Under the pieces are notes generated by a model, which saw only the letters and a list, made by a program, of their open reading frames with translations, did not search any database and was not told the DNA's origin. DNA of 64,000 nucleotides from Limnohabitans sp. MORI2. GTDB lineage: Bacteria > Pseudomonadota > Gammaproteobacteria > Burkholderiales > Burkholderiaceae_C. The position numbers and the translations under genes are program-made. The stretch lies in assembly GCF_027925025.1 (NCBI RefSeq), contig NZ_AP027058.1, positions 558,001 to 622,000 of the forward strand, given 5' to 3'. Each line of letters begins with the position of its first letter. Position 1 is the first letter of the stretch. This document shows positions 1-64,000 of the stretch, one piece after another.

Positions 1-198
1 GGACAACAACAGCAACAAACCAATGCGCATGAACATGGCCATGAACAAACCGATGCGACGTGCCAGCTCACGTTTTTCAGGTGGCAGCTTGTCCACCAAG
101 ATGGAAATAAAGATGATGTTGTCAATGCCCAGCACCAGCTCTAAGGCGGTGAGCGTGGCAAAAGCAATCCACGTTTGTGGGTCAGCCAAGAGTTCCAT
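1..198 (-). CDS. TerC family integral membrane protein (N-terminal part, cut by window edge)
   Basis: Only the first 66 codons lie in the window; the frame runs off its left edge. The protein starts MELLADPQTWIAFATLTALE and continues with VLGIDNIIFISILVDKLP, the acidic first-membrane-helix signature of the TerC/YjbE/YoaE family (ELVLGIDN with conserved Glu and Asp), then ARRIGLFMAMFMRIGLLLLL, a second helix. Family members are multi-pass inner-membrane proteins linked to metal (manganese) export or tellurite resistance. The ATG at 198 is chosen because the signature sits at the usual distance from it. The subfamily cannot be told from this fragment. Confidence 0.85.
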   Translation of the reverse strand, partial: MELLADPQTWIAFATLTALELVLGIDNIIFISILVDKLPPEKRELARRIGLFMAMFMRIGLLLLLS

Positions 199-275
199 GG
201 GGTACTTTCTTATTCAGATGAGCCCCATGGTAGCGAGCGCATAAAAGTCCACAAACTGTGGGCTTTTAGCTTGGC

Positions 276-1055
276 TTATTGGTTCTTGAAAGCAGCCGGG
301 CGCTTGTTGACGAAGGCATCCATGCCTTCTTTTTGGTCGGCGGTGGCAAACAGCGCGTGGAACATGCGACGCTCAAACATCACGCCATCAGAGAGCGTGC
401 CTTCAAAAGCACGGTTGACCGACTCTTTGGCGGCCATGGCAGCAATTTGCGAGAAGCTGCAAATGGCCAAGGCGGCGCCCAAAGTTTCTTCCATCAGTTT
501 GTCCAGTGGCACCACGCGGCTGACCAAGCCTGAACGCTCGGCTTCGACCGCATCCATCATGCGACCGGTGAGCGCCATGTCCATCGCTTTGGATTTACCC
601 ACCGCGCGTGGCAAACGCTGTGTACCACCTGCACCTGGGATGACGCCGAGTTTGATTTCGGGTTGGCCAAACTTGGCGTTGTCAGCGGCGATGATGAAGT
701 CGCACATCATGGCCAGCTCGCAGCCACCGCCCAAGGCAAAGCCGCTCACGGCCGCGATGACGGGTTTGCGAATGGTGCGAATGGTTTCCCAGTCGCGGGT
801 GATGTAGTCGTTCTTGTACACATCGGCAAAGCTGTAGGTGGCCATGGCGCCAATGTCGGCACCTGCGGCAAAGGCTTTCTCGCTGCCGGTGATGACCATG
901 CAACCGATGGCTTCGTCAGCATCAAAGGCCTTGAGGGCTTGGCCCAGTTCAATCATCAGACCGGCGTTGAGCGCATTGAGCTGCTTAGGGCGGTGCAAGG
1001 TGATGACGCCCACTTTGTCGGCTTCGGTGTGGACGGTGATGAATTCGTAGCTCAT
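276..1055 (-). CDS. Enoyl-CoA hydratase
   Basis: A 259-residue crotonase-fold enzyme that would add water to 2-enoyl-CoA in fatty-acid or aromatic-acid beta-oxidation. Full family length. The CoA/oxyanion-hole segment AAGADI is at about 63-68 and GGGCELAM at 109-116; the two catalytic glutamates expected for true hydratases are visible as E113 (GGGCEL) and E133 (GQPEIKLG), followed by the [12 protein letters not shown] signature at 139-150. Both acids being present argues for hydratase rather than isomerase or dehalogenase. It stands alone, with 49 bases to the next gene, so the exact pathway (PaaF-like or short-chain FadB1-like) is not shown by context. Confidence 0.93.
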
Positions 1056-1104
1056 GTGGTGGCTCCCAAAAATGTGAAATGTGTTTTGAAAATTCTTATC
1101 CCAA

Positions 1105-2910
1105 CTATAGGCCTAGCCAGCGGCCCACGAGTTTGGGGTTGTCCTGCATGAGACGCCAGGTGCTGTTGGTTTTGGTGTCGGGCAATGTGAGGCTCAAGCG
1201 CAGCAATTGGCGGTCACGACTGACGAGGGCAGTTACTTTTTTTGCACTGCCTGCGTACAGAGATAAGTCGTCGAGTTTTTTCAGTCGCCAAGCGGAGGGT
1301 GATTTGCCTGCTACCTCAACGCCCAACCATTCATCGCCAGGTGCAAAGCCCGCTTTGTGTGCTGCACCGCCGTTGAGCACGGTTTTGATTTGCACGCTGT
1401 GGTCTTCGGTCACGCGCAGGCCCAAGCGCTGCACCAGTTGCGCAGGCTCGTGCTTCACTTGCACGCCGTGTGCGGCAAGGAGTTTTTCTAACGGCAAGTC
1501 GCGTGTGCCGTGCACCCATGCTTTGAATTCAGCAGCCCACGAGCGGCTCGTGAGCTCTTTGAGCACGGTCAGCACATCGGCCTCGGTCATGGGGCCGTCG
1601 TGTTTTCCAGTGCAGCAACGTGCCCACAAGGCACGCATCACATCGTCCAGCGACACGCTGTGGTTTTTCACGCCATGCTGGCGCAGGCTTAGGTCTAGGC
1701 ACAAGGCCACCAGTGCGCCCTTGGTGTAGTAGCTCACGGTGAGGTTGGGGCTGTTGGCGTCTTGGCGGTAGTACTTGGTCCACGCCTCAAAGCTCGACTG
1801 CGCCACGCTGTGCACCTCACGTCCGGGCGTTTGCAACACTTGGTTGATAGTTTTGTTGAGCAGCTTCAGATACTGCGCATCATCAATCAGCCCAGCGCGA
1901 CGCAGCAGCAAGTCGTCATAGTAGCTGGTGAAGCCTTCAAAGAACCACAGCAGCTCGGTGTAGTTCTCTTGGCGGTAGTCGTAACGCGCAAACTCAGCAG
2001 GGCGCAAGCGCTTGACATTCCATGTGTGGAAATACTCATGGCTGATAAGGCCCAGCAATGTGGTGTAGCCCTCGCTTGGCTTGCCATCGTCCAAGCGTGG
2101 CAAGTCCGCGCGGTTGCAAATGAGGGCGGTGGAGTTGCTGTGCTCTAAGCCGCCATAACCATCGGCCACGGCGTTGAGCATGAACACGTAGTTTTTGTGG
2201 GGCGTGGCTGAGCGTTTGTTGCCATGCCAAAAACGAATGGCAGTTTCGCAAATCTTTTGGCTGTCGCGCAGCAAGCGCTCGCCGTCAAACGCGGGCGTGG
2301 TACCCGCCACCACAAAGCGATGTTCAATGCCGCAGGCTTTGAAGCTACCGCTCCAAAACGTGCCCATCTCCACGGGGCAGTCCACCAACTCGTCGTAGTT
2401 GGCAGCCACATAAGTGCCAAAACCTTGACGGTCAATCTTGACGGGTGTCAGGCCGGTGGCGACTTGCCACTTGGCAGGCGCAGCGTTGGTGTGGCGCTTG
2501 TCTACCGCCGCATTGAATGATTCAGCAACGAGTTCGAGCTGATGCGGTACATCGGCCAAACCTTCAGCTTGCAAGCACAAACTCGTGCCATTGAAAAAAC
2601 CGCGCTGCGCACTCAGCCACGCTGTGCGCACGGAATCGTCGTGCGCGTGCACTTGGTAATGCAGCGTGAGCGGTTTGTCTGCCTCGCAGTCAACTGACCA
2701 AGTGGCTTTGTCTAGCTGATGTACAGCGACATGGCGCTTACCTTGGCGTGCGCTGATGCCCGTAATTTGCTTGGCAAACTCGCGCACCATGTAGCTGCCG
2801 GCAATCCACACGGGTAACGACACGCGTTGGTTCGCAGTAGGGTGTGCGATGGTGAGCGTCACGCCATACAAATGGGCGTGCAGGTCGGCGGCTTCAATGC
2901 GGTAATGCAT
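1105..2910 (-). CDS. M61 family glycyl-aminopeptidase-like metalloprotease with PDZ domain
   Basis: A 601-residue protein of the M61 peptidase family. The zinc motif [14 protein letters not shown] lies at about 291-304 (HExxH, with the family's downstream W-N-V-K-R-L-R-P block), preceded by GGLEHSNS and followed by a glutamate-rich [14 protein letters not shown] that should supply the third zinc ligand. The N-terminal 160 residues form the beta-rich M61 domain; a PDZ domain ([17 protein letters not shown]) lies near 500-560. No signal peptide is seen, so it is probably cytoplasmic. The start at 2910 ([16 protein letters not shown]) was preferred over a start 33 bases upstream because it avoids overlapping the preceding gene, which ends at 2916. 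Confidence 0.9.
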
Positions 2911-2915
2911 GGTTT

Positions 2916-3368
2916 TTAAGTTGCAGCAGCGCCGAGCAAACAAGCCAAGGTGGACACCACGGTCAAGCGAAAACGCATGGTCATCCAGTCACGCAAACCT
3001 GCTTCGGGCCAAGTTTTGCGGTCGACCAAATAGCAAGCGATCAAGAGCAGGGCCAGCAAAGGCAAGCCAGCATACGCAGGCATGATGACCGCGATCCACG
3101 ACACCAGTGAAGGCACCACGCCCCACACCATGTGCAGTTTGCGTTGCGGTGCGTTGTGACGCAGACCAATGCCCCAGTGGATGCCGCCTAGAAACGATGC
3201 AATGGTTGCACCGTAAGCACTCAGTGCAATGGCCACGTATGGATGCGCCTCTGGGGTGACGATCCACATGAACAGCGCCAACACCACGAAGGGAATGAGG
3301 CCTGCGTAGCCCAAGCGTCGAATCAGTTGACCCGCATCGCTGTCGGGGGTAATCGGTGTGTGAACCAT
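2916..3368 (-). CDS. DUF3429 family membrane protein
   Basis: A 150-residue integral membrane protein with about four to five hydrophobic segments, starting MVHTPITPDSDAGQLIRRLG and containing FLGGIHWGIGLRH, the glycine/histidine block typical of DUF3429 proteins. No biochemical role is established for the family. It lies between dsbC (31 bases upstream) and the M61 peptidase (5 bases downstream), so the three are probably co-transcribed. A longer frame starting at 3446 would overlap dsbC; the ATG at 3368 avoids that and agrees with the usual family start. Confidence 0.8.
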   Translation of the reverse strand: MVHTPITPDSDAGQLIRRLGYAGLIPFVVLALFMWIVTPEAHPYVAIALSAYGATIASFLGGIHWGIGLRHNAPQRKLHMVWGVVPSLVSWIAVIMPAYAGLPLLALLLIACYLVDRKTWPEAGLRDWMTMRFRLTVVSTLACLLGAAAT

Positions 3369-3399
3369 GGCGAACTCGTTTCTTGGTGATTGGCTTGGA

Positions 3400-4125
3400 T
3401 TATTTGCTTGCTTCAGCCAGCAAGCGTTCAATTTTGCTGCTGTCAATTGCGCCGGGCACGCGGGTGCCGTCTTGTGCGATCAGTGTGGGCGTGCCCGTGA
3501 TTTTGTATTTGCGACCGAAGTCTAAGTTGCGGTCAATCGCCGCAGTGTTGCATTGCGCAGCGGCAGGTGCCACGTCTTTTTGCATCATGTCTTTCCAAGC
3601 GGAGGCTGGGTCTTTGGCGCACCACACATTGCGTGATTTTTCAACCGAACTTGGGCCGAGCACCGGCATCAAAAACAAATACACCGTCACGTTGTCGACC
3701 TTCGCCAAGTCGCGCTCGAAGCGCTTGCAGTAGCCGCAGTTGGGGTCTTCAAATACAGCGAGTTTGCGTTTGCCGTTGCCATGCACGATGGTGATGGCGT
3801 CTTTCAGTGGCAAGGCACTGAAATCAATGGCACTCAGTTTGGCTTCGCGTTCTTCAGTGATGTTGCGTTTGCTCTTGGTGTCAATCAAGTTGCCTTGAAT
3901 GAGGTAATTGCCCGCAGCGTCGCTGTAGTAAATCTCGTTGGTGCTTAGGCGCAGCTCGTAAATGCCAGCCAAAGGCGTGGGCGTGATTTCTTCAATCTTG
4001 GGGATTTGCGGAATACGCTCGCTCAGATTTTTGCGAATGGTGGCTTCGTGGCCTTGGGCCATGGCGCTGGAAAAGCTGAGTGCCATCAAGGCGGTGGCAG
4101 CGAATGCGCGGAGGGTGTGTTGCAT
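3400..4125 (-). CDS. dsbC: Thiol:disulfide isomerase DsbC
   Basis: A 241-residue periplasmic protein. It has a clear signal peptide (MQHTLRAFAATALMALSFSS, cleavage after AMA-QG), an N-terminal dimerisation domain (about 25-85), a linker, and a thioredoxin-fold domain with the redox motif FEDPNCGYCKRFE (C130-G-Y-C133). This Cys-Gly-Tyr-Cys is the DsbC-type active site, which reshuffles wrong disulfides and is kept reduced by DsbD. Length and domain order fit DsbC/DsbG. It is the first gene of the dsbC-DUF3429-M61 run. Confidence 0.93.
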   Translation of the reverse strand: MQHTLRAFAATALMALSFSSAMAQGHEATIRKNLSERIPQIPKIEEITPTPLAGIYELRLSTNEIYYSDAAGNYLIQGNLIDTKSKRNITEEREAKLSAIDFSALPLKDAITIVHGNGKRKLAVFEDPNCGYCKRFERDLAKVDNVTVYLFLMPVLGPSSVEKSRNVWCAKDPASAWKDMMQKDVAPAAAQCNTAAIDRNLDFGRKYKITGTPTLIAQDGTRVPGAIDSSKIERLLAEASK

Positions 4126-4164
4126 GTGTAGCTTCGTTTCAAAAAATGTGTGCGATGAATGCCA

Positions 4165-5286
4165 TTAGCCCATGGCTTGCTGCATTGCCCATGCCTTCAC
4201 AGGTGCGAGGTTGTTGAACCCATTCATGCCCCAGTTGCGCAGCGCTTGCACGCCGGTGTTGGGGTGGGCGAACAGGCGTTGCAAGCCATCGCAAGCGAGC
4301 CATGTGGGCACCATGTCAGCTTTGCGTGCGCGTTCGTAGCGACGCAAAAAGTAGCGGTCTCCCACACTGCGCCAGTAGTCTTTGGCTTCGCGGGCTTTCA
4401 GCACATTTGCCAGCTCGGCGACATCGGCCAAGCCGAGGTTGAGGCCAAGGCCCGCTAGGGGGTGGATGTTGTGCGCCGCATCGCCCGCCAATGCCCAAGC
4501 GCTGCCGTCGACAAAGTTGCCTGTCCAGCGGTCGGCGCAGGCCAATTGCAGCGGCCACATGGCGCGTTCGCTGGTGAGCTCAATTTGGCCAAGCACCCCG
4601 TTGCTGGCGTTCTCAAGCGCAATGCCAAACGCATCGGCGCTCAAGGCCAGCATGTCTTTGGCACGGTCTGGGGGCAGCGACCACACCAAGCTCGCGGTGT
4701 CGCCCTGCGCGCCGCCCAAGGGTAGCAGCGCCAAAATTTCTAAGCCCTGTGCGCCGTGGTGAAACCATTGCAGCGCTTGCTGGCGGTGCGGCGTGCTGCA
4801 ACGCACGCGGGCGGCCACGGCGTGTTGTTGGTAGGGCAGCACTTCAAAGTTCACCCCCAGCTCGGCGCGGGTGGCGCTGGCGCGGCCTTCGCACACCACC
4901 GTCAAGGCTGCAGGTTCGGGGGCGGTCAGCAGCGTAATTTCAGCTTGGTAACGCACAGCTTCAGCCAACTGGGCTTCGAGCACGGGCACGTCCACAATCC
5001 AAGTCAGACCCTCGGGCGTGGGGCTTTCAAAGTGGGTAAAACCGCCATCGTCGCCCCACACACGCATGTGCTGCACGGGGGTGGCGTGCAAGGTGTCGGG
5101 CCAGCAACGAAGTTCTGAGAGTAAGTCGCGAGAAGCGCTGTTGAGTGAGTAAGCCCTAACGTCTTCCGTGGTTTTAGGTGGTGAAGTGACCAAGCCCACA
5201 CGCAGTTTTTGGCGGGCCAGCAGCAGGGCCAAGGTGCGTCCCACCATGCCATCGCCACGAATACAAACGTCCAGTTTTTGAGCCAT
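4165..5286 (-). CDS. UbiH/UbiF/VisC-type FAD-dependent hydroxylase
   Basis: A 373-residue flavin monooxygenase of the ubiquinone-biosynthesis hydroxylase family. It opens with the Rossmann motif DVCIRGDGMVGRTLALLLA and later carries the second FAD motif GDAAHNIHPLAGLGLNLG, highly typical of UbiH/UbiF/UbiI proteins that hydroxylate the quinone ring using NADPH and oxygen. The start MAQKLDVCI at 5286 was chosen because the FAD motif must be close to the N-terminus; the open frame runs about 100 codons further but that part looks non-coding. It is divergent from the MOSC gene with 33 bases between starts. Which ring position it hydroxylates cannot be told. Confidence 0.9.
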   Translation of the reverse strand: MAQKLDVCIRGDGMVGRTLALLLARQKLRVGLVTSPPKTTEDVRAYSLNSASRDLLSELRCWPDTLHATPVQHMRVWGDDGGFTHFESPTPEGLTWIVDVPVLEAQLAEAVRYQAEITLLTAPEPAALTVVCEGRASATRAELGVNFEVLPYQQHAVAARVRCSTPHRQQALQWFHHGAQGLEILALLPLGGAQGDTASLVWSLPPDRAKDMLALSADAFGIALENASNGVLGQIELTSERAMWPLQLACADRWTGNFVDGSAWALAGDAAHNIHPLAGLGLNLGLADVAELANVLKAREAKDYWRSVGDRYFLRRYERARKADMVPTWLACDGLQRLFAHPNTGVQALRNWGMNGFNNLAPVKAWAMQQAMG

Positions 5287-5319
5287 GAAGTCGATTGTAG
5301 GAGGGCGGCACAATGCCGC

Positions 5320-6267
5320 ATGACATCCAGCTTTCAGCCCCTCACTTCGCAAGCCGAATTCCAGGCCCGCATTGCCGCTTTGTGGGTGTTTCCCATCAAG
5401 TCGTGTGCAGGCATTTCGCTGCAGCAGGCAGTGCTCACATCGACGGGCTTGGCCTATGACCGTGCCTGGATGGTGGTGGACAGCGAGGGAGAGATGGTGA
5501 CCCAACGCGAACTGCCACGCATGGCCTTGGTTCAGCCAGAGCTGGTGCAAGCAAACGGGCGCGTCAGCGAACTGGTGCTCCGTGCACACGGCATGGCCGC
5601 ATTGCATTTGGCGATTGCAGCTGAGGCGACGGCCTCACCCTGCCCAGTGCGTGTGTGGAACGACGAGGTTCCCGCCTTCGACATGGGGCCCGCTGTGGCG
5701 CAATGGTTGACCGATTTTTTAGGCAGCAGTTTGGGGTCGTTGCGTCTGGTACGTTTCGATGCCAACCATCAGCGCCTAAGCAGCTCGCAGTGGACCCAAG
5801 GTGAGCTTGCATTCAACCAGTTTAGCGATGGCTTTCCTGTGTTGGTGGCCAGCACAGCGTCGTTAGATGAACTCAACACCCGCTTGCAAGCCAAGGGTGA
5901 AGCGACTGTAGACATGCGCCGCTTTCGCGCCAATGTGGTGTTGGGTGACAGCGATGCACCACACGCGCAAGCGGTGTTGCCACACGATGAAGACCGCATT
6001 GGTACTGTCACGATTCACACGCAACCTGATGGCCAGCGTGAATTTGTGCAGCTCAAACCTGTGAAGCCGTGTCCGCGTTGCCCCATCCCCAACATCGACC
6101 CCGACTCAGCGCAAACACATCCGGCAGTCAATGATGCCTTGCAGGCCTATCGCCAAGACCCACGCGTCAACGGTGCATTGACGTTTGGCATGAACTGCAT
6201 ACCCACGGCAGGCGTGGGGCATGTGCTGCGTGTCGGCCAGCGCGTCAGTGCCGATTGGACGTTTTGA
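5320..6267 (+). CDS. MOSC domain protein (molybdenum-cofactor sulfurase C-terminal family)
   Basis: A 315-residue protein with an N-terminal MOSC_N beta-barrel (ALWVFPIKSCAGISLQQA near residue 20, then YDRAWMVVD) and a C-terminal MOSC domain carrying KPCPRCPIPNIDPD, the conserved cysteine block of the YcbX/MARC group. Family members bind molybdenum cofactor; YcbX and MARC reduce N-hydroxylated compounds, others move sulfur onto Moco. No ferredoxin domain is fused at the C-terminus, unlike E. coli YcbX. The ATG at 5320 (MTSSFQPL) was taken because the longer frame overlaps the divergent ubiH-like gene. Confidence 0.88.
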   Translation: MTSSFQPLTSQAEFQARIAALWVFPIKSCAGISLQQAVLTSTGLAYDRAWMVVDSEGEMVTQRELPRMALVQPELVQANGRVSELVLRAHGMAALHLAIAAEATASPCPVRVWNDEVPAFDMGPAVAQWLTDFLGSSLGSLRLVRFDANHQRLSSSQWTQGELAFNQFSDGFPVLVASTASLDELNTRLQAKGEATVDMRRFRANVVLGDSDAPHAQAVLPHDEDRIGTVTIHTQPDGQREFVQLKPVKPCPRCPIPNIDPDSAQTHPAVNDALQAYRQDPRVNGALTFGMNCIPTAGVGHVLRVGQRVSADWTF

Positions 6268-6675
6268 TCAATGCCCAGGGTTGGGTGCCACAGGCCGCAC
6301 CACCTCGCGCAAAATGCCGCCACTTTGCACGCTGCCTGTGCTCGTGCCTTCGTTGCGTACGCGGGCTTCGCAGGCCTCGCGGTCTTCACCTTTGAACACG
6401 CGGCAGCGTTTGAGTTGGTTCTTTTCAAACAAGTTTGCGGTGGTGTCGCTCAGCAGGTTGCGCTTGGCTTCGGCCAAAGCGTTGCGTGCCTCTAGGCGGC
6501 AAGCGACCAGGTCTTGTGTGGCTTGCTGCGCTTCGCATTCGGCGAGGTCTTGTTGGTAACGGGCTTGAAGTTCGTTGTGAGGCGTCGCCTCGGTTTGGGC
6601 TTGTGCGCCCAAGCTCAAGCAGGCGCTCAGCAGCGCGTGCGCTGCCAAAAATGCGTAACGGTGTGCGTGATTCAT
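6268..6675 (-). CDS. Small secreted protein of unknown function
   Basis: A 135-residue protein starting [20 protein letters not shown] with a plausible Sec signal peptide ending near GAQA-QTEA. The mature part is hydrophilic, alanine- and glutamate-rich and probably helical, with four cysteines ([29 protein letters not shown]) that could form two disulfides. I do not recognise a family. It ends directly against the MOSC gene (convergent, no gap) and its start lies 62 bases from ychF, in the opposite direction. An in-frame TTG 12 bases further upstream is possible but has no advantage. Confidence 0.65.
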
Positions 6676-6737
6676 CGTGGTGTCCAAGGCGATTAAGCCG
6701 CCTCATTACAATCTACACCAATTACAAGGATATTTTT

Positions 6738-7829
6738 ATGAGTTTGAAATGCGGCATCGTGGGTTTGCCCAACGTTGGCAAATCCACCCTGTTCAACGCC
6801 CTGACCAAAGCGGGCATCGCGGCTGAGAATTACCCCTTCTGCACCATCGAGCCCAACACCGGCGTGGTCGAAGTGCCTGACCCACGTTTGGCTCAGTTGG
6901 CTGAAATCATCACGCCAGAGCGCATCGTGCCCGCCATTGTGGAATTTGTGGACATTGCTGGCCTGGTGGCCGGTGCCAGCACAGGCGAAGGCTTGGGCAA
7001 CAAGTTCTTGGCCCACATCCGCGAGACCGACGCCATCGTTAACGTGGTGCGTTGCTTTGAAGACCCCAACGTGATTCACGTGGCCAACAAGGTCGACCCG
7101 ATTGCCGACATCGAAGTGATTCAAACCGAGCTGTGCTTGGCCGACTTGGCTTCGGTGGAAAAAGCCATTCACCGCGTTAACAAAATTGCCCGCTCGGGCG
7201 ACAAAGAAGCTGCCAAGCAATTGGCGATTTTGGAAAAGTGCCAAGCCGCACTGAACGACACTAAGCCCGTGCGCACCATCGACTTCAGCAAAGAAGAGCG
7301 CGCCGAGCTCAAGCAGTTTTTCCTCATCACCGCCAAGCCCGCCATGTTCGTGGCCAACGTGTCGGAAGACGGCTTCGAGAACAACCCCTTCCTCGACCGC
7401 CTCAAAGCCTTTGCCCAAGCGCAAAACGCACCCGTGGTGGCCATCTGCGCCAAGATCGAAGCCGAGTTGTCCGAGATGGACGACGCTGACCGCTTGGAAT
7501 TCCTCAAAGAGTTGGGCCAGGACGAGCCCGGCCTGAACCGCCTGATCCGCGCTGCTTACGACCTGCTGGGCCTGCAAACCTACTTCACCGCAGGTGTGAA
7601 GGAAGTGCGCGCCTGGACCATCCGCAAAGGCGACACCGGCCCGCAAGCCGCAGGTGTGATTCACACTGACTTTGAAAAAGGCTACATTCGCGCCCAAACC
7701 ATTTCGTTTGACGACTTCATCGCCTTCAAGGGTGAGCAAGGCGCCAAAGACGCAGGCAAGATGCGTGCTGAAGGCAAGGAATACGTGGTGAAAGACGGCG
7801 ACGTGATGAACTTCTTGTTCTCGTCTTAA
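6738..7829 (+). CDS. ychF: Redox-regulated ATPase YchF (Obg-family)
   Basis: A 363-residue P-loop NTPase, exactly the usual YchF length. It has the Walker [10 protein letters not shown] at about 8-16, the switch region [14 protein letters not shown], and, in place of the GTP-specifying NKxD, NVSE (in [11 protein letters not shown]), which explains why YchF prefers ATP. The C-terminal TGS domain ([18 protein letters not shown] onward) is complete. Family knowledge: it binds ribosomes and affects translation fidelity and oxidative-stress responses. The ATG at 6738 starts [23 protein letters not shown]-like hexamers lie upstream in 6705-6730. A strong terminator follows. Confidence 0.97.
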
Positions 7830-7851
7830 GTCACTGCTTTGCAGCAAAGAG

Positions 7852-7877
7852 AAAGCCGCTCAGTGAGCGGCTTTTTT
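7852..7877 (+). terminator. Rho-independent terminator after ychF
   Basis: AAAGCCGCT, loop CAGTG, AGCGGCTTT and a run of T. Nine perfect base pairs with a five-base loop, starting 22 bases after the ychF stop. It may also end the convergent gene at 7881, because the stem begins with A residues on the other strand. Confidence 0.9.
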
Positions 7878-7880
7878 GTT

Positions 7881-8360
7881 TCAGTTTGGAAACACCCAAA
7901 TCAACCCCGCCGTCATCACCACATACCGCGCAAACTTACCCACCGCCATGTAGGCCACACATGGCCAAAAGGGCAGGCGCAGCCAGCCGGCCACGGCGCA
8001 CAGGGGGTCGCCCACGCCGGGTAGCCAGCTCAGCAAGCAAGCCTTTGGCCCCAAGGCGTGCAGCCAGCGCAGGGCACGGGCTTCGTGGCCTGTGGTTTCT
8101 GTGTGGCGTACTTTGTCGCTCAGCACATGGGCTTCGTAGCCCATCCACCAACTGATAGCACCGCCCATGGTGTTGCCCACGGTGGCCACCAGTACGGCGG
8201 GCCAAAACAGTTCGGGGTTGAGTTTGACCAAGCCAAACACCACGGGCTCGGAGCCCATGGGCAGCAAGGTGGCCGAGACCAGCGACACCACAAACACGGT
8301 ACTCAGGCCGTATTCGGGCAGGGCCAAGGCGGCGAGCACAGATTGCATCCAAATTTCCAT
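7881..8360 (-). CDS. YqaA family (DedA/SNARE-associated-like) membrane protein
   Basis: A 159-residue inner-membrane protein with about four hydrophobic segments. It carries the short DedA/YqaA-type features: FVVSLVSATLLPMGSEPVV near the N-terminus, a glycine-rich ATVGNTMGGAISWWMGY in the centre, and ALGPKACLLSWLPGVGDPLC, matching the G-x-P-x-G-D block of YqaA proteins. DedA relatives are linked to lipid scrambling and membrane homeostasis; the YqaA subgroup is uncharacterised. It ends in the ychF terminator region and faces ychF convergently. A start at the internal Met (MQSVLAALAL) is also possible. Confidence 0.85.
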   Translation of the reverse strand: MEIWMQSVLAALALPEYGLSTVFVVSLVSATLLPMGSEPVVFGLVKLNPELFWPAVLVATVGNTMGGAISWWMGYEAHVLSDKVRHTETTGHEARALRWLHALGPKACLLSWLPGVGDPLCAVAGWLRLPFWPCVAYMAVGKFARYVVMTAGLIWVFPN

Positions 8361-8504
8361 GTTCGCAGTGTAGTAAGCGCAGCTAGTAAATTAGCTCAAT
8401 TCTTCGCTAAGCCTTACAAAATCGTCATTTTCAGACCGCATGCTGAAATTTTGAGCAGGTACAATATCGCCTCCTTTTTAAGCACTCGGCACTTCTCCCT
8501 CCCC

Positions 8505-9539
8505 ATGCACATCGGTCAATACACACTGGCAAACAACCTGTTTGTCGCGCCGATGGCTGGCGTGACCGACCGGCCGTTTCGTATGTTGTGCAAACAGTTG
8601 GGCGCGGGTTATGCGGTGAGCGAGATGGTCACCTCGCGCAAAGACTTGTGGACCAGCCTCAAAACCTCACGCCGTGCCGACCACACGGGTGAGAGCGGCC
8701 CCATCGCCGTGCAAATTGCAGGCACCGATGCAGCCATGATGGCCGAGGCGGCGGTGTACAACATTGAGCGCGGTGCGCAAATCATCGACATCAACATGGG
8801 TTGCCCCGCCAAAAAGGTGTGCAACAAATGGGCTGGCTCGGCTCTCATGCAAGACGAGCCCTTGGCCCTGTCCATCGTGCAAGCCGTGGTCGACGCCGCG
8901 CGGCCCTACAACGTGCCCGTGACCTTGAAGATGCGTACCGGCTGGTGCGACACCCACAAAAACGCCGTGGCCTTGGCCCGTGCTGCTGAGAGTGCTGGCG
9001 TGCAAATGATCACCGTGCACGGCCGCACCCGCGAGCAAGGCTACAAAGGCTTGGCCGAGTACGACACCATCGCCGCCGTCAAACAAGCGGTGCGCGTGCC
9101 CGTGGTGGCCAATGGCGACATTGACTCACCCGAAAAAGCCCAAGAAGTTTTACAGCGCACCGGTGCAGACGCGCTGATGATTGGCCGTGCGGCGCAAGGC
9201 CGCCCTTGGATATTCCGTGAGATCGCGCACTACTTGGCGACGGGCGAGCACTTGGCCCCGCCCTTGGTGGCCGAGGTGCGCCGTTTGTTGCTGGCGCATT
9301 TGGACGAGCACTACGCCTTGTACGGCGAGCGCACCGGCGTGCGCAGTGCGCGCAAACACATTGGCTGGTACGTGCGCAGCTTGCCTGGTGGCGAAGCGTT
9401 TCGCCAGTTCATGAACACCTTAGAAGACAGCGCCTCGCAACACCGCGCCGTGGCTGCCTTTTTTGCCGACTTGGCCGAGCGTCACGAGCGCTTGCCCGAC
9501 CCTGTTTTATTAGAAGAACCTTTAGCTTTACATGAGTAA
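8505..9539 (+). CDS. dusB: tRNA-dihydrouridine synthase B
   Basis: A 344-residue FMN enzyme that reduces uridine to dihydrouridine in tRNA. The TIM-barrel start is NLFVAPMAGVTDRPFRMLC; the catalytic cysteine lies in DINMGCPAKKVCNKWAGSALM (first Cys), the tRNA/FMN motif TLKMRTGW and the VHGRTREQGY block follow, then VVANGDI and ADALMIGRAAQGRPWIF. The order and spacing match DusB. The ATG at 8505 (MHIGQYTLANNLF) is used; the frame upstream is not conserved-looking. Its last 8 bases overlap fis, the classic dusB-fis arrangement, here followed by purH. Confidence 0.96.
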   Translation: MHIGQYTLANNLFVAPMAGVTDRPFRMLCKQLGAGYAVSEMVTSRKDLWTSLKTSRRADHTGESGPIAVQIAGTDAAMMAEAAVYNIERGAQIIDINMGCPAKKVCNKWAGSALMQDEPLALSIVQAVVDAARPYNVPVTLKMRTGWCDTHKNAVALARAAESAGVQMITVHGRTREQGYKGLAEYDTIAAVKQAVRVPVVANGDIDSPEKAQEVLQRTGADALMIGRAAQGRPWIFREIAHYLATGEHLAPPLVAEVRRLLLAHLDEHYALYGERTGVRSARKHIGWYVRSLPGGEAFRQFMNTLEDSASQHRAVAAFFADLAERHERLPDPVLLEEPLALHE

Positions 9540-9768
9540 AAAACACATTGAAGAGGTGGTGCGTGACAGCCTCGAAACCTATTTCCGCGACCTGCGTGGC
9601 ATCGAGCCCGACAACCTGCACGACATGATGGTGCGTGTGGTTGAAAAACCGCTGCTCGAAGTGGTGATGCAGCACGCCGCCAACAACCAATCTCGCGCCG
9701 CCGAATGGCTGGGCCTGAACCGCAACACCCTGCGCAAAAAACTTCTCGAACACAAACTCATCAAATAA
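9532..9768 (+). CDS. fis: Fis family nucleoid-associated transcriptional regulator
   Basis: A 78-residue DNA-binding protein. The C-terminal helix-turn-helix [20 protein letters not shown] (about residues 51-70) is the Fis signature, and the N-terminal dimerisation helix ([15 protein letters not shown]) is present, although the protein is about 20 residues shorter than E. coli Fis and lacks the N-terminal beta-hairpin arms used for Hin/Gin invertase activation. It overlaps dusB by 8 bases and precedes purH by 11, so translation is probably coupled to dusB. Confidence 0.95.
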
Positions 9769-9779
9769 GACTGCACCCC

Positions 9780-11366
9780 ATGAAAGCACTCATCTCCGTC
9801 TCTGACAAAACCGGCATCGTCGAGCTGGCCCAACAACTCCACGCCTTGGGCGTGGGCCTCATCTCCACCGGCGGTACAGCCAAGCTCTTGGCCGACAAAG
9901 GCCTGCCCGTGACCGAAGTGGCCGAAGTCACCGGCTTTCCTGAAATGCTCGATGGCCGTGTGAAGACCCTGCACCCCAAGGTGCACGGCGGCCTGCTGGC
10001 ACGCCGCGACACGCCCGAGCACATGGCGGCTTTGAAGGCGCACAACATCGACACGATTGATTTGTTGATCGTGAATTTGTATCCCTTTGAAGCCACCGTG
10101 GCCAAGCCCGGTTGCACACTGGCTGACGCGATTGAAAACATCGACATCGGCGGCCCTGCCATGGTGCGCTCTGCCGCCAAGAACTGGAAAGACGTGGGCA
10201 TCGTCACCGATGCCAGCCAATACGCCGACGTGATTGCCGAGTTGAAGGCCCACGGCAAGCTCAGCGACAAGCTGCGCTTCGCTTTGTCGGTGGCTGCGTT
10301 CAACCGCATCAGCCAATACGACGGCGCGATCAGCAACTATCTGTCGAGTGTCAACTTTGAAGCCGAGAAGCTGAGCGAAACCTACGTGCCCGAGCGCGCC
10401 CAGTTCAGCGGCCAGTTCAACGAGCAATACGTCAAAGTGCAAGACCTGCGCTACGGCGAAAACAGCCATCAGCAAGCCGCTTGGTATCGCGACTTGGCCC
10501 CCGCTGCAGGCTCGCTGGCTACCGGCGTGCAGCTGCAAGGCAAAGAGCTGAGCTACAACAACATCGCTGACGCCGATGCGGCTTGGGAATGTGTGAAGAG
10601 CTTCGACACCTCAGCTTGCGTGATCGTGAAACACGCCAACCCCTGCGGCGTGGCTGTGGGTGCCAACCCCTTCGAGGCCTACAGCAAAGCCTTCCAGACT
10701 GACCCGACTAGCGCTTTCGGCGGCATCATCGCCTTCAACCGCCCCGTGGACAAAGCCGCTGCCGAAGCGGTGAGCAAGCAGTTTGTCGAAGTGCTGATGG
10801 CCCCGGACTTCAGCGCCGAAGCGCTCGAAGTGTTCAAGAGCAAAGTCAATGTGCGCCTGATGAAGATCGCCTTGCCCGCTCACTACGGCCATGTGCGCAA
10901 CGCTTTGGAAACCAAGCGCGTGGGCTCGGGCCTCTTGCTGCAAAGTGCGGACAACCACGAGTTGGCTTTGGCCGATTTGAAAATCGTCACCGTTAAACAA
11001 CCCACGCCTGAAGAGTTGAACGACTTGTTGTTCGCCTGGAAAGTGGCCAAGTTCGTCAAATCCAACGCCATCGTCTTCTGCAAAAACGGCATGACCATGG
11101 GCGTGGGCGCTGGCCAGATGAGCCGCCTGGACTCCGCCCGCATCGCCAGCATCAAGGCCGAGGCTGCCAAGCTCAGCTTGCAAAACACCGTGGTCGCCAG
11201 TGATGCCTTCTTCCCCTTCCGTGACGGCCTCGACGTGGTGGTGGACGCAGGCGCGACCTGCGTCGCCCAGCCCGGTGGCTCCATGCGCGACCAGGAAGTC
11301 ATCGACGCTGCCAACGAGCGTGGCGTGGCGATGGTGTTCACCGGTGTGCGTCACTTCCGTCATTGA
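9780..11366 (+). CDS. purH: Bifunctional AICAR transformylase/IMP cyclohydrolase PurH
   Basis: A 528-residue cytoplasmic enzyme for the last two steps of purine synthesis: formyl transfer to AICAR and closure to IMP. The N-terminal MGS/cyclohydrolase domain has [23 protein letters not shown] and [16 protein letters not shown]; the transformylase domain carries [12 protein letters not shown], with the catalytic Lys-His pair, and [12 protein letters not shown]. The C-terminus [13 protein letters not shown] is the usual PurH end. The start [12 protein letters not shown] at 9780 is 11 bases after fis. Length matches the family (about 525-530). Confidence 0.97.
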
Positions 11367-11375
11367 TCGCTCACA

Positions 11376-12764
11376 TTGAACATTGACCACAACAACGCGC
11401 CGCTTGATGCGGCGCAACTCGCAACTGCCAACACCACGGCTGCTGCGCTGACCAGCCCAATAGCTCAAGAGCTGGCTACTGTTAGCTTTGCTGAGCTCGG
11501 CCTCAATACCGAGCTGCAAAGCTCTGCCGCCCAAGCAGGTTTTACAACGCCCACACCTGTGCAAGTCGAAGCCATTGGCCCTGTGCTCAATGGCCGCGAT
11601 GTCTTGGCCACCGCACAAACCGGCTCAGGCAAAACGGCAGCCTACGTGCTGCCCGTGTTGCAGCTGCTCATGGCCCATGCGGCTTCGCGTGATGAAGCGC
11701 CAAAGAAGCGCATCACGCAAGTGCTGGTACTCGTCCCCACACGCGAGCTCGCCACACAGGTGAGTGACGTGCTGCGTGATTTGGCGCGCCCCCTCACGCG
11801 GTCCATCAAAGTGGGCACGTTGTTTGGTGGTGTGTCGATCAACCCGCAAATGATGAGCCTGCGCAGCGGCGCAGACATTGTGGTGGCCACGCCCGGTCGC
11901 TTGCTCGACATCGTGGACCACAACGCTTTGAACCTCGGCCAAGTACAGCACCTCGTGTTGGACGAAGCCGACCGTTTGCTCGACCTCGGCTTTGCCGAAG
12001 AGTTGCAACGCATCTTGGCGTTGCTGCCTGCCAAGCGACAAAACCTGTTGTTCAGCGCCACCTTTGAGCCTGCGGTGCAAACCTTGGCGGAGGCGTTGCT
12101 AACCAACCCCGCACGCATCACCATTGCTCACACCGAAGCGCACACGCCCGACATTGCGCAACGCGCGATTTCAGTGGACGAGAAAAGTCGCACCGCTTTG
12201 CTGCGCCACCTCATCAAAACCCACGAATGGAAACGTGTGTTGGTGTTTGTCGCCACGCGCTACGCCTGTGAGCATGTGGCCAACAAGCTCTACAAAGCGG
12301 GCGTGTACGCCACCGCGTTTCATGGCGAGATGAGCCAAGGCGCACGGCAAGACGTGCTGGCCGAATTCAAAGAAGAACGCTGGGAAGTGGTGGTCACCAC
12401 CGACCTCGCGGCGCGTGGCATCGACATCGCGCAACTGCCCGTGGTGGTCAACTACGACCTGCCGCGGTCAGCTACCGACTACACCCATCGCATTGGCCGC
12501 ACAGGCCGTGCGGGCGCGAGTGGCGAGGCGGTGAGCTTTGTGACGGCGGCCACGCAAGCGCATTGGAAGCTGATTCAAAAACGCGCCAAGTTAGAGCTGC
12601 CGCCAGAGGTGTTGGCTGGCTTTGAGCCCACCGATGAGCCGCCTGCGGTGTCACCGCTGAACGACGGCACAGGGGGCGTCAAAGGCAAACGCCCGAGCAA
12701 AAAGGACAAGCTGCGTGCTGCTGCAGCTGCTGGGCAAACGGGAACGACCACAGACCCTTCTTAA
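11376..12764 (+). CDS. DEAD-box ATP-dependent RNA helicase (RhlE-like)
   Basis: A 462-residue helicase. Visible motifs in order: Q motif (FTTPTPVQVEAI), Walker A AQTGSGKTAAY, PTRELA, TPGRLLD, VLDEADRLLDLGF (DEAD), SATF, HGEMSQGARQ, TTDLAARGIDI and HRIGRTGRAG. The C-terminal tail after about residue 425 is short and basic (KGKRPSKKDKLR), as in RhlE/SrmB-type proteins that remodel rRNA or mRNA. The start appears to be a TTG at 11376, nine bases after purH: the first in-frame ATG lies beyond the Q motif and Walker A, so it cannot be the start. Close spacing suggests read-through from purH. A strong terminator follows. Confidence 0.94.
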   Translation: MNIDHNNAPLDAAQLATANTTAAALTSPIAQELATVSFAELGLNTELQSSAAQAGFTTPTPVQVEAIGPVLNGRDVLATAQTGSGKTAAYVLPVLQLLMAHAASRDEAPKKRITQVLVLVPTRELATQVSDVLRDLARPLTRSIKVGTLFGGVSINPQMMSLRSGADIVVATPGRLLDIVDHNALNLGQVQHLVLDEADRLLDLGFAEELQRILALLPAKRQNLLFSATFEPAVQTLAEALLTNPARITIAHTEAHTPDIAQRAISVDEKSRTALLRHLIKTHEWKRVLVFVATRYACEHVANKLYKAGVYATAFHGEMSQGARQDVLAEFKEERWEVVVTTDLAARGIDIAQLPVVVNYDLPRSATDYTHRIGRTGRAGASGEAVSFVTAATQAHWKLIQKRAKLELPPEVLAGFEPTDEPPAVSPLNDGTGGVKGKRPSKKDKLRAAAAAGQTGTTTDPS

Positions 12765-12796
12765 CGTGCATTTGTAATACCCACTAGCTACCTCCA

Positions 12797-12834
12797 AAAG
12801 CTGTTCACTGCCATGGCAGTGAGCAGCTTTTTTT
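12797..12834 (+). terminator. Strong Rho-independent terminator
   Basis: AAAGCTGTTCACTGCC, a two-base top (AT), GGCAGTGAGCAGCTTT, then TTTT. Sixteen pairs with a single T-G wobble; 32 bases after the helicase stop. It closes the dusB-fis-purH-helicase run. Confidence 0.92.
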
Positions 12835-12898
12835 GGGTCCATTCTGGGTTGTGAGTGCGGGTCAAAAAGTGAGCGACAGCGGCGTGGAATCTGCGCGA

Positions 12899-12916
12899 AT
12901 ACGCCAATTGGCGTAT
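12899..12916. promoter_or_regulatory. Perfect 18-bp palindrome upstream of the adhesin locus
   Basis: ATACGCCAATTGGCGTAT is its own reverse complement over 18 bases. It lies 121 bases before the OmpA-like gene, in the only sizeable intergenic region here and beyond the helicase terminator. The length and symmetry are those of a dimeric regulator's operator. There is no T-run, so it is not a terminator. The binding protein is unknown. Confidence 0.5.
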
Positions 12917-12980
12917 ATCCATAAAGAGGGAAAACCCGCACAATCGGTTTTGCCAAATTTGATGAATTTTTGGCGTTTAT

Positions 12981-13005
12981 TTGGTTTTTAGTAATTTAAA
13001 ACCAA
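12981..13005. promoter_or_regulatory. AT-rich inverted repeat just upstream of the OmpA-like gene
   Basis: TTGGTTTT, nine bases, AAAACCAA. It lies 32 bases before the ATG at 13038, in an AT-rich stretch likely to contain the promoter. It could be an operator or a hairpin in the mRNA leader. Confidence 0.35.
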
Positions 13006-13037
13006 GGTTTTACTTAGGTATTCCCCAAGATTTTGAC

Positions 13038-13973
13038 ATGAATCGTTTGAAAGTTTGGTCTTGTTGGTGTGCGTTGCATGCCTTGTTGGCACTGATGTGT
13101 CTGACTGTGCCTGCATGGGCGCAAACGACCGCTTCCACTACTGGCACGCAAGCCCCGACGTCTAAATACGGGGTGGGGCGTCCGATGGGCGATGCTTACG
13201 CATCGTTAGCGCCAGTCACCAGTGCGCAGTCGCGTCTGGTGGTGTACCGCAATCCAAACGCCAAGCAGCAAAGTGTGATGACGGTGTATGTCAATGACAG
13301 TTATCACACATCACTCATGCAAGCTGGGTTTACAAAGATCTGCATGACAGACACCAACATTCATGTGCGTACGCGTTTGCGTCCCGTGGGCCAGCCCGTG
13401 AATGTGTTGCAAGACAAAGCCCTCAGTCTTACTGTCCCCAAAGGACAAACGCAATACATGCGCGTGACAGAGTTGGCCGACAGCACAACGCAGATGGATG
13501 TTGTCACTGCCAAAGTGGCAGCTGCAGAGTTGTCAAAAACGCGCGAGCAAATGCATGCTTTGTCGCGTGTGGAAAGTGCCGTTCCTTGCGAAGACAACAA
13601 AAACGCCGACAACCTCAACGGTGTGGTGCTGGTGGCCTACATTGAATTTGAGGCAGGACGTTCACGCTTGACAGAGATGAACTCAGCTGGCTTGCGAGAG
13701 CTCGATCGTTTGGTGCAAAAACTCAAAACACAAACGCAAACGCCTGAGCTGATGAATTTGCAAGTCGTGGGCTATGCCAATGACGGCGACAAAAAAACAC
13801 CCAGCAAGCAACTGGCACAAAACCGCGCAAAAACCGTTGAAGACTACATCTTGAGTCAAGGCGTCAAACCCAAAACATTGAGCAGCGATGCGCGCACTGA
13901 CAAGTTGCCTGCATCAGCCGTAGGCAACACCAACAGCGTGGTCGTCGTCAGCGCCACGATTGAGCAGCCATAA
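13038..13973 (+). CDS. Secreted OmpA-like C-terminal domain protein
   Basis: A 311-residue exported protein. A signal peptide (MNRLKVWSCWCALHALLALM, cleavage near AWA-QTT) is followed by a novel domain of about 180 residues and a C-terminal OmpA-like peptidoglycan-binding domain: VVLVAYIEFEAGRSRLTEMN then LDRLVQKLK, LQVVGYANDGDKKTPSKQLA and QNRAKTVEDYIL. The order FxxGxxxL, VxGYxxxxG, NxxLAxxRAxxV fits OmpA/MotB domains, with Tyr replacing the usual His in GHTD. The ATG at 13038 was chosen because it gives the signal peptide. It lies 17 bases upstream of an adhesin N-terminal fragment, so it may have served anchoring or secretion of that adhesin. Confidence 0.8.
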   Translation: MNRLKVWSCWCALHALLALMCLTVPAWAQTTASTTGTQAPTSKYGVGRPMGDAYASLAPVTSAQSRLVVYRNPNAKQQSVMTVYVNDSYHTSLMQAGFTKICMTDTNIHVRTRLRPVGQPVNVLQDKALSLTVPKGQTQYMRVTELADSTTQMDVVTAKVAAAELSKTREQMHALSRVESAVPCEDNKNADNLNGVVLVAYIEFEAGRSRLTEMNSAGLRELDRLVQKLKTQTQTPELMNLQVVGYANDGDKKTPSKQLAQNRAKTVEDYILSQGVKPKTLSSDARTDKLPASAVGNTNSVVVVSATIEQP

Positions 13974-13990
13974 GAGTCGATTAAAAAAAC

Positions 13991-14254
13991 ATGGCGCAAA
14001 CGATCAAGCTGCTCATCGAAACGAGCAAACAAGACAGCAAGAAAGTCGTAGAGATCACGCAAGGCAGCGGTGACAAGGGCTCGCCCGTGCGCGTCAAGGC
14101 TGTCAAAAATGCGCAATACAAGTTCGAAGATCCAGCCAACAAAAATCGTGGCCCTGCCAATCTGAGCACCAAGCGTGTGGGTCGCAATTTGCATGTCATC
14201 TTGGATGGCCCCCGTGCTGAACATCACCAGCATCGCTGCGGATGCGGTCAATGA
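13991..14254 (+). pseudogene. Orphan N-terminal prefix domain of a large BapA/RTX-type adhesin
   Basis: An 87-codon frame starting MAQTIKLLIETSKQDSKK. The first 73 residues, through RVKAVKNAQYKFED, NRGPANLSTKRVGRNLHVIL and DG (ending about 14209), match the start domain of giant biofilm adhesins, where the pattern ends KRVGxDLHV followed by an acidic-aromatic continuation. Here that continuation is missing: after DG the frame turns into PRAEHHQHRCGCGQ and stops, because the next sequence is an adhesin Ig-like repeat in another frame. Intact relatives are usually thousands of residues long. I read this as a remnant left by an internal deletion; misassembly across repeats is the alternative. 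Confidence 0.7.
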
Positions 14255-16061
14255 CAGCACTTCACTGAACGGTACGTTTGACGCAGCAGAACGCGGTTCG
14301 CTTGCAAGCAATACCGTCACCACACGACCCGTGGTCAGCGGTACCACCGATGCGGAAGCTGGGCAAACTGTCACCGTCACCCTCAACAATGTCAGCCACA
14401 CGGCCACGGTTGTGTCGGGAGCGGGTGGGGTGAACACCTGGAGTTTGACGCTGCCCAATGCCGACACCTTGGCGCTCAACCACGGCAATACCTATAGCGT
14501 CACAGCCAGCGTGCAAGATGCCGCAGGCACGCTAGAGCCTACGCTGTCACGTTTGGCAGCGATGAGTTTTAGAAATAATTTTTGGCAAGAGGCGATTGAA
14601 ATTTCACGCCGCTGCGTGGCCTTGTTTCCGCAAAGCGCTTGGGCGCATTGGAACTTGGCCCACTTGCTCGCCGAATGCTGGCTGATGGAAGAGGCCGAAT
14701 CGGTGTTGAAGCAAGCTGAAGCCTTGGCACCGATGCCCGGTGCACCATCGCTGCGTGCCGCAGTGGCAGGCAAGGTGGGCGATGTCGATACGGCTTTGGC
14801 GTTGTACCTCGATTTGGCCAAGTCAGAGGGGGTGGGCTCGACCTATGCATCGAGTGCGGCTATGAGTTCGCTGTACAGCGACACGCGCTCGGCGCAGCAG
14901 GTGGCAGATTTGCACCGTGAATTATTTGCGGCATGGGGTGAGGGCGCTCGAACGCGTGAGTCATTTGTGCGCGCACCCCGAGATGGCCGTCGCCTCAAGC
15001 TCGGCATTGTGTCGGCAGACTTTCATCACCAGCATCCGGTCAACATCTTCATGCAACCCGTGTTGCGTGAGTTAGACCGATCGAAGTTTGAGTTGTTCAT
15101 GTACTTCGTGGGCGATACACACGATGAACAAACCGCTTTGGCACGCACACGCGTTGAGCATTGGGTGGAGGTGGCAGCACTCAACACCACGCAGTTGGCC
15201 AAACGCATTGACGCAGATGAAATTGATGTGTTGCTCGACATGGCGGGCCACACCAGCCAGCACCGCATGCAACTCTTTGCTAAACGTGCAGCCCCTGTGC
15301 AGATGACGTATTTGGGCTACCCCGGCTCCACCGGCGTACCAAACATAGATTTCATCTTGGGTGACGATGTGGTGACGCCCAAAGGCTGCGAGTCTTTGTA
15401 CACCGAGCAAGTGCTGCGCTTGCCAGGCACGGTGTTTTGCTACGCGCCCGAAGAAGACTATCCCTATCCCGCGTATGACGCCAAAGTGGGCAAACGCACG
15501 TTGACGTTTGGTTCATTCAACAATGTGCCCAAGCTCACGCCACACACGCTCAAGCTGTGGGCACGCGTGTTGCAAGCGGTGCCAGATTCGCGCTTGGTGC
15601 TCAAAGCGCCAAGCTTCAGCGACGAAGCCGTCAACCGCATCTTCAGTGAACGCTTGGTGGCTTTGGATGTGGATTTGAACCGTGTGGAGTTTCGCGGCCC
15701 TGTCGGCCTGACCGACATGATGGCCGAGTACGCCGACATCGACATAGCGCTTGACCCCGTGCCTTACAACGGCGGCACAACCAGCTTGCAAGCCATGTGG
15801 ATGGGCGTGCCCGTGATCACACAGATGGGTTCGCACTTTGTGTCGTGCATGGGCGCGAGCTTCATGACCGCTGCAGGTTTGCCCGAGTGGGTGGCCAAAG
15901 ACGATGACGACTATGTGGCCATCGCGCAAAAGATGGCGTCTAACCGCAAGACGCTGTTGGCATTGAAGAAAGGCCTACGCAAACGCTTGCAGACCAACCC
16001 CGCGTGGGATGTGAAAGCGCACACGCGTGCCATGGAGCAGGCGCTGCTGACTGCACCTTAA
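14205..16061 (+). CDS. Chimeric frame: one adhesin Ig-like repeat fused to a GT41 (SPINDLY/HMW1C-like) glycosyltransferase
   Basis: From the ATG at 14205 the frame encodes 618 residues. Residues 1-108 are a bacterial Ig-like adhesin repeat (LNITSIAADAVN, VSGTTDAEAGQTVTVTL, then NTWSLTLPNADTLAL and YSVTASVQDAAG). At about 14526 it changes without a frame break to a TPR-like helical region (NNFWQEAIEISRRCVALFP, SAWAHWNLAHLLAE) and then a complete GT41 catalytic domain: VSADFHHQHPVN, LLDMAGHTSQHRMQLFAKR, APVQMTYLGYPGSTG, FGSFNNVPKLTP, ALDPVPYNGGTTSLQAMWMG. GT41 enzymes transfer GlcNAc or hexose to protein. The N-terminal TPR array is truncated. GTG 14175 and ATG 14193 are alternative starts. Whether it is translated is uncertain. 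Confidence 0.75.
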   Translation: MAPVLNITSIAADAVNDSTSLNGTFDAAERGSLASNTVTTRPVVSGTTDAEAGQTVTVTLNNVSHTATVVSGAGGVNTWSLTLPNADTLALNHGNTYSVTASVQDAAGTLEPTLSRLAAMSFRNNFWQEAIEISRRCVALFPQSAWAHWNLAHLLAECWLMEEAESVLKQAEALAPMPGAPSLRAAVAGKVGDVDTALALYLDLAKSEGVGSTYASSAAMSSLYSDTRSAQQVADLHRELFAAWGEGARTRESFVRAPRDGRRLKLGIVSADFHHQHPVNIFMQPVLRELDRSKFELFMYFVGDTHDEQTALARTRVEHWVEVAALNTTQLAKRIDADEIDVLLDMAGHTSQHRMQLFAKRAAPVQMTYLGYPGSTGVPNIDFILGDDVVTPKGCESLYTEQVLRLPGTVFCYAPEEDYPYPAYDAKVGKRTLTFGSFNNVPKLTPHTLKLWARVLQAVPDSRLVLKAPSFSDEAVNRIFSERLVALDVDLNRVEFRGPVGLTDMMAEYADIDIALDPVPYNGGTTSLQAMWMGVPVITQMGSHFVSCMGASFMTAAGLPEWVAKDDDDYVAIAQKMASNRKTLLALKKGLRKRLQTNPAWDVKAHTRAMEQALLTAP

Positions 16062-16408
16062 TCGTTGCCGTCGTCTAAGCCGTCAAAGGCATGGCGCTCT
16101 TGGTGCTCTAGCGCTTCGCCTGCAGGGCGCTTGGTGCGCACGCCTGGCTTGGCCAATAGTTCCACATAAAACTGCTTGGCTTGGTTGGCCACGGCGTTGT
16201 CGATGCAGGTGATGACATTGGCCAAGTGCACCACTTCGGCAGCTTCTTCGGTCAAGCCGAATTTGCAATCGAAGTCCCAAAAGTCTGCGCCTGCGGGCAC
16301 ATCGCGACGGCGTTCACGTTTGAGGTATTTGCGAATCTCGTGCTTGATGGCTTCGAGCAAACGCTCAGGGTGTTTGCCTTCGACTTGGAGTTGGAATGTT
16401 TTTTTCAT
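16058..16408 (-). CDS. DUF6172-like cytoplasmic protein
   Basis: A 116-residue soluble protein starting MKKTFQLQVEGKHPERLLEA. It has a basic helix AIKHEIRKYLKRERRR, the block GADFWDFDCKFG, an acidic VVHLANVITCIDNAV and AKPGVRTKRPAGEAL near the end. This organisation fits the DUF6172 family as I remember it; no function is known. Its stop codon overlaps the stop of the convergent glycosyltransferase frame by two bases (16059-16060). Gene order upstream is the outer-membrane protein at 16460 in the same direction. Confidence 0.7.
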   Translation of the reverse strand: MKKTFQLQVEGKHPERLLEAIKHEIRKYLKRERRRDVPAGADFWDFDCKFGLTEEAAEVVHLANVITCIDNAVANQAKQFYVELLAKPGVRTKRPAGEALEHQERHAFDGLDDGND

Positions 16409-16459
16409 GAATGTCCTTGTGGGGAAATGCGCCCGAGAAGGACGAGAAGAGAAAGCACT

Positions 16460-16906
16460 TTAGGGTGCGAGGTTGTATTTGACTTGAAAGCTCAATGCGC
16501 TGCTCACGCGGTCACCAATTTTTGGGGTGTAGCTGATGTTCAGGCCCAAGCGTCGACCTTCGATGGTCATGGTGGGCACAGCAGCGGGGAACCAGCCCCC
16601 GTTGCGCATTTTGGGATACCCATCAAATGCGCCTACAGCAGCACCTGCTTTGAGCGCGCCTACTTTGAAAGGCATCACATACGCACCGATGTAATGCGAC
16701 GTGGCACGATTGCTGTTCTCAAATACGCCCGCTGTGAGTGAGTAGGTATCCGTGAGGGATGCCTCGACACCGAAGCCGTGGTTGTTGTTATTGAGGTGCT
16801 GAGATTTGTCAAAGTGGTGCGAGTAAAAGCCAGGATTTACCCAGACATCTGCCCACGTCGTCGTCGCGCTCAAGGCCACGAACAGTGCGAGTGATATTTT
16901 TTTCAT
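16460..16906 (-). CDS. Small outer-membrane beta-barrel-like protein, family unknown
   Basis: A 148-residue exported protein. A signal peptide ([19 protein letters not shown], then DVWVNPG) precedes alternating amphipathic strands ([55 protein letters not shown]) and a C-terminal strand with terminal aromatic/hydrophobic pattern ([12 protein letters not shown]). The size and pattern suggest an eight-stranded barrel, loosely like PagL/PagP-size enzymes, but I see no catalytic signature I can defend. Its ATG overlaps the hemL stop (ATGA at 16903-16906), so it is translationally coupled to hemL. Confidence 0.65.
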
Positions 16907-18198
16907 AGCTGTGCAAACACTTCAGCAGCAGCGGCCACGGTTTGTGCAATGTCGGCATCCGTGTGCGCTGCGCTCACAAAGCCTGCTTCGTACAAGGCGG
17001 GTGCAATGTACACACCACGGTCGAGCAAGCCGTGAAAGAGTTTGTTGAATTTGGGGCTGTCGCTGGTCATGACCTTGGCGTAGTTTTGGGGCAGCTCTGG
17101 CAACAAGAAGAAACCAAACATACCGCCTTGGCAATCGGCGCTGAAGGGTACGCCTGCTTTGGCCGCAGCATTGGTCAAACCATTCACCAAGCTTTGTGTG
17201 CGGGCGCTGAGTGACTCCCAAAAACCGGGCTTGGAAATTTCACGCAAGGTGGCCAAGCCGCAGGCAGTGGCCACAGGGTTGCCGCTCAAGGTGCCTGCTT
17301 GGTACACAGGGCCAGTGGGCGCGAGCTGCTGCATGATGGCACGCGGGCCACCAAACGCGGCCAGTGGCATACCACCGCCAATGACTTTGCCCAACACGGT
17401 GATGTCGGGTTGGAAGCCTGGGATGAGTTGGGCATACACGCTCTGCGCACTGCCCAGTGCAACACGGAAACCCGTCATCACTTCGTCAAACACAAACAGT
17501 GCGCCGTACTCGGTGCACAGCTCACGGCAGCGTTTCATGAAAGGCACGGACGCGCGCACAAAGTTCATATTGCCGGCGATGGGTTCAATCATCACGCAGG
17601 CGAGTTCTTTGCCGTGTAACTTGAACGCTTCTTCGAGTTGCTCGACGTTGTTGTACTCAAGCACCAAGGTGTGTTGCACCACTTCGGGTGGCACGCCCGC
17701 GCTGGTGGGGTTGCCAAAGGTGGCAAGGCCGGAGCCCGCTTTGACCAACAGTGCATCGGCATGGCCGTGGTAGCAGCCTTCAAACTTGATGATCTTGCTG
17801 CGGCCCGTCGCACCACGCGCCAAGCGCAAAGCGCTCATGCCCGCTTCGGTGCCTGAGCTGACCAAGCGCACCATTTCCATCGAGGGCACGTGCTTCAAAA
17901 TTTCTTCGGCCAGTTCAATCTCGCGTTCGGTAGGTGCGCCAAATGAAAAGCCATCGAGGGCTGCTTTTTGCACCGCTTCGAGGACCACCGGGTTGCCGTG
18001 GCCCAAGATCATGGGGCCCCAAGAGCCGATGTAGTCGATGTATTTTTGGCCGTTGGCATCCCAAAAATAAGCACCTTGGGCGCGTTGCACAAAGCGGGGT
18101 GTGCCGCCTACGGCGCGAAACGCACGCACGGGCGAGTTCACGCCACCGGGGATGACGTTGGCGGCGCGCTCAAACAGGGTTTGGTTCAAATCGGTCAT
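16903..18198 (-). CDS. hemL: Glutamate-1-semialdehyde 2,1-aminomutase
   Basis: A 431-residue PLP enzyme that turns glutamate-1-semialdehyde into 5-aminolevulinate for haem synthesis (C5 pathway). It begins [20 protein letters not shown] and shows [42 protein letters not shown], the cofactor aspartate in [13 protein letters not shown], and the PLP lysine in [17 protein letters not shown]. Length matches the family. The internal ATG at 18198 was chosen because the upstream extension lacks conservation and would overlap thiD. Haem supply is relevant here because the window encodes many c-type cytochromes. Confidence 0.96.
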
Positions 18199-18211
18199 GG
18201 TCTTTAACGAA

Positions 18212-19153
18212 TCAATGTTTGGTTTCGTGGCGAGGCAGCGAGAAGTCTTCGGCCGTGGCGGGCAAGCCATCGGTGTCTTCACCTTCTGCGCCTTCTTCGT
18301 CGGTCTCAGCCCAGAACAAACGGTCAGGCACGATGTGGCCCATGCCTGGGCGAAAACCGCTGTTGAGGGTTTGGTCTAAATAGTTCAGGGCTTCGCGGGT
18401 GGCCAGCTCAAGGTCGGTGCCAGCAGCCAACACGCACGCCAGTGTGATGCTGAGCGTGTCGCCAGCACCCGAGAACATGGCATCAAAGCGTTCAAAGCGT
18501 TCGCTCACCATGACGGTGTGTGCCGTGGCCAGGGCGTTTTCGACATGTTGGTCGGGGTGGTTGATGCCCGTCACCAACACATAAGGCACACCCACTTCTG
18601 CCGCAGCGCGGGCAATGTCACGCGGGCTAGGGCTTTTCTCGCTGCTCCAATCGGGCAGGAGCCAGCGCCACAAGCTGTTGAGGTTGCCTACCAGCACAGT
18701 GGTTTGCGGCAAGATCAGTTCGCGAAACGCATCCAAGTAAGCATCAATCTTTTCGTCTTCCCACCAAGACAGGTTGGGCATGTAGGCGATCACAGGCACG
18801 TCGGCGTAGTCGGTGCTGATTTCAGCAATGGTGCTGAGGTTGTCGGGCGTGCCGCAAAAGCCGACCTTGATGATTTGCACATTCATGTCTTCCAACACGC
18901 TACGGGCCTGTTCAGCCACGGCGTCTTCATCGAAGGCGATGTGGTCAAAGATTTGCGCCGTGTCACGCATGTAGGTGCCAGTGACCACTGGGAGCGCATG
19001 CGCGCCGACGGATGCGGCCGCTAAAACATCGGCCGAAAGCCCTCCTGCACCGCTGGGATCGTTGGCGTTGAATACCAAGACGCAGGGTGGGGCGCTGTCA
19101 GCCTCGTTGGACAGAGCAAGGTCGTGGGAAGTGGGGGTGTTTTCTGGCGCCAT
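18212..19153 (-). CDS. thiD: Hydroxymethylpyrimidine/phosphomethylpyrimidine kinase ThiD
   Basis: A 313-residue ribokinase-like kinase for thiamin synthesis that phosphorylates HMP and HMP-P. The substrate segment [20 protein letters not shown] is near residues 27-46 and the catalytic anion-hole motif [15 protein letters not shown] near 225-240, with Asp in GAGD as catalytic base. The N-terminal 25 residues and an acidic C-terminal tail ([14 protein letters not shown]) are extensions beyond the core enzyme. It is divergent from rubA (51 bases between starts) and 13 bases upstream of hemL, a gene order common in this bacterial group. Confidence 0.9.
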
Positions 19154-19204
19154 AAGGGGGTCGATACAATGCGATTCATTCTATGCGTTGAGGAAAGAAC
19201 TACT

Positions 19205-19372
19205 GTGGCTAATACTTGGATGTGTCTGATTTGCGGTTGGATTTACGACGAAGAGGCCGGGGCGCCCGAGCATGGCATTGCGCCCGGCACCGCATGGGCG
19301 GATGTGCCCATGAATTGGACCTGCCCCGAGTGTGGTGCACGTAAAGAAGATTTTGAAATGGTGCAAATCTAA
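19205..19372 (+). CDS. rubA: Rubredoxin
   Basis: A 55-residue iron protein. Two CxxC knuckles, MCLICGWIYDE and CPECGARKEDF, hold one Fe; the intervening GIAPGTAWADVPMNWTCPEC is the family pattern. It carries single electrons, for example to alkane hydroxylases or oxygen-detoxifying enzymes. A GTG at 19205 is taken as start: it follows GAGGAAAG at a proper distance and gives the standard length; an earlier in-frame ATG would add residues unlike rubredoxin and run back into the promoter. TACAAT about 35 bases upstream could be its -10 box. Confidence 0.94.
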   Translation: MANTWMCLICGWIYDEEAGAPEHGIAPGTAWADVPMNWTCPECGARKEDFEMVQI

Positions 19373-19377
19373 ACACC

Positions 19378-20025
19378 ATGCAAGTGCGCGCGCAGTTCGA
19401 AAGCCACGTGTTGGCACTGCTGCGCCACCGCCCGGCGGTGGATGTGCAAGCCGCGCGCGCGTTGGAGATGCTGTGTCAACAGCAACTCGATGCCGAAACA
19501 CTCCCAAGCTGGCGTACGTTTTGGTCTTTAGGCACCCATTTTTTCGAAGGGCTGCGCTTAGCCCCTAACCGCAGCTTTGATGAGCGAGAGGCCAGTGCGG
19601 CGTCCCAAGTGCTCAGTGGGTTGCAGTTACGCGCACAGTACGGCGGCGAACACAACCCCATGGAAGACACCTTGCAAGTCATCAATCACCTGCTGTTTTT
19701 AGAGCAGGCCGATGTGATTTCGCAGCGTTTGGTGGGCATTCTCAACGATTGGTCCGAGTCGCCCGACGACGAGTTGCCTACAGAAGCTCAGTTGGATGTG
19801 CAAAGCATGGCACAACTGGCGCAAGATGTGCAGCTCACGGCCGTTCAGCAAGTGGCCGATTCATTGGCGGTTCAGCTGGCGCGCTTGCGTGCCAAGCGTG
19901 TGGTCGAAGACATCAAAATCAGCCTCAGCGGTGCCCAAGAGGTCAGCCGTTTGTTGCAGCACTTTGCAGTAGGCAGTGTGCGTGAGGCGCAGCCGCAAGT
20001 GTTGGCGGCCCTTAAAGGCGAATAG
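19378..20025 (+). CDS. Helical protein of unknown function (possible ChpA/PilL N-terminal-like)
   Basis: A 215-residue soluble, mostly helical protein starting MQVRAQFESHVLALLRHRPA, five bases after rubA. The segment TLPSWRTFWSLGTHFFEGL and the following helices resemble the repeated N-terminal region of ChpA/PilL-type chemosensory kinases, and in betaproteobacteria rubredoxin genes often sit next to pilGHIJ-chpA. No phosphotransfer histidine motif, kinase domain or other pil gene is present here, so it could be a remnant or stand-alone relative. This reading is tentative. Confidence 0.55.
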   Translation: MQVRAQFESHVLALLRHRPAVDVQAARALEMLCQQQLDAETLPSWRTFWSLGTHFFEGLRLAPNRSFDEREASAASQVLSGLQLRAQYGGEHNPMEDTLQVINHLLFLEQADVISQRLVGILNDWSESPDDELPTEAQLDVQSMAQLAQDVQLTAVQQVADSLAVQLARLRAKRVVEDIKISLSGAQEVSRLLQHFAVGSVREAQPQVLAALKGE

Positions 20026-20033
20026 CCTTTCCC

Positions 20034-21521
20034 TTATTTCACCTTTTTGACCACCCCATAGCGCGCTAATGTGCGTGCGCGAGCTTCGGCGTGGTCCACT
20101 ATGGGCCGAGGGTAGTCGCGCCCCAGCACCAAACCCGCATCTTCTAATTCCAAAGGTTTGGCCAACCACGGCGCATGAATGGCCTTGTTGTTGAGCTTGG
20201 CAAGGGCTGGCACATAGCGGCGAATGAACTTGCCTTCGGGGTCAAACTTTTCGCTTTGGCTGGTCGGGTTGAAGATGCGAAAGTAGGGCTGCGCATCGCA
20301 GCCGCTGGAGCTGGCCCATTGCCAGCCGCCGTTGTTGGCGGCCAGGTCAAAGTCGTTCAGGTGTTCTGCAAAGTAGCGCTCGCCCCAGCGCCAATCAATG
20401 CCAAGGTCTTTGGTCAAGAAGCTCGCCACCACCATGCGCAGGCGGTTGTGCATGTAGCCGGTCTGGTTGATTTGCGCCATCGCAGCGTCCACCAGCGGGT
20501 AGCCCGTGCGGCCTTCGCACCATGCGGCAAACAGGGCTTTGGCGTGTTTGTCGTGGTCCCATTGGATGTCGTCATATTCGGGCTTGAACGCACCCGCCAC
20601 CACGCGCGGGTGGTGGTGCAGTATTTGGTGATAAAAATCGCGCCAAATCAGCTCAGACAGCCACGTTTCTGCGCCTTTAGAGCCCGTCAACATGCGTTGG
20701 TAGGCGGTGGCCGCAAGTTGTCGAACCGACACGGTGCCAAAACGCAAATGCACGCCCAAGTAGCTAGGGCCTTTGATGGCAGGGAAGTTACGCGCTTCGT
20801 CGTACTTGTCCATGCGGTCAAAGAAATCTTCAAACAAGGCCAACCCCCCGGGGCTGCCGGTGGGTACGTGCAGGCTGCTGAGGTTGGTGAGCTCAAAGCC
20901 AATCTCGGCCAAGGTGGGCACGGGCTTTTGGTAGCCAGCAGGGCGTGCAGCCAGGGCCTTGATGTATTTGCCCACGGGGTAGGACTTCAAATAAAAGTCG
21001 TTCACCTTTTGCAGCCATGCGTTTTTGTACGGCGTGAACACGCCGTAGGGCTTGCCCATTTGGGTCAGCACCTCGCTGCGCTCAAAAATCACATGGTCTT
21101 TGAAGGTTTGAAAACCAATACCAAAGTTGGCCAAACCACCGCGCACTTGGGCATCACGTGCTTGGGCGTCGGGCTCGTCATCGTGGTTGGCAAACACCTC
21201 TTGCACGCCCAACTCGTGGGCGAGGCGTGGCACTTCTTCAGCTGCCACCGCATGGCGCACGATCAGGCCCGCACCCGCTTGACCAGCTACCGCGTGTAGC
21301 TCGGCGTCGAGCGTCACCAATGACTCGCGGATGAACTCCACACGACGGTCCGCGCGGGGCAGCTTGTCCAGAATCGCTTTGTCAAATACGAACACGCAAT
21401 GCACTTGCTTGCAGCTCTTGAGCGCATGAAACAAGGCCGCGTTGTCAAACGCGCGCAGGTCGCGGCGAAACCACATCAAACCTTTGTCGACGTGCGGTGA
21501 ATGAGGCGAGAGCTTAGGCAT
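20034..21521 (-). CDS. phrB: Deoxyribodipyrimidine photolyase
   Basis: A 495-residue flavoprotein that repairs cyclobutane pyrimidine dimers with light. The N-terminal antenna domain starts GLMWFRRDLRAFDNAALFHA; the FAD domain has TWLSELIWRDFYHQILHHHP, GRTGYPLVDAAMAQ, GYMHNRLRMVVASFLTKDL and WQWASSSGCDAQPYFRIFNP, including the Trp chain and the Asn/Arg of class I CPD photolyases. ATG at 21521 is preferred over a GTG six bases upstream because AAAGGG sits seven bases before it. It is convergent with the gene ending at 20025 and divergent from yqgE with only 22 bases between starts. Confidence 0.95.
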   Translation of the reverse strand: MPKLSPHSPHVDKGLMWFRRDLRAFDNAALFHALKSCKQVHCVFVFDKAILDKLPRADRRVEFIRESLVTLDAELHAVAGQAGAGLIVRHAVAAEEVPRLAHELGVQEVFANHDDEPDAQARDAQVRGGLANFGIGFQTFKDHVIFERSEVLTQMGKPYGVFTPYKNAWLQKVNDFYLKSYPVGKYIKALAARPAGYQKPVPTLAEIGFELTNLSSLHVPTGSPGGLALFEDFFDRMDKYDEARNFPAIKGPSYLGVHLRFGTVSVRQLAATAYQRMLTGSKGAETWLSELIWRDFYHQILHHHPRVVAGAFKPEYDDIQWDHDKHAKALFAAWCEGRTGYPLVDAAMAQINQTGYMHNRLRMVVASFLTKDLGIDWRWGERYFAEHLNDFDLAANNGGWQWASSSGCDAQPYFRIFNPTSQSEKFDPEGKFIRRYVPALAKLNNKAIHAPWLAKPLELEDAGLVLGRDYPRPIVDHAEARARTLARYGVVKKVK

Positions 21522-21543
21522 GTTCACCCTTTAAAATTGGCGT

Positions 21544-22185
21544 ATGACCGCTGATTCTGCCTCCATCAACCTGACGCATCATTTTTTGATTGCAATGCCC
21601 AGTTTGGAGGACGAGGCTTTTGCCAAAAGCGTGGTCTATGTGTGCGAGCACAGCGAGCGCGGTGCTCTGGGCTTGGTCATCAACAAACCGAGCGATTTAT
21701 CGATGACGGGTTTGTTTGAAAAAGTCGATTTATCCCTGCATCGGCAAGACCTCATCAATGCCCCCGTGCTGCAAGGCGGCCCTGTCCACACCGAGCGAGG
21801 CTTTGTGCTGCACGACGCGATGGTGTTGGATACGCCCGAGCAAGAAACCGAAGCGCTGAATGCGGTGAGTGGCAAAGATAAAGCACAAGAGTCTGTTTAC
21901 GCTTCGACCATGACCATCCCCGGTGGTTTGGAAATGACCACCTCCAAAGACGTGCTCGAAGCCTTGTCGATGGGGGCTGGTCCAAAACGTGTGCTGATCT
22001 CTTTGGGTTATTCGGCTTGGGGGGAAGGTCAGTTGGAATCGGAACTCGCCGAAAACAGTTGGCTCACCGTGGGGGCAGACACCTCGGTGATTTTTGACAC
22101 CCCTGTGGAGCAGCGCTATGAGCGTGCCATGAAACTGTTGGGCTTGGAGCCGTGGATGTTGTCTAACGATGTGGGGCATTCATGA
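21544..22185 (+). CDS. YqgE/AlgH family protein (UPF0301)
   Basis: A 213-residue protein with the family start HHFLIAMPSLEDEAFAKSVV, then YVCEHSERGALGLVINKP, VLQGGPVHTERGFVLH and SLGYSAWGEGQLESELAEN. YqgE proteins are widely conserved and almost always lie upstream of ruvX (yqgF); their biochemical role is unsettled. No ribosome-binding site is visible before the ATG at 21544; instead TAAAAT lies at 21532-21537, which would put transcription start at or next to the ATG. It overlaps ruvX by ATGA. Confidence 0.92.
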   Translation: MTADSASINLTHHFLIAMPSLEDEAFAKSVVYVCEHSERGALGLVINKPSDLSMTGLFEKVDLSLHRQDLINAPVLQGGPVHTERGFVLHDAMVLDTPEQETEALNAVSGKDKAQESVYASTMTIPGGLEMTTSKDVLEALSMGAGPKRVLISLGYSAWGEGQLESELAENSWLTVGADTSVIFDTPVEQRYERAMKLLGLEPWMLSNDVGHS

Positions 22186-22583
22186 GCGCCGTGCCCGCGA
22201 ACTTTCAGTCCTTCCTCGCGTTTGACTTTGGCGTCAAACGCACCGGCGTGGCCTACGGCAGCCGCATGCTGCGCGATGCACAACCGCAAGCCACGGTCAA
22301 TGCCGAAGGCGACGCCCGCTGGACGCTGATTGCCAAACGCATTGCCGAGTGGCAGCCCGACGCGCTGGTGGTAGGTGTGCCTTACCACCCAGATGGTGCA
22401 GCGCATGAGAACACGGCCAAGGCCAAAAAATTTGCACGCCAGTTGAACGGACGCTTCAACTTGCAGGTGTTTGAGGTGGACGAGCGCTACAGCACCACCG
22501 AAGCGCACAGCAATGGCGCCAAAGATGCCGACGCGGCATCGGCCTGCATCATCCTCAACCAATTTTTTCGAGAGAACTTATGA
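22182..22583 (+). CDS. ruvX: Putative pre-16S rRNA nuclease / Holliday junction resolvase-like RuvX (YqgF)
   Basis: A 133-residue RNase H-fold protein. The first catalytic block is FLAFDFGVKRTGVAYGS, the second VVGVPYHPDGAAHENT, and the last acidic residue is in EVDERYSTTEAHS and KDADAASACIIL. This is a full YqgF domain; the family processes the 5' end of 16S rRNA in E. coli. Start codon and yqgE stop share ATGA; its own stop shares ATGA with pyrR, so yqgE-ruvX-pyrR are translationally coupled. Confidence 0.94.
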   Translation: MSAVPANFQSFLAFDFGVKRTGVAYGSRMLRDAQPQATVNAEGDARWTLIAKRIAEWQPDALVVGVPYHPDGAAHENTAKAKKFARQLNGRFNLQVFEVDERYSTTEAHSNGAKDADAASACIILNQFFRENL

Positions 22584-23083
22584 GTACCCACGGCAACCTC
22601 ATGTTGGACGCAGAGAGCTTGTACACCGAGCTGCTCAAGGGCGTGCGCAGCATGCTCACGCCCACCACACGTTTGGTGGGTATCACCTCGGGCGGTGCTT
22701 GGCTGGCGGCACGTTTGCAAAAAGATTTGAAGCTCGAAGGCGAGGCTGGCAGCATTTCGTCGGCCATGCACCGAGACGACTTTGCGCAACGCGGCCTGGC
22801 CGATGGCGGCCAAACCAAACTGCCGTTTGAAGTGAACGGCGCGCACCTCATCGTGCTCGACGATGTGCTCTATACCGGCCGCACCATCCGTGCCGTGCTC
22901 AATGAGTTGTTTGACTATGGCCGTCCTGCGCATGTGCAGTTGGCGGTGTTGGTCGACCGTGGTGGCCGCGAGTTGCCCATTCAGGCCGACTACGCCGCAG
23001 CGCGTGTGGCACTGCCAGCCACCCAATCGCTGGCGCTCACCAAAGACGACAACGGCCAATTTAATTTCTCAGTGAAGGGCTGA
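22580..23083 (+). CDS. pyrR: PyrR-type bifunctional pyr operon regulator/uracil phosphoribosyltransferase
   Basis: A 167-residue type I phosphoribosyltransferase. The PRPP loop [19 protein letters not shown] is at about 92-110, and [16 protein letters not shown] and [18 protein letters not shown] agree with PyrR proteins. In Gram-positives PyrR attenuates pyr mRNA; in proteobacteria, where it sits ahead of pyrB, the regulatory role is less clear. I could not see an attenuator in the 14 bases between pyrR and pyrB, so RNA-based control, if any, must act upstream of yqgE or inside the genes. Confidence 0.93.
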
Positions 23084-23097
23084 CCACGAGAACTCCT

Positions 23098-24060
23098 ATG
23101 CTCTACAAACGCAACCCCCAACTCAACAAAAACGGCGAGCTGATTCACCTGCTCTCCACCGAAGGCTTGTCACGCGACATCCTCACCCACATCTTGGACA
23201 CGGCAGCCAACTTCGTCTCGGTCAACGACCGTGAAGTGAAGAAGGTGCCCCTCTTGCGCGGCAAGAGCGTGTTCAACCTGTTCTTTGAAAACAGCACACG
23301 CACACGCACCACATTTGAAATCGCGGCCACACGTTTGTCGGCCGACGTGTTCAACCTCGACATTGCGCGTTCATCCGCAGCCAAAGGTGAATCGTTGCTC
23401 GACACCATCGCCAATTTGAGCGCGATGGCGGCTGACATTTTTGTGGTGCGCCACAGCGAGTCGGGTGCGCCTTACCTCATTGCCGAACACGTGGCGCCGC
23501 ATGTGCACGTGGTCAACGCTGGTGACGGCCGTCACGCACACCCCACGCAGGGTTTGCTGGACATGTACACCATCCGTCACTACAAAAAAGATTTCACCAA
23601 TCTCACCGTGGCCATCGTGGGTGACGTGTTGCATTCACGTGTGGCGCGCTCGGACATTCACGCGCTTACCACCCTCGGCTGCGCCGAAGTGCGCGTGGTG
23701 GGCCCCAAGACCTTGGTACCCAGCGACTTGTCGGCCATGGGCGTGAAGGTGTTCAACAACCTCGAAGAAGGCATCAAGGGTTGCGACGTGGTCATCATGC
23801 TGCGCTTGCAAAACGAGCGCATGAGCGGTGCGTTGTTGCCATCGAGCCAAGAATATTTCAAATCGTTTGGTCTCACGCAAGAGAAGTTGCAACTGGCCAA
23901 GCCCGACGCCATCGTGATGCACCCAGGCCCCATTAACCGAGGGGTGGAGATTGACTCTGCCGTGGTCGATGGGCCGCAAAGTGTCATCTTGTCGCAGGTG
24001 ACGTTTGGTATTGCAGTGCGCATGGCCGTCATGTCCATCGTCGCGGGGAATGAAGCATGA
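23098..24060 (+). CDS. pyrB: Aspartate carbamoyltransferase catalytic subunit
   Basis: A 320-residue transferase joining carbamoyl phosphate and aspartate in pyrimidine synthesis. The carbamoyl-phosphate loop [19 protein letters not shown] is near 62-80, [12 protein letters not shown] supplies the loop lysine, and [30 protein letters not shown] and [13 protein letters not shown] follow in the usual order. The length is that of class A ATCases, which form dodecamers with a dihydroorotase-like partner. That partner gene follows with an ATGA overlap. Confidence 0.97.
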
Positions 24061-25373
24061 ACATCCTGATTCAAAACGGTCGCGTCATCGACCCAGCCTC
24101 TGGCTTTGACCACGCCGCTGATGTGGCGGTGGCTGATGGGCACATCGTGGCCATCGTCAAAGCCGGCGAGAAGTTACCCGTCAACTTCAAAGCTGAACAC
24201 ACCATCGACGCCAAGGGCTGCATCGTCGCCCCCGGCTTGGTTGACCTGCAAGCGCGTTTGCGCGAACCCGGCTACGAGCACGAAGGCATGCTCGATTCCG
24301 AGCTTACCGCCGCGGTGGCCGGTGGTGTCACCAGCCTCGTGTGCCCACCCGACACCGACCCTGTGTTGGACGAGCCAGGTTTGATTGAAATGCTCAAATT
24401 CCGCGCCGAAAAACTGCACCGCGCTCGCGTGTTCCCGCTGGGTGCACTCACGCGTGGTTTGAAGGGCGTTGTGCTTACCGAAATGTCAGACCTCACCGAC
24501 GCAGGTTGTGTGGGCTTTAGCCAAGCCGAAGTACCGTTGGAAAACACCCAAGTGTTGCAACGTGCTTTGCAATACGCTGCCACGTTTGGCTACACCGTAT
24601 GGTTGCGTCCGCAAGAAGTGCACTTGGGCAAAGGCGTGGCTGCCAGCGGCCCGCTTGCCACCCGCTTGGGTTTGAGCGGTGTGCCTGTGGCAGCCGAGAC
24701 GATTGCCTTGCACACCATCTTCGCGCTCATGCGCAGTACCAAGGCTCGCGTGCACTTGTGCCGTATCTCTAGCGCCGAAGGTGTAGAGCTTGTGCGTGCC
24801 GCCAAGCAAGAGGGCTTGGCTGTGACGGCAGACGTGAGCATCAACTCGCTTCACCTGAGCGACCACGACATTGGCTACTTCGACAGCCGAGCCCGCGTGA
24901 CGCCCGTGCTGCGCCAACAGCGCGACCGCGATGCACTGCGTGCTGCGTTGGCAGACGGCACGATTGATGTGCTCGTGTCGGACCACATGCCCGTCGACAA
25001 CGATGGCAAGGCTTTGCCATTTGCTGAAGCCGAATCTGGCGCAACAGGCTTAGAGCTGTTGCTCAGCCTCTCGCTCAAATGGGCCAACGACAGCCAAGTG
25101 GGTTTGCTCCGTGCACTCGATGTGCTCACTGCACAACCCGCCAAGGTGTTGGGTAAGGTCGCAGGCCAAAGCGAGAGCATCGGTCAGTTGCATGTGGGCG
25201 GTGTCGCCGACCTCGTGGTGTTTGACCCCGCTGCCGAATGGCACGTCACGCCCGACGCACTGCACAGCCAAGGCAAGCACACGCCGTTTGCGTTTGACAT
25301 GACAGGCATGTCCTTACCTGCCCGCGTCAAAGCCACTTTGGTGGCAGGGCGCGTGGCCTACCAAGCCGCTTGA
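24057..25373 (+). CDS. pyrX: Dihydroorotase-like PyrC' (probably inactive ATCase partner)
   Basis: A 438-residue amidohydrolase-fold protein of the class I dihydroorotase group. The first metal motif, normally DxHxHxR in GLVDLHVHLREPG, reads [13 protein letters not shown], so both histidines are replaced. A later metal histidine block, normally HxCHxS, reads [14 protein letters not shown] (His to Arg), and the DHAPH block reads [10 protein letters not shown]. These losses predict no hydrolytic activity. In Pseudomonas the pyrBC' operon encodes just such a non-catalytic PyrC' needed to assemble ATCase, which fits the pyrR-pyrB-pyrC' order here. A true pyrC should lie elsewhere in the genome. 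Confidence 0.9.
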
Positions 25374-26104
25374 TGCGCAGCGTGAATGCCATCGTCAAGT
25401 TTCTGCGTGTCATTGCGCAGGTCTTGCATGGCTATTGGACGATTCGCACCATCTTTCCCAAACTCAATGACGAGCAACAGGCTCGCTATGTTGAGGTATG
25501 GGCGCGCGGCATGTTGTCCATCATCGGCATCGAGGTTCGCGTCAAAGGGCATCCAGCACCAGGCCCTGTGTTGATGGCGGCCAATCACATCTCGTGGCTC
25601 GACATTTTGGTGATGCACGCTGCGTGTCACTGCCGCTTTGTGGCCAAGTCTGAAATTCGCAGCTGGCCCTTGGTGGGCGTGCTCACCACGGGTGGCGGCT
25701 CGCTCTATATCGAACGTGGTTCACGCAACGATGCCATGCGCGTGGTGCATCAAATGGCCTCTGCGCTACAAGCGGGGCAGGTACTGGCAGCATTCCCTGA
25801 GGGGCGCACGGGCGACGGCATCACCCTGTTGCCGTTTCATGCCAATTTGTTGCAAGCTGCCATTTCGGCAGATGCGCCGATTCAGCCTGTGGCCTTGCAG
25901 TTCATTGACGCACAAAGCAAGCAACGCAGCTTGGCGCCGTGTTACCGAGATGATGACACCTTGATTAGCTCACTCTGGCGCACCCTGTGTGCACCGCCTT
26001 TGTTAGCGCAAGTGCGTTACGGTGAGACACAATATGCCAATGGTCGAAACCGTCGTACATGGGCGCAAGATTTGCAGGCCGATGTGGCAGCTCTCTGTCA
26101 GTGA
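25373..26104 (+). CDS. 1-acyl-sn-glycerol-3-phosphate acyltransferase (PlsC-like)
   Basis: A 243-residue membrane-associated acyltransferase for phospholipid synthesis. Motif I is AANHISWLDILVMH (H-x4-D), motif II SLYIERGSRND, and motif III AFPEGRTGDGITLLPFH (E-G-R-T/S). The N-terminus has a hydrophobic stretch (AIVKFLRVIAQVLHGYWTIR) that should bind the membrane. Its ATG shares a base with the stop of pyrC' (TGATG), so it is the last gene of the pyr run by translation coupling. The substrate could also be an ornithine lipid precursor (OlsA), which motif reading cannot exclude. Confidence 0.9.
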   Translation: MRSVNAIVKFLRVIAQVLHGYWTIRTIFPKLNDEQQARYVEVWARGMLSIIGIEVRVKGHPAPGPVLMAANHISWLDILVMHAACHCRFVAKSEIRSWPLVGVLTTGGGSLYIERGSRNDAMRVVHQMASALQAGQVLAAFPEGRTGDGITLLPFHANLLQAAISADAPIQPVALQFIDAQSKQRSLAPCYRDDDTLISSLWRTLCAPPLLAQVRYGETQYANGRNRRTWAQDLQADVAALCQ

Positions 26105-26118
26105 TATCCTTTTCAACT

Positions 26119-26547
26119 ATGGCAACCCAAAAAACCTCATCCACCGTCAAGGCCAAGCCTGCAGCTAAAAAAACGACGGCTGTGAAAAAACCCGTGGTCA
26201 AAAAAGCAGCCATCAAGGCGACCAAAAAGTCTTCAGCCAAAAACGACAATTTGGATGAAATGTTCGACTTGGCGGCAGAAACCTTTCGCGTCATGTCGGC
26301 ACCCATGCGATTGAAGATCATCAATTGCTTGTGCAACGAAGAAAAAAACGTGGGTCAGTTGTTAGAAGAAATCGACACCACGCAACCCAATATGTCGCAG
26401 CACTTGAACACCTTGTTCAACGCCAAAATTTTGGGTCGTCGTCGTGAAGGGGTGCAAATTTATTACCGCATCATCAACGAACGTGTGGTCACGCTCTGCC
26501 GTGCGGTGTGCACGCAAATTGCCATTGACAGCGATATCGCTCACTGA
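26119..26547 (+). CDS. ArsR-family repressor with lysine/alanine-rich N-terminal tail and cysteine pairs
   Basis: A 142-residue winged-helix regulator. Residues 1-42 are a low-complexity Lys/Ala/Thr/Val tail (KAKPAAKKTTAVKKPVVKKA), like a histone H1-type tail, followed by a standard ArsR domain: FRVMSAPMRLKIIN, the recognition helix TTQPNMSQHLNTLFNAKIL, and wing REGVQIYYRI. Cysteines are at 70, 72, 127 and 131 (IINCLC and LCRAVC); their places, start of the first DNA-binding helices and the last helix, are close to the two redox cysteines of persulfide sensors BigR/SqrR. The sequence suggests a thiol-based repressor, perhaps of sulfur oxidation genes; that is inference. ATG at 26119 gives the tail; 14 bases after plsC. 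Confidence 0.85.
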   Translation: MATQKTSSTVKAKPAAKKTTAVKKPVVKKAAIKATKKSSAKNDNLDEMFDLAAETFRVMSAPMRLKIINCLCNEEKNVGQLLEEIDTTQPNMSQHLNTLFNAKILGRRREGVQIYYRIINERVVTLCRAVCTQIAIDSDIAH

Positions 26548-26562
26548 GTGTGAGGTGCTCGC

Positions 26563-28128
26563 GTGATTCGACGAATCTCGGCTGCACTGTTTTTTTCTTG
26601 TTTGTTCATCATTGTTGATCGACTCAGCTACATCCATCCGTTTGCGGGGCTGAACATCACGCCGTGGAATCCACCGGCGGCTCTGGAAGTTCTGTTTTTA
26701 TTTTTAGTCGGCAACATCTGGATGACATGGGTGTATTTCACCCTGGGGCTTTCCGATTGGTTGGTGCGTGGCACTTTGTTGCTGTCTCCTACGGTGCTTT
26801 TAGGTAATGCAGTTTTGGTGATTTGCTATGCCAGCATTGCACTGTGCTTGCGTTGTGTGTTGGGGGCAGAGGCGGCACTGCGCGATCGACGTGAAATGGT
26901 TTGGTTGGGCGTTGTCATTGTGTGTGGTGCTTTGTTCACGGCGATGGCATACGTGGGCACGCACATAGGGTTAGGTGTGTTGGCAGCACAGGATTTTTTA
27001 GGAGCCGTGCATCGCTTTTTCATTGGGGATTTGTTGGGTCTGATGGTTTGGTTACCCCTGTTTTTTGTGGCCCGAGACAAACGCCGCCGTGAGCAATATG
27101 CACATATGCTGCGCAGTGTTTTGTTTTGGAGCCTGTTGGCCGGCTTGGTGGTTTGCATGTGGTTGATTTTTTCATTGCCTCTTGCAGACCAGATGAAATA
27201 TTTCTTCTCTTTGTTCTTTGTCCTTGGCTTAGTGGCCGCCACTTACTCACTGCCTGGGGCCACATTGGTGGCAGCTTTGATTCAAGTGCCCTTGGTCTTT
27301 TCAACCATGCATGCGGGGGTTCTGCCCGCTGATTTGATGGACATGCAAATTGTCATGCTCACCTTGTCTTTGACGGGGCTGATCATCGGCACTGTGGTGG
27401 ATGAGCGTTTGCGCACCGAAGAGCGGTTGCGTGACAGTTTGCAATTGGTCGCCGCCGGTGAATTGGCGGGTTCTTTGGCGCATGAGCTTCACCAACCCAT
27501 GAGTGCACTCAGTGCGTATGCCGAGTCAGCGTTGATGCTCACCGAGCGGCAAGCTCAGTCATCTGATTCGAGCGACACACAATTGGCGCGCGTCTTGCGC
27601 AATATCGTCCATGAAACCATGCGGGCCACGGATATTGTCCGTGGCTTGCGCAGTTACTTTATCTCTGGTGTTTCGACGATGGAAGATGTGCAAGTTCATG
27701 CCTGGGTAGAAGAGTGTGTGACCCGTTTGACTGAACGTGCCGCACAAGCCCAAGTGACGCTCGTCACCTTGTACGAACAACGCGTGTCAGGTGTCATGGT
27801 GGACCGAATCCAAATGAGCACGGCCTTGGGGAACTTGATCAAAAATGCCATTGATGCTTCAGCGCCAGGCATGCAAGTCACCATCCGCGTGCTGGATGAT
27901 CACCATACCTTGACCATTCGCGTCATGGATCAAGCGAATTTATTAGAAGCCGAGGTGATTGACCAAGTGTTTCGTCCGTTTTATTCCGACAAAAAAGAGG
28001 GCTTAGGCTTGGGCTTGTCTGTCAGTCAATCGTTGGTACAGAATAATGGCGGCGTTTTGCGCTATCGCGCCCAGCCTGATAAATGTTTTGAAATTCTGTT
28101 GCCCCTTGGAGATCACTTAGATGCTTGA
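26563..28128 (+). CDS. MASE1-like membrane sensor histidine kinase
   Basis: A 521-residue kinase. The N-terminal 280 residues hold about eight membrane helices with YIHPFAGLNITPWNPPAALE, a pattern of MASE1 sensor domains. The phosphoacceptor is H307 in AGSLAHELHQPMSALSAYA; the ATPase domain has the N box LGNLIKNAIDAS and the G box KKEGLGLGLSVSQSLVQNNGG. GTG at 26563 is the start, with GAGGTG upstream. It overlaps the response regulator by 8 bases, so the two are a pair. The ligand is unknown; MASE1 domains have no established ligand. Confidence 0.9.
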   Translation: MIRRISAALFFSCLFIIVDRLSYIHPFAGLNITPWNPPAALEVLFLFLVGNIWMTWVYFTLGLSDWLVRGTLLLSPTVLLGNAVLVICYASIALCLRCVLGAEAALRDRREMVWLGVVIVCGALFTAMAYVGTHIGLGVLAAQDFLGAVHRFFIGDLLGLMVWLPLFFVARDKRRREQYAHMLRSVLFWSLLAGLVVCMWLIFSLPLADQMKYFFSLFFVLGLVAATYSLPGATLVAALIQVPLVFSTMHAGVLPADLMDMQIVMLTLSLTGLIIGTVVDERLRTEERLRDSLQLVAAGELAGSLAHELHQPMSALSAYAESALMLTERQAQSSDSSDTQLARVLRNIVHETMRATDIVRGLRSYFISGVSTMEDVQVHAWVEECVTRLTERAAQAQVTLVTLYEQRVSGVMVDRIQMSTALGNLIKNAIDASAPGMQVTIRVLDDHHTLTIRVMDQANLLEAEVIDQVFRPFYSDKKEGLGLGLSVSQSLVQNNGGVLRYRAQPDKCFEILLPLGDHLDA

Positions 28129-28714
28129 GAGTCGTTTGATTTGCGTGGTGGATGATGATGCATCTGTGCGCGACTCTTTGTCGATCATGCTTGGACTCAA
28201 GGGCTTTGACTGTCGAACTTACGAAAACAGTGAATCGTTTTTAGGTGCCTTACCCGATCGTCCCTGCTGTGTGGTCTTGGACTTGAACATGACCGGCATG
28301 AACGGTTTGGATTTGCAAGAAAAAATCAGTGCCGCACCTGTTCCCATGGAGGTGGTTTTTCTCACCGCGTTTGCCGATGTGGATGTGATGCGTCGGGCAT
28401 TTTTGGGACAGGCCGTTGATTTTTTAGAAAAACCTGTGGTGATGCCTCAGTTGCTCAATGCGATTGAGCGTGCGTTTGAGCGCTTGAAATCGAGCTCAGC
28501 TCAGCGCGTTCATACCCAGTCGCTAGAGATGCTCACGCCCCGTGAGCGCGAAGTGATGGTGGCCATTGCACAGGGCATGACCCACCGCGAAGCCGGTGAG
28601 TTGCTGGGCATCAGCCCACGCACGGTGGAAGTGCACAAAGGCCGTGTGATGGAAAAGCTAGGTGTCAAAACCTTGGCTGAGTTGGTGCGCTTGAGCATTG
28701 ACTCAACCAAGTGA
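28121..28714 (+). CDS. FixJ/LuxR-type two-component response regulator
   Basis: A 197-residue regulator. The receiver domain has CVVDDDASVRDSL, the phosphorylated D54 in VVLDLNMTGMNGLD, and the conserved lysine in FLEKPVVMPQ; the C-terminal LuxR helix-turn-helix is LTPREREVMVAIAQGMTHRE and GISPRTVEVHKGRVMEKLGV. The start ATG at 28121 follows TTGGAG and overlaps the kinase gene. A TAAGG-N6-CCGTA dyad begins 28 bases downstream of this gene and recurs at 31719-31734, so it is a plausible binding site for this protein (inference). Confidence 0.95.
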   Translation: MLESRLICVVDDDASVRDSLSIMLGLKGFDCRTYENSESFLGALPDRPCCVVLDLNMTGMNGLDLQEKISAAPVPMEVVFLTAFADVDVMRRAFLGQAVDFLEKPVVMPQLLNAIERAFERLKSSSAQRVHTQSLEMLTPREREVMVAIAQGMTHREAGELLGISPRTVEVHKGRVMEKLGVKTLAELVRLSIDSTK

Positions 28715-28741
28715 AAACTCATCTTTGAATGCTTTTTGGTG

Positions 28742-28778
28742 TAAGGCCTAGCCCGTACGTGGGTTATCGAATTTTCAA
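28742..28778 (+). promoter_or_regulatory. Operator/promoter element A (copy 1 of a bracketing pair)
   Basis: A TAAGG-N6-CCGTA dyad (28742-28757) runs into a 28-base block (28751-28778: GCCCGTACGTG, one base, GTTATCGAATTTTCAA). The block recurs on the other strand at 31698-31725 with one mismatch. It ends 29 bases before the ATG of the MarR-like gene at 28808, a position fitting an activator site plus -35 region. Confidence 0.65.
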
Positions 28779-28807
28779 AACTAAGAATTCTCCCTACATT
28801 GGGAGGC

Positions 28808-29182
28808 ATGACTGATACAAGCGCTCAACCGACAGCTGATGTGGCTCGTCGCAACTATTTGGAATTCTTGGCGGCGATGTATCAAGCCAAAGATACGAAC
28901 GGCGAGTTGATTTTGCTGCCACCAGAGGATCAACGATTGTTGGAGTTCATTGCGGTGCAATGGTTCCTTAATAAACCGCTGTCCATGATGCAAATCCTCA
29001 CCTCGCGCGAGGTGTTGTTTCTAGGCGCATCCACCATCAGCCGAAAAGTCGAAGGCTTGCGCCAAAGGGGCTGGATTCGCACCGTGGCTGATGCGGCAGA
29101 TCGCCGCATCAAATGGTTGGAGCCTACCGACCAGGCTTGGACTTACCTAGACCGCGTCAATACGTTGATGCCATTGCCTTAG
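28808..29182 (+). CDS. MarR-like winged-helix transcriptional regulator
   Basis: A 124-residue DNA-binding protein starting MTDTSAQPTADVARRNYLEF after a strong GGGAGG. The core is a winged helix: LLEFIAVQWFLNKPLSMMQI, the recognition part GASTISRKVEGLRQRGWIRT and the MarR-type wing DAADRRIKWLEPTDQAW. The usual N- and C-terminal dimer helices are short. Its 3' end overlaps the OsmC-YcaO gene by 26 bases tail to tail. Because both convergent transcripts begin with the same promoter block, it is probably expressed together with the OsmC-YcaO side under one regulator. The ligand is unknown. Confidence 0.82.
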   Translation: MTDTSAQPTADVARRNYLEFLAAMYQAKDTNGELILLPPEDQRLLEFIAVQWFLNKPLSMMQILTSREVLFLGASTISRKVEGLRQRGWIRTVADAADRRIKWLEPTDQAWTYLDRVNTLMPLP

Positions 29183-31361
29183 CGCGCGCGGCATGCAGCT
29201 TTTTGTAGCTGTCCATCAGGCGGTGGTGTCGGTCTAGACCTTCTAGCTTCATGCTGGTGGGCGTCAAGCCGTAAAAACGCACGGTGCCATCGACCGACCC
29301 GAGGGCCGCATCCATGCGTGTGTCGCCAAACATGCGGCGAAAGTTGGGGGTGTAGTCGTCGAGTTCCAACTCTGGGTCCAGTACCACTTCAAGCACCACA
29401 TTCAAGGCTTGGTAAAACAAGCGGCGTTCAACCGTGTTGTCGTTGTATTGCAAGAAGGCTTGCACCAGGTCTTGTGCATCATCAAATTGTTTCAACGCCA
29501 GATGAATCAGCAGTTTCAACTCCATCACGGTCAGTTGGCCCCATTCTGTGTTTTCGTCAAACTCAATGCCAATCAAGGTGGCGATATCCGAGTACTCATC
29601 AAGTTCGTTGTTTTCTAAGCGGTCAAGCAAGGCTTCTAGGCCCGAATCGTCCAAACGATGCAGGTTGAGTATGTCTGCGCGGAACAACAAGGCTTTGTTG
29701 GTGTTGTCCCACACCAAGTCTTCTACAGGGTAGATCTCGGAATAGCCTGGCACCAAGATACGACAGGCCACTGCGCCCAATTGGTCGTACACCGCGGTGT
29801 AAACCTCTTTGCCCATGCCGTCCAAAATGCCCAACAAAGTGGCTGCTTCTTGAGCGTTGGCAACGTCGCCTTGGCTTGAGAAATCCCATTCCACAAATTC
29901 AAAATCTGACTTGGCACTGAAGAAGCGCCACGACACGATGCCACTGGAGTCGATGAAATGCTCCACAAAGTTGTTGGGCTCGGTGACGGCGTTGCTCTCA
30001 AACGTGGGTGGGGGCAAATCGTTGAGGCCTTCAAAGCTGCGACCTTGCAGCAACTCGGTGAGGCTGCGCTCCAACGCAACTTCGAAGCTGGGATGCGCAC
30101 CGAAAGAAGCAAACACACCGCCGGTGCGTGGGTTCATCAAGGTGACGCACATCACAGGGTAGGTCCCACCTAAAGATGCGTCTTTCACCAAGACTGGGAA
30201 GCCTTGTTCTTCCAAGCCTTGAATGCCCGCCAGGATGCTGGGGTATTTGGCCAACACATGCTGCGGCACATCGGGCAGGGCGATTTCGCTTTCGATGATC
30301 TCGCGTTTGACGGCGCGTTCAAAAATTTCAGACAAACATTGCACTTGGGCTTCCGCCAAGGTGTTGCCTGCGCTCATGCCGTTGCTGACAAACAAGTTTT
30401 CAATCAGGTTGGAGGGGAAGTACACCACTTCGCCATCGGAGTGGCGCACATACGGCAGTGAACAAATGCCACGCGCGGTGTTGCCCGAGTTGGTGTCGAT
30501 CAAATGCGAAGCGCGCAACTCACCGTCAGGGTTGTAGATGGCTAGGCAGTGCTCATCCAAAATTTCAGTAGGCAGTGCATCGTCTGCGCCTGGCTGAAAC
30601 CAGCGCTCGTTGGGGTAGTGCACAAACTCGGCTTGAGCGATGTCTTCGCCCCAATACGCACTAGCGTAAAAATGGTTGTTGCTGATGCGCTCGATGTATT
30701 CGCCCAAGGCTGAGGCCAGTGCGCTTTCTTTGGTGGCACCTTTGCCATTGGTGAAGCACATGGGTGAATGGGCATCGCGGATGTGCAGCGACCACACATT
30801 GGGAATGATGTTGCGCCACGACGCAATTTCAATCTTGATGCCCAAATTGGCCAAAAGCCCAGACATATTGGCGATGGTTTGCTCCAGCGGCAGGTCTTTG
30901 CCTGTGATGTAGGTGCTGGTATCTGCTGTGGGCTGAAGGGTGAGCAAGGCTTGCGCATCTGCATCTAAGTTAGCGACTTCTTCAATCACAAACTCAGGGC
31001 CAGCTTGCACCACTTTTTTGACCGTGCAGCGCTCAATGGAATTCAAAATGCCACGTCGATCCACCTCGGAAAGATCGGGAGGCAACTCCACTTGAATTTT
31101 GAAAATTTGTTGATAACGGTTTTCCGGGTCAACGATGTTGTTTTGTGAAAGCCGAATGTGTTCGGTCGAGATGTTGCGCGTGTCGCAATACAGCTTCACA
31201 AAATACGCCGCACACAAGGCTGAGGAGGCTAAGAAATAATCAAAGGGACCGGGGGCCGAGCCATCGCCTTTGTAGCGAATGGGCTGGTCGGCCACCACGG
31301 TGAAATCGTCAAACTTGGCTTCGAGGCGGAGTTTGTCGAGGAAGTTGACTTTGATTTCCAT
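29157..31361 (-). CDS. OsmC-YcaO fusion protein
   Basis: A 734-residue two-domain protein. Residues 1-150 are an OsmC domain (MEIKVNFLDKLRLEAKFDDF; peroxide-reactive cysteines probably in SSALCAAYFVKLYC and NSIERCTVKKV). The rest is a YcaO protein: NGKGATKESALASALGEYIE and LAEAQVQCLSEIFERAVKRE provide the ATP/Mg glutamates, with VMCVTLMNPRTGG and the helical C-terminal extension of E. coli YcaO. YcaO domains activate amide backbones with ATP; E. coli YcaO aids ribosomal protein S12 methylthiolation. No azoline-precursor, dehydrogenase or TfuA gene is nearby. ATG 31361 (MEIKVNF) was chosen over upstream starts by the OsmC N-terminus. Confidence 0.9.
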   Translation of the reverse strand: MEIKVNFLDKLRLEAKFDDFTVVADQPIRYKGDGSAPGPFDYFLASSALCAAYFVKLYCDTRNISTEHIRLSQNNIVDPENRYQQIFKIQVELPPDLSEVDRRGILNSIERCTVKKVVQAGPEFVIEEVANLDADAQALLTLQPTADTSTYITGKDLPLEQTIANMSGLLANLGIKIEIASWRNIIPNVWSLHIRDAHSPMCFTNGKGATKESALASALGEYIERISNNHFYASAYWGEDIAQAEFVHYPNERWFQPGADDALPTEILDEHCLAIYNPDGELRASHLIDTNSGNTARGICSLPYVRHSDGEVVYFPSNLIENLFVSNGMSAGNTLAEAQVQCLSEIFERAVKREIIESEIALPDVPQHVLAKYPSILAGIQGLEEQGFPVLVKDASLGGTYPVMCVTLMNPRTGGVFASFGAHPSFEVALERSLTELLQGRSFEGLNDLPPPTFESNAVTEPNNFVEHFIDSSGIVSWRFFSAKSDFEFVEWDFSSQGDVANAQEAATLLGILDGMGKEVYTAVYDQLGAVACRILVPGYSEIYPVEDLVWDNTNKALLFRADILNLHRLDDSGLEALLDRLENNELDEYSDIATLIGIEFDENTEWGQLTVMELKLLIHLALKQFDDAQDLVQAFLQYNDNTVERRLFYQALNVVLEVVLDPELELDDYTPNFRRMFGDTRMDAALGSVDGTVRFYGLTPTSMKLEGLDRHHRLMDSYKKLHAARAKAMASTY

Positions 31362-31460
31362 GGAGGCTCTTTTGAAAAATGCACAAAACCTTGTAGTCGC
31401 ATTTCTCGCCACCACGCAGGCGGTCAGTATATAAAAACGAGAGGGTTGCCGCCTGCTGCG

Positions 31461-31640
31461 TCAAGCGTGCAGCGAAATCATGACCACGGTGAAAACAGCC
31501 AATAAAAAAATCAGAAATCCTGCCACATCCTTACGATACAACTCGGCGTCATTCGAGGCAGGTGGTGTCTTGATCCATTCACGGCGCATCGGGCTTTGAG
31601 TTTTCTTTTTCACCAAAACTTGTGTGACGATGGGTGTCAT
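31461..31640 (-). CDS. 59-residue single-span membrane protein, unknown
   Basis: A short gene with an AAGGAG ribosome-binding site nine bases before its ATG. The protein starts MTPIVTQVLVKKKTQSPMRR, is basic in its first half (KKKTQSPMRREWIKTPP), and ends in one hydrophobic helix (VAGFLIFLLAVFTVVMIS) with a short LHA tail, so it is a tail-anchored inner-membrane protein with a cytoplasmic N-terminus. It is the first gene behind promoter copy B and lies 99 bases ahead of the OsmC-YcaO gene. I do not recognise a family. Confidence 0.7.
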   Translation of the reverse strand: MTPIVTQVLVKKKTQSPMRREWIKTPPASNDAELYRKDVAGFLIFLLAVFTVVMISLHA

Positions 31641-31697
31641 GTCTGTGCTCCTTGATGGTGGTTGGTCATGCCAGCACTTTAGGAAAAACAAGTGTTC

Positions 31698-31734
31698 TTG
31701 AAAATTCGATAACGCACGTACGGGCAATACCGTA
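31698..31734 (-). promoter_or_regulatory. Operator/promoter element B (copy 2, inverted)
   Basis: On the minus strand this repeats element A: 27 of 28 bases identical over 31725-31698, preceded by a perfect dyad TACGG-N6-CCGTA (31719-31734). It reads towards the 59-residue membrane protein, whose ATG is 57 bases further on. The repeated block has no similarity to coding sequence on either side. Confidence 0.65.
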
Positions 31735-31746
31735 GTGATGCGGGGC

Positions 31747-31773
31747 GAAAAAAAGGCCGCACAAGGCGGCCTT
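31747..31773 (-). terminator. Terminator after the fcc/DsrE operon
   Basis: On the minus strand AAAGGCCGC, loop CTTGT, GCGGCCTTT followed by seven T. Nine perfect pairs. It starts 24 bases after the stop of the DsrE-like gene and insulates it from promoter B. Confidence 0.9.
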
Positions 31774-31796
31774 TGTGGGCTGCGTGCAGCGATCGC

Positions 31797-32228
31797 TTAT
31801 GGCTTCAGATACACATGACCTTCTTTGGCTTGCAAACGCGCCACTTCGGCCACGCCCGAGGGCACGATCTTGGCATCCATCGACACTTTGTTGGCGTCGA
31901 TGTTGCGCGAGGTGAGTGTGTTGTTGCACACGCGGAACTGCACGCCTTTGCCAGACAAGTCAGACACCATGCCGCTGAACTCGCGGCCTTTGCTGTCTTT
32001 GGCGCCGTCCAGCAAAAAGTCAATGCCAGGTCCGTGCGTGACCACAGTGATTTTGGCGGTGGGATCTGCGTTCAAGTGATTGCGCACATTACCCAAAATC
32101 GCTGCAGCGGTGTCCACGCCAGTGTTGACGTGGTAGACGACCTTGATGTCTTGTGCTTGCACCGAGCCAAAACTCAGTGCGAGACACAAGGTAGCGAAGG
32201 CGTGTGAGAGTTGTTTCATGACATTCAT
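31797..32228 (-). CDS. Periplasmic DsrE/F-like protein
   Basis: A 143-residue exported protein of the DsrE-like fold. Signal peptide MKQLSHAFATLCLALSFGSV with cleavage near VQA-QD, then IKVVYHVNTGVDTAAAILGN, ITVVTHGPGIDFLLDGAKDS, VQFRVCNNTLTSR (single cysteine, the likely sulfur-carrying residue) and PSGVAEVARLQAKEGHVYLKP. Related small exported proteins often accompany sox genes and may bind sulfane sulfur. Start is uncertain: ATG 32228 is used; ATG 32219 and GTG 32243 (which would overlap the flavoprotein stop as GTGA) are alternatives. It is the last gene of the cytochrome-flavoprotein-DsrE operon. Confidence 0.82.
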   Translation of the reverse strand: MNVMKQLSHAFATLCLALSFGSVQAQDIKVVYHVNTGVDTAAAILGNVRNHLNADPTAKITVVTHGPGIDFLLDGAKDSKGREFSGMVSDLSGKGVQFRVCNNTLTSRNIDANKVSMDAKIVPSGVAEVARLQAKEGHVYLKP

Positions 32229-32239
32229 GTTGAGCGTTC

Positions 32240-33526
32240 TCACATCAAGCTGTCAGCCCAAATGTTTTGAGCCCAGTTCCATGCATAGATGCCTTCCAGT
32301 TCGTTGGGTGCAGAAGACACACCGCCGGAGCCGGGCACGGTTTTGTAGGTCTTGTCTTTGTCATCGTACTGGTGAACCGATGCCACATGAACCACCAGCT
32401 TGTCATTCACAAAGCTGTAGCAGGTGTTGCTGAGGAAGGGGGCGGGGTTCACTGGCATGTCTGACAACTGAGCGACGATGGCCGCAGCTGTGACCTTGCC
32501 ATGCGAGTTGGCCATGTGGCCAGACTTAGGCATGAGTGGTGCCAACATGATGGAGTCACCAATCACGTGAATGTCTTTGGCTTGTGTGGACTCAAACGTT
32601 TGGTAGTGCACACCGCACCAACGTGCGTTGACGTTGGCCAAGTTGGATTGCACGGCAATGCCACCTGCACGCATGGCGGGCAACACATTGAGCACATTGG
32701 CCTTGACGTCGTTTTGCACATCGAACTTCAAGGTGTTGGTCTTGACATCCACAGCCATGACTTTGTGTTGAGGCATGTATTCCAAGATGCCTTTGTAGTT
32801 GTCAGCCCAGAACTTCTTGAACAACGGACCTTTGGAGGTGACGTCTTGGTTGGTATCCAAGATCAGCACCTTTGATTTGGGCTTGTGTTGCTTGAAGTAA
32901 TGAGCCACTTGACTGGCACGCTCGTAGGGGCCGGGCGGGCAGCGGTAAGGTGCTTCGGGAATGGTGATGGCGTACACGCCACCATCGTCCATCGATTCAA
33001 GTTGACGGCGCAGTGCCAAGGTTTCGGGGCCTGCTTTCCATGCTTGCAAAATTTGGCCGGAGGCGTTGGCTTCTTTCAAACCCTCAATCGTGTTGAACAT
33101 CAAGTCAATGCCGGGCGACATGACGAGCTTGTCGTAGCGAATGGTAGGGCCGCTGGCCAAGGTGACGGTTTTCTTAGCGGGGTCAACGTTGGCCACGTAA
33201 TCACGCACGATGTTGACACCGTGCTTGCCTGAGAGCTTGTCGTAAGGTGTGGTGATGTCGGCCATGGTTTTGCTGCCGCCGATCACCAAGTTGGAGATGG
33301 GGCATGACACAAACTCACCATTGGGTTCAATCAAGGTGACATCAATTTGGTAGTTCGACAACATGCGTACGTACTTGGCGGCAGTGGCGCCACCGTAGCC
33401 GCCACCCACCACGACCACGCGTGCTTTTTCGGGCACGCGACCAACCGAGGCACAACCCACCATGCTGCTGAGTGCACCCAAAGAACCAAGCGCCATAGAG
33501 GCTTGAACAAAACTGCGACGTTTCAT
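32240..33526 (-). CDS. Flavocytochrome c sulfide dehydrogenase flavoprotein subunit (FccB/SoxF)
   Basis: A 428-residue periplasmic FAD protein. A twin-arginine signal MKRRSFVQASMALGSLGAL is followed by the FAD motif RVVVVGGGYGGATAAKYVRM; redox cysteines appear at FVSCPISNLVIGG and PYRCPPGPYERASQ, and the C-terminal part has VHYQTFESTQAKDIHVIGDS and GHMANSHGKVTAAAI, all as in FccB/SoxF, which take electrons from sulfide and pass them to a haem c partner. The partner gene lies 13 bases upstream. Length fits the family. It oxidises sulfide to sulfur or polysulfide in the periplasm. Confidence 0.93.
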   Translation of the reverse strand: MKRRSFVQASMALGSLGALSSMVGCASVGRVPEKARVVVVGGGYGGATAAKYVRMLSNYQIDVTLIEPNGEFVSCPISNLVIGGSKTMADITTPYDKLSGKHGVNIVRDYVANVDPAKKTVTLASGPTIRYDKLVMSPGIDLMFNTIEGLKEANASGQILQAWKAGPETLALRRQLESMDDGGVYAITIPEAPYRCPPGPYERASQVAHYFKQHKPKSKVLILDTNQDVTSKGPLFKKFWADNYKGILEYMPQHKVMAVDVKTNTLKFDVQNDVKANVLNVLPAMRAGGIAVQSNLANVNARWCGVHYQTFESTQAKDIHVIGDSIMLAPLMPKSGHMANSHGKVTAAAIVAQLSDMPVNPAPFLSNTCYSFVNDKLVVHVASVHQYDDKDKTYKTVPGSGGVSSAPNELEGIYAWNWAQNIWADSLM

Positions 33527-33539
33527 GATGAATCCTTGA

Positions 33540-33866
33540 TTAACGCTTGGTGGCAGCGTAGTAGCTGGAGATGGTGTTGATTTGGGCGTCAGTCAGACCT
33601 TTGGTGATTTGGTGCATCACCGTGGCAGGACGTGTGCCGTCTTTGAACGCTTTGAGTTGCAACACCATGTAGTCTTTGGGCATGCCGACCAGTGAGGGAA
33701 TGGCTGAGCCTTCAACGGTGCGGCCATCGGTGCCGTGGCAGTTGGCGCACATGGCCGCGGTGGCACGGTTGTGCAATTCAGTGGCTTTGTCTTGTGCCTG
33801 AGCGGCAGCGCTTACACCCAGCATCAAGGCGGTGGCGGCCAGCAAGCGGAGAGATGTGGTTTTCAT
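33540..33866 (-). CDS. Monohaem cytochrome c, electron-accepting partner of the sulfide dehydrogenase
   Basis: A 108-residue exported cytochrome. Signal peptide MKTTSLRLLAATALMLGVSA, haem motif CANCHG (C40-C43-H44) and a probable distal Met in GMPKDYMVLQL. One haem only, so it resembles the small FccA type or a monohaem SoxE rather than a dihaem SoxE. ATG 33866 follows GAGGA; an upstream start would spoil the signal peptide. It leads the operon with the flavoprotein and the DsrE-like gene. Confidence 0.88.
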   Translation of the reverse strand: MKTTSLRLLAATALMLGVSAAAQAQDKATELHNRATAAMCANCHGTDGRTVEGSAIPSLVGMPKDYMVLQLKAFKDGTRPATVMHQITKGLTDAQINTISSYYAATKR

Positions 33867-33925
33867 CGAGTCCTCGTTGAATGACATGAATTAATCAGTG
33901 ATGGGTAATATATCCAGAATGACAA

Positions 33926-33959
33926 AACGCCATCACGGGGTTAACCCAGTGATGGCGTT
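33926..33959 (-). terminator. Hairpin terminator downstream of the YeeE-like gene
   Basis: AACGCCATCAC at 33926-33936 and GTGATGGCGTT at 33949-33959, eleven perfect pairs with a 12-base loop. On the minus strand it ends in TTTTG. It lies between the transporter gene and the cytochrome operon, so it mainly ends the transporter transcript. Confidence 0.75.
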
Positions 33960-34009
33960 GCCAAGATGTTGAAAACTATAACGTAAGAATTCGAATCAAC
34001 GGCCTGTGC

Positions 34010-35086
34010 TCAAGGCTGTACCAAGGTGGGCGCACTCACGGGCGGTGCATCCATCCAGCGGTCGATCAGGCCTGCGCCCAACCACATGCCAATGAGGGCC
34101 ACCCATGCGGTGAGTGCAAAGATAGCGCCGCCCGTCACACCCGCACCCACAGCGCAACCGCCCGCCAACATGGCACCAAAGCCCATGAAGATGGCGCCCA
34201 CGATGTAGCGTCGCATGCTGTAGCCGTCTTTGAAGCCTTCGAGCTTGAGCTCTTGGCCCAGCCAAGCGGCAAAGAACGAACCCAAAAACACGCCGGGGAG
34301 CAAACCAAAGTCAAACCCAATCGCAGGTGGGTTGGGAGCCAACACACGCATCAACCACTCCGCCGAGGGGCCGCTGAATGTGATGCCTTGGATGTGCACC
34401 ACTTCAAACGAGGCCTTAGCCACGCTGTACGAATACCACCAAGCCAAAGCCACACTCAAACCTGTGCCGATGCCACCCACCCACATCCATGCACGTTGGC
34501 TGGTGCGGGTGGTGAAGTACAAGGCGGCCAGCAACCAAATGCCACCTACCCATAAACCTGTGGTGTGGCTCCAACCCAAGATGGCCAGCAAGTCACGGCT
34601 CGCGCCGCCTTCCACGGTCCAGAGGTTGGTGATCTCTTGGCGCAAAGGCGAGAGTGCACCCGACAGCGCGGATTGCGCAGTGACTGCAAATATCAACCCC
34701 GACAGCAAAGCCCGCAAATTGCCGTTGGCCGACAAGATGAGCAAGCGGCTGGCGCAGCCACGCGTCATGATCATGCCCGCGCCAAACAACAAACCACCCA
34801 CCAACGCACCCGACAAGCTGCCGCGTGTGGCCAGTTGGCGTGCTGTGCTCACATCCAAGTCGCCCAACACAATCAATCCTTGAATGGCAATGACCGCTGC
34901 TGAGAAGGTGAGCAACCACACCGAGAGCTTTTCGCCGAACTGGCGATGCCAAAATTCCACCACCGCAGCGCGTAAACAAAACTTAGACCGCTGCGCAAAA
35001 AAACCAAACAACAAGCCAATGAGCCATCCGCCCGCGGCTAAGACATAGGGTTCGCCATAGGCTTCATTGAGTGTGGTGAGGTTCAT
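34010..35086 (-). CDS. YeeE/YedE family transporter (thiosulfate/sulfur-compound uptake, TsuA-like)
   Basis: A 358-residue integral membrane protein with about nine or more helices arranged as two related halves. The family's conserved cysteine loops are seen: FFAQRSKFCLRAAVVEFW, GMIMTRGCASRLLILSANGN and GFGAMLAGGCAVGAGVTGG. In TsuA (YeeE) such cysteines pass thiosulfate through the channel. It starts MNLTTLNEAYGEPYVLAAGG and is divergent from the metallo-beta-lactamase-fold gene at 35189. A second full-length relative lies at 44592, and a split pair at 45690-46554. Confidence 0.88.
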   Translation of the reverse strand: MNLTTLNEAYGEPYVLAAGGWLIGLLFGFFAQRSKFCLRAAVVEFWHRQFGEKLSVWLLTFSAAVIAIQGLIVLGDLDVSTARQLATRGSLSGALVGGLLFGAGMIMTRGCASRLLILSANGNLRALLSGLIFAVTAQSALSGALSPLRQEITNLWTVEGGASRDLLAILGWSHTTGLWVGGIWLLAALYFTTRTSQRAWMWVGGIGTGLSVALAWWYSYSVAKASFEVVHIQGITFSGPSAEWLMRVLAPNPPAIGFDFGLLPGVFLGSFFAAWLGQELKLEGFKDGYSMRRYIVGAIFMGFGAMLAGGCAVGAGVTGGAIFALTAWVALIGMWLGAGLIDRWMDAPPVSAPTLVQP

Positions 35087-35188
35087 ATGATTTAGTCTAC
35101 GCTTATATTTGGACTATGCTAAGTGCTCAGACTGACGCGGTACTTGATGCACATCAAGCCCCAGCGTGCAGGCCATTCAGGAGAAAAC

Positions 35189-36172
35189 ATGGTGAACGTT
35201 TTGTGGATTCGACGACTCTGCCTCGGTGCGCTGTTGGCAGGGACGGCTGTGTACAGCCTTGTGCAAGCACAGCCTGCCACAGCGCAAGCGGTGACTGCCA
35301 AGCCCTTGATGCAAGCCAAGGCAGTGGTGCCTAACGTCTATTACGTCCAGGGCGTGTCCGAGATGGGCTCGTCAGCCAACCAAAACTTCATTTCGAACGC
35401 TGGCTTTGTCGTCACCCCCGCAGGCGTGGTGGTGATTGATGCTTTGGGTTCACCAGAGCTCGCCCGTCGTTTGTTGGCCGAAATAGCCAAAGTCACAAAG
35501 AAACCCATTCACACCGTGGTGCTGACCCACTACCACGCCGACCACATTTATGGCTTGCAAGTGTTCAAAGAGGTGGGCGCACGCATCGTGGCGCATGGTG
35601 CGGCACGCGAATACCTCACGTCTGACACCGCCCGTTTGCGCCTAGAGGCTTCGCGCCAAGAGCTGTGGCCTTGGGTGGATGAAAAGACCCGTCTGGTGCC
35701 AGCGGATGAATGGCTCACTGGCCCGAAAACATTGACGGTGGGCGGCGTGCGTTTTGACATTCAGCCCGTGGGTCCCTCGCACACTGCCGAAGATTTGGTG
35801 GTGTATTTGCCGCAGCAAAAAGTGCTGTTCGCGGGTGACCTGGTATTTCGCAACCGCATCCCATTTGTGGGCCAAGCCGACAGCCGCCATTGGATTGAGG
35901 GCATGCAGAACTTGCTCACCTTCGACACCCGTTGGGTGGTGCCCGGACACGGCCCCATCTCAAACGATCCCAAGACCGACATGACCCTCACGCGCGACTA
36001 CCTGATGTATTTGCGCGAAACCATGGGGCGTGCTGCCAAAGACATGGAGCCGTTTGAAAGCGCCTACGCCAACACGGATTGGTCAAGGTTCGAGAAAATG
36101 CCACTTTTCAAATCGGCCAATCGCATGAACGCCTACAACACCTATTTGCTGATGGAGCAAGAAGCCAAGTGA
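35189..36172 (+). CDS. Periplasmic metallo-beta-lactamase-fold hydrolase (SoxH-like)
   Basis: A 327-residue exported metallohydrolase. Signal segment MVNVLWIRRLCLGALLAGTA ends near VQAQP. The zinc motif THYHADH lies at about 113-119, with later metal ligands in VGPSHTAEDLVVY, LFAGDLVF and WVVPGHGPI. SoxH-type proteins of this shape accompany many sox clusters; their substrate is unknown. ATG 35189 has AGGAG in front. It is followed by a thioredoxin (5 bases), a Crp/Fnr regulator and a cytochrome in one run. Confidence 0.85.
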   Translation: MVNVLWIRRLCLGALLAGTAVYSLVQAQPATAQAVTAKPLMQAKAVVPNVYYVQGVSEMGSSANQNFISNAGFVVTPAGVVVIDALGSPELARRLLAEIAKVTKKPIHTVVLTHYHADHIYGLQVFKEVGARIVAHGAAREYLTSDTARLRLEASRQELWPWVDEKTRLVPADEWLTGPKTLTVGGVRFDIQPVGPSHTAEDLVVYLPQQKVLFAGDLVFRNRIPFVGQADSRHWIEGMQNLLTFDTRWVVPGHGPISNDPKTDMTLTRDYLMYLRETMGRAAKDMEPFESAYANTDWSRFEKMPLFKSANRMNAYNTYLLMEQEAK

Positions 36173-36177
36173 CACAC

Positions 36178-36660
36178 ATGGCCTATGTTTCTAGACGCCA
36201 AGCGCTGCACCTTGCCTCTGCCGGTGCGTTTGCTGCACTCACGCAAGGTGCATGGGCCGCCACGCCCATCACGCTGCCCAGTACCGATTCGTTGGCTGTT
36301 TCCCTGGAGCAGGCGTTGCAAGCCAAACAGCCGTTGGTGGTGATGGTGAGCTTGCACGGATGCCCATTTTGCAAAGTGGTGCGCGAAAACTATTTGCACC
36401 CTTTGCGCGCGTCAGGCTTGCAAGTGGTGCAAGTGGACATGCGCGACCCTCGCGCGTTGACTGACTTTGACGGCACCTTGCTCACGCAAGATGCATGGGT
36501 CAAAAAGCAAGGCATCAAGTTGGCACCAACGGTGTTGTTCTACGGTGCACAAGGGCGCGAAGTCGCCTCGCGTTTGAAAGGTGCGTACTTGCCAGATTTT
36601 TATGGCGCTTACTTGGATGAGCAGCTCACGCAAGCGCGCAAAGCGGTGGCAGGCGCATGA
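36178..36660 (+). CDS. Periplasmic thioredoxin-fold protein (SoxW/SoxS-like)
   Basis: A 160-residue exported redox protein. The N-terminus MAYVSRRQALHLASAGAFAA carries a twin-arginine-like signal, then a thioredoxin fold with the active site SLHGCPFCKVVRENYL (C62-P-F-C65) and cis-proline region IKLAPTVLFYG. SoxW/SoxS proteins keep the SoxYZ carrier cysteine reduced and are encoded beside sox genes. Its stop overlaps the ATG of the Crp-type regulator (ATGA). A DsbG-like role is less likely, given the small size. Confidence 0.86.
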   Translation: MAYVSRRQALHLASAGAFAALTQGAWAATPITLPSTDSLAVSLEQALQAKQPLVVMVSLHGCPFCKVVRENYLHPLRASGLQVVQVDMRDPRALTDFDGTLLTQDAWVKKQGIKLAPTVLFYGAQGREVASRLKGAYLPDFYGAYLDEQLTQARKAVAGA

Positions 36661-37361
36661 TCCCGATCAAAACCGAATCCGCGTGGCGCGGTACATCCGA
36701 TTGCCGCAACTGTGGCATTCGAGACATGGTCTTGTTTGCTGATTTGAACGAGCAAGACTTCAACCTCATCCATGCACCAATCGATGACTTGGTGTATCAA
36801 TCCGGCCAAGCCCTTTACGACGAATCAGGCAAAGCGCTGGGTGTGTTCACGTTGCGCAAAGGCATGGTCAAGTTGGTGCGGGTGACGGCGGATGGTCGCG
36901 AGCGTGTGGTCCGTGTGTTATTTCCGGGTGACGTGGTTGGGCTCGAAGCTTTGGCCACTGGGCATTACGACAGTCAAGCTGTTGCCTTGAGTGAGGTGTC
37001 GGTATGCCGTATTCCGCTAGAGGTGATGCATCAGTTGGGGGCCAACAGCCCGCGCTTGCATCGCAAGCTGATGGAGAAATGGCAAAGCGCTTTGAAGCTT
37101 GCCGATGACTGGCTGGCAGAGCTCAACTTTGGCACGGCCAAGCAACGCGTGCTGCATTTCATTCGAAAGATGCATCAGATGTCAGACGATGGCACGGTGC
37201 AGCTGTTCGCACGCGACGACATGGGGGCCATGATGGATCTCAAACTTGAGACGGTCAGCCGTGAAGTCACAGCGTTGGTGCGAGCTGGTGTCATGGACCC
37301 GTTGGACAAACTGGGGCGACATTACCAAGTGATGCTGCCCGAATTGTTGGAAGAGAAGTAA
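36657..37361 (+). CDS. Crp/Fnr family transcriptional regulator
   Basis: A 234-residue regulator. The effector domain includes GVFTLRKGMVKLVRVTADGR and VLFPGDVVGLEALATGHYDS; the C-terminal helix-turn-helix is FARDDMGAMMDLKLETVSRE then VTALVRAGVMD. The N-terminus has TSDCRNCGIRDM, a CxxC reminiscent of the FNR iron-sulfur site, but the remaining FNR cysteines are not placed normally (one in VSVCRIP). It could respond to oxygen, nitric oxide or a redox signal. Position in the SoxH-thioredoxin-cytochrome run just ahead of soxC suggests control of sulfur oxidation. Confidence 0.88.
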   Translation: MIPIKTESAWRGTSDCRNCGIRDMVLFADLNEQDFNLIHAPIDDLVYQSGQALYDESGKALGVFTLRKGMVKLVRVTADGRERVVRVLFPGDVVGLEALATGHYDSQAVALSEVSVCRIPLEVMHQLGANSPRLHRKLMEKWQSALKLADDWLAELNFGTAKQRVLHFIRKMHQMSDDGTVQLFARDDMGAMMDLKLETVSREVTALVRAGVMDPLDKLGRHYQVMLPELLEEK

Positions 37362-37374
37362 ACAGGAGACATCG

Positions 37375-37689
37375 ATGAAAAAGTTGTTATGTGTAGCCTT
37401 GTTGGCATGGACCTCTGGCGTGTTTGCCCAGCAACACCCCTTGTTCAAAGATGCCGATCTCAAAGCGGGTGAGAAACTCATTGCTGAAAACCAATGCAAC
37501 GAATGCCACACGCGACGCGTCGGAGGTGACGGCAGCAGCATCTATAACCCGAAAGGTCGCATCAACACGGCTGGAGCCTTGCGCGGCATGGTGGAGTACT
37601 GCAACACCGAGCTGAACTTGGGCTTCTTCCCTGAAGACACCAACGCGGTGGCGGCTGTCTTGAACAAGCAGCACTACAAGTTTCGTTGA
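37375..37689 (+). CDS. Small periplasmic monohaem c-type cytochrome
   Basis: A 104-residue exported protein: signal MKKLLCVALLAWTSGVFA then QQHPLFKDADLKAGEKLIAE, one haem motif CNECHTRR (C41-C44-H45), and EYCNTELNLGFFPEDTNAVA followed by VLNKQHYKFR. The C-terminal FPEDTNAVAAVLN pattern is that of a conserved family of short c-type cytochromes near sox genes whose partner is unknown. AGGAG precedes the ATG. No obvious distal methionine other than GMVEYCN, so a Met or His ligand cannot be decided. Confidence 0.82.
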   Translation: MKKLLCVALLAWTSGVFAQQHPLFKDADLKAGEKLIAENQCNECHTRRVGGDGSSIYNPKGRINTAGALRGMVEYCNTELNLGFFPEDTNAVAAVLNKQHYKFR

Positions 37690-37742
37690 ACTTACAGCAG
37701 GGTTTGGCGTAAACCCGATGGTTCGACCATCAGAGATGATTT

Positions 37743-37762
37743 ATATTAGCGCTTGTTGATAT
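37743..37762. promoter_or_regulatory. ATAT-N12-ATAT site upstream of soxC
   Basis: ATAT, twelve bases (TAGCGCTTGTTG), ATAT; 26 bases before the soxC start. The same arrangement is found at 46562-46581 between the split YeeE pair and the metallo-beta-lactamase gene. The size suits an ArsR-type dimer. A short hairpin, GATGGTTCGACCATC, lies just upstream at 37717-37731. Confidence 0.45.
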
Positions 37763-37788
37763 ATTTAACTGATGTGGAAGGACTGTCT

Positions 37789-39159
37789 GTGAAAACACCA
37801 GATGGCATTCAATCGGGGCGCGTTCAAAAAGCCCCTGAAAACTTTTTAGACCGCGACGGCATCAGCACCGTCATTGCCGAAAGCAAAGCCGGTCGTCGCA
37901 ATTTCATCCGCAGCGCCTTTGCCGCTGCCGCCGCAGGGGCTGCTGCTCCCATGGCCTTGGCGCAGGGTAACCCTGTGCCCACCGAGGGCGGTGACCCCAA
38001 CATCTTGAACTTGCCTGAGCACGCCACGGGTTTGGGTCAGGGTGTAGCTGCCAACAACGGCTACGGTGTGCCATCCAAGTTCGAGTCGAATGTGCAGCGT
38101 CGTCAAAGCCCAGGCTTGACGCAAACCACACAAGCCTCTGTGTCGTTTGCACCGCTGCAATCGTTGTTTGGCATCGTCACGCCGAGCGGTTTGCACTTTG
38201 AGCGTCATCACCAAGGTTGGTGGGACATCGATCCCTCCAAGCATCGCTTCATGATCAACGGCATGGTGAAAACACCCAAGGTGTTCACCATGGACGAAAT
38301 CATGCGTTTGCCATCCGTGTCGCGTTTTCACTTCATCGAGTGCGGTGCCAACACCGCCGTGGAGTGGGGCAATGTGGCCGTGCCCACCGTGCAATACACA
38401 CACGGCATGGTGTCGTGCAGCGAATTCACAGGTGTGCCACTCATCACCTTGCTCGAAATTGCGGGCGCTGATTTGAAGAACGGCAAGTTTGTGTTGGCCG
38501 AAGGCGGCGATGGTTCTTCCATGACCCGTACCATTCCCATGAGCCTGATTTTGTCGGGCGAAGTGTTGGTGGCCTACGGACAAAACGGCGAAATGCTGCG
38601 TCCAGAAAACGGCTACCCATTGCGCTTGATCGTGCCCGGTATCCAAGGCGTGAGCTGGGTCAAGTATTTGCGTCGCGTGGAAGTGGGTGACAAGCCCTAC
38701 GCCGCGAAAGACGAAGCCGTGCACTACATGGACTTGATGCCCGATGGTCAACACCGTCAGTACACCAACATCCAAGAATGCAAGAGCGTGGTGACCACAC
38801 CTTCTGGTGGCCAAGTGTTGTTGGACAAAGGTTTCTACAACATCACTGGTCTCGCATGGTCGGGTCGCGGCAAAGTGGCCAAGGTCGATGTGTCGGTGGA
38901 CGGTGGCCGTAATTGGCGCCAAGCCCGCTTGGAAACACCGGTGCTCAGCAAAGCACTGACACGTTTCAACATCGACTGGGTGTGGGACGGCAAGCCTGCC
39001 ATCATCCAAAGCCGTGCCACCGATGAAACCGGTTTCGTGCAACCCACCTACAAGCACTTGCGTGCGGCGCGTGGCACACGTTCGATCTATCACAACAACG
39101 CCATCCAATCATGGTTGGTGCAAGAAAACGGCGAGGTCAAGAATGTCCAAGTTTCGTAA
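37789..39159 (+). CDS. soxC: Sulfane dehydrogenase molybdenum subunit SoxC
   Basis: A 456-residue periplasmic molybdoenzyme of the sulfite-oxidase fold; with SoxD it takes six electrons from SoxY-bound sulfane sulfur. A Tat signal (AGRRNFIRSAFAAAAAGAAA; arginines at 36-37) and the Mo-binding cysteine C185 in RFHFIECGANTAVEW are clear, followed by LIVPGIQGVSWVKYLRRVEV and the C-terminal dimer domain. GTG at 37789 is chosen because GGAAGGA lies just before it; an upstream in-frame start falls in the promoter. It overlaps soxD by 17 bases. Presence of soxCD predicts complete thiosulfate oxidation to sulfate without sulfur globules. Confidence 0.96.
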   Translation: MKTPDGIQSGRVQKAPENFLDRDGISTVIAESKAGRRNFIRSAFAAAAAGAAAPMALAQGNPVPTEGGDPNILNLPEHATGLGQGVAANNGYGVPSKFESNVQRRQSPGLTQTTQASVSFAPLQSLFGIVTPSGLHFERHHQGWWDIDPSKHRFMINGMVKTPKVFTMDEIMRLPSVSRFHFIECGANTAVEWGNVAVPTVQYTHGMVSCSEFTGVPLITLLEIAGADLKNGKFVLAEGGDGSSMTRTIPMSLILSGEVLVAYGQNGEMLRPENGYPLRLIVPGIQGVSWVKYLRRVEVGDKPYAAKDEAVHYMDLMPDGQHRQYTNIQECKSVVTTPSGGQVLLDKGFYNITGLAWSGRGKVAKVDVSVDGGRNWRQARLETPVLSKALTRFNIDWVWDGKPAIIQSRATDETGFVQPTYKHLRAARGTRSIYHNNAIQSWLVQENGEVKNVQVS

Positions 39160-40219
39160 AGTCATCTTGACTGCGGCCTTGCTGGCTGCTGCGGGTTGGG
39201 CCACTGCGCAAAGCACCGCCTACCCTGGTGTGGGTCGCCCAGCCACTGCCAAAGAAATTGCGGCGTGGGACATTGACGTACGCCCCGACTTCAAAGGTTT
39301 GCCAGCAGGTTCAGGCTCGGTTGCACAAGGCCAAGACTTGTGGGAAGCCAAGTGTGCGCACTGTCACGGCGTGTTTGGTGAATCCAACGAAGTGTTCAGT
39401 CCCCTCATTGGTGGCACCACCAATGACGACATCAAAACTGGCAACGTGGCCAACTTGAAGCGCGCTGATTTCCCTGGTCGCACCACCATCATGAAAGTGG
39501 CCACGGTGTCCACGCTGTGGGACTACATCAACCGCGCCATGCCATGGACTGCGCCCAAGTCACTCAAGCCCGATGAGGTGTATGCCGTGACGGCCTACCT
39601 CTTGAGCTTGGCCAATGTGGTGCCTGAAAACTTCGTGTTGACAGACAAAAACATTGCCGAAGTACAAAAGCGCATGCCCAACCGCAATGGCATGACTACG
39701 AAGCACGGCATGTGGCCTGGCAAAGAGTTCAATGGCACAGGTAAGCCTGACACGGCCAATGTGGCCTGCATGAAAAACTGCGTACCCGAAGCCAACGTCG
39801 CGTCCATGTTGCCCGACTATGCGCGCAACGCCCACGGCAACTTGGCAGACCAAAACCGTTTGGTGGGTCAACAACATGGTGCCAACACCGCAGTGCCTGA
39901 AAATAAATCAGCTCCTGTCGGTAGCGCAGCAGCCCCAGCTGCAGCTGCAGCCAAACCTGCAGCCAAAGTGGCAGACCCTGCCTTGGCTTTGTTGAATAAG
40001 CACACCTGCACGGCTTGCCATGCGCAAAGCACCAAGGTGGTGGGGCCGAGCTTTAACGACATTGCCAAAAAGTACCCCGGCAAAGCCGAGTACTTGGCGG
40101 GCAAGATCAAGTCCGGTGGTTCAGGTGTGTGGGGCGCCATCCCTATGCCTGCACAAACGGCACCCGAAGCAGATATCAAAACGATTGCCAACTGGCTTGC
40201 TGCCGGTGCGGCAAAATAA
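39143..40219 (+). CDS. soxD: Dihaem cytochrome c subunit SoxD of sulfane dehydrogenase
   Basis: A 358-residue exported dihaem cytochrome. Signal peptide MSKFRKVILTAALLAAAGWA; haem 1 at CAHCHG (71-75) within a SoxD domain, haem 2 at CTACHAQ (289-293) within a short class I cytochrome domain, joined by an alanine/lysine/proline linker (AAAPAAAAAKPAAKVA). It passes electrons from SoxC to small cytochromes. The C-terminal domain closely resembles the free cytochrome encoded at 54687 (LACHAADKKIVGPAYQDVAK against TACHAQSTKVVGPSFNDIAK). ATG 39143 gives the signal peptide. Confidence 0.95.
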   Translation: MSKFRKVILTAALLAAAGWATAQSTAYPGVGRPATAKEIAAWDIDVRPDFKGLPAGSGSVAQGQDLWEAKCAHCHGVFGESNEVFSPLIGGTTNDDIKTGNVANLKRADFPGRTTIMKVATVSTLWDYINRAMPWTAPKSLKPDEVYAVTAYLLSLANVVPENFVLTDKNIAEVQKRMPNRNGMTTKHGMWPGKEFNGTGKPDTANVACMKNCVPEANVASMLPDYARNAHGNLADQNRLVGQQHGANTAVPENKSAPVGSAAAPAAAAAKPAAKVADPALALLNKHTCTACHAQSTKVVGPSFNDIAKKYPGKAEYLAGKIKSGGSGVWGAIPMPAQTAPEADIKTIANWLAAGAAK

Positions 40220-40245
40220 CTCTCACGCATTTTTAGGAGCACTAC

Positions 40246-40701
40246 ATGCAAACTCGTCGCGAGACCCTCAAGCACAGCGCCGCTGTGGCAGGCCTGTTGG
40301 CCTCTACTGGCCTGTTCCCTCAATATGCTCAAGCTTTTGACAAAGCAGCGTTTGACACCAAGAGTGTGAACGAAGCCGTCAAAGCCATGGGTGGTTCAGC
40401 CCCCGTGGAAAGCAAAGACGTGACCATCACCGGTCCAGACATCGCTGAAAACGGCGCTGTCGTGCCATTGGGTGTGAGCACCAGTTTGGGCAACGTCAAA
40501 CGCATGCTGTTGTTGGTTGAGAAAAACCCATCTGCTTTGATTGCGATGTTCAACGTGACACCTGAAGTTGAAGCCAACTTTTCGACCCGCTCCAAGATGG
40601 GCCAATCGTCAGATGTCTACGCAGTGGCCATCACCAACGACGGCAAAGCTTTCTTCGCAAAGAAAGAAGTCAAAGTGACACTCGGCGGCTGCGGCGGCTA
40701 A
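40246..40701 (+). CDS. soxY: Sulfur carrier subunit SoxY
   Basis: A 151-residue periplasmic carrier. The N-terminus MQTRRETLKHSAAVAGLLAS is a Tat signal; the carrier arm at the C-terminus ends VTLGGCGG, with C149 as the cysteine that holds the sulfur chain. SoxY pairs with SoxZ and presents substrate to SoxXA, SoxB and SoxCD. AGGAG is seen before the ATG; soxZ follows after 24 bases. Confidence 0.97.
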   Translation: MQTRRETLKHSAAVAGLLASTGLFPQYAQAFDKAAFDTKSVNEAVKAMGGSAPVESKDVTITGPDIAENGAVVPLGVSTSLGNVKRMLLLVEKNPSALIAMFNVTPEVEANFSTRSKMGQSSDVYAVAITNDGKAFFAKKEVKVTLGGCGG

Positions 40702-40725
40702 TTTAGAAATTTCAGGAGAAACAAA

Positions 40726-41037
40726 ATGGCAGATCCAATGCGCATTCGCGCCCAAGCAGCTGGCGATAAAGCAACCATCCGTGTCTTGATGAGCCACGAA
40801 ATGGAATCCGGTCAACGCAAAGACGGCACCGGCAAACTCATTCCCGCTTGGCACATCCAAGACGTGACCGCCACCCTCAATGGCAAAGTCGTGATGACAG
40901 CCGAGTGGGGCCCCGCTGTGTCCAAGAACCCCTTCTTGCAATTCACCATCAAAGGCGCCAAAGCCGGTGACAAAGTGGGCATCACATGGAAAGACAACAA
41001 GGGCGATACACGCTCTGACGAAGCAACTGTTTCGTGA
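40726..41037 (+). CDS. soxZ: SoxZ, partner of the SoxY carrier
   Basis: A 103-residue Ig-like protein starting MADPMRIRAQAAGDKATIRV, with VLMSHEMESGQRKDGTGKLI, ISKNP-like block VSKNPFLQFTIKG and GITWKDNKGDTRSDEATV. It has no signal peptide and should leave the cell piggy-back on the Tat substrate SoxY. Length and sequence are typical. AGGAG precedes the ATG. Confidence 0.96.
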   Translation: MADPMRIRAQAAGDKATIRVLMSHEMESGQRKDGTGKLIPAWHIQDVTATLNGKVVMTAEWGPAVSKNPFLQFTIKGAKAGDKVGITWKDNKGDTRSDEATVS

Positions 41038-41063
41038 TGCCTGTGAACGCAGTGGAGACAAGG

Positions 41064-41858
41064 ATGAAAAAATTAGTTTTTGCATTAGGGCTCATCGGCT
41101 TGTCTGCCGCTGCGTTCGCCCAAAAGTCGTCGACCGACAGCATTGCCGAATACCGCGCCATGCTGCAAGACGGCAACCCCGCCGAGTTGTTTGAAGCCAA
41201 AGGTGAAGACCTGTGGAAACAAAAACGCGGCCCTAAAAATGCGTCGCTTGAGAAATGCGATTTAGGCAAAGGCGCAGGCGTGGTCAAAGGCGCCTGGGTC
41301 GAGTTGCCGCGCTACTTTGCAGACACTGGAAAAGTGCAAGACCTCGAATCGCGCTTGGTCACCTGCATGCAAGAGTTGCAAGGTTTCAATGGCGACGAGA
41401 TTGCCAAGACACCGTTTGGCAAAGGCGAACAAAGCAATGTGACCGCCTTGGCCACTTGGATTTCTGCAGAATCCAAAGGCATGAAATTCAACTTGCCGCA
41501 AAGCCATGTGGAAGAGCGCAAGATGTATGAAGTAGGCAAGCGCCTCTTCTTCATGCGCGGCGGTTCGCACGACTTTGCGTGTGCCACTTGCCACGGCCAA
41601 GACGACAAGCGCATTCGCTTGCAAGACTTGCCCAACCTCACCAAAAACCCTGGTGCAGGCAACGGCTTTGGCGCTTGGCCTGCGTACCGCGTGTCTAACG
41701 GCCAGATGTGGGGCGCTCAATTGCGCTTGAACGACTGCTACCGTCAGCAACGCTTTCCCTATCCCTTGTTTGGCAGCGAAGCCACCATTGCCTTGGGCGT
41801 CTACATGGGCGTGAATGGCAAAGGCGGCGAGGCCACCGCGCCCGCGATCAAACGATAA
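41064..41858 (+). CDS. soxA: SoxA, L-cysteine S-thiosulfotransferase dihaem-family subunit (one haem motif)
   Basis: A 264-residue exported subunit of SoxXA, which attaches thiosulfate to SoxY. Signal MKKLVFALGLIGLSAAAFA. The catalytic haem motif CATCH is at 173-177, and the active-site cysteine ligand at C225 in LRLNDCYRQQR. The N-terminal domain has C64 and C101 (LEKCDLG, VTCMQEL), which would form a disulfide instead of the second haem of Paracoccus-type SoxA. So this is a monohaem SoxA. ATG 41064 follows GGAG; a frame start 30 bases upstream overlaps soxZ. Confidence 0.95.
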   Translation: MKKLVFALGLIGLSAAAFAQKSSTDSIAEYRAMLQDGNPAELFEAKGEDLWKQKRGPKNASLEKCDLGKGAGVVKGAWVELPRYFADTGKVQDLESRLVTCMQELQGFNGDEIAKTPFGKGEQSNVTALATWISAESKGMKFNLPQSHVEERKMYEVGKRLFFMRGGSHDFACATCHGQDDKRIRLQDLPNLTKNPGAGNGFGAWPAYRVSNGQMWGAQLRLNDCYRQQRFPYPLFGSEATIALGVYMGVNGKGGEATAPAIKR

Positions 41859-41870
41859 GGACCACGCACC

Positions 41871-42524
41871 ATGAATCGCATATATCAAATCGCGTTGAGC
41901 GCAGCCGCTATAGCTTTGTTGACTGCTTGTGCGGCACCCATGCCATCGAGCGCTGACCTCGACAAACTCACCCAAGACATCATTGGCCGTTCATTCCGTG
42001 CACAAGGCCAAGCCAAGCTTGACCGCTTGAGCCCTGATGAAGACAACCAGTTGTGTGCCGAAGCCGAGCGCACAGGTGTGCCGTTGGACGCCAAAGTGGC
42101 CGAAGCCATCGAAGCACGCAATATGAAAACCATCAAGGCTCCCGCCGATGGCAAGTATTTGGGTGACTTCAAAGAAGGCGAGAAGATTGCCCAAAGCGGC
42201 GCAGGCAAAACCTGGACCGATGCCGAAGGCTCTGCCAACGGCGGCAACTGCTACAACTGCCACCAGATCAGCAAGGAAGAGTTGTCCTACGGCACACTCG
42301 GCCCAAGCTTGTACAACTACGGCAAGATCCGCAGTGCATTGGAGCCTAACAGCCCCGTCACCAAGGCCATTACCGAGTACACCTGGGGCAAGATTCAAAA
42401 CGCCCGTGCGTACAACGCATGCTCCAACATGCCACGTTTTGCGCACAAAGGTGTGTTGACTGAAACACAAATCAAACACATCATGGCTTTGTTGCTCGAC
42501 CCAGCGTCGCCTGTCAACAAGTAA
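41871..42524 (+). CDS. soxX: SoxX, monohaem cytochrome subunit of SoxXA (lipoprotein-like)
   Basis: A 217-residue cytochrome. The N-terminus MNRIYQIALSAAAIALLTAC has a lipobox (LLTAC, C20), suggesting lipid anchoring. The haem motif CYNCHQ is at 127-131, and the distal methionine is in ACSNMPRFAHKG. It has an N-terminal extension of about 90 residues compared with short SoxX proteins, as in SoxX of some betaproteobacteria. Twelve bases after soxA. A hairpin terminator lies between it and soxB. Confidence 0.94.
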   Translation: MNRIYQIALSAAAIALLTACAAPMPSSADLDKLTQDIIGRSFRAQGQAKLDRLSPDEDNQLCAEAERTGVPLDAKVAEAIEARNMKTIKAPADGKYLGDFKEGEKIAQSGAGKTWTDAEGSANGGNCYNCHQISKEELSYGTLGPSLYNYGKIRSALEPNSPVTKAITEYTWGKIQNARAYNACSNMPRFAHKGVLTETQIKHIMALLLDPASPVNK

Positions 42525-42532
42525 TCTCTCTC

Positions 42533-42567
42533 AAGCCGCAGCATGAGCTTTTCATCTGCGGCTTTTC
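42533..42567 (+). terminator. Terminator-like hairpin between soxX and soxB
   Basis: AAGCCGCAG at 42533-42541, a 14-base loop, CTGCGGCTT at 42556-42564, then TT. Nine perfect pairs ending in a short T run, 9 bases after soxX and 29 before soxB. The T run is short, so termination may be partial. Confidence 0.65.
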
Positions 42568-42595
42568 TACGTTCTTTAAATAAGCAGGTGCTGAT

Positions 42596-44329
42596 ATGAA
42601 CTTAACCAAACGCGAATTCATGCAAGTCATTGGCGCGGGCTCGATGGCCGGCCTCAATATGCAGGCCTATGCGCAAGCAGATGCGAACGTGGCGGCCAAA
42701 GGTTTGTACGACATCCCCAAGTTTGGCAACGTCTCGTTCTTGCACATGACCGACTGCCACGCGCAGCTCAAGCCCATTTACTTCCGCGAGCCCAGTGTCA
42801 ACCTTGGCATTGGCAGCATGAAAGGCAACTTGCCACACTTGGTGGGCGAGCATTTGCTCAAAACCGCAGGTGTGCGCCCCGGCAGCGCCGAAGCCTATGG
42901 CATGAGCTACTTGAACTTTGAAGTAGCCGCTAAACGCTTTGGCAAAGTGGGCGGTTTCGCGCACTTTGCCACTCTGGTCAAACGCCTCAAAGCCAGCCGC
43001 CCCGGCGCCTTGTTGCTCGACGGTGGCGACACTTGGCAAGGCTCGGCCACCTCGTTGTGGACCAACGGCCAAGACATGGTCGACGCTTGCAAATTGCTCG
43101 GCGTCGATGTGATGACCGGCCACTGGGAATTCACCTACGGCATGGAACGTGTGCAAGAAATCGTCAACAAAGACTTTGCAGGCAAGGTCGACTTTGTGGC
43201 CCAAAACATCAAGACCCAAGACTTTGGCGATCAGGTGTTCAAGCCCTATGTGATTCGCGAAATCAACGGTGTGCCTTGCGCCATCATTGGTCAAGCCTTC
43301 CCGTACACGCCCATTGCCAACCCCCGCTACATGGTGGCCGATTGGGCGTTTGGCATTCAAGACGAAAACATGCAAAAGATGGTGGACGAAGCCCGCGCCA
43401 AAGGTGCGCAGGTGGTCGTCGTCATCAGCCACAACGGTATGGACGTGGACTTGAAAATGGCCAGCCGCGTCAGCGGCATCGACGCCATCATGGGTGGTCA
43501 CACCCACGACGGCATGCCTGTGGCCACTTTGGTGAACAACAAAGGCGGCAAAACCATCGTCACCAACGCAGGGTCGAATGGCAAGTTCTTGGGCGTGCTC
43601 GACTTCGAAGTGAAGAACAAGCGCATCACCGACTTCCGCTACAAGCTCTTGCCCGTGTTTGCCAACATGCTGCCCGCCGACAAAGAGATGGATGCGCTCA
43701 TCACCAAGATTCGCGCGCCCTACGAAGCCAAGCTCAATGAAACCTTGGCCATCACCGAAGGCACGCTGTACCGCCGTGGCAACTTCAATGGCACAGGCGA
43801 CCAGTTGTTGCTCGACGCGTTGATGGATGTGCAAGGCGCCGACCTCGCGTTCTCGCCCGGTTTCCGCTGGGGCACTTCGCTCTTGCCAGGCCAAGCCATC
43901 ACGCGTGAATGGTTGATGGACATGACCGCCACCACCTACTCGTATGCCACCGTGACTGAGATGACGGGCGAGACCATCAAGACCGTGCTCGAAGACGTGT
44001 GCGACAACTTGTTCAACCCCGACCCTTACTACCAACAAGGTGGCGACATGGTCCGCGTGGGTGGCCTCGAATACGTGTGTCGCCCCAACGAAAAAATGGG
44101 CAACCGCATTGGCGACATGCGCCTCAAAGGCAAGCTCATTGAAGCGAACAAAAAATACAAAGTGGCCGGTTGGGCCCCTGTGGCCGAAGAGGCGAAAAAC
44201 CAAAACCTCAAGCCCGTGTGGGAAGTGGCCGAGCAGTGGCTCAAGGCAAGCGGTGGCCGCGTCAAGTCACGCAAGCTCAACACGCCCAAGCTCGAAGGTG
44301 TGTTGCCCAACCCTGGCTACGCCGCGTAA
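42596..44329 (+). CDS. soxB: SoxB, thiol sulfate hydrolase (dimanganese)
   Basis: A 577-residue periplasmic enzyme of the 5'-nucleotidase fold that releases sulfate from SoxY-thiosulfonate. Metal motifs: HMTDCHAQLKP near 50-60, LLLDGGDTWQGSATSLW, GHWEFTYGMERV, VISHNGMDVDLKMASRV and MGGHTHDGMP. The C-terminal domain includes GNFNGTGDQLLLDALMDVQG and FSPGFRWGTSLL. The signal reads MNLTKREFMQVIGAGSMAG with Lys-Arg where SoxB normally has Arg-Arg. Length matches the family (about 560-580). Confidence 0.96.
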   Translation: MNLTKREFMQVIGAGSMAGLNMQAYAQADANVAAKGLYDIPKFGNVSFLHMTDCHAQLKPIYFREPSVNLGIGSMKGNLPHLVGEHLLKTAGVRPGSAEAYGMSYLNFEVAAKRFGKVGGFAHFATLVKRLKASRPGALLLDGGDTWQGSATSLWTNGQDMVDACKLLGVDVMTGHWEFTYGMERVQEIVNKDFAGKVDFVAQNIKTQDFGDQVFKPYVIREINGVPCAIIGQAFPYTPIANPRYMVADWAFGIQDENMQKMVDEARAKGAQVVVVISHNGMDVDLKMASRVSGIDAIMGGHTHDGMPVATLVNNKGGKTIVTNAGSNGKFLGVLDFEVKNKRITDFRYKLLPVFANMLPADKEMDALITKIRAPYEAKLNETLAITEGTLYRRGNFNGTGDQLLLDALMDVQGADLAFSPGFRWGTSLLPGQAITREWLMDMTATTYSYATVTEMTGETIKTVLEDVCDNLFNPDPYYQQGGDMVRVGGLEYVCRPNEKMGNRIGDMRLKGKLIEANKKYKVAGWAPVAEEAKNQNLKPVWEVAEQWLKASGGRVKSRKLNTPKLEGVLPNPGYAA

Positions 44330-44355
44330 AAAGTTTTTAAATCAAAGGAAATGAA

Positions 44356-44583
44356 ATGACAGTCGAACGTTACATCCGCATCATCGCGGGCTTGTTCATC
44401 ATGGTGTCACTGGCTTTAGGCATTGAAGAAAGCCCAGTGTTTGTGAGTCGCTGGGCCTTGGCGTTCACTGCTTTTGTGGGAGCCAACTTGTTTCAATTTG
44501 GCTTTACCAACTTTTGCCCCATGGGCATCATCTTGCGCAAATTCGGCGTCAAAGATGGCGCCGCTTGCTGCGCAACTGAGTGA
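44356..44583 (+). CDS. DUF2892 (YgaP-type) inner-membrane protein
   Basis: A 75-residue protein with two membrane helices (IRIIAGLFIMVSLALGI and RWALAFTAFVGANLFQFGFT) followed by NFCPMGIILRKFGVKDGAAC, the cysteine-containing end of the DUF2892/YgaP transmembrane family. In E. coli YgaP this part is fused to a rhodanese domain; here it is alone. AAGGAAATG-type context gives a good ribosome-binding site (AAAGGAA). It sits 26 bases after soxB and ends 9 bases before the convergent YeeE gene. Confidence 0.88.
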   Translation: MTVERYIRIIAGLFIMVSLALGIEESPVFVSRWALAFTAFVGANLFQFGFTNFCPMGIILRKFGVKDGAACCATE

Positions 44584-44591
44584 TTGAAAAC

Positions 44592-45653
44592 TCAGGTGGG
44601 GCTGTTGATAGACTTCAACACTTTGTAAGTCAATCCAGCCCCAGCAATGATTGACACCAGCGTGAGCCACGCTGTGTTTGAAAAAATCGCACCGCCAGTC
44701 ATGCCTGAGCCCACGGTGCAACCGCCAGCCATCACAGCGCCAAAGCCCATGAAGATGGCACCTGTCAAATAGTGGCCCAGTTTGTTTTCTGTTTGAAAAC
44801 CTTCAAACTTGAATTCGCCAAACAACACGCCTGCGATCAATGAGCCTGCAAACACACCAGGCAACAAGCCTGCATCAAAACCAAAACTCGGTGCAGTGGC
44901 GGTGGAGAGCGTGCGCATCAACCACTCTGCCGATGGGCTGCTGAAGCTCAAGCTTTGAACGGCCACAGGTTCAAACGACACACCGGCCATCAGCTGGGTG
45001 AAGCCCCAACCCAAAGCAATCGACACACCCACCATCACGCCTGCCCAGTTCCAGGTGTTGGGGGCGTCTTGTGTGTCCGCACGCAAACGCCACAGGCCAA
45101 CCAAGCCAAGCGCTAAGCCCACGACCAGGCCCATCCATGCGCCCGTGAAATGAAGCAAGTTGCGCTCAGGACCGCCTTCGACCATCCACAAGCCTGTGAC
45201 CCACTGACGTGCGGGAGCCAACAAACCAGAAATTGACGCTTGCACCGTCACCGCAAACACCAAGCCCGAGAGCAGGGCACGCAAATTGCCGTTGGCCGAG
45301 AGAATGAGCAAACGGCTGGCGCATCCGCGCGTCATGATCATGCCCATGCCAAACATCAAGCCACCCACCACCGCACCTGAAATGCTGCCGGGGGCACCCA
45401 AATGGCGAGAGGCTTCAGGCTTCAAGAACTCAGCCCACACCAAACCTTGCACGGCCAAGATGGTCACAGAAAAACCGATCAACCAGACGCCCAAGCGTGA
45501 GCCACCGCTTGCGTCGCAGCACTCAATCACAGCAGCGCGTGCACAAAACTTAGAGCGTTGCGCAAAGAAACCAAAAATCAAACCAATGAGTGCGCCACCC
45601 GTGGCCAACACGGCATGGTCTCCGAAGGTTTCAATCAAGCTGGTGAGATTCAC
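44592..45653 (-). CDS. YeeE/YedE family transporter, second full-length copy
   Basis: A 353-residue membrane protein, paralogous to the one at 34010: both start NLT-x-L and share FFAQRSKFCARAAVIECCD, GMIMTRGCASRLLILSANGN, FSSPSAEWLMRTL and FGAVMAGGCTVGSGMTGG. Cysteines in these loops are thought to carry thiosulfate or persulfide. A GTG at 45653 is taken as start: GGGGA sits six bases upstream and the protein then aligns end to end with its paralogue; a TTG 12 bases earlier is possible. Confidence 0.87.
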   Translation of the reverse strand: MNLTSLIETFGDHAVLATGGALIGLIFGFFAQRSKFCARAAVIECCDASGGSRLGVWLIGFSVTILAVQGLVWAEFLKPEASRHLGAPGSISGAVVGGLMFGMGMIMTRGCASRLLILSANGNLRALLSGLVFAVTVQASISGLLAPARQWVTGLWMVEGGPERNLLHFTGAWMGLVVGLALGLVGLWRLRADTQDAPNTWNWAGVMVGVSIALGWGFTQLMAGVSFEPVAVQSLSFSSPSAEWLMRTLSTATAPSFGFDAGLLPGVFAGSLIAGVLFGEFKFEGFQTENKLGHYLTGAIFMGFGAVMAGGCTVGSGMTGGAIFSNTAWLTLVSIIAGAGLTYKVLKSINSPT

Positions 45654-45689
45654 AAAATTCCCCAATCGTCAGTGGTGGCAGTCAAGCCT

Positions 45690-46106
45690 TCAATTGTCTC
45701 TGCTTTTGAAACGGTCAAACAACACCATGCCCGCCATCATGGCCAGCACAAACACCAAGGCTTTGTCGTTGCCGGCGGCCATGGCTACCAGCGCAGGCCC
45801 GGGGCAAAAACCAGCCAAGCCCCAGCCTGTGCCAAACATTAAGCTGCCTAGCACCAAGGGGCGGTCGATCTGCGTCATCTCAGGCCATTGCAAGGGCGCA
45901 CCCGAAAAACTGCTGTGTTTCTTTTTCGCCCAGGTAAACCCAAGCAAGCCCACCATCACACCGCCGCCCATCACGAGCGCGAGTGATGGGTCCCACGCAC
46001 CCGTCACATCCAAAAAGCCTTGTACTTTGCCGGGGTCAGTCATGCCGGAAATCAACAGACCCAGACCAAACAAAAGGCCCAACACAAATTCAATCACGCG
46101 TTGCAT
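45690..46106 (-). CDS. YeeE/YedE-type half transporter (PmpB-like)
   Basis: A 138-residue membrane protein with four helices, starting MQRVIEFVLGLLFGLGLLIS and containing LISGMTDPGKVQGFLDVTGA and GTGWGLAGFCPGPALVAMAAG. The single cysteine in GFCPGPAL and DPxKVxxFLD are typical of the shorter half (DUF6691) that pairs with a YeeE half; such pairs sit in bigR operons of Xylella and Agrobacterium. AAGGAG precedes ATG 46106. Ten bases separate it from its partner at 46117. Confidence 0.87.
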   Translation of the reverse strand: MQRVIEFVLGLLFGLGLLISGMTDPGKVQGFLDVTGAWDPSLALVMGGGVMVGLLGFTWAKKKHSSFSGAPLQWPEMTQIDRPLVLGSLMFGTGWGLAGFCPGPALVAMAAGNDKALVFVLAMMAGMVLFDRFKSRDN

Positions 46107-46116
46107 GTGTGGCTCC

Positions 46117-46554
46117 TTAGAGAACATGGCGAATCACGAACACGGTGACAAAGCCCGTGCCCATGAACGACAAAGTAGCGACGAGAGAGCGCACAGACAA
46201 ACGGCTCAAACCGCAAATGCCGTGGCCGCTGGTGCAGCCTGCACCCCAGCGTGTGCCGTAGCCTACCAACACACCAGCGGTGATCACCATGGCCCAGTTC
46301 GCGTCTATGCGCGGGGTGTGCACCAGCTCAGCGGGCAGGAAAAACTTAGCCGCCAAAGGCGCGGCAAACAGGCCCAGCAAAAACGCAAAACGCCAAGGCG
46401 AGTCGGCATGTTTGGGCGCGAGCACCCCTTCCAAAATACCGGTGATACCCAAGATGCGCCCGCTGTTCAAAAACAAAGCCGCCGCCGCAACGCCGAGTAA
46501 AACGCCGCCTAACAAAGACGTCCAAGGTGTGAAGTGAAGCCAATCAATCTGCAT
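46117..46554 (-). CDS. YeeE/YedE-type half transporter (PmpA-like)
   Basis: A 145-residue membrane protein, the partner half: [40 protein letters not shown] and [20 protein letters not shown], whose cysteines are the conserved ones of the family. It begins 40 bases from the divergent metallo-beta-lactamase-fold gene. In known bigR operons the same three units (two halves and a persulfide dioxygenase-like hydrolase) are co-regulated; here they are divergent around one ATAT-N12-ATAT site. Confidence 0.88.
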
Positions 46555-46561
46555 GGTCTGT

Positions 46562-46581
46562 ATATCTAAAGTTGCCTATAT
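46562..46581. promoter_or_regulatory. ATAT-N12-ATAT site between the PmpA-like and metallo-beta-lactamase genes
   Basis: ATAT, twelve bases (CTAAAGTTGCCT), ATAT, in the 39-base divergent spacer. It has the same spacing as the site before soxC at 37743-37762. A single site here could control both directions. Confidence 0.45.
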
Positions 46582-46593
46582 TATTGTGCCCTT

Positions 46594-47454
46594 ATGAAAC
46601 CCCTCATCCACGGCATCTTCGACCCCGCCACTTGGACCGTCACCTATGTGGTTTACGACCAAGCGGGCGGCACCTGCGCCATCATTGATTCGGTGCTCGA
46701 CTACGACCCCAAATCGGGTCGCACCAGCACGGCCTCGGCAGACCAAGTGATTGCGTTTGTGAAAGAGCAGCAGCTCAGCGTGGTCTGGATTTTGGAAACG
46801 CACGCACATGCGGACCACCTCACGGCTGCGCCTTATCTCAAAGCGCATTTAGGTGGGCAAACTGCGATTGGCGACCACATCACTGCAGTGCAACGCGTCT
46901 TCAAAGGCGTGTTCAATTTAGAAGGCAGCTTTCAAGTGGATGGCACACAGTTTGACCACCTGCTGCACGAAGACGAAACCTTCGCCATTGGTCAGCTCAC
47001 AGCCAAAGCTCTGTATGTGCCTGGCCATACGCCTGCGTGCTTGGCTTACCAAGTGGGCGATGCGGTATTTGTGGGAGACACCTTGTTCATGCCCGATGTG
47101 GGCTCAGCGCGTTGTGACTTTCCTGGGGGAGATGCCAAAACACTCTATGCCTCAGCCCGCAAAATTTTGAGCTTGCCCGCTGAGACGCGCTTGTTCATGT
47201 GCCATGACTACCCGCCCGAGGGGCGCGACGTGAAGTTTGAAACCACAGTGGCTGAGCAACGTGCGCTCAACATTCACTTGCACGACGGCATCGACGAAGC
47301 CGAGTTTGTGCGCATGCGCACCGAACGCGATGCCACCTTAGCCATGCCTGTGCTGATCTTGCCTGCGGTGCAAATCAACATTCGTGCGGGTGAGTTCCCA
47401 CCCAAGGACGACAACGGCGTGTCGTACCTCAAAATTCCTTTGAACGCGCTTTGA
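46594..47454 (+). CDS. Metallo-beta-lactamase-fold persulfide dioxygenase-like protein (Blh/ETHE1 group)
   Basis: A 286-residue cytoplasmic protein. The metal motif ETHAHADHLTAAPYLK gives H70, H72, D74 and H75; YVPGHTPACLAYQVGDAVFV and GDTLFMPDVGSARCDFPGGD supply further ligands, and MCHDYPPEGRDVKFETTV is a signature of the Blh/ETHE1 group that oxidises glutathione persulfide to sulfite. It is longer than ETHE1 (about 245) and matches Blh of bigR operons. ATG 46594 lies 39 bases from the divergent PmpA-like gene. Confidence 0.87.
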   Translation: MKPLIHGIFDPATWTVTYVVYDQAGGTCAIIDSVLDYDPKSGRTSTASADQVIAFVKEQQLSVVWILETHAHADHLTAAPYLKAHLGGQTAIGDHITAVQRVFKGVFNLEGSFQVDGTQFDHLLHEDETFAIGQLTAKALYVPGHTPACLAYQVGDAVFVGDTLFMPDVGSARCDFPGGDAKTLYASARKILSLPAETRLFMCHDYPPEGRDVKFETTVAEQRALNIHLHDGIDEAEFVRMRTERDATLAMPVLILPAVQINIRAGEFPPKDDNGVSYLKIPLNAL

Positions 47455-47473
47455 TACTGGCTTAGATGTTTCG

Positions 47474-47501
47474 GTAATTAACTACCAAAAACTCTGTCGT
47501 T
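47474..47501 (+). promoter_or_regulatory. Sulfate-gene box 1 (GTAATTAACTA ... GTCGTT)
   Basis: GTAATTAACTA at 47474-47484 and GTCGTT at 47496-47501. The two parts recur at exactly the same spacing at 48607-48634, again before sulfate-transport genes. It lies 68 bases before the first sulfate-binding protein gene. A CysB-type activator site is the likely reading. Confidence 0.5.
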
Positions 47502-47506
47502 CCCTT

Positions 47507-47524
47507 TTAGCGCAGCTGCGCTAA
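47507..47524. promoter_or_regulatory. Perfect 18-bp palindrome before the first sulfate-binding gene
   Basis: TTAGCGCAGCTGCGCTAA is its own reverse complement. It lies 45 bases before the ATG at 47569 and 5 bases after box 1. There is no T-run on either side, so an operator or an mRNA-leader hairpin is more likely than a terminator. Confidence 0.45.
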
Positions 47525-47568
47525 GAATCCGTCCATCGCAAATTTAGATGGATTCAAAGGGAACCAAA

Positions 47569-48582
47569 ATGATTCAACGCAAACACTTTCTCAAAACTCT
47601 GGTGGCCACAGCCTTGGTGGCTGTGAGCGGTTTGGCTGCTGCACAAACAGCACCTGTCACCTTGCTCAATGTGTCGTATGACCCAACCCGTGAGCTGTAC
47701 TCTGAGTTCAATGCGGCTTTTGCCAAACACTGGAAAGCACAAACGGGCCAAGACGTGACCATCAAGCAGTCGCATGGTGGCTCTGGCAAACAAGCTCGCT
47801 CGGTCATTGACGGCATCGATGCAGACGTCGTCACCTTGGCACTGGCCGGCGACATTGATGCCTTGTACAAAAACGGTGGTCTCATTCCACAAGACTGGCA
47901 AAAGCGTTTGCCACACAACTCATCGCCTTACACCTCCACCATTGTGCTCGTGGTGCGTCAAGGTAACCCCAAAGGCATCAAAGACTGGGATGACTTGGTC
48001 AAGCCTGGCATCGGCGTCATCACGCCCAACCCCAAAACATCCGGCGGTGCACGCTGGAACTATTTGGCTGCTTGGGAATTTGCCAAACGCAAATACGGCG
48101 GTGAAGCGAAAGCCAAAGAGTTTGTGAAAAAACTCTACGAGAACGTGCCCGTGCTCGATACCGGCGCACGCGGCTCATCGGTCACGTTTGCACAGCGCAA
48201 CCAAGGCGATGTGTTCATCTCTTGGGAAAACGAAGCGCACTTGCTTGAAAAAGAATTTGGCAACAAGGTAGACATCGTTTACCCATCGATCAGCATCTTG
48301 GCGGAACCCCCTGTGACCGTGGTCGATAAAAACGTCGAACGCAAAGGCACACGCAAAGTCGCAGAGGCTTACCTCAACTACCTCTACACCGACGAAGGTC
48401 AAGACATTGCAGGCAAAAACTTCTACCGCCCCATCTCTGCCAAAGCGCAAGCCAAGTATGTGAAGCAGTTGCCCAAACTCAACCTCTTCACGCTGGAGAG
48501 TGCATTTGGCAGCTGGGACAAAGTGGGCAAAGAGCACTTTGCAGACGGTGGGCAGTTCGATCAGATTTACCTGAAGAAATGA
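47569..48582 (+). CDS. Periplasmic sulfate/thiosulfate-binding protein (first copy)
   Basis: A 337-residue ABC-transporter binding protein of the Sbp/CysP family. Signal [20 protein letters not shown], cleavage near LAA-AQ. Family blocks: [93 protein letters not shown] and [16 protein letters not shown]. It stands alone with its own promoter region, not in the transporter operon. AAGG before ATG 47569 decided the start. It is about half identical by eye to the second copy at 49259. Confidence 0.92.
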
Positions 48583-48606
48583 TGTCGCAACTCTATATAC
48601 GCATTC

Positions 48607-48634
48607 GTAATTAACTAACAAGAAAAGAGTCGTT
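48607..48634 (+). promoter_or_regulatory. Sulfate-gene box 2 (GTAATTAACTA ... GTCGTT)
   Basis: GTAATTAACTA at 48607-48617 and GTCGTT at 48629-48634, same spacing as box 1. It lies 35 bases before the first gene of the hydrolase-sbp-cysTWA operon, so both sulfate units seem to share a regulator. Confidence 0.5.
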
Positions 48635-48668
48635 TGAGATTTCGGCTCTGCCTTTCACAATCGCGGCC

Positions 48669-49262
48669 ATGACTCAAACACCCACCATCCTCATCGTGCC
48701 CGGTTGGCGCGACTCTGGCCCCGGCCACTGGCAAAGTCTGTGGGCGGAGTCCATTGTGGGCGCGGTGCGTGTGCAGCAAGACAACTGGATTTCTCCCACG
48801 CGTAGCGCATGGGTGGGACGCATTGCTGAAACCATCCTCGCGCAAGACGGCCCAGTGGTTCTGGTGGCGCACAGCTTGGGCTGCATCGCTTCTACCCACT
48901 TGCCACCCGAGGCAGTGGCGCGTGTGCATGGCGCTTTGTTGGTCGCACCGGCTGACCCTGAGCGACGCGCGCCCTTGGTCGACTTTGCACCTGTGCCGTA
49001 CCAGCCCTTACCTTATCGCAGTGTGGTGGTGGCCAGCAGCAACGACCCGTATTGCCCTGTGAGAACCGCAGGGGCCTATGCCAGGTCATGGGGCAGCGAG
49101 TTTGTGCGCTTGCAAAACGCAGGGCACATCAACATCGACTCTGGTTTTGGTGCATGGCCCTTGGGGCTGGCACTGTTGCAGTCTTTGGTGGAAACACCTT
49201 TGGTATTTAAGTCGACCACATCGGCAGAGTCTCATCATTCTTTGGAGCTTCAAACGGTATGA
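48669..49262 (+). CDS. RBBP9/YdeN family serine hydrolase
   Basis: A 197-residue alpha/beta hydrolase starting MTQTPTILIVPGWRDSGPGH, which with WQSLWAE and VQQDNW is typical of the RBBP9/YdeN family. The nucleophile is in VVLVAHSLGCIAS, the acid probably in VASSNDPYCPV, and the histidine in NAGHINIDSGFGAWPLG. Substrates are unknown for bacterial members. It is the first gene behind sulfate box 2, and its stop overlaps the start of the second sulfate-binding protein (ATGA), so it is truly part of the sulfate operon. Confidence 0.87.
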   Translation: MTQTPTILIVPGWRDSGPGHWQSLWAESIVGAVRVQQDNWISPTRSAWVGRIAETILAQDGPVVLVAHSLGCIASTHLPPEAVARVHGALLVAPADPERRAPLVDFAPVPYQPLPYRSVVVASSNDPYCPVRTAGAYARSWGSEFVRLQNAGHINIDSGFGAWPLGLALLQSLVETPLVFKSTTSAESHHSLELQTV

Positions 49263-50251
49263 AAAAATTTCTACACACCACCTTGGTCGCCGCGTTATTG
49301 AGCGCCAGCTCTTTGGCCTCTGCGCAAACACTGCTCAATGCGTCGTATGACGTGGCCCGTGAGTTCTACAAGGACTACAACCAAGCCTTTGTCGCGCACT
49401 ACAAAAAGACCACAGGCAAAGACATCAAGATTGACCAAGCCCACGGTGGCTCTAGCGCCCAAGCCCGTGCCGTCAACGATGGATTGGATGCAGACGTGGT
49501 CAGCATGAACACCACCACTGATATTGAGTTTTTGGCCAACAACGGCGTGGTCGCCAAAGACTGGGCGAAGAAGTTCCCCAACAACGCATCGCCCACCACA
49601 TCGACCATGTTGTTCCTCACGCGCAATGGCAACCCCAAGGGCATCAAGGACTGGGACGACCTGACCAAGCCTGGCGTGCAAGTCATCGTCGTTAACCCCA
49701 AAACGGGCGGCAATGGCCGCATGGCGTATTTGGCTGCTTGGGCCTATGCGCGTAAAAAAGGCCAAACCGATGCGCAAGCTGCTGAGTTTGTGGGCAAGAT
49801 TTTCAAGAACGTACCCGTGCTCGCCAAAGGCGGTCGCGATGCCACCACCATCTTTTTGCAACGCAACATTGGCGATGTGTTGGTGACGTTTGAGTCCGAA
49901 GTCGTCTCGGTCGACCGCGAGTTTGGCGAAGGCAAGGTGGATGCCGTGCACCCATCAGTCAGCATCATTGCGGAGAACCCAGTGGCGGTGGTGGAACGCA
50001 CAGTGGCTAAGAAAGGCACAGGCGAATTGGCCAAGGCTTACTTGAACTACCTGTACTCCGATGAAGCGCAAGAGATTGCAGCCAAACACGCCTTACGCCC
50101 ACGCTCACCCGCCTTGCTGAAGAAGTATGCAGCCACCTTCAAGCCCATTCAGTTGGTGCCTGTGAGTGAGTATTTCGGTTCACTCAGTGAAGCGCAAAAA
50201 GTCCACTTCAACGATGGTGGCCAGTTCGACAAGATTTATACGGTGAAGTAA
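49259..50251 (+). CDS. sbp: Periplasmic sulfate-binding protein (second copy, operon-linked)
   Basis: A 330-residue binding protein. Signal MKKFLHTTLVAALLSASSLA with cleavage near ASA-QT; blocks [88 protein letters not shown] and VTFESEVVSVDREFG. Delivers sulfate to CysTW. The ATG shares ATGA with the hydrolase gene, and cysT begins six bases after its stop. Length is typical of Sbp. Confidence 0.94.
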   Translation: MKKFLHTTLVAALLSASSLASAQTLLNASYDVAREFYKDYNQAFVAHYKKTTGKDIKIDQAHGGSSAQARAVNDGLDADVVSMNTTTDIEFLANNGVVAKDWAKKFPNNASPTTSTMLFLTRNGNPKGIKDWDDLTKPGVQVIVVNPKTGGNGRMAYLAAWAYARKKGQTDAQAAEFVGKIFKNVPVLAKGGRDATTIFLQRNIGDVLVTFESEVVSVDREFGEGKVDAVHPSVSIIAENPVAVVERTVAKKGTGELAKAYLNYLYSDEAQEIAAKHALRPRSPALLKKYAATFKPIQLVPVSEYFGSLSEAQKVHFNDGGQFDKIYTVK

Positions 50252-50257
50252 TTTTTC

Positions 50258-51112
50258 ATGGCATTGTTTTCTCTGGCGCGCAGCCATAAGGCTGCGCGTG
50301 TTCTTCCCGGCTTCAACATCACGTTAGGTTTCACGCTCACGTATCTGAGCTTGATCGTGTTGATTCCGCTCTCGGCATTGATCTTCAAAACCTTCACCCT
50401 CACATGGGACCAATTCATTGAGGCCGTTACAGGCCCCCGTGTGATGGCGTCTTACCGCCTCACGTTTGGTGCGTCGCTGATTGCTGCATTGGTCAACGTG
50501 GTGTTTGGTTTGCTCGTGGCCTGGGTGCTGGTGCGTTACAACTTCTTCGGTAAGAAGGTGGTCGATGCCTTGGTGGATTTGCCCTTTGCTTTGCCCACAG
50601 CGGTGGCCGGTATTTCGCTCACCGCTTTGTTAGCGGGTAATGGTTGGGTGGGGCAGTGCCTGGAGCCTTTGGGCATTCAGTTGGCGTTCAACCCCAACGG
50701 TGTGGTGATTGCACTCATCTTCATTGGCTTGCCGTTTGTGGTGCGCACCGTGCAGCCGGTCTTGGAAGACGCAGAGAAAGAACTCGAAGAAGCTGCTACT
50801 TGTTTGGGAGCCACACGTTGGCAAACTTTTAGCCGTGTGATTTTTCCAAGCATTGCGCCTGCATTGCTCACGGGGTTTGCCATGGCCTTTGCGCGTGCGA
50901 TTGGTGAATATGGCTCAGTCATTTTCATTGCGGGCAATATGCCCATGGTGTCTGAAATCACACCGCTCATCATCATCGGTAAGTTGGAGCAATACGACTA
51001 TGCCGGTGCCACTGCCGTGGCCGTGGTGATGCTGGTCATTTCGTTCATCTTGTTGTTGGTTATCAATGCGCTGCAAGCATGGCAACGCCGCCATACAGGA
51101 GCCCCAGCATGA
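50258..51112 (+). CDS. cysT: Sulfate ABC transporter permease CysT
   Basis: A 284-residue inner-membrane permease with six helices. It has the EAA loop [20 protein letters not shown] with [18 protein letters not shown], which contacts CysA, and the early segment [40 protein letters not shown] is the conserved stretch of CysT (CysU). It overlaps cysW by ATGA at 51109-51112. Confidence 0.95.
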
Positions 51113-52002
51113 CAACGACATTGAATCCCTCTTCACGCCGTGCGCAAGCGGGTACGACGGAGCCCGCATGGGTGCGCTACAGCCTGATTGGCTTGGCGCT
51201 CACGTTTATGTTTTTCTTCTTGGTTTTGCCATTGGCTGCGGTGTTCACCGAAGCTCTGCGCAAAGGCTTTGAAGCGTATTGGGAGGCTTTGCAAGAGCCC
51301 GATGCATGGTCGGCCATTCGCTTGACCTTCATCACCGCCTTGGTTGCCGTGCCCTTGAACTTGGTGTTTGGCATTGCGGCTGCATGGGCCATTGCCAAAT
51401 ACGAATTCACAGGCAAAGCGTTTTTGACCACGCTGGTGGATTTGCCGTTCTCGGTGTCGCCAGTCGTTGCGGGCTTGATTTATGTGTTGATGTTTGGCGC
51501 GCAAGGCTGGTTCGGCCCTTGGTTGCAAGAACACGACATCAAGATCATTTTTGCGGTGCCCGGCATTGTGTTGGCCACGGTGTTTGTCACGTTCCCGTTC
51601 ATCGCGCGTGAGTTGATTCCGCTCATGCAAGCGCAGGGCAATGACGAAGAGCAAGCGGCCATTGTGTTGGGGGCTACAGGCTGGCAAACCTTTTGGTATG
51701 TCACGCTGCCCAACATCAAGTGGGGTTTGATTTACGGCGTCATCTTGTGTAACGCCCGCGCCATGGGTGAGTTTGGTGCGGTGTCGGTGGTGTCTGGCCA
51801 CATCCGTGGCCAGACCAACACCATGCCTTTGCATGTGGAAATTTTGTACAACGAATATCAGTCTGTGGCGGCGTTTGCGGTGGCTTCGCTGCTGGCTTTG
51901 CTGGCCTTGGTCACGTTGGCCATTAAGTCGGTGGTTGAGTGGCGTCATGCCAATGAACTCAAAGCCGCGGCTGACTTACCACCAGAGCGTCCACACGCAT
52001 AA
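51109..52002 (+). CDS. cysW: Sulfate ABC transporter permease CysW
   Basis: A 297-residue permease starting [20 protein letters not shown]. Six helices; the EAA loop is [20 protein letters not shown] followed by [18 protein letters not shown], and [20 protein letters not shown] is a CysW signature. It forms the heterodimeric channel with CysT. ATG 51109 has AGGAG upstream and overlaps the cysT stop. Confidence 0.95.
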
Positions 52003-52018
52003 ATACGAGTAAAGAAAT

Positions 52019-53104
52019 ATGAGCATCGAAATCAGAAACATCCACAAACAGTTTGGCGACTTCCAAGCGCTGGGCGATGTAAGCCTTGACATTCATTCTG
52101 GCGAGTTGATCGCCTTGTTGGGCCCATCGGGCTGCGGTAAAACCACCTTGCTGCGCATCATCGCGGGTTTAGAAACGGCTGACGCGGGCACGATTTTGTT
52201 CAGCGGTGAAGACACCACCCATGTGCATGTGCGCGAGCGCCAAGTGGGTTTTGTGTTTCAACACTACGCCTTGTTCCGCCACATGACGGTGTTTGAAAAC
52301 GTGGCCTTTGGCCTGCGCGTGAAACCACGCAACGAACGCCCCAGCGAAGAACAGATCAAAAAGAAAGTGCACGACTTGTTGAGCCTGGTGCAACTCGATT
52401 GGTTGGCCGATCGCTACCCCTCACAACTCTCGGGTGGTCAACGCCAACGCATTGCCTTGGCCCGTGCCTTAGCGGTGGAGCCCAAAGTGTTGTTGCTGGA
52501 CGAACCCTTTGGTGCTTTGGACGCCAAGGTGCGCAAAGAACTGCGCCGCTGGTTGCGCCGCTTGCACGATGACTTGAATGTGACCACCATCTTTGTGACC
52601 CATGACCAAGAAGAGGCCCTCGAAGTGGCCGACCGCGTGGTGGTGATGAACAAAGGTCATGTCGAGCAAGTGGGTAGCCCTCAAGAAGTGTGGGGACACC
52701 CAGCCAGCCCGTTTGTGTATGGCTTCTTGGGCGATGTGAACTTGTTCCATGGCCGTGCCCACGAAGGCGAAATGCACATTGGCGTGGAAGATCAAACTGT
52801 GCGCGTGCCCAGCCCAGAACACCATGACACACAAGACGCCAAAGCTTTTGCGTATGTGCGTCCCCACGATTTGGATGTGCGTCGTTACACCTCAGGTGAC
52901 GAAGGCATCGTGGCGCAGCTGACCCGTGCCATCGTAGTGGGGCCGATTGCTCGTTTAGAGCTGCTGGCCGCTGAGGGAGACAGCCCATCAGACCAACAGA
53001 TCATTGAAGCGCAAATCCCTGCATCGCAGTATTACGAGCAGGGATTTACAGAGGGTGACACCTTGGTGCTCACACCGCGCAAAGCGCGGGTGTTTGTCGC
53101 TTAA
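52019..53104 (+). CDS. cysA: Sulfate/thiosulfate ABC transporter ATPase CysA
   Basis: A 361-residue ATPase. Walker [20 protein letters not shown] loop [19 protein letters not shown], signature [17 protein letters not shown], Walker [17 protein letters not shown] and the H loop [18 protein letters not shown]; the C-terminal TOBE-like regulatory domain starts after about 240. Sixteen bases after cysW; last gene of the sulfate operon. Its stop lies six bases from the convergent hydrolase gene, with no hairpin terminator between. Confidence 0.96.
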
Positions 53105-53110
53105 GCCTGT

Positions 53111-54010
53111 TTAAACGCGCTGCTTGAACCAAGCCAATGCGCGCGCAAAGCCATCTGTCGCAGGACCTGCGCGATAGCTGGTGCGGTAGTCGGCGTGGAA
53201 GGCGTGCGGGGCATCGGGGTAGAGCACAAACTCGCAGGCCTTGGCCGCCTTGTTGCCTTGGGTGGCCGCTTGGGCTAAGGCCTCCTTCATGGTGTTGACC
53301 GAGGTGACCGGAATGCCCGTGTCTGCACCACCGTACAAACCCAACACTGGGGCTTTGAGCAGAGCCACCAAATCAACGGGGTGCTTGGGGTTGTTTGCGT
53401 TGGTTTGGCCTTCCACACGTCCGTACCAAGCGACACCTGCTTTGAGCTTGGGGTTGTGTGCGGCATACAGCCATGTGATGCGCCCGCCCCAGCAAAAGCC
53501 GGTGATGGCAGCGCGGTTGGCGTTGCCGCCGTTTTTGCTTGCCCATTGCAGGGTGGCATCCAAGTCGGCCATCACTTGGGCGTCAGGCACTTTGGCGATG
53601 ACTTCGGCTTGCAGTTTGGCAATTTCGCCATAGGCGCTGGGGTCACCTTGGCGCACAAACAATTCGGGAGCAATGGCTAAATAGCCAGCTTTGGCGAAGC
53701 GACGTGTGACATCGGCAATGTATTCATGCACACCGAAGATTTCAGAGATCACCAAGACCACAGGCAAATTGGTTTGGCCTTTGGGTGCCGAGCGATAAGC
53801 CGGCATTTTGAAGCCGTTGACATCAATCATCACTTCGCCTTCGACCAGGCCTTCGCCTGATGTTTGGATGGCGGTTTGTGCGATCAACGGCATGGCCGCT
53901 GCGGCGTAGCCCAAGCCCAATGCGGTTTGCAAAGCCAAGCGGCGCGTAGGCGCTGCATCGTCAGTGCTGTTGAGCAGGGCTTGCGTGTCTTGAATCCAGT
54001 TGGTGTGCAT
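53111..54010 (-). CDS. Exported dienelactone hydrolase family protein
   Basis: A 299-residue alpha/beta hydrolase. An N-terminal stretch APTRRLALQTALGLGYAAAA looks like a Tat or hydrophobic export signal. The DLH core is VVLVISEIFGVHEYIADVTR, RFAKAGYLAIAPELFVRQGD, the catalytic-cysteine motif AITGFCWGGRITWLYA, GLYGGADTGIPV and DAPHAFHADYRTSY with the histidine. Close relatives are annotated as dienelactone hydrolases although the lactone substrate is often not shown. It lies 12 bases behind the rhodanese gene, in the same direction, in a set of periplasmic sulfur/redox proteins. Confidence 0.88.
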   Translation of the reverse strand: MHTNWIQDTQALLNSTDDAAPTRRLALQTALGLGYAAAAMPLIAQTAIQTSGEGLVEGEVMIDVNGFKMPAYRSAPKGQTNLPVVLVISEIFGVHEYIADVTRRFAKAGYLAIAPELFVRQGDPSAYGEIAKLQAEVIAKVPDAQVMADLDATLQWASKNGGNANRAAITGFCWGGRITWLYAAHNPKLKAGVAWYGRVEGQTNANNPKHPVDLVALLKAPVLGLYGGADTGIPVTSVNTMKEALAQAATQGNKAAKACEFVLYPDAPHAFHADYRTSYRAGPATDGFARALAWFKQRV

Positions 54011-54022
54011 GAAGTTCCCTTG

Positions 54023-54601
54023 TTAGAAATCGCCTTTCAGAACGGGGAAGCCCAACGCTGCCCAGTCCAACATACCGCCGCGATAGTAATAAATTTTCGA
54101 AGCAGGGAAGCCGTCACGTGTCATGGCCTGAATGGCGGTGGGGCTTTGTGGGCACACGGGGCCGTTACAGAATGCAAATACTTTTTTGGCGCCTGCGCAG
54201 TCCCAGCCATTAGCGGTTTTCTTGCAGCCCAACTCGTTCAAGCGAGCAGACACCTCGGTGTAGACGATGTGGTGTGAGCCTGGGATGGTGCCTTGCTCGC
54301 GGTCTTCGGGTTCACGCATGTCGACCAACATGGCATCTCGATCATTCATGGCGTTGAGCATTTCAATTTCGGTCACAGGAGTGACGCCTGCGACAGGCAC
54401 CAAGGGCTGCAGCCAACCTTTGTTTTTGGCGCAAGGTGTCATGACACGCTTGATTTCACGCTCTTCGCCTTTGGCGTTTTTCACCACGAATTTGGTGTCA
54501 GTACCAATGATGCGCAGGTACTCGGGTTCTGCGGCAATGCTGTTGAAGCTAAGCGCAGCCAATCCGATGGCGGCAAAGAGGTGTGCAAGGTTGAATTTCA
54601 T
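54023..54601 (-). CDS. Periplasmic rhodanese-domain protein
   Basis: A 192-residue exported protein: signal MKFNLAHLFAAIGLAALSFN, cleavage near IAA-EP. The C-terminal half is a rhodanese domain (NDRDAMLVDMREPEDREQGT, GSHHIVYTEVSARL, FAFCNGPVCPQSPTAIQAM, YYYRGGMLDWAALGFPV) with candidate catalytic cysteines C145 and C150. The N-terminal half carries further cysteine C57. It may transfer sulfane sulfur in the periplasm, fitting the sulfur-oxidation region, but the acceptor is unknown. Confidence 0.87.
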   Translation of the reverse strand: MKFNLAHLFAAIGLAALSFNSIAAEPEYLRIIGTDTKFVVKNAKGEEREIKRVMTPCAKNKGWLQPLVPVAGVTPVTEIEMLNAMNDRDAMLVDMREPEDREQGTIPGSHHIVYTEVSARLNELGCKKTANGWDCAGAKKVFAFCNGPVCPQSPTAIQAMTRDGFPASKIYYYRGGMLDWAALGFPVLKGDF

Positions 54602-54621
54602 GAGGTTCTTTCATTGAAGTT

Positions 54622-54662
54622 AAAAAAAAAGAGCTTCCCTGAGTGATCTCGTTGGGAAGCTC
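54622..54662 (-). terminator. Terminator after the cytochrome c gene
   Basis: On the minus strand GAGCTTCCC, 14-base loop, GGGAAGCTC followed by TTTTTTTTT. Nine perfect pairs and a long T run; separates the cytochrome transcript from the rhodanese-dienelactone hydrolase pair. Confidence 0.92.
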
Positions 54663-54686
54663 ATCAAGGTACGAGTACCAGTCGTA

Positions 54687-54992
54687 TTACTTGGCGCCGC
54701 CTAACACCCAAACAGCCAAGGCTTTGGCATCGGCGTCGCTGAGTTGGGGTTGTGGTGGCATGGGGATGGGGCCCCATTTGCCGCTGCCACCGGCTTTGAT
54801 GTTTTTGATCACAGTGGCTTCGGCATCAGCTTGGCCCGCATACTTTTTGGCCACGTCTTGATAGGCAGGGCCGACAATCTTTTTGTCTGCTGCATGGCAA
54901 GCCAAGCAGTTGTTCTTTTTAGCCAAATCGGCGTTGGCCCAAGCACTTGTTGTGGCCAGTGCGATGAGTGCGACAGCGATGTGTTGTTTCAT
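54687..54992 (-). CDS. Class I monohaem cytochrome c (c551/c552-like)
   Basis: A 101-residue exported cytochrome. Signal MKQHIAVALIALATTSAWAN; haem motif CLACHAADKK (C29-C32-H33); distal Met in WGPIPMPPQPQLSDAD. It strongly resembles the C-terminal domain of SoxD in the same window and probably accepts electrons from sulfur oxidation. ATG 54992 is preferred over one 12 bases upstream because GGGAA lies at the right distance. It has its own terminator and an AT-rich dyad before it. Confidence 0.92.
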   Translation of the reverse strand: MKQHIAVALIALATTSAWANADLAKKNNCLACHAADKKIVGPAYQDVAKKYAGQADAEATVIKNIKAGGSGKWGPIPMPPQPQLSDADAKALAVWVLGGAK

Positions 54993-55007
54993 CTGAATTC
55001 CCATGAA

Positions 55008-55038
55008 ATTAAATAATTCATTAATTGCTTATGAATTA
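55008..55038. promoter_or_regulatory. AT-rich dyad upstream of the cytochrome c gene
   Basis: ATTAAATAATT (55008-55018) runs into TAATTCAT (55014-55021), nine bases, ATGAATTA (55031-55038), a perfect 8-base inverted repeat. ATTAAATAATT also appears, on the minus strand, in the ArsR/RND spacer at 60034-60044. It is a candidate ArsR operator or promoter. Confidence 0.5.
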
Positions 55039-55093
55039 ATTCTATCCCTGGCGTGAGGGATGAATTTCAAGGGATTTCCCTGCTCAACCAGGC

Positions 55094-55411
55094 CTACCAA
55101 ACGCGCAGCATGCGCTTGGGCTTGACCATGGACTCTTTGCACATCTTGTCGTCGCCGCGTGCGTGCTGCATGTAGGCGATGTTGCGAAAGTAGCTGATTT
55201 CCTTGATTTGCTCCACATTGACGATGGCATCTTTGCGCAACTGGCCGTCCATCACCACGGGGCACGCAATGATTTGCCACCATTTGCGGTCTTCGCCGTA
55301 TTGGCTGCGCAGGGCTTTGTCAACGGCAGCAATGTCTTCGGCGCAAGAGCTCGCCCATGCAGGCGTACAAGCTGCGAGCCAGCCAACGAAGATCAGACGT
55401 GAAAGATGCAT
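55094..55411 (-). CDS. Small exported protein of unknown function
   Basis: A 105-residue protein starting MHLSRLIFVGWLAACTPAWA with a signal peptide (cleavage near AWA-SS). The mature part has cysteines in SSCAEDIAAVD, IIACPVVMDGQ and KMCKESMVKPK, and a hydrophilic helical body. No family recognised. It lies four bases after the TolC-like gene, at the 3' end of the RND-TolC transcript, so it may be a small accessory protein of that efflux system; that is inference from position alone. Confidence 0.65.
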   Translation of the reverse strand: MHLSRLIFVGWLAACTPAWASSCAEDIAAVDKALRSQYGEDRKWWQIIACPVVMDGQLRKDAIVNVEQIKEISYFRNIAYMQHARGDDKMCKESMVKPKRMLRVW

Positions 55412-55415
55412 GGTG

Positions 55416-56771
55416 TTATTTCAGTCGTGCATTGAGTTGGCGCAACTGGGCTTCACCCAAATCACCGCTGGCCGCGTACAAGCGGAGTTGGTCCATCAAG
55501 GTTTGTGTGCGTAGTTGCAGCACGGCAAGTTCGGCTTGTGCCGCATCATGTTCAGCGCCCAGCCATTCGTTGGTGGTGCGTGCGCCGGTGCGATGCGCTT
55601 GTCGGGTCGCGCTCAAGCGTGCTTTGCTGGCTTGCTCGGATTGGCTCAGTGCTTGCAAACGTGCAGGTGCCGTGCTGAGGCTTTGCCATGCGTCACGCAC
55701 CTGCTGCTCCATCTGCAACTCGGCTGCTTCTTGGTCGTAGCGCAGTTTTTCGACTTGCTTCAAGGCTTCGCGTTCACGCGACTCCACCATGCCGCCGGTG
55801 CTCAGCGGTGCATTGAGTTGCAAGCCCACCATGTATTGCGTCATTTGATTGCTGGCATTGCTGCTGTATGCGCCGTTGCCAGCCAAGCGGTCCATTTGCG
55901 CTTGCGCTACCCAGTCGAGGGTCATGGCGTTGCCTGCTTTGATGCGTTTGGCTTCTTGGGCTTGAATGGCTTGTTGCAGACCCATCATTTGCAGGGTGGG
56001 CGATTGTTGTTTGGCGCGTTGCACCCAAGTGTGGGCATCGGCCAAATTGACGAGCGCCGAGTCGACTTTGGCAATGCCAGCCAGTTGCGTGGGCTCTTGC
56101 CCGGTGAGTTGACGATAGGCCACTTGCTTTGTGGCTAAGTTGTTTTCTTGGGTGAGTACATGGGCGCGAATTTCTGACACCCGTGCGTTGGCTTCTTGCA
56201 CATCCATCACACTGGCGTCACCCACCGCTTGGCGTTTGCTGATTTCAGCTGCGGCTTGTTGCACCGCTTTTTGTTGACGCTGCAAGATGGTCAATGTTTG
56301 CTCGGCGGCGACCACATCCAAATAGCGTTGCGCTGTGCGCATGATGAGCGTTTGTTGCGCTTGTTGCCATTGGGTCTGTGCGATTTGTGCCGACAGTTCG
56401 AGCTGCTTGCTTTGCGCTTCGCGCTCGGGGCTGATCCAAGCCTTTTGTGCGCCGATGCTGGCACGAGTGAGGGCACCGACGTTGACGTTGGTTTTGAACG
56501 TCATGTCGCTCATCATGCCTGGTACTTCTGCGCCTTTGATTCGACTGTCCGCACCGCCAACACCGACAGCACCGTTGGCAGACACCATCGGTGCCCACAA
56601 AGCTTTGGCTTGTTCTTGTCGAAATGTGGCTTGCTCGTGCAAGGCGCGGGCCGCTGCAATTTCGGGGTCGCGTGTTTGGGCGGCTTGCCATGCGCTCATC
56701 AAATCGGCGGCGTGTGCGGTGCTGGTCAAGCCAGCGAAGGTCAAGGCGGTGAAAAGAGGCAAGCGTTTCAT
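55416..56771 (-). CDS. TolC family outer-membrane channel protein
   Basis: A 451-residue exported protein: signal MKRLPLFTALTFAGLTSTAH, then the repeated long helices of TolC proteins (DLMSAWQAAQTRDPEIAAAR, ARALHEQATFRQEQAKALWA and, in the second half, AIQAQEAKRIKAGNAMTLDW). Two structural repeats are evident. It forms the exit duct of tripartite pumps. Its ATG overlaps the RND gene stop (ATGA), so the two are made together. Long coiled-coil heptads with glutamine/alanine are consistent throughout. Confidence 0.92.
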   Translation of the reverse strand: MKRLPLFTALTFAGLTSTAHAADLMSAWQAAQTRDPEIAAARALHEQATFRQEQAKALWAPMVSANGAVGVGGADSRIKGAEVPGMMSDMTFKTNVNVGALTRASIGAQKAWISPEREAQSKQLELSAQIAQTQWQQAQQTLIMRTAQRYLDVVAAEQTLTILQRQQKAVQQAAAEISKRQAVGDASVMDVQEANARVSEIRAHVLTQENNLATKQVAYRQLTGQEPTQLAGIAKVDSALVNLADAHTWVQRAKQQSPTLQMMGLQQAIQAQEAKRIKAGNAMTLDWVAQAQMDRLAGNGAYSSNASNQMTQYMVGLQLNAPLSTGGMVESREREALKQVEKLRYDQEAAELQMEQQVRDAWQSLSTAPARLQALSQSEQASKARLSATRQAHRTGARTTNEWLGAEHDAAQAELAVLQLRTQTLMDQLRLYAASGDLGEAQLRQLNARLK

Positions 56772-59700
56772 GCGTGTTCTCCTGAAATGACAGAGGCAGG
56801 CTTGTTTTTGAAAGCCATGAAATAGAGCAACGGAATCACCAACAAGGTGAGTGCGGTTGAGACAAAAATTCCGAAGATGAGCGAGATGGCCAGGCCGTTG
56901 AAGATCGGATCATCCAAGATAAAGAACGCGCCCATCATGGCGGCCAAGCCAGTCAACACAATCGGCTGTGCGCGTGTGATGGCCGAGGCCACCACGGCGT
57001 CTTTCAATGCCACACCTTGGGAGACCTGCAATCGGATGAAGTCCACCAACAAGATGGAGTTGCGCACGATGATGCCGGCCAACGCAATCATGCCAATCAT
57101 CGATGTAGCGGTATAGGGCGCACCTAGGAGTGCGTGACCAGGCATCACGCCGATGATGGTGAGCGGAATTGGCGCCATGATGATGAGCGGCACAAGGTAT
57201 GAACCAAACTGCGCCACTACCAATAGGTAAATCAACACCAAGCCCAAGGCATAGGCTGCGCCCATGTCGCGGAAGGTTTCATAGGTCATTTGCCACTCGC
57301 CATCCCATTTCACTGCGTAGTGTTGGTAGGGGTCTTTGGGCTGTTGGATGAAGTATTCATCCACAGCTTGACCATTGGGCGCTTGAATTTGGCCGAGGCC
57401 ACTGCGCATGCCAAACATTCCGTACAAGGGGCTGTCGACCTTGCCCGCCATGTCGCCCACCACATAAGTGACGGGCAGCAAGTCTTTGTGATAAATAGGT
57501 TGCTCGCGTTGGGTGTCACTGACAGTGACGAGCTGGCGAATCGGCACGATTTCACGCTGCGAGTTACGCACACCCAAGCTCAGCAGTTTTTCCAGCGAAT
57601 CTTGCTCGCTCTTAGGCAAGCGGATAACGATGGCACCTGCGTATTTGTTTTGGTCGTGTGCGTAAACAGTGGATTCACCGGCCAAGCCTGCACGCAAAGT
57701 GCTGACGATGGCTTGATGCGACACACCCATTTGCGCGGCCTTTTGGCGATTGATGAGCAGCACTTGGCGCGGTGCGGCGCTGATGGTGCTGTCGTCCACA
57801 TCCACCACACCTGACTGTGCGTTAAACATGGCACGCACAGATTTAGCGACCTGATGACGGCCCTCGTCGGTGGGGCCATACACCTCGGCCACGATGGGGG
57901 CCAGTACAGGTGGGCCTGGTGGCACTTCAATCACTTTGACATTCGCGTTGAACTGCTTGCCAATAGCTTGCAGCGCAGGGCGCTCGCGTGTCGCGATGAT
58001 GTGGCTCTGTGCTTTGCGCAAGTGCTTGTCTTGCAGGTTGACTTGGATGTCGCCCACATGGCCACCGCTACGCAAATAGTACTGACGCACCAAGCCGTTG
58101 AAGTTGATCGGGGCGCTCAGACCTGCATACGCTTGGTAGTTGATCACCTCGGGTACGGTGGCCAAGTGCGCGCCCAAGGCCCGCAACACTTTTTCAGTTT
58201 CTTCCACGCGTGTGCCCGATGGCATGTCGACCACAACTTGGAATTCAGACTTGTTGTCAAACGGCAGCATCTTCAAGGCCACCAAGCCAGCCACGGGCAA
58301 GGCCACCGACAACACGATGGCGCCGAGCACAGCCGCACCCAAGCTCCAACGGTTGCGTTGACCCGACTGCGCATTCAGGAATGGGCTGAACACACCGTGG
58401 AAAAAGCGCTTGAGCCACTTTTTGAATGCACTGTTGTCGGCAGGGTCGTGTGTGTGTGCGGTCTTCATCCAAATGCGCGCCAACCAAGGTGTGACCACAA
58501 ATGCCACCGCCAATGACAACAACATGCCCATGCTGGCGTTGATGGGGATGGGGCTCATATAAGGGCCCATCAAGCCCGTCACAAACGCCATGGGTAATAA
58601 GGCTGCGATGACGGTGAAGGTGGCAAGGATGGTAGGTGCACCCACTTCATCGACTGCACCCGGAATGATTTGTGTGAGGGTTTTGTGTGGGAACAGTGCT
58701 TGGTGGCGATGGATGTTCTCCACCACCACGATGGCGTCATCCACCAAGATGCCAATTGAGAAAATCAGGGCAAACAAGGATACGCGGTTGAGTGTGAAGC
58801 CCCAGGCCCAAGAGGCGAACAGCGTGACCGTCAAGGTCAAGATCACAGCAGTGCCCACAATGGCCGCTTCACGACGGCCCAAAGCGATGAACACCAAGGC
58901 CACCACAGAGGCGGTGGCAAAAAGCAACTTTTGAATCAGTTTTTGTGCTTTGTCATTCGCAGTTTCTCCGTAGTTGCGTGTGGTGGTGACGTCCACGTTT
59001 GCGGGAATCTTGCTTTGCTTGAGTGTGGCCACTTGTGCCAACACAGCATCAGCCACCTCAATGGCGTTTTCACCGGGCTTTTTCGTCACGGCGATGGTCA
59101 CAGCGGTGCGTTCGTTCGGCTTGGCACCTGCCACACCATGCCACACGGCGGTGTTGGCTTGTGCACCGCCATCCCGCACTTGGGCAATGTCATGCACGTG
59201 AATGGGGGTGCCTGCACGCACACCCACCACCAAGCTCGCCACATCTTTGGCGCTGCTGAAGAAGGGGCCCGACTCAATGGCGATGGCTTGTTGGCCCACC
59301 AACAAATCGCCCACAGGTGCGCCCAAGTGAGCGCCTTGCAGCGCCATGCGCAACTCGGGCACCGTGATGCCTGCGGCCTGCATGCGCGCTGGGTCGATGT
59401 CAATCTGAATGGCGCGTGAGGGGCCGCCCATTGTGGTGACTTCGCGTGTGCCTTTGACACGCTTTAAATCCATCTCGATGTTTTGGGCAATGCCTTCGAG
59501 TTCAAACGCACTCAGGTCAGCATCTTTGCCGTGCAGGGTGAGCGACAGAATGGGCACATCGTCGATGCCCTTCGGCTTGATGAGCGGCTGCATCACGCCT
59601 AGGCCTTTTGGCAGCCAATCGGCATGTGAGTTGACGGTGTCATACAAACGCACCAAAGCTTCGGTGCGGGGGACGCCTACTTTGTATTGCACGGTAACGA

Positions 59701-59992
59701 CCGACATGCCTGGCTGCGACACCGACATGACATGCTCTACGCCGGTGATTTGCGAAAGCACTTGCTCGGCCGGACCAGACACCATTTGCTCTACATCTTT
59801 CACCGACGCACCCGGGAAAGGAATGAGCACATTGGCCATCGTTACATTGATTTGCGGCTCTTCTTCGCGAGGTGTGACGAGCACAGCAAACACGCCCAAT
59901 AAAAAGCACACCAGCGCCAACAGTGGCGTGATTTGCGAGGCTTGGAACAAGCGGGCCAATCGGCCTGAGATGCGGAGTTTGGAATCAGTCAT
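56768..59992 (-). CDS. RND family efflux permease
   Basis: A 1074-residue inner-membrane pump with twelve helices and two large periplasmic loops. The N-terminus ITPLLALVCFLLGVFAVLVT is followed by PREEEPQINVTMANV, and the proton-relay aspartates are in FSIGILVDDAIVVVENIHRH. It resembles the RND group with PREEEP near the start rather than AcrB itself; substrates cannot be read. No HlyD/MFP adaptor gene lies anywhere near: TolC is directly downstream and the ArsR gene directly upstream in the other direction. It is expressed from the 82-base spacer shared with that ArsR repressor. Confidence 0.93.
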   Translation of the reverse strand: MTDSKLRISGRLARLFQASQITPLLALVCFLLGVFAVLVTPREEEPQINVTMANVLIPFPGASVKDVEQMVSGPAEQVLSQITGVEHVMSVSQPGMSVVTVQYKVGVPRTEALVRLYDTVNSHADWLPKGLGVMQPLIKPKGIDDVPILSLTLHGKDADLSAFELEGIAQNIEMDLKRVKGTREVTTMGGPSRAIQIDIDPARMQAAGITVPELRMALQGAHLGAPVGDLLVGQQAIAIESGPFFSSAKDVASLVVGVRAGTPIHVHDIAQVRDGGAQANTAVWHGVAGAKPNERTAVTIAVTKKPGENAIEVADAVLAQVATLKQSKIPANVDVTTTRNYGETANDKAQKLIQKLLFATASVVALVFIALGRREAAIVGTAVILTLTVTLFASWAWGFTLNRVSLFALIFSIGILVDDAIVVVENIHRHQALFPHKTLTQIIPGAVDEVGAPTILATFTVIAALLPMAFVTGLMGPYMSPIPINASMGMLLSLAVAFVVTPWLARIWMKTAHTHDPADNSAFKKWLKRFFHGVFSPFLNAQSGQRNRWSLGAAVLGAIVLSVALPVAGLVALKMLPFDNKSEFQVVVDMPSGTRVEETEKVLRALGAHLATVPEVINYQAYAGLSAPINFNGLVRQYYLRSGGHVGDIQVNLQDKHLRKAQSHIIATRERPALQAIGKQFNANVKVIEVPPGPPVLAPIVAEVYGPTDEGRHQVAKSVRAMFNAQSGVVDVDDSTISAAPRQVLLINRQKAAQMGVSHQAIVSTLRAGLAGESTVYAHDQNKYAGAIVIRLPKSEQDSLEKLLSLGVRNSQREIVPIRQLVTVSDTQREQPIYHKDLLPVTYVVGDMAGKVDSPLYGMFGMRSGLGQIQAPNGQAVDEYFIQQPKDPYQHYAVKWDGEWQMTYETFRDMGAAYALGLVLIYLLVVAQFGSYLVPLIIMAPIPLTIIGVMPGHALLGAPYTATSMIGMIALAGIIVRNSILLVDFIRLQVSQGVALKDAVVASAITRAQPIVLTGLAAMMGAFFILDDPIFNGLAISLIFGIFVSTALTLLVIPLLYFMAFKNKPASVISGEHA

Positions 59993-60018
59993 GTCGCTAT
60001 TCTATAAATAATTGACTG

Positions 60019-60050
60019 ATTATTTAATTAAACAATTATTTAATCATTCA
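60019..60050. promoter_or_regulatory. Direct repeats in the RND/ArsR divergent spacer (candidate ArsR operator)
   Basis: ATTATTTAAT occurs at 60019-60028 and again at 60035-60044, 16 bases apart, i.e. on about the same face for one and a half turns. Around them are TTGACTGA and TCATTCAGTTAA arms forming an imperfect dyad. The spacer controls the RND-TolC unit on one side and the ArsR-rhodanese-OsmC unit on the other. Confidence 0.55.
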
Positions 60051-60074
60051 GTTAAATATGGATAGAATCAGCAC

Positions 60075-60437
60075 ATGACCCAACTACCAGAACAAGCCAT
60101 CGATCGCGTGGCCAATTATTTCCAGGCGCTGGCCGAGCCGACGCGTTTGCGGATCTTGAACTTGCTGCGTGAGGCTGAGCACAACGTGGGCGAGCTGGCT
60201 GAAGCTTGTGGCTACACCGCTGCCAATATGTCACGCCACTTAGCTGTGCTAATGCAACAAGGTTTTGTTAAGCGCGAAGGCCGAGGTACCAGCGTGTACT
60301 ACCAAATCGCCGATCCCACCATCTATGCGCTGTGTGATTTGGTGTGCGATCGAATCACCCAACAACACCTTGAGCAGGCTTGGCCCATGGTGGCTGCATC
60401 TAAAAAACGTGTCTCTGGAACAAGGAAATCAGTATGA
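60075..60437 (+). CDS. ArsR-family repressor (thiol-sensing candidate)
   Basis: A 120-residue winged-helix repressor: FQALAEPTRLRILNLLREAE, the recognition helix CGYTAANMSRHLAVLMQQGF and wing GRGTSVYYQIADP. Cysteines at 45 (EACGYT, in the DNA-binding helix) and 87 and 91 (LCDLVCDR, C-terminal helix); no metal-box histidine pair is evident. This arrangement and the sulfur-transfer genes behind it suggest a persulfide or thiol sensor. ATGA overlap links it to the rhodanese gene. It is divergent from the RND pump. Confidence 0.9.
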   Translation: MTQLPEQAIDRVANYFQALAEPTRLRILNLLREAEHNVGELAEACGYTAANMSRHLAVLMQQGFVKREGRGTSVYYQIADPTIYALCDLVCDRITQQHLEQAWPMVAASKKRVSGTRKSV

Positions 60438-60814
60438 AAACCGCTCATGACCTCGTCGTGCAAGCCAAACAAGATGTGCAAGAAATTTCAGTTGATCAAG
60501 CTGTGCTTGCGATTCAAACATGTGATGTGCTGATTGATGTCCGCGAAGCAGATGAATACGCAGCGGGTCATCTGCCTGGTGCTATCCACATGTCGCGTGG
60601 CATGTTGGAGTTCAAGATCGCAAGCAACCCGAAGATGCAGCCGCGCGATCTCAACATCGTTCTGTATTGCAAAACCAGTGGCCGTGCTGCGTTGAGCGCA
60701 AAGTCGTTGGCTGAAATGGGTTACACCCATGTGCGATCCATTGCGGGTGGTGTGGATGCATGGGTGGCTGCAGGCCATGAGGTCTACAAGCCGGCTCAAC
60801 CTTCATTTGAGTAA
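60434..60814 (+). CDS. Cytoplasmic single-domain rhodanese
   Basis: A 126-residue sulfurtransferase-like protein with the rhodanese fold: CDVLIDVREADEYAAGHLPG, HMSRGMLEFKIAS and the active loop IVLYCKTSGRAALSAKSLAE with catalytic C79, then GYTHVRSIAGGVDAWVAAGH. No signal peptide. It would move sulfane sulfur between thiols in the cytoplasm; an additional Cys at 30 may help. Coupled to the ArsR gene by ATGA. Confidence 0.92.
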   Translation: MKTAHDLVVQAKQDVQEISVDQAVLAIQTCDVLIDVREADEYAAGHLPGAIHMSRGMLEFKIASNPKMQPRDLNIVLYCKTSGRAALSAKSLAEMGYTHVRSIAGGVDAWVAAGHEVYKPAQPSFE

Positions 60815-60825
60815 GCGGAGTTGGC

Positions 60826-61272
60826 ATGACTGGAAAAATAATCCGCGTTGAGCTATCGCAACGCAATGACTACCGCTTCGACATAGCATTTGGCGATGAC
60901 ATGCCGTTGCTGACCAGCGATGAGCCTGCACCGTTAGGCACAGGGCTAGGCCCTTCGCCCGTGCAAATGCTTTGTGCCGCAGTAGGCAACTGTTTGTCAG
61001 ATTCTCTGTTGTTTGCATTTCGCAAGTTCAAACAAGTGCCAAAACCTATTCAATGCGTGGTAATGGCTGAGGTAGGGCGTAATGACGACAACCGTTTGCG
61101 TGTGCTGCACATGACAGCTCAGATTCGCATGGGTGTACTGGCCGCATCGCTTGAACAGCTCAGCCATGTGCTGGCGCAGTTTGAAGAGTTTTGCACAGTG
61201 ACCCAAAGTGTCCGCCAAGGCATTCCCATCACGGTGGAAGTGTTTGACAGTGCGGGGCAGCAACTGAAGTAA
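60826..61272 (+). CDS. OsmC family protein
   Basis: A 148-residue protein with the OsmC fold: EPAPLGTGLGPSPVQMLCAA then VGNCLSDSLLFAFRKF and, in the second half, FEEFCTVTQSVRQGIPITVE. The cysteines MLC, GNC and EFC include the two peroxidatic-type positions. OsmC proteins reduce organic hydroperoxides; some act on persulfides. The window has a second OsmC domain fused to YcaO at 29157. Eleven bases after the rhodanese gene. Confidence 0.88.
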   Translation: MTGKIIRVELSQRNDYRFDIAFGDDMPLLTSDEPAPLGTGLGPSPVQMLCAAVGNCLSDSLLFAFRKFKQVPKPIQCVVMAEVGRNDDNRLRVLHMTAQIRMGVLAASLEQLSHVLAQFEEFCTVTQSVRQGIPITVEVFDSAGQQLK

Positions 61273-61289
61273 TTGAAGAAGGACAAAAA

Positions 61290-61631
61290 ATGAGCACGTT
61301 TGATCACGCCAATTTGATACAAGGCATTAATGAATGCCTCACCCCATTTCGAAAATCACAGTCTGAAGCCATGCAAGGCTTTGGTCAGTTGGCTCGTGCG
61401 TCGATGGCAGAAGGCACGATCAGCGCCAAGAACAAAGAGCTGATTGCGTTGGCCATTGGTATCACTCAGCATTGCTCAGGGTGTGTGGGCTTTCATGTGA
61501 AGGCCTTGCGCAAACTGGGATGCACCCGCGAAGAGCTGGAAGAAATGCTGACCATTTGCGTTTACATGGGCGGTGGCCCAGCACTGATGTATTCCGCCGA
61601 AGCCCTCAAAGCTTGGGACACATTGGCTTAA
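61290..61631 (+). CDS. AhpD/carboxymuconolactone-decarboxylase-fold protein
   Basis: A 113-residue helical protein: AMQGFGQLARASMAEGTISA, ELIALAIGITQHCSGCVGFH (C62-S-G-C65 with the following histidine, the AhpD redox motif) and ELEEMLTICVYMGGGPALMY. Such proteins reduce peroxides or partner with peroxiredoxins. It follows the OsmC gene by 17 bases, so rhodanese, OsmC and AhpD-like form a cytoplasmic thiol-redox set under the ArsR gene. Confidence 0.92.
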   Translation: MSTFDHANLIQGINECLTPFRKSQSEAMQGFGQLARASMAEGTISAKNKELIALAIGITQHCSGCVGFHVKALRKLGCTREELEEMLTICVYMGGGPALMYSAEALKAWDTLA

Positions 61632-61654
61632 TTTTTAAATCACGATTGACAGCT

Positions 61655-63097
61655 ATGAGCACTGACCCACAAGAACCTAAAAAAGTCATCCCTATTCAAG
61701 CTGCGCCTGCTGACGACAGCGAAGAAATGGTGTCGTTGTATGCGGCGGCTAAAAAAATCTACCCACGTTCGGTCGAAGGCATTTTTGCTTATTGGCGTTG
61801 GGTCATGGTGGCCATCACGCAAATTGTGTTCTACGGTTTGCCATGGGTGGAGTGGGGCACGCGTCAAGCCGTGTTGTTTGACTTAGAGGCCCGTCGTTTT
61901 TACATCTTCGGTTTGGTTCTCTACCCACAAGACTTCATTTATTTGACAGGCTTGTTGGTCATCTCAGCCTTGGCGCTGTTCTTGTTCACAGCTGTGGCGG
62001 GGCGTTTGTGGTGTGGCTATGCCTGCCCGCAAACGGTGTACAGCGAAATCTTTTTGTGGATCGAGCGCAAGATCGAGGGTGATCGCTCTGCGCGTATGCG
62101 TTTGGACGACGCTGATTTTTCTTTGAAGAAGCTCAGCAAGAAAACCTACAAACACACCGCATGGATTGTGTTGTCGCTCTGGACGGGCTTCACCTTTGTC
62201 GGCTACTTCACCCCGATTCAAGAACTGTTGGTTGCCGCCAAAGATTGGAACTTTGGCCCTTGGCAATTTTTCTGGGTGTTCTTCTATGCGTTTGCCACGT
62301 ATGGCAATGCAGGTTTCATGCGTGAGCAAGTGTGTAAATACATGTGTCCTTATGCACGCTTCCAAAGCGCCATGTTTGACCATGACACGCTCATCGTCAC
62401 CTATGACGCCGAACGCGGTGAGCCTCGTGGCCCACGCTCTAAGAAGACCGACCTTGCTGCCGCCAACTTGGGCGCTTGCGTGGATTGCACTTTGTGTGTG
62501 CAGGTGTGTCCAACGGGTATCGATATTCGCGACGGTTTGCAATACGAATGCATTGGCTGTGGCGCCTGTGCCGACGTGTGCGACACTGTGATGGAAAAAG
62601 TGGGCTATGCCAAAGGCTTGGTGCGCTACACCACGCAAAACGCCATGGCCAACAAATGGACAACCCAACAAACGGTGATGCGTGTGTTGCGCCCTCGTGT
62701 GTTGATCTACACATCAATTTTGATGGCGATCATCATGGCTGTGGGTGTTTCGCTGGCCATGCGCACACCGTTCAAGGTCGATGTGGTGAGGGATCGCGCC
62801 ACACTGGCTCGCATCACAGAAAACGGTGGCATCGAAAACATTTACCGCCTCCAAGTGATGAATGCGTCTGAGAAAGACAAAACTTTCCAGCTCTCCGTCA
62901 ATGGCATGAAGGACATCCGCATCGAAACCGAAACAGATGTGAAGGTTGCTTCCGCGCAATCGCATTGGGTGGTTTTGCGCGTGACCATTCCTTACGGTTC
63001 TGCTGAGCCTGGTTCACACAAGATCGTGTTCGACATCAAAGACGCCTTGGGTCACGATGTGATTCATGAAAAGTCGGTCTTTTTGGTGCCGCGTTAA
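61655..63097 (+). CDS. ccoG: Cytochrome c oxidase accessory protein CcoG (FixG/RdxA)
   Basis: A 480-residue membrane iron-sulfur protein. Five or so helices in the first 220 residues with LWCGYACPQTVYSEIFLWIE, then two 4Fe-4S clusters: CVDCTLCVQVCPTGIDIRDG and CIGCGACADVCDTVMEKVGY, and a C-terminal Ig-like domain. CcoG reduces copper for assembly of cbb3 oxidase. It is usually next to ccoNOP, but here follows the AhpD-like gene by 23 bases, and no oxidase subunit gene is in view. ATG 61655 (MSTDPQEPKK) is chosen; upstream frame overlaps the AhpD-like gene. Confidence 0.94.
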   Translation: MSTDPQEPKKVIPIQAAPADDSEEMVSLYAAAKKIYPRSVEGIFAYWRWVMVAITQIVFYGLPWVEWGTRQAVLFDLEARRFYIFGLVLYPQDFIYLTGLLVISALALFLFTAVAGRLWCGYACPQTVYSEIFLWIERKIEGDRSARMRLDDADFSLKKLSKKTYKHTAWIVLSLWTGFTFVGYFTPIQELLVAAKDWNFGPWQFFWVFFYAFATYGNAGFMREQVCKYMCPYARFQSAMFDHDTLIVTYDAERGEPRGPRSKKTDLAAANLGACVDCTLCVQVCPTGIDIRDGLQYECIGCGACADVCDTVMEKVGYAKGLVRYTTQNAMANKWTTQQTVMRVLRPRVLIYTSILMAIIMAVGVSLAMRTPFKVDVVRDRATLARITENGGIENIYRLQVMNASEKDKTFQLSVNGMKDIRIETETDVKVASAQSHWVVLRVTIPYGSAEPGSHKIVFDIKDALGHDVIHEKSVFLVPR

Positions 63098-63143
63098 TTG
63101 ACTTCTGTTGGTGTGGGTTGAGTGCTTTAACTTTTAGGTTGTC

Positions 63144-64000
63144 ATGAATCGTCATCTCGTATTGCTGTCTATCGCGCAGGGCTTGTTCCTGACCAACAAC
63201 GTCACCTTCATCGCCATCAATGGTTTGGTGGGTTTGAGTTTGGCACCTGATACTTGGATGGCCACGTTGCCTGTGATGGGCTATGTGGTGGGCGGTGCGC
63301 TCAGCACGGGGTTGGTGGCGAAATCGCAGCAACGCTTTGGCCGCAAGGGTTCATTTCAGTTGGGGCTTTTGGTGGCCTTGCTGTCTGCTGCGTTGGGTGC
63401 GTTTGCTGTGTTTTCACAATCCTTCTGGTTGTTGGTCACAGCCACCGTGGTGGCGGGGTACTACAGCGCGAATGGTCAGTTGTACCGTTTTGCAGCGGCC
63501 GAGTTGTGCAAGCCTGACTTCCGCGAAAAGGCGGTGTCTTTGGTGATGGCTGGTGGTCTCATTGGTGCAGTCATTGGGCCGAATTTGGCCATTCAAACCA
63601 AGAGCTTATTGGGCACGCCCTTCGCAGGCGCGTATGTGGCGCTGATGGGGGTTGCTGTACTGTCTATGGCGGTGATGAGCTTGATCACCTTCCCACCAGC
63701 ACCTGTGGCGAAAACGGATGACACGGGTGGTCGCCCCTTGAGGCAGATCATGCGTCAGTCGATCTTTTTTGTGGCTGCAATGGCAGCGGCTTTGGGCTAT
63801 GGCGTGATGAACTTACTCATGGCAGCCACACCCTTGGCCATGCAGGTGTGTGGCTTGTCGTTTGAAGATACCGGCTGGGTGCTGCAGTGGCACGTGATTG
63901 GCATGTTTGCACCTGGCTTTTTCACAGGGCACTTGATCAAACGCTTTGGCGTCTTGTCTGTCATGGGTGTTGGCGTGCTGCTCAACATCGCATGCATTGC
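63144..64000 (+). CDS. Major facilitator superfamily transporter (cut by window edge)
   Basis: The first 285 codons of an MFS permease; the frame stays open to the right edge. Eight to nine hydrophobic helices are visible, starting MNRHLVLLSIAQGLFLTNNV, with the loop 2-3 motif KSQQRFGRKGSFQLGLLVAL (R-F-G-R-K) typical of MFS and GHLIKRFGVLSVMG after helix 8. Related to the drug/sugar-exporter-like group; the substrate is unknown. It lies 46 bases after ccoG in the same direction and may be co-transcribed. Confidence 0.88.
   Translation, partial: MNRHLVLLSIAQGLFLTNNVTFIAINGLVGLSLAPDTWMATLPVMGYVVGGALSTGLVAKSQQRFGRKGSFQLGLLVALLSAALGAFAVFSQSFWLLVTATVVAGYYSANGQLYRFAAAELCKPDFREKAVSLVMAGGLIGAVIGPNLAIQTKSLLGTPFAGAYVALMGVAVLSMAVMSLITFPPAPVAKTDDTGGRPLRQIMRQSIFFVAAMAAALGYGVMNLLMAATPLAMQVCGLSFEDTGWVLQWHVIGMFAPGFFTGHLIKRFGVLSVMGVGVLLNIACI

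What the first reader, a model, noticed from the sequence alone, without database searches (positions are those of the whole stretch)
28742..31734. Two inverted, near-identical promoter elements bracket a convergent MarR / OsmC-YcaO module
A block of 28 bases (GCCCGTACGTG, one variable base, GTTATCGAATTTTCAA) occurs at 28751-28778 on the plus strand and at 31725-31698 on the minus strand, 27 of 28 identical. Each copy overlaps a dyad: TAAGG-N6-CCGTA (copy A) and a perfect TACGG-N6-CCGTA (copy B). Copy A reads into a MarR-like regulator; copy B into a 59-residue membrane protein and an OsmC-YcaO fusion; the two transcripts collide with a 26-base gene overlap. A kinase-regulator pair lies directly beside copy A. 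I infer a small regulon in which a FixJ-type regulator switches on both arms. YcaO fused to OsmC with a dedicated membrane peptide has, to my knowledge, no assigned function.
Basis: partly seen in the sequence, partly recalled or inferred. Interest (0 to 1): 0.78.

Follow-up and report, generated by a model that had tools for sequence, protein, structure and literature searches.

The report
FixJ-type switch beside sodium-proton antiporters
The two matching DNA elements look like switch sites for the neighbouring FixJ-like regulator, and the same kinase, regulator and kind of site recur in other Burkholderiales, often beside sodium-proton pump genes, while the YcaO enzyme gene between them here looks like a late arrival with its own promoter.

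Summary
In detail: two 28-base copies (27 of 28 identical), dyads TAAGG/TACGG-N6-CCGTA, a 26-base convergent overlap; the core occurs exactly twice in the genome.

The regulatory inference is largely right. Both copies have a -10-like hexamer at the same spacing. Three congeners keep both copies around the same small membrane gene and MarR-like gene. The common denominator is the adjacent kinase plus FixJ-type regulator: at 28 further kinase-regulator loci a TAMG-N7/8-CKTA dyad lies within about 350 bases outside the pair in 18 (20 hits, about 1 expected; N8 was fixed beforehand, N7 added after inspection; each gives 10 hits). One equals the published S. meliloti FixJ site, 16 of 16.

The YcaO reading is not supported. 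The congeners lack YcaO-OsmC here and keep it about 204 kb or more away; the window copy retains a promoter shared with relatives; 0 of 80 YcaO-OsmC loci carry the element.

New: 15 of those 28 loci, and 4 of 14 others, carry a cation/proton antiporter gene, mostly read from the box. This looks like an uncharacterised kinase switch for cation/proton antiport, rewired in this genus to a 59-residue membrane protein and a MarR-like protein. Signal, binding and activation are inferred.

The parts
28742..28777 (+). Box A: dyad TAAGG-N6-CCGTA, then CGTG-N6-CGAATTTTCA; regulator site plus -35 region of the MarR-like gene
   Evidence: a weight model without the G000 sites ranks it first in the window (39.3 bits; best non-site 10.2)
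28795..28800 (+). -10-like TACATT of arm A, 17 bases after TTTTCA (28772-28777) and 7 bases before the ATG
   Evidence: TACAGT at the same place in G048, G088, G089
31699..31734 (-). Box B: perfect dyad TACGG-N6-CCGTA, then CGTG-N6-CGAATTTTCA; regulator site plus -35 region of the small membrane gene
   Evidence: second in the window in the same model (36.2 bits)
31676..31681 (-). -10-like TAAAGT of arm B, 17 bases after TTTTCA (31704-31699)
26563..28128 (+). Sensor histidine kinase; N-terminal membrane domain homologous to MASE1 of relatives
   Evidence: HisKA, HATPase_c; homologue L188 hits MASE1 at 1.9e-21; 33% identity to that homologue in alignment A2
28121..28714 (+). FixJ-type response regulator (receiver plus LuxR/GerE helix-turn-helix)
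28808..29182 (+). MarR-like winged-helix protein, 124 aa, arm A
   Evidence: MarR_2 below its cut-off, HTH_27 at its cut-off
31461..31640 (-). 59-aa protein with one C-terminal hydrophobic segment (read from the sequence), arm B
   Evidence: homologues
29157..31361 (-). OsmC-YcaO fusion (TIGR03549); judged an insertion between the two convergent genes
   Evidence: absent here in G048, G088, G089, present elsewhere in them
31426..31431 (-). TATACT, putative -10 of YcaO-OsmC's own promoter
   Evidence: TTTAT(AT)ACTG at the same place in 7 of 21 relatives
31748..31774 (-). Terminator-like hairpin AAAGGCCGC-CTTGT-GCGGCCTTTTTTT between the DsrE gene and box B
   Evidence: read from the sequence printed; not listed by the consensus scan

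Best explanation
The two elements are promoters of one small, local two-component regulon. The membrane kinase (26563-28128) controls the FixJ-type regulator (28121-28714). The phosphorylated regulator binds the TAMGG-N6-CCKTA dyad and the adjoining sequence just upstream of a weak -35 (TTTTCA). It thereby controls two separate transcripts: a MarR-like protein (arm A, perhaps from a leaderless mRNA) and a 59-residue membrane protein (arm B). Shown: the anatomy, its conservation, and the association of the site with this kinase-regulator family across the order. Inferred: binding, activation rather than repression, and feedback by the small membrane protein on the kinase. Across Burkholderiales the commonest neighbour read from the box is a cation/proton antiporter gene, so the likely signal is cation, pH or ion-gradient stress; in this genus the target has been replaced. 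YcaO-OsmC is a late insertion with its own promoter; read-through from arm B is possible but not needed.
For: Congeners G048, G088, G089 have sulfur genes, box, small gene, MarR-like gene, box, regulator, kinase in the same order without YcaO. G042: kinase, regulator, box, 57-aa hydrophobic protein, MarR-like gene; G036: box, small genes, kinase, regulator, MarR-like gene. Other genera: box right after the regulator in G425 (TAAGG-N6-CCTTA, both halves changed), G428, G203, G488; variant in G506. Scan of 398 family genomes: 12 matches at <=1 mismatch, of which 7 at these loci, 3 in tRNA-Ser genes, 2 in coding sequence. Test on 28 new loci: dyad outside the pair at 18, 20 hits against 0.99 expected; spacers 7 and 8 give 10 hits each, the eleven other spacers from 3 to 15 give 7 in all, and the coding cores of these loci 0 at spacers 7 and 8. 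L209 carries TAAGTAATTTCCCTTA, the S. meliloti FixJ site quoted in PMC4999443. Helix near FixJ's: ISPRTVEVHKGRVMEKL vs ISPRTIEVYRANVMTKM. No MarR-like hit by tblastn at G425, G428, G203, G488, G506 (E <= 0.01) or at the 28 new loci (E <= 1e-8, 1.5 kb flanks), so the regulator, not the MarR-like protein, goes with the box. Antiporter genes at 15 of 28 new and 4 of 14 earlier loci.
Against: No binding, transcription-start or expression data. Box missing at 2 of 14 first-set loci (G040, G251); 10 of 28 new loci lack the strict dyad. Spacer 8 was set by the first loci and the FixJ site, but spacer 7 was added after I had seen the new loci: with spacer 8 alone the score is 10 of 28 loci. Neighbouring loci are partly close relatives. 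The expression also hits 3 times inside the kinase-regulator coding sequence of the first set (3 in 90,182 bases over both sets). In one search the reversed-pattern control gives 19 matches (counted by eye) against 12 real ones, so only location is informative there. A model from the three sites outside the genus ranks box A first but box B third in the window. No consensus sigma-70 promoter is called at either box. Arm A's -10 ends 7 bases before the ATG, so either the mRNA is leaderless or the -10 or start codon is wrong; the GGAGG before the ATG would then lie outside the transcript. Antiporter genes of Limnohabitans lie away from the kinase and lack the box, and the window's genome has no PF07399 gene, so the antiporter link is not direct here.
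Confidence: 0.76

Rival explanations
1. The element is the operator of the MarR-like protein, which controls itself and the small protein.
For: Box and MarR-like gene co-occur in 6 of 8 genus genomes with the kinase. MarR-like paralogues elsewhere in the genus have a TACGTG box upstream in 4 of 28 loci tested.
Against: The box is present at G425, G428, G203, G488, G506 and dyads at 18 of 28 further loci, where tblastn found no MarR-like homologue (at E <= 0.01; at E <= 1e-8 within 1.5 kb). The dyad has the FixJ geometry.
Confidence: 0.08
2. The inverted pair are terminal repeats of a mobile element carrying MarR, YcaO-OsmC and the small gene.
For: Near-identical inverted repeats flank a block with a gene (YcaO-OsmC) that is elsewhere in relatives.
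Against: The same inverted pair exists in three congeners without YcaO; G042 and G036 have single boxes at promoters; -10 spacing is conserved; the core occurs nowhere else in the genome; the interval is filled by the three genes named.
Confidence: 0.02
3. Box B, through read-through, makes YcaO-OsmC a true regulon member in this strain, a recent recruitment.
For: Same strand, 99 bases between the small gene's stop and the YcaO ATG; no terminator called between them, though the stretch can fold.
Against: YcaO-OsmC keeps a promoter-like motif shared with relatives; the element is absent from 80 of 80 other YcaO-OsmC loci at <=3 mismatches.
Confidence: 0.25
4. The system governs the neighbouring sulfide-oxidation genes.
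For: Adjacent in 4 of 8 genus genomes with the kinase (window, G048, G088, G089).
Against: The only two boxes in the window are those at the small and MarR-like genes; a terminator-like hairpin separates the sulfur genes from box B; tblastn found none of the DsrE, FCSD, cytochrome or YeeE genes at the other kinase loci of the first set.
Confidence: 0.1

Closest known systems
FixL-FixJ and the fixK promoter (Sinorhizobium meliloti)
   Same: LuxR/FixJ-type regulator with a similar recognition helix; dyad TAAG-N8-CTTA; an upstream TAAG plus a motif near -33, as described for fixK promoters (PMC4999443, introduction passages)
   Different: Regulator scores 156 bits against a FixJ cut-off of 255; kinase has a MASE1-like membrane domain and no PAS hit; targets are not fixK
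UhpB-UhpA (recalled: MASE1-type kinase with a LuxR-type regulator controlling a transporter gene)
   Same: MASE1-type sensor, LuxR-type regulator, transporter target in relatives
   Different: Site and targets differ; no comparison was run, this comes from memory
nhaA-I (Li+) riboswitch control of antiporter genes, PF07399 among them (PMC9646797, passages)
   Same: Same antiporter family; nhaA-I RNA precedes it in 4 of 4 Limnohabitans copies tested
   Different: RNA-based; no Rfam hit at gathering score in the 14 kinase loci scanned with the window, 12 of them with PF07399 (L188-L190 and L225 not scanned), where a dyad or box mostly stands instead
OsmC domain/YcaO domain-containing protein, TIGR03549
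   Same: The window protein scores 1450 bits against a cut-off of 900
   Different: Only its place, between two box-controlled genes, is unusual

Membership tests
FixJ-type response regulators | Receiver plus LuxR/GerE helix-turn-helix | tested here: met
FixJ equivalog (NF006900) | Score above the curated cut-off of 255 bits | tested here: not met
   156.3 bits; so FixJ-type, not FixJ
FixJ-type binding site | TAMG-N8-CKTA dyad next to the regulator gene and upstream of a -35 region | tested here: met
FixJ-type binding site | Binding by the phosphorylated regulator | not testable with these tools
   needs protein
MASE1 sensor kinase | MASE1 domain in the kinase | tested here: inconclusive
   window kinase no hit at 0.001; homologue at 33% identity hits PF05231 at 1.9e-21
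MarR family | Pfam match over cut-off | tested here: inconclusive
   MarR_2 23.9 against 27; HTH_27 22.2 against 22.2
TIGR03549 OsmC-YcaO | Score above cut-off over full length | tested here: met
Transposon terminal repeats | Transposase between the repeats and repeats moving with the block | tested here: not met

The most novel reading that the evidence does not exclude
An uncharacterised two-component family of Burkholderiales, with a MASE1-type membrane kinase and a FixJ-type regulator, senses cation or proton-gradient stress and switches on cation/proton antiporters of several unrelated families (PF07399, Mrp E/F/G, NhaD-like, perhaps PF00999) through a FixJ-like dyad. In Limnohabitans the switch has been rewired to a 59-residue membrane protein that feeds back on the kinase and to a MarR-like protein made from a leaderless mRNA.
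Probability: 0.33. Interest if true: 0.72.

Novelty: new variant of a known kind. Interest (0 to 1): 0.52.

Why it matters
MASE1 domains are widespread membrane sensor domains whose ligand is mostly unknown (recalled). A kinase family that travels with a defined DNA site and, at 19 of 42 loci examined, with a cation/proton antiporter gene gives a concrete hypothesis for what this one senses, and the site lets targets be predicted in other genomes. The window shows the same switch with different targets, a worked case of regulatory rewiring, and warns against reading a newly inserted gene (YcaO-OsmC) as part of a regulon.

Tried and rejected
YcaO-centred reading: rejected. MarR-like autoregulation: unlikely. 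Mobile-element repeats: rejected. Wider regulon in the window's genome: none found; the exact core occurs twice only, and a degenerate pattern with 2 mismatches gave 5 places against 5 for the reversed control. Of those, G000:C1:1741852 precedes a MarR-like paralogue beside an aldehyde dehydrogenase gene, a different box also seen in other congeners. Antiporter genes of Limnohabitans under the box: no, 0 of 4. Three of the 12 family-wide matches are tRNA-Ser genes. Structure prediction was not used. Papers: PMC4999443 (passages), PMC13063428 (abstract, section list and passages), PMC9646797 (passages); the other papers were seen only as search listings. No paper joining MASE1 kinases with antiporters was recognised in the listings (1 row; 12 of 257 rows; 2 rows); none of those papers was opened, and the library is open-licence only. 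Changed on checking: spacer 7 is now declared as chosen after inspection, the control count is 19, and the leaderless problem of arm A is added; confidence in the main reading went from 0.78 to 0.76 and the novel case from 0.35 to 0.33 for that.
Full report
Observation. The dyads, the 26-base overlap of the two stop ends and the 59-residue protein are also as described. The exact core occurs twice in the whole genome. The closest named relatives by the YcaO search include Limnohabitans and other Burkholderiales; the genus name for the window is inferred from that.

Gene content. Kinase (HisKA, HATPase_c), response regulator (receiver, GerE), a MarR-like protein at or below Pfam cut-offs, OsmC-YcaO, then DsrE, a flavocytochrome-c-type sulfide dehydrogenase flavoprotein, cytochrome c and a sulfur-transport (YeeE-type) protein. 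NCBIfam names the fusion TIGR03549 (1450 bits, cut-off 900) and its YcaO part passes NF040716. The regulator scores 156 bits for FixJ, below that model's 255. Its best matches among solved chains are 1yio (StyR by recall) and FixJ 5xso, with a very similar recognition helix.

Conservation in the genus. Of 84 genus genomes, 8 carry the kinase at E <= 1e-50. In G048, G088 and G089 the locus is the same but without YcaO-OsmC: box, small gene, MarR-like gene, box, regulator, kinase. The -10 there is TACAGT at the spacing seen in the window. In G042 one box precedes a 57-residue hydrophobic protein and the MarR-like gene; in G036 the box precedes small genes, kinase, regulator and MarR-like gene. 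G086 has a box upstream of the kinase that reads away from it (18.0 bits, not used to build the model). G040 has none. So 7 of 8 have it.

Arm A oddity. The -10 ends 7 bases before the ATG of the MarR-like gene in the window and in G048, G088 and G089. If the -10 is right, that mRNA is leaderless or nearly so. Arm B has a normal leader with AAGGAG before the ATG.

YcaO-OsmC. It lies elsewhere in G048, G088, G089, G042, G033, G041 and G011, and was not found in G036, G086 and G040 (11 genomes searched, the window's own included; those three are 88, 77 and 96% complete). Distances to the kinase locus are about 204 kb in G088, 264 kb in G048 and 1.06 Mb in G089 (coordinates). The TTTAT(AT)ACTG motif stands 72-78 bases before the start in 7 of 21 relatives and at the same place in the window. 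None of 80 YcaO-OsmC loci has the element at 3 mismatches or fewer; 78 of them hold 300 bases upstream, and the loose dyad hits 2. I therefore read the window's arrangement as an insertion with its own promoter.

Beyond the genus. With an alignment of seven kinases, 8 of 398 family genomes match at 1e-100; two are of the genus. At the six others, the box follows the regulator in G425, G428, G203 and G488, is a variant in G506 and is absent in G251. In G425 the dyad is TAAGG-N6-CCTTA: both halves changed together. A family-wide scan with TACGG-N6-CCGTACG-N8-CGAAT found 12 matches at one mismatch or fewer: 7 at these loci, 3 in tRNA-Ser genes, 2 in coding sequence. The reversed pattern hits 19 times, so the number of matches proves nothing; their place does.

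Test on new loci. An alignment of ten kinases found 37 of 399 order genomes at 1e-90. Loci were returned for 30 matches; 2 were known and all 28 others were examined. Ten further matches listed without loci were not fetched. With TA[AC]G-N7/8-C[GT]TA in up to 330 bases upstream of the kinase and 300 downstream of the regulator, 18 of 28 have a hit, 20 hits in all against 0.99 expected from composition shuffles. Spacer 8 came from the first loci and the FixJ site; spacer 7 I added. Each gives 10 hits (spacer 8 at 10 loci, spacer 7 at 9); spacers 3-6 and 9-15 give 0 to 2 each, 7 in all; the coding cores of these loci give 0 at spacers 7 and 8 in 60,288 bases. Over both sets the cores give 3 in 90,182 bases, so those 3 are in the first set. 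Some loci are close relatives (L224/L225, L217/L219/L228), so hits are not fully independent. In L209 the dyad is TAAGTAATTTCCCTTA, identical to the FixJ site of the S. meliloti fixK promoter as quoted in PMC4999443. In the first set of 14 loci the same expression hits 10; G036's dyad is strict but lies beyond the stretch searched, upstream of its small genes; G042's (TCAGG-N6-CCTTA) is found only by the weight model; G040 and G251 have nothing.

What the box reads into. PF07399 antiporter genes lie at 4 of 14 first-set loci (L187-L190) and 12 of 28 new loci (L206-L211, L215, L220, L223-L226) by tblastn (Pfam confirmation for L208, L209 and an L188 fragment). Three more new loci have other cation/proton antiporter genes: MnhE, MrpF and MnhG in L216, a CitMHS protein that I read as NhaD-like in L213, and a PF00999 exchanger upstream of the kinase in L227 (PF00999 was looked at in L227 only). 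That makes 15 of 28 new and 19 of 42 in all; in 14 of the 15 the gene lies in the reading direction of the box as I placed it, L227 being the exception. Strict dyads occur at 13 of the 15 and at 5 of the other 13. A protein of 103-109 residues stands between box and antiporter in L187, L188, L189, L206 and L207, and a 51-residue frame in L190; hydropathy gives two spans in L206 and L207. G425 has 59- and 109-residue hydrophobic frames after the box and no antiporter hit.

In Limnohabitans the PF07399 gene, where present (G048, G088, G089, G040), lies away from the kinase, lacks the box and has an nhaA-I RNA upstream in 4 of 4; this RNA class is reported to sense Li+ (PMC9646797). The window's genome has no PF07399 gene. 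So the link to antiport is a property of the family, not shown for this strain.

Mechanism. The position of the dyad and adjoining sequence just upstream of a poor -35 suggests activation with contact to the polymerase, as at fixK. In the six genus loci with an assignable target, both a small membrane protein and the MarR-like protein are kept; the small protein may be a feedback partner of the kinase, but no test here shows it.

Verdict. Real element, regulator well guessed, central gene wrongly guessed, and a broader family with an ion-transport theme uncovered.

Noticed in passing
window 31797-35086 (-): Sulfide-oxidation-like cluster (DsrE, flavocytochrome-c-type flavoprotein, cytochrome c, YeeE-type transporter), with an ArsR-type regulator at 26059-26547, bracketing the two-component locus in the window, G048, G088 and G089.
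   Followed up: partly
window 28795-28808 and L117, L162, L163: The -10-like hexamer of arm A ends 7 bases before the MarR-like ATG in all four genomes, pointing to a leaderless mRNA.
   Followed up: partly
G000:C1:1741852-1741873 (L148:5853) and L018, L019, L028, L029: MarR-like paralogues, at least some beside an aldehyde dehydrogenase gene, preceded by a different box (TACGTGGTTTTAC and variants); 4 of 28 paralogue loci tested, plus the own-genome one.
   Followed up: partly
L234-L237: PF07399 antiporter genes of Limnohabitans each preceded by an nhaA-I (Li+) riboswitch, 4 of 4.
   Followed up: partly
L217, L219, L228: A related dyad (TACGC start, TACGCTATGTAACTTA in L217) upstream of the kinase in three genomes of one other family, without an antiporter hit in the stretch held.
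   Followed up: no
window genome: Only one YcaO (the OsmC fusion); G048, G088, G089, G033, G041 and G011 also have a second, shorter YcaO at about 45% identity.
   Followed up: no
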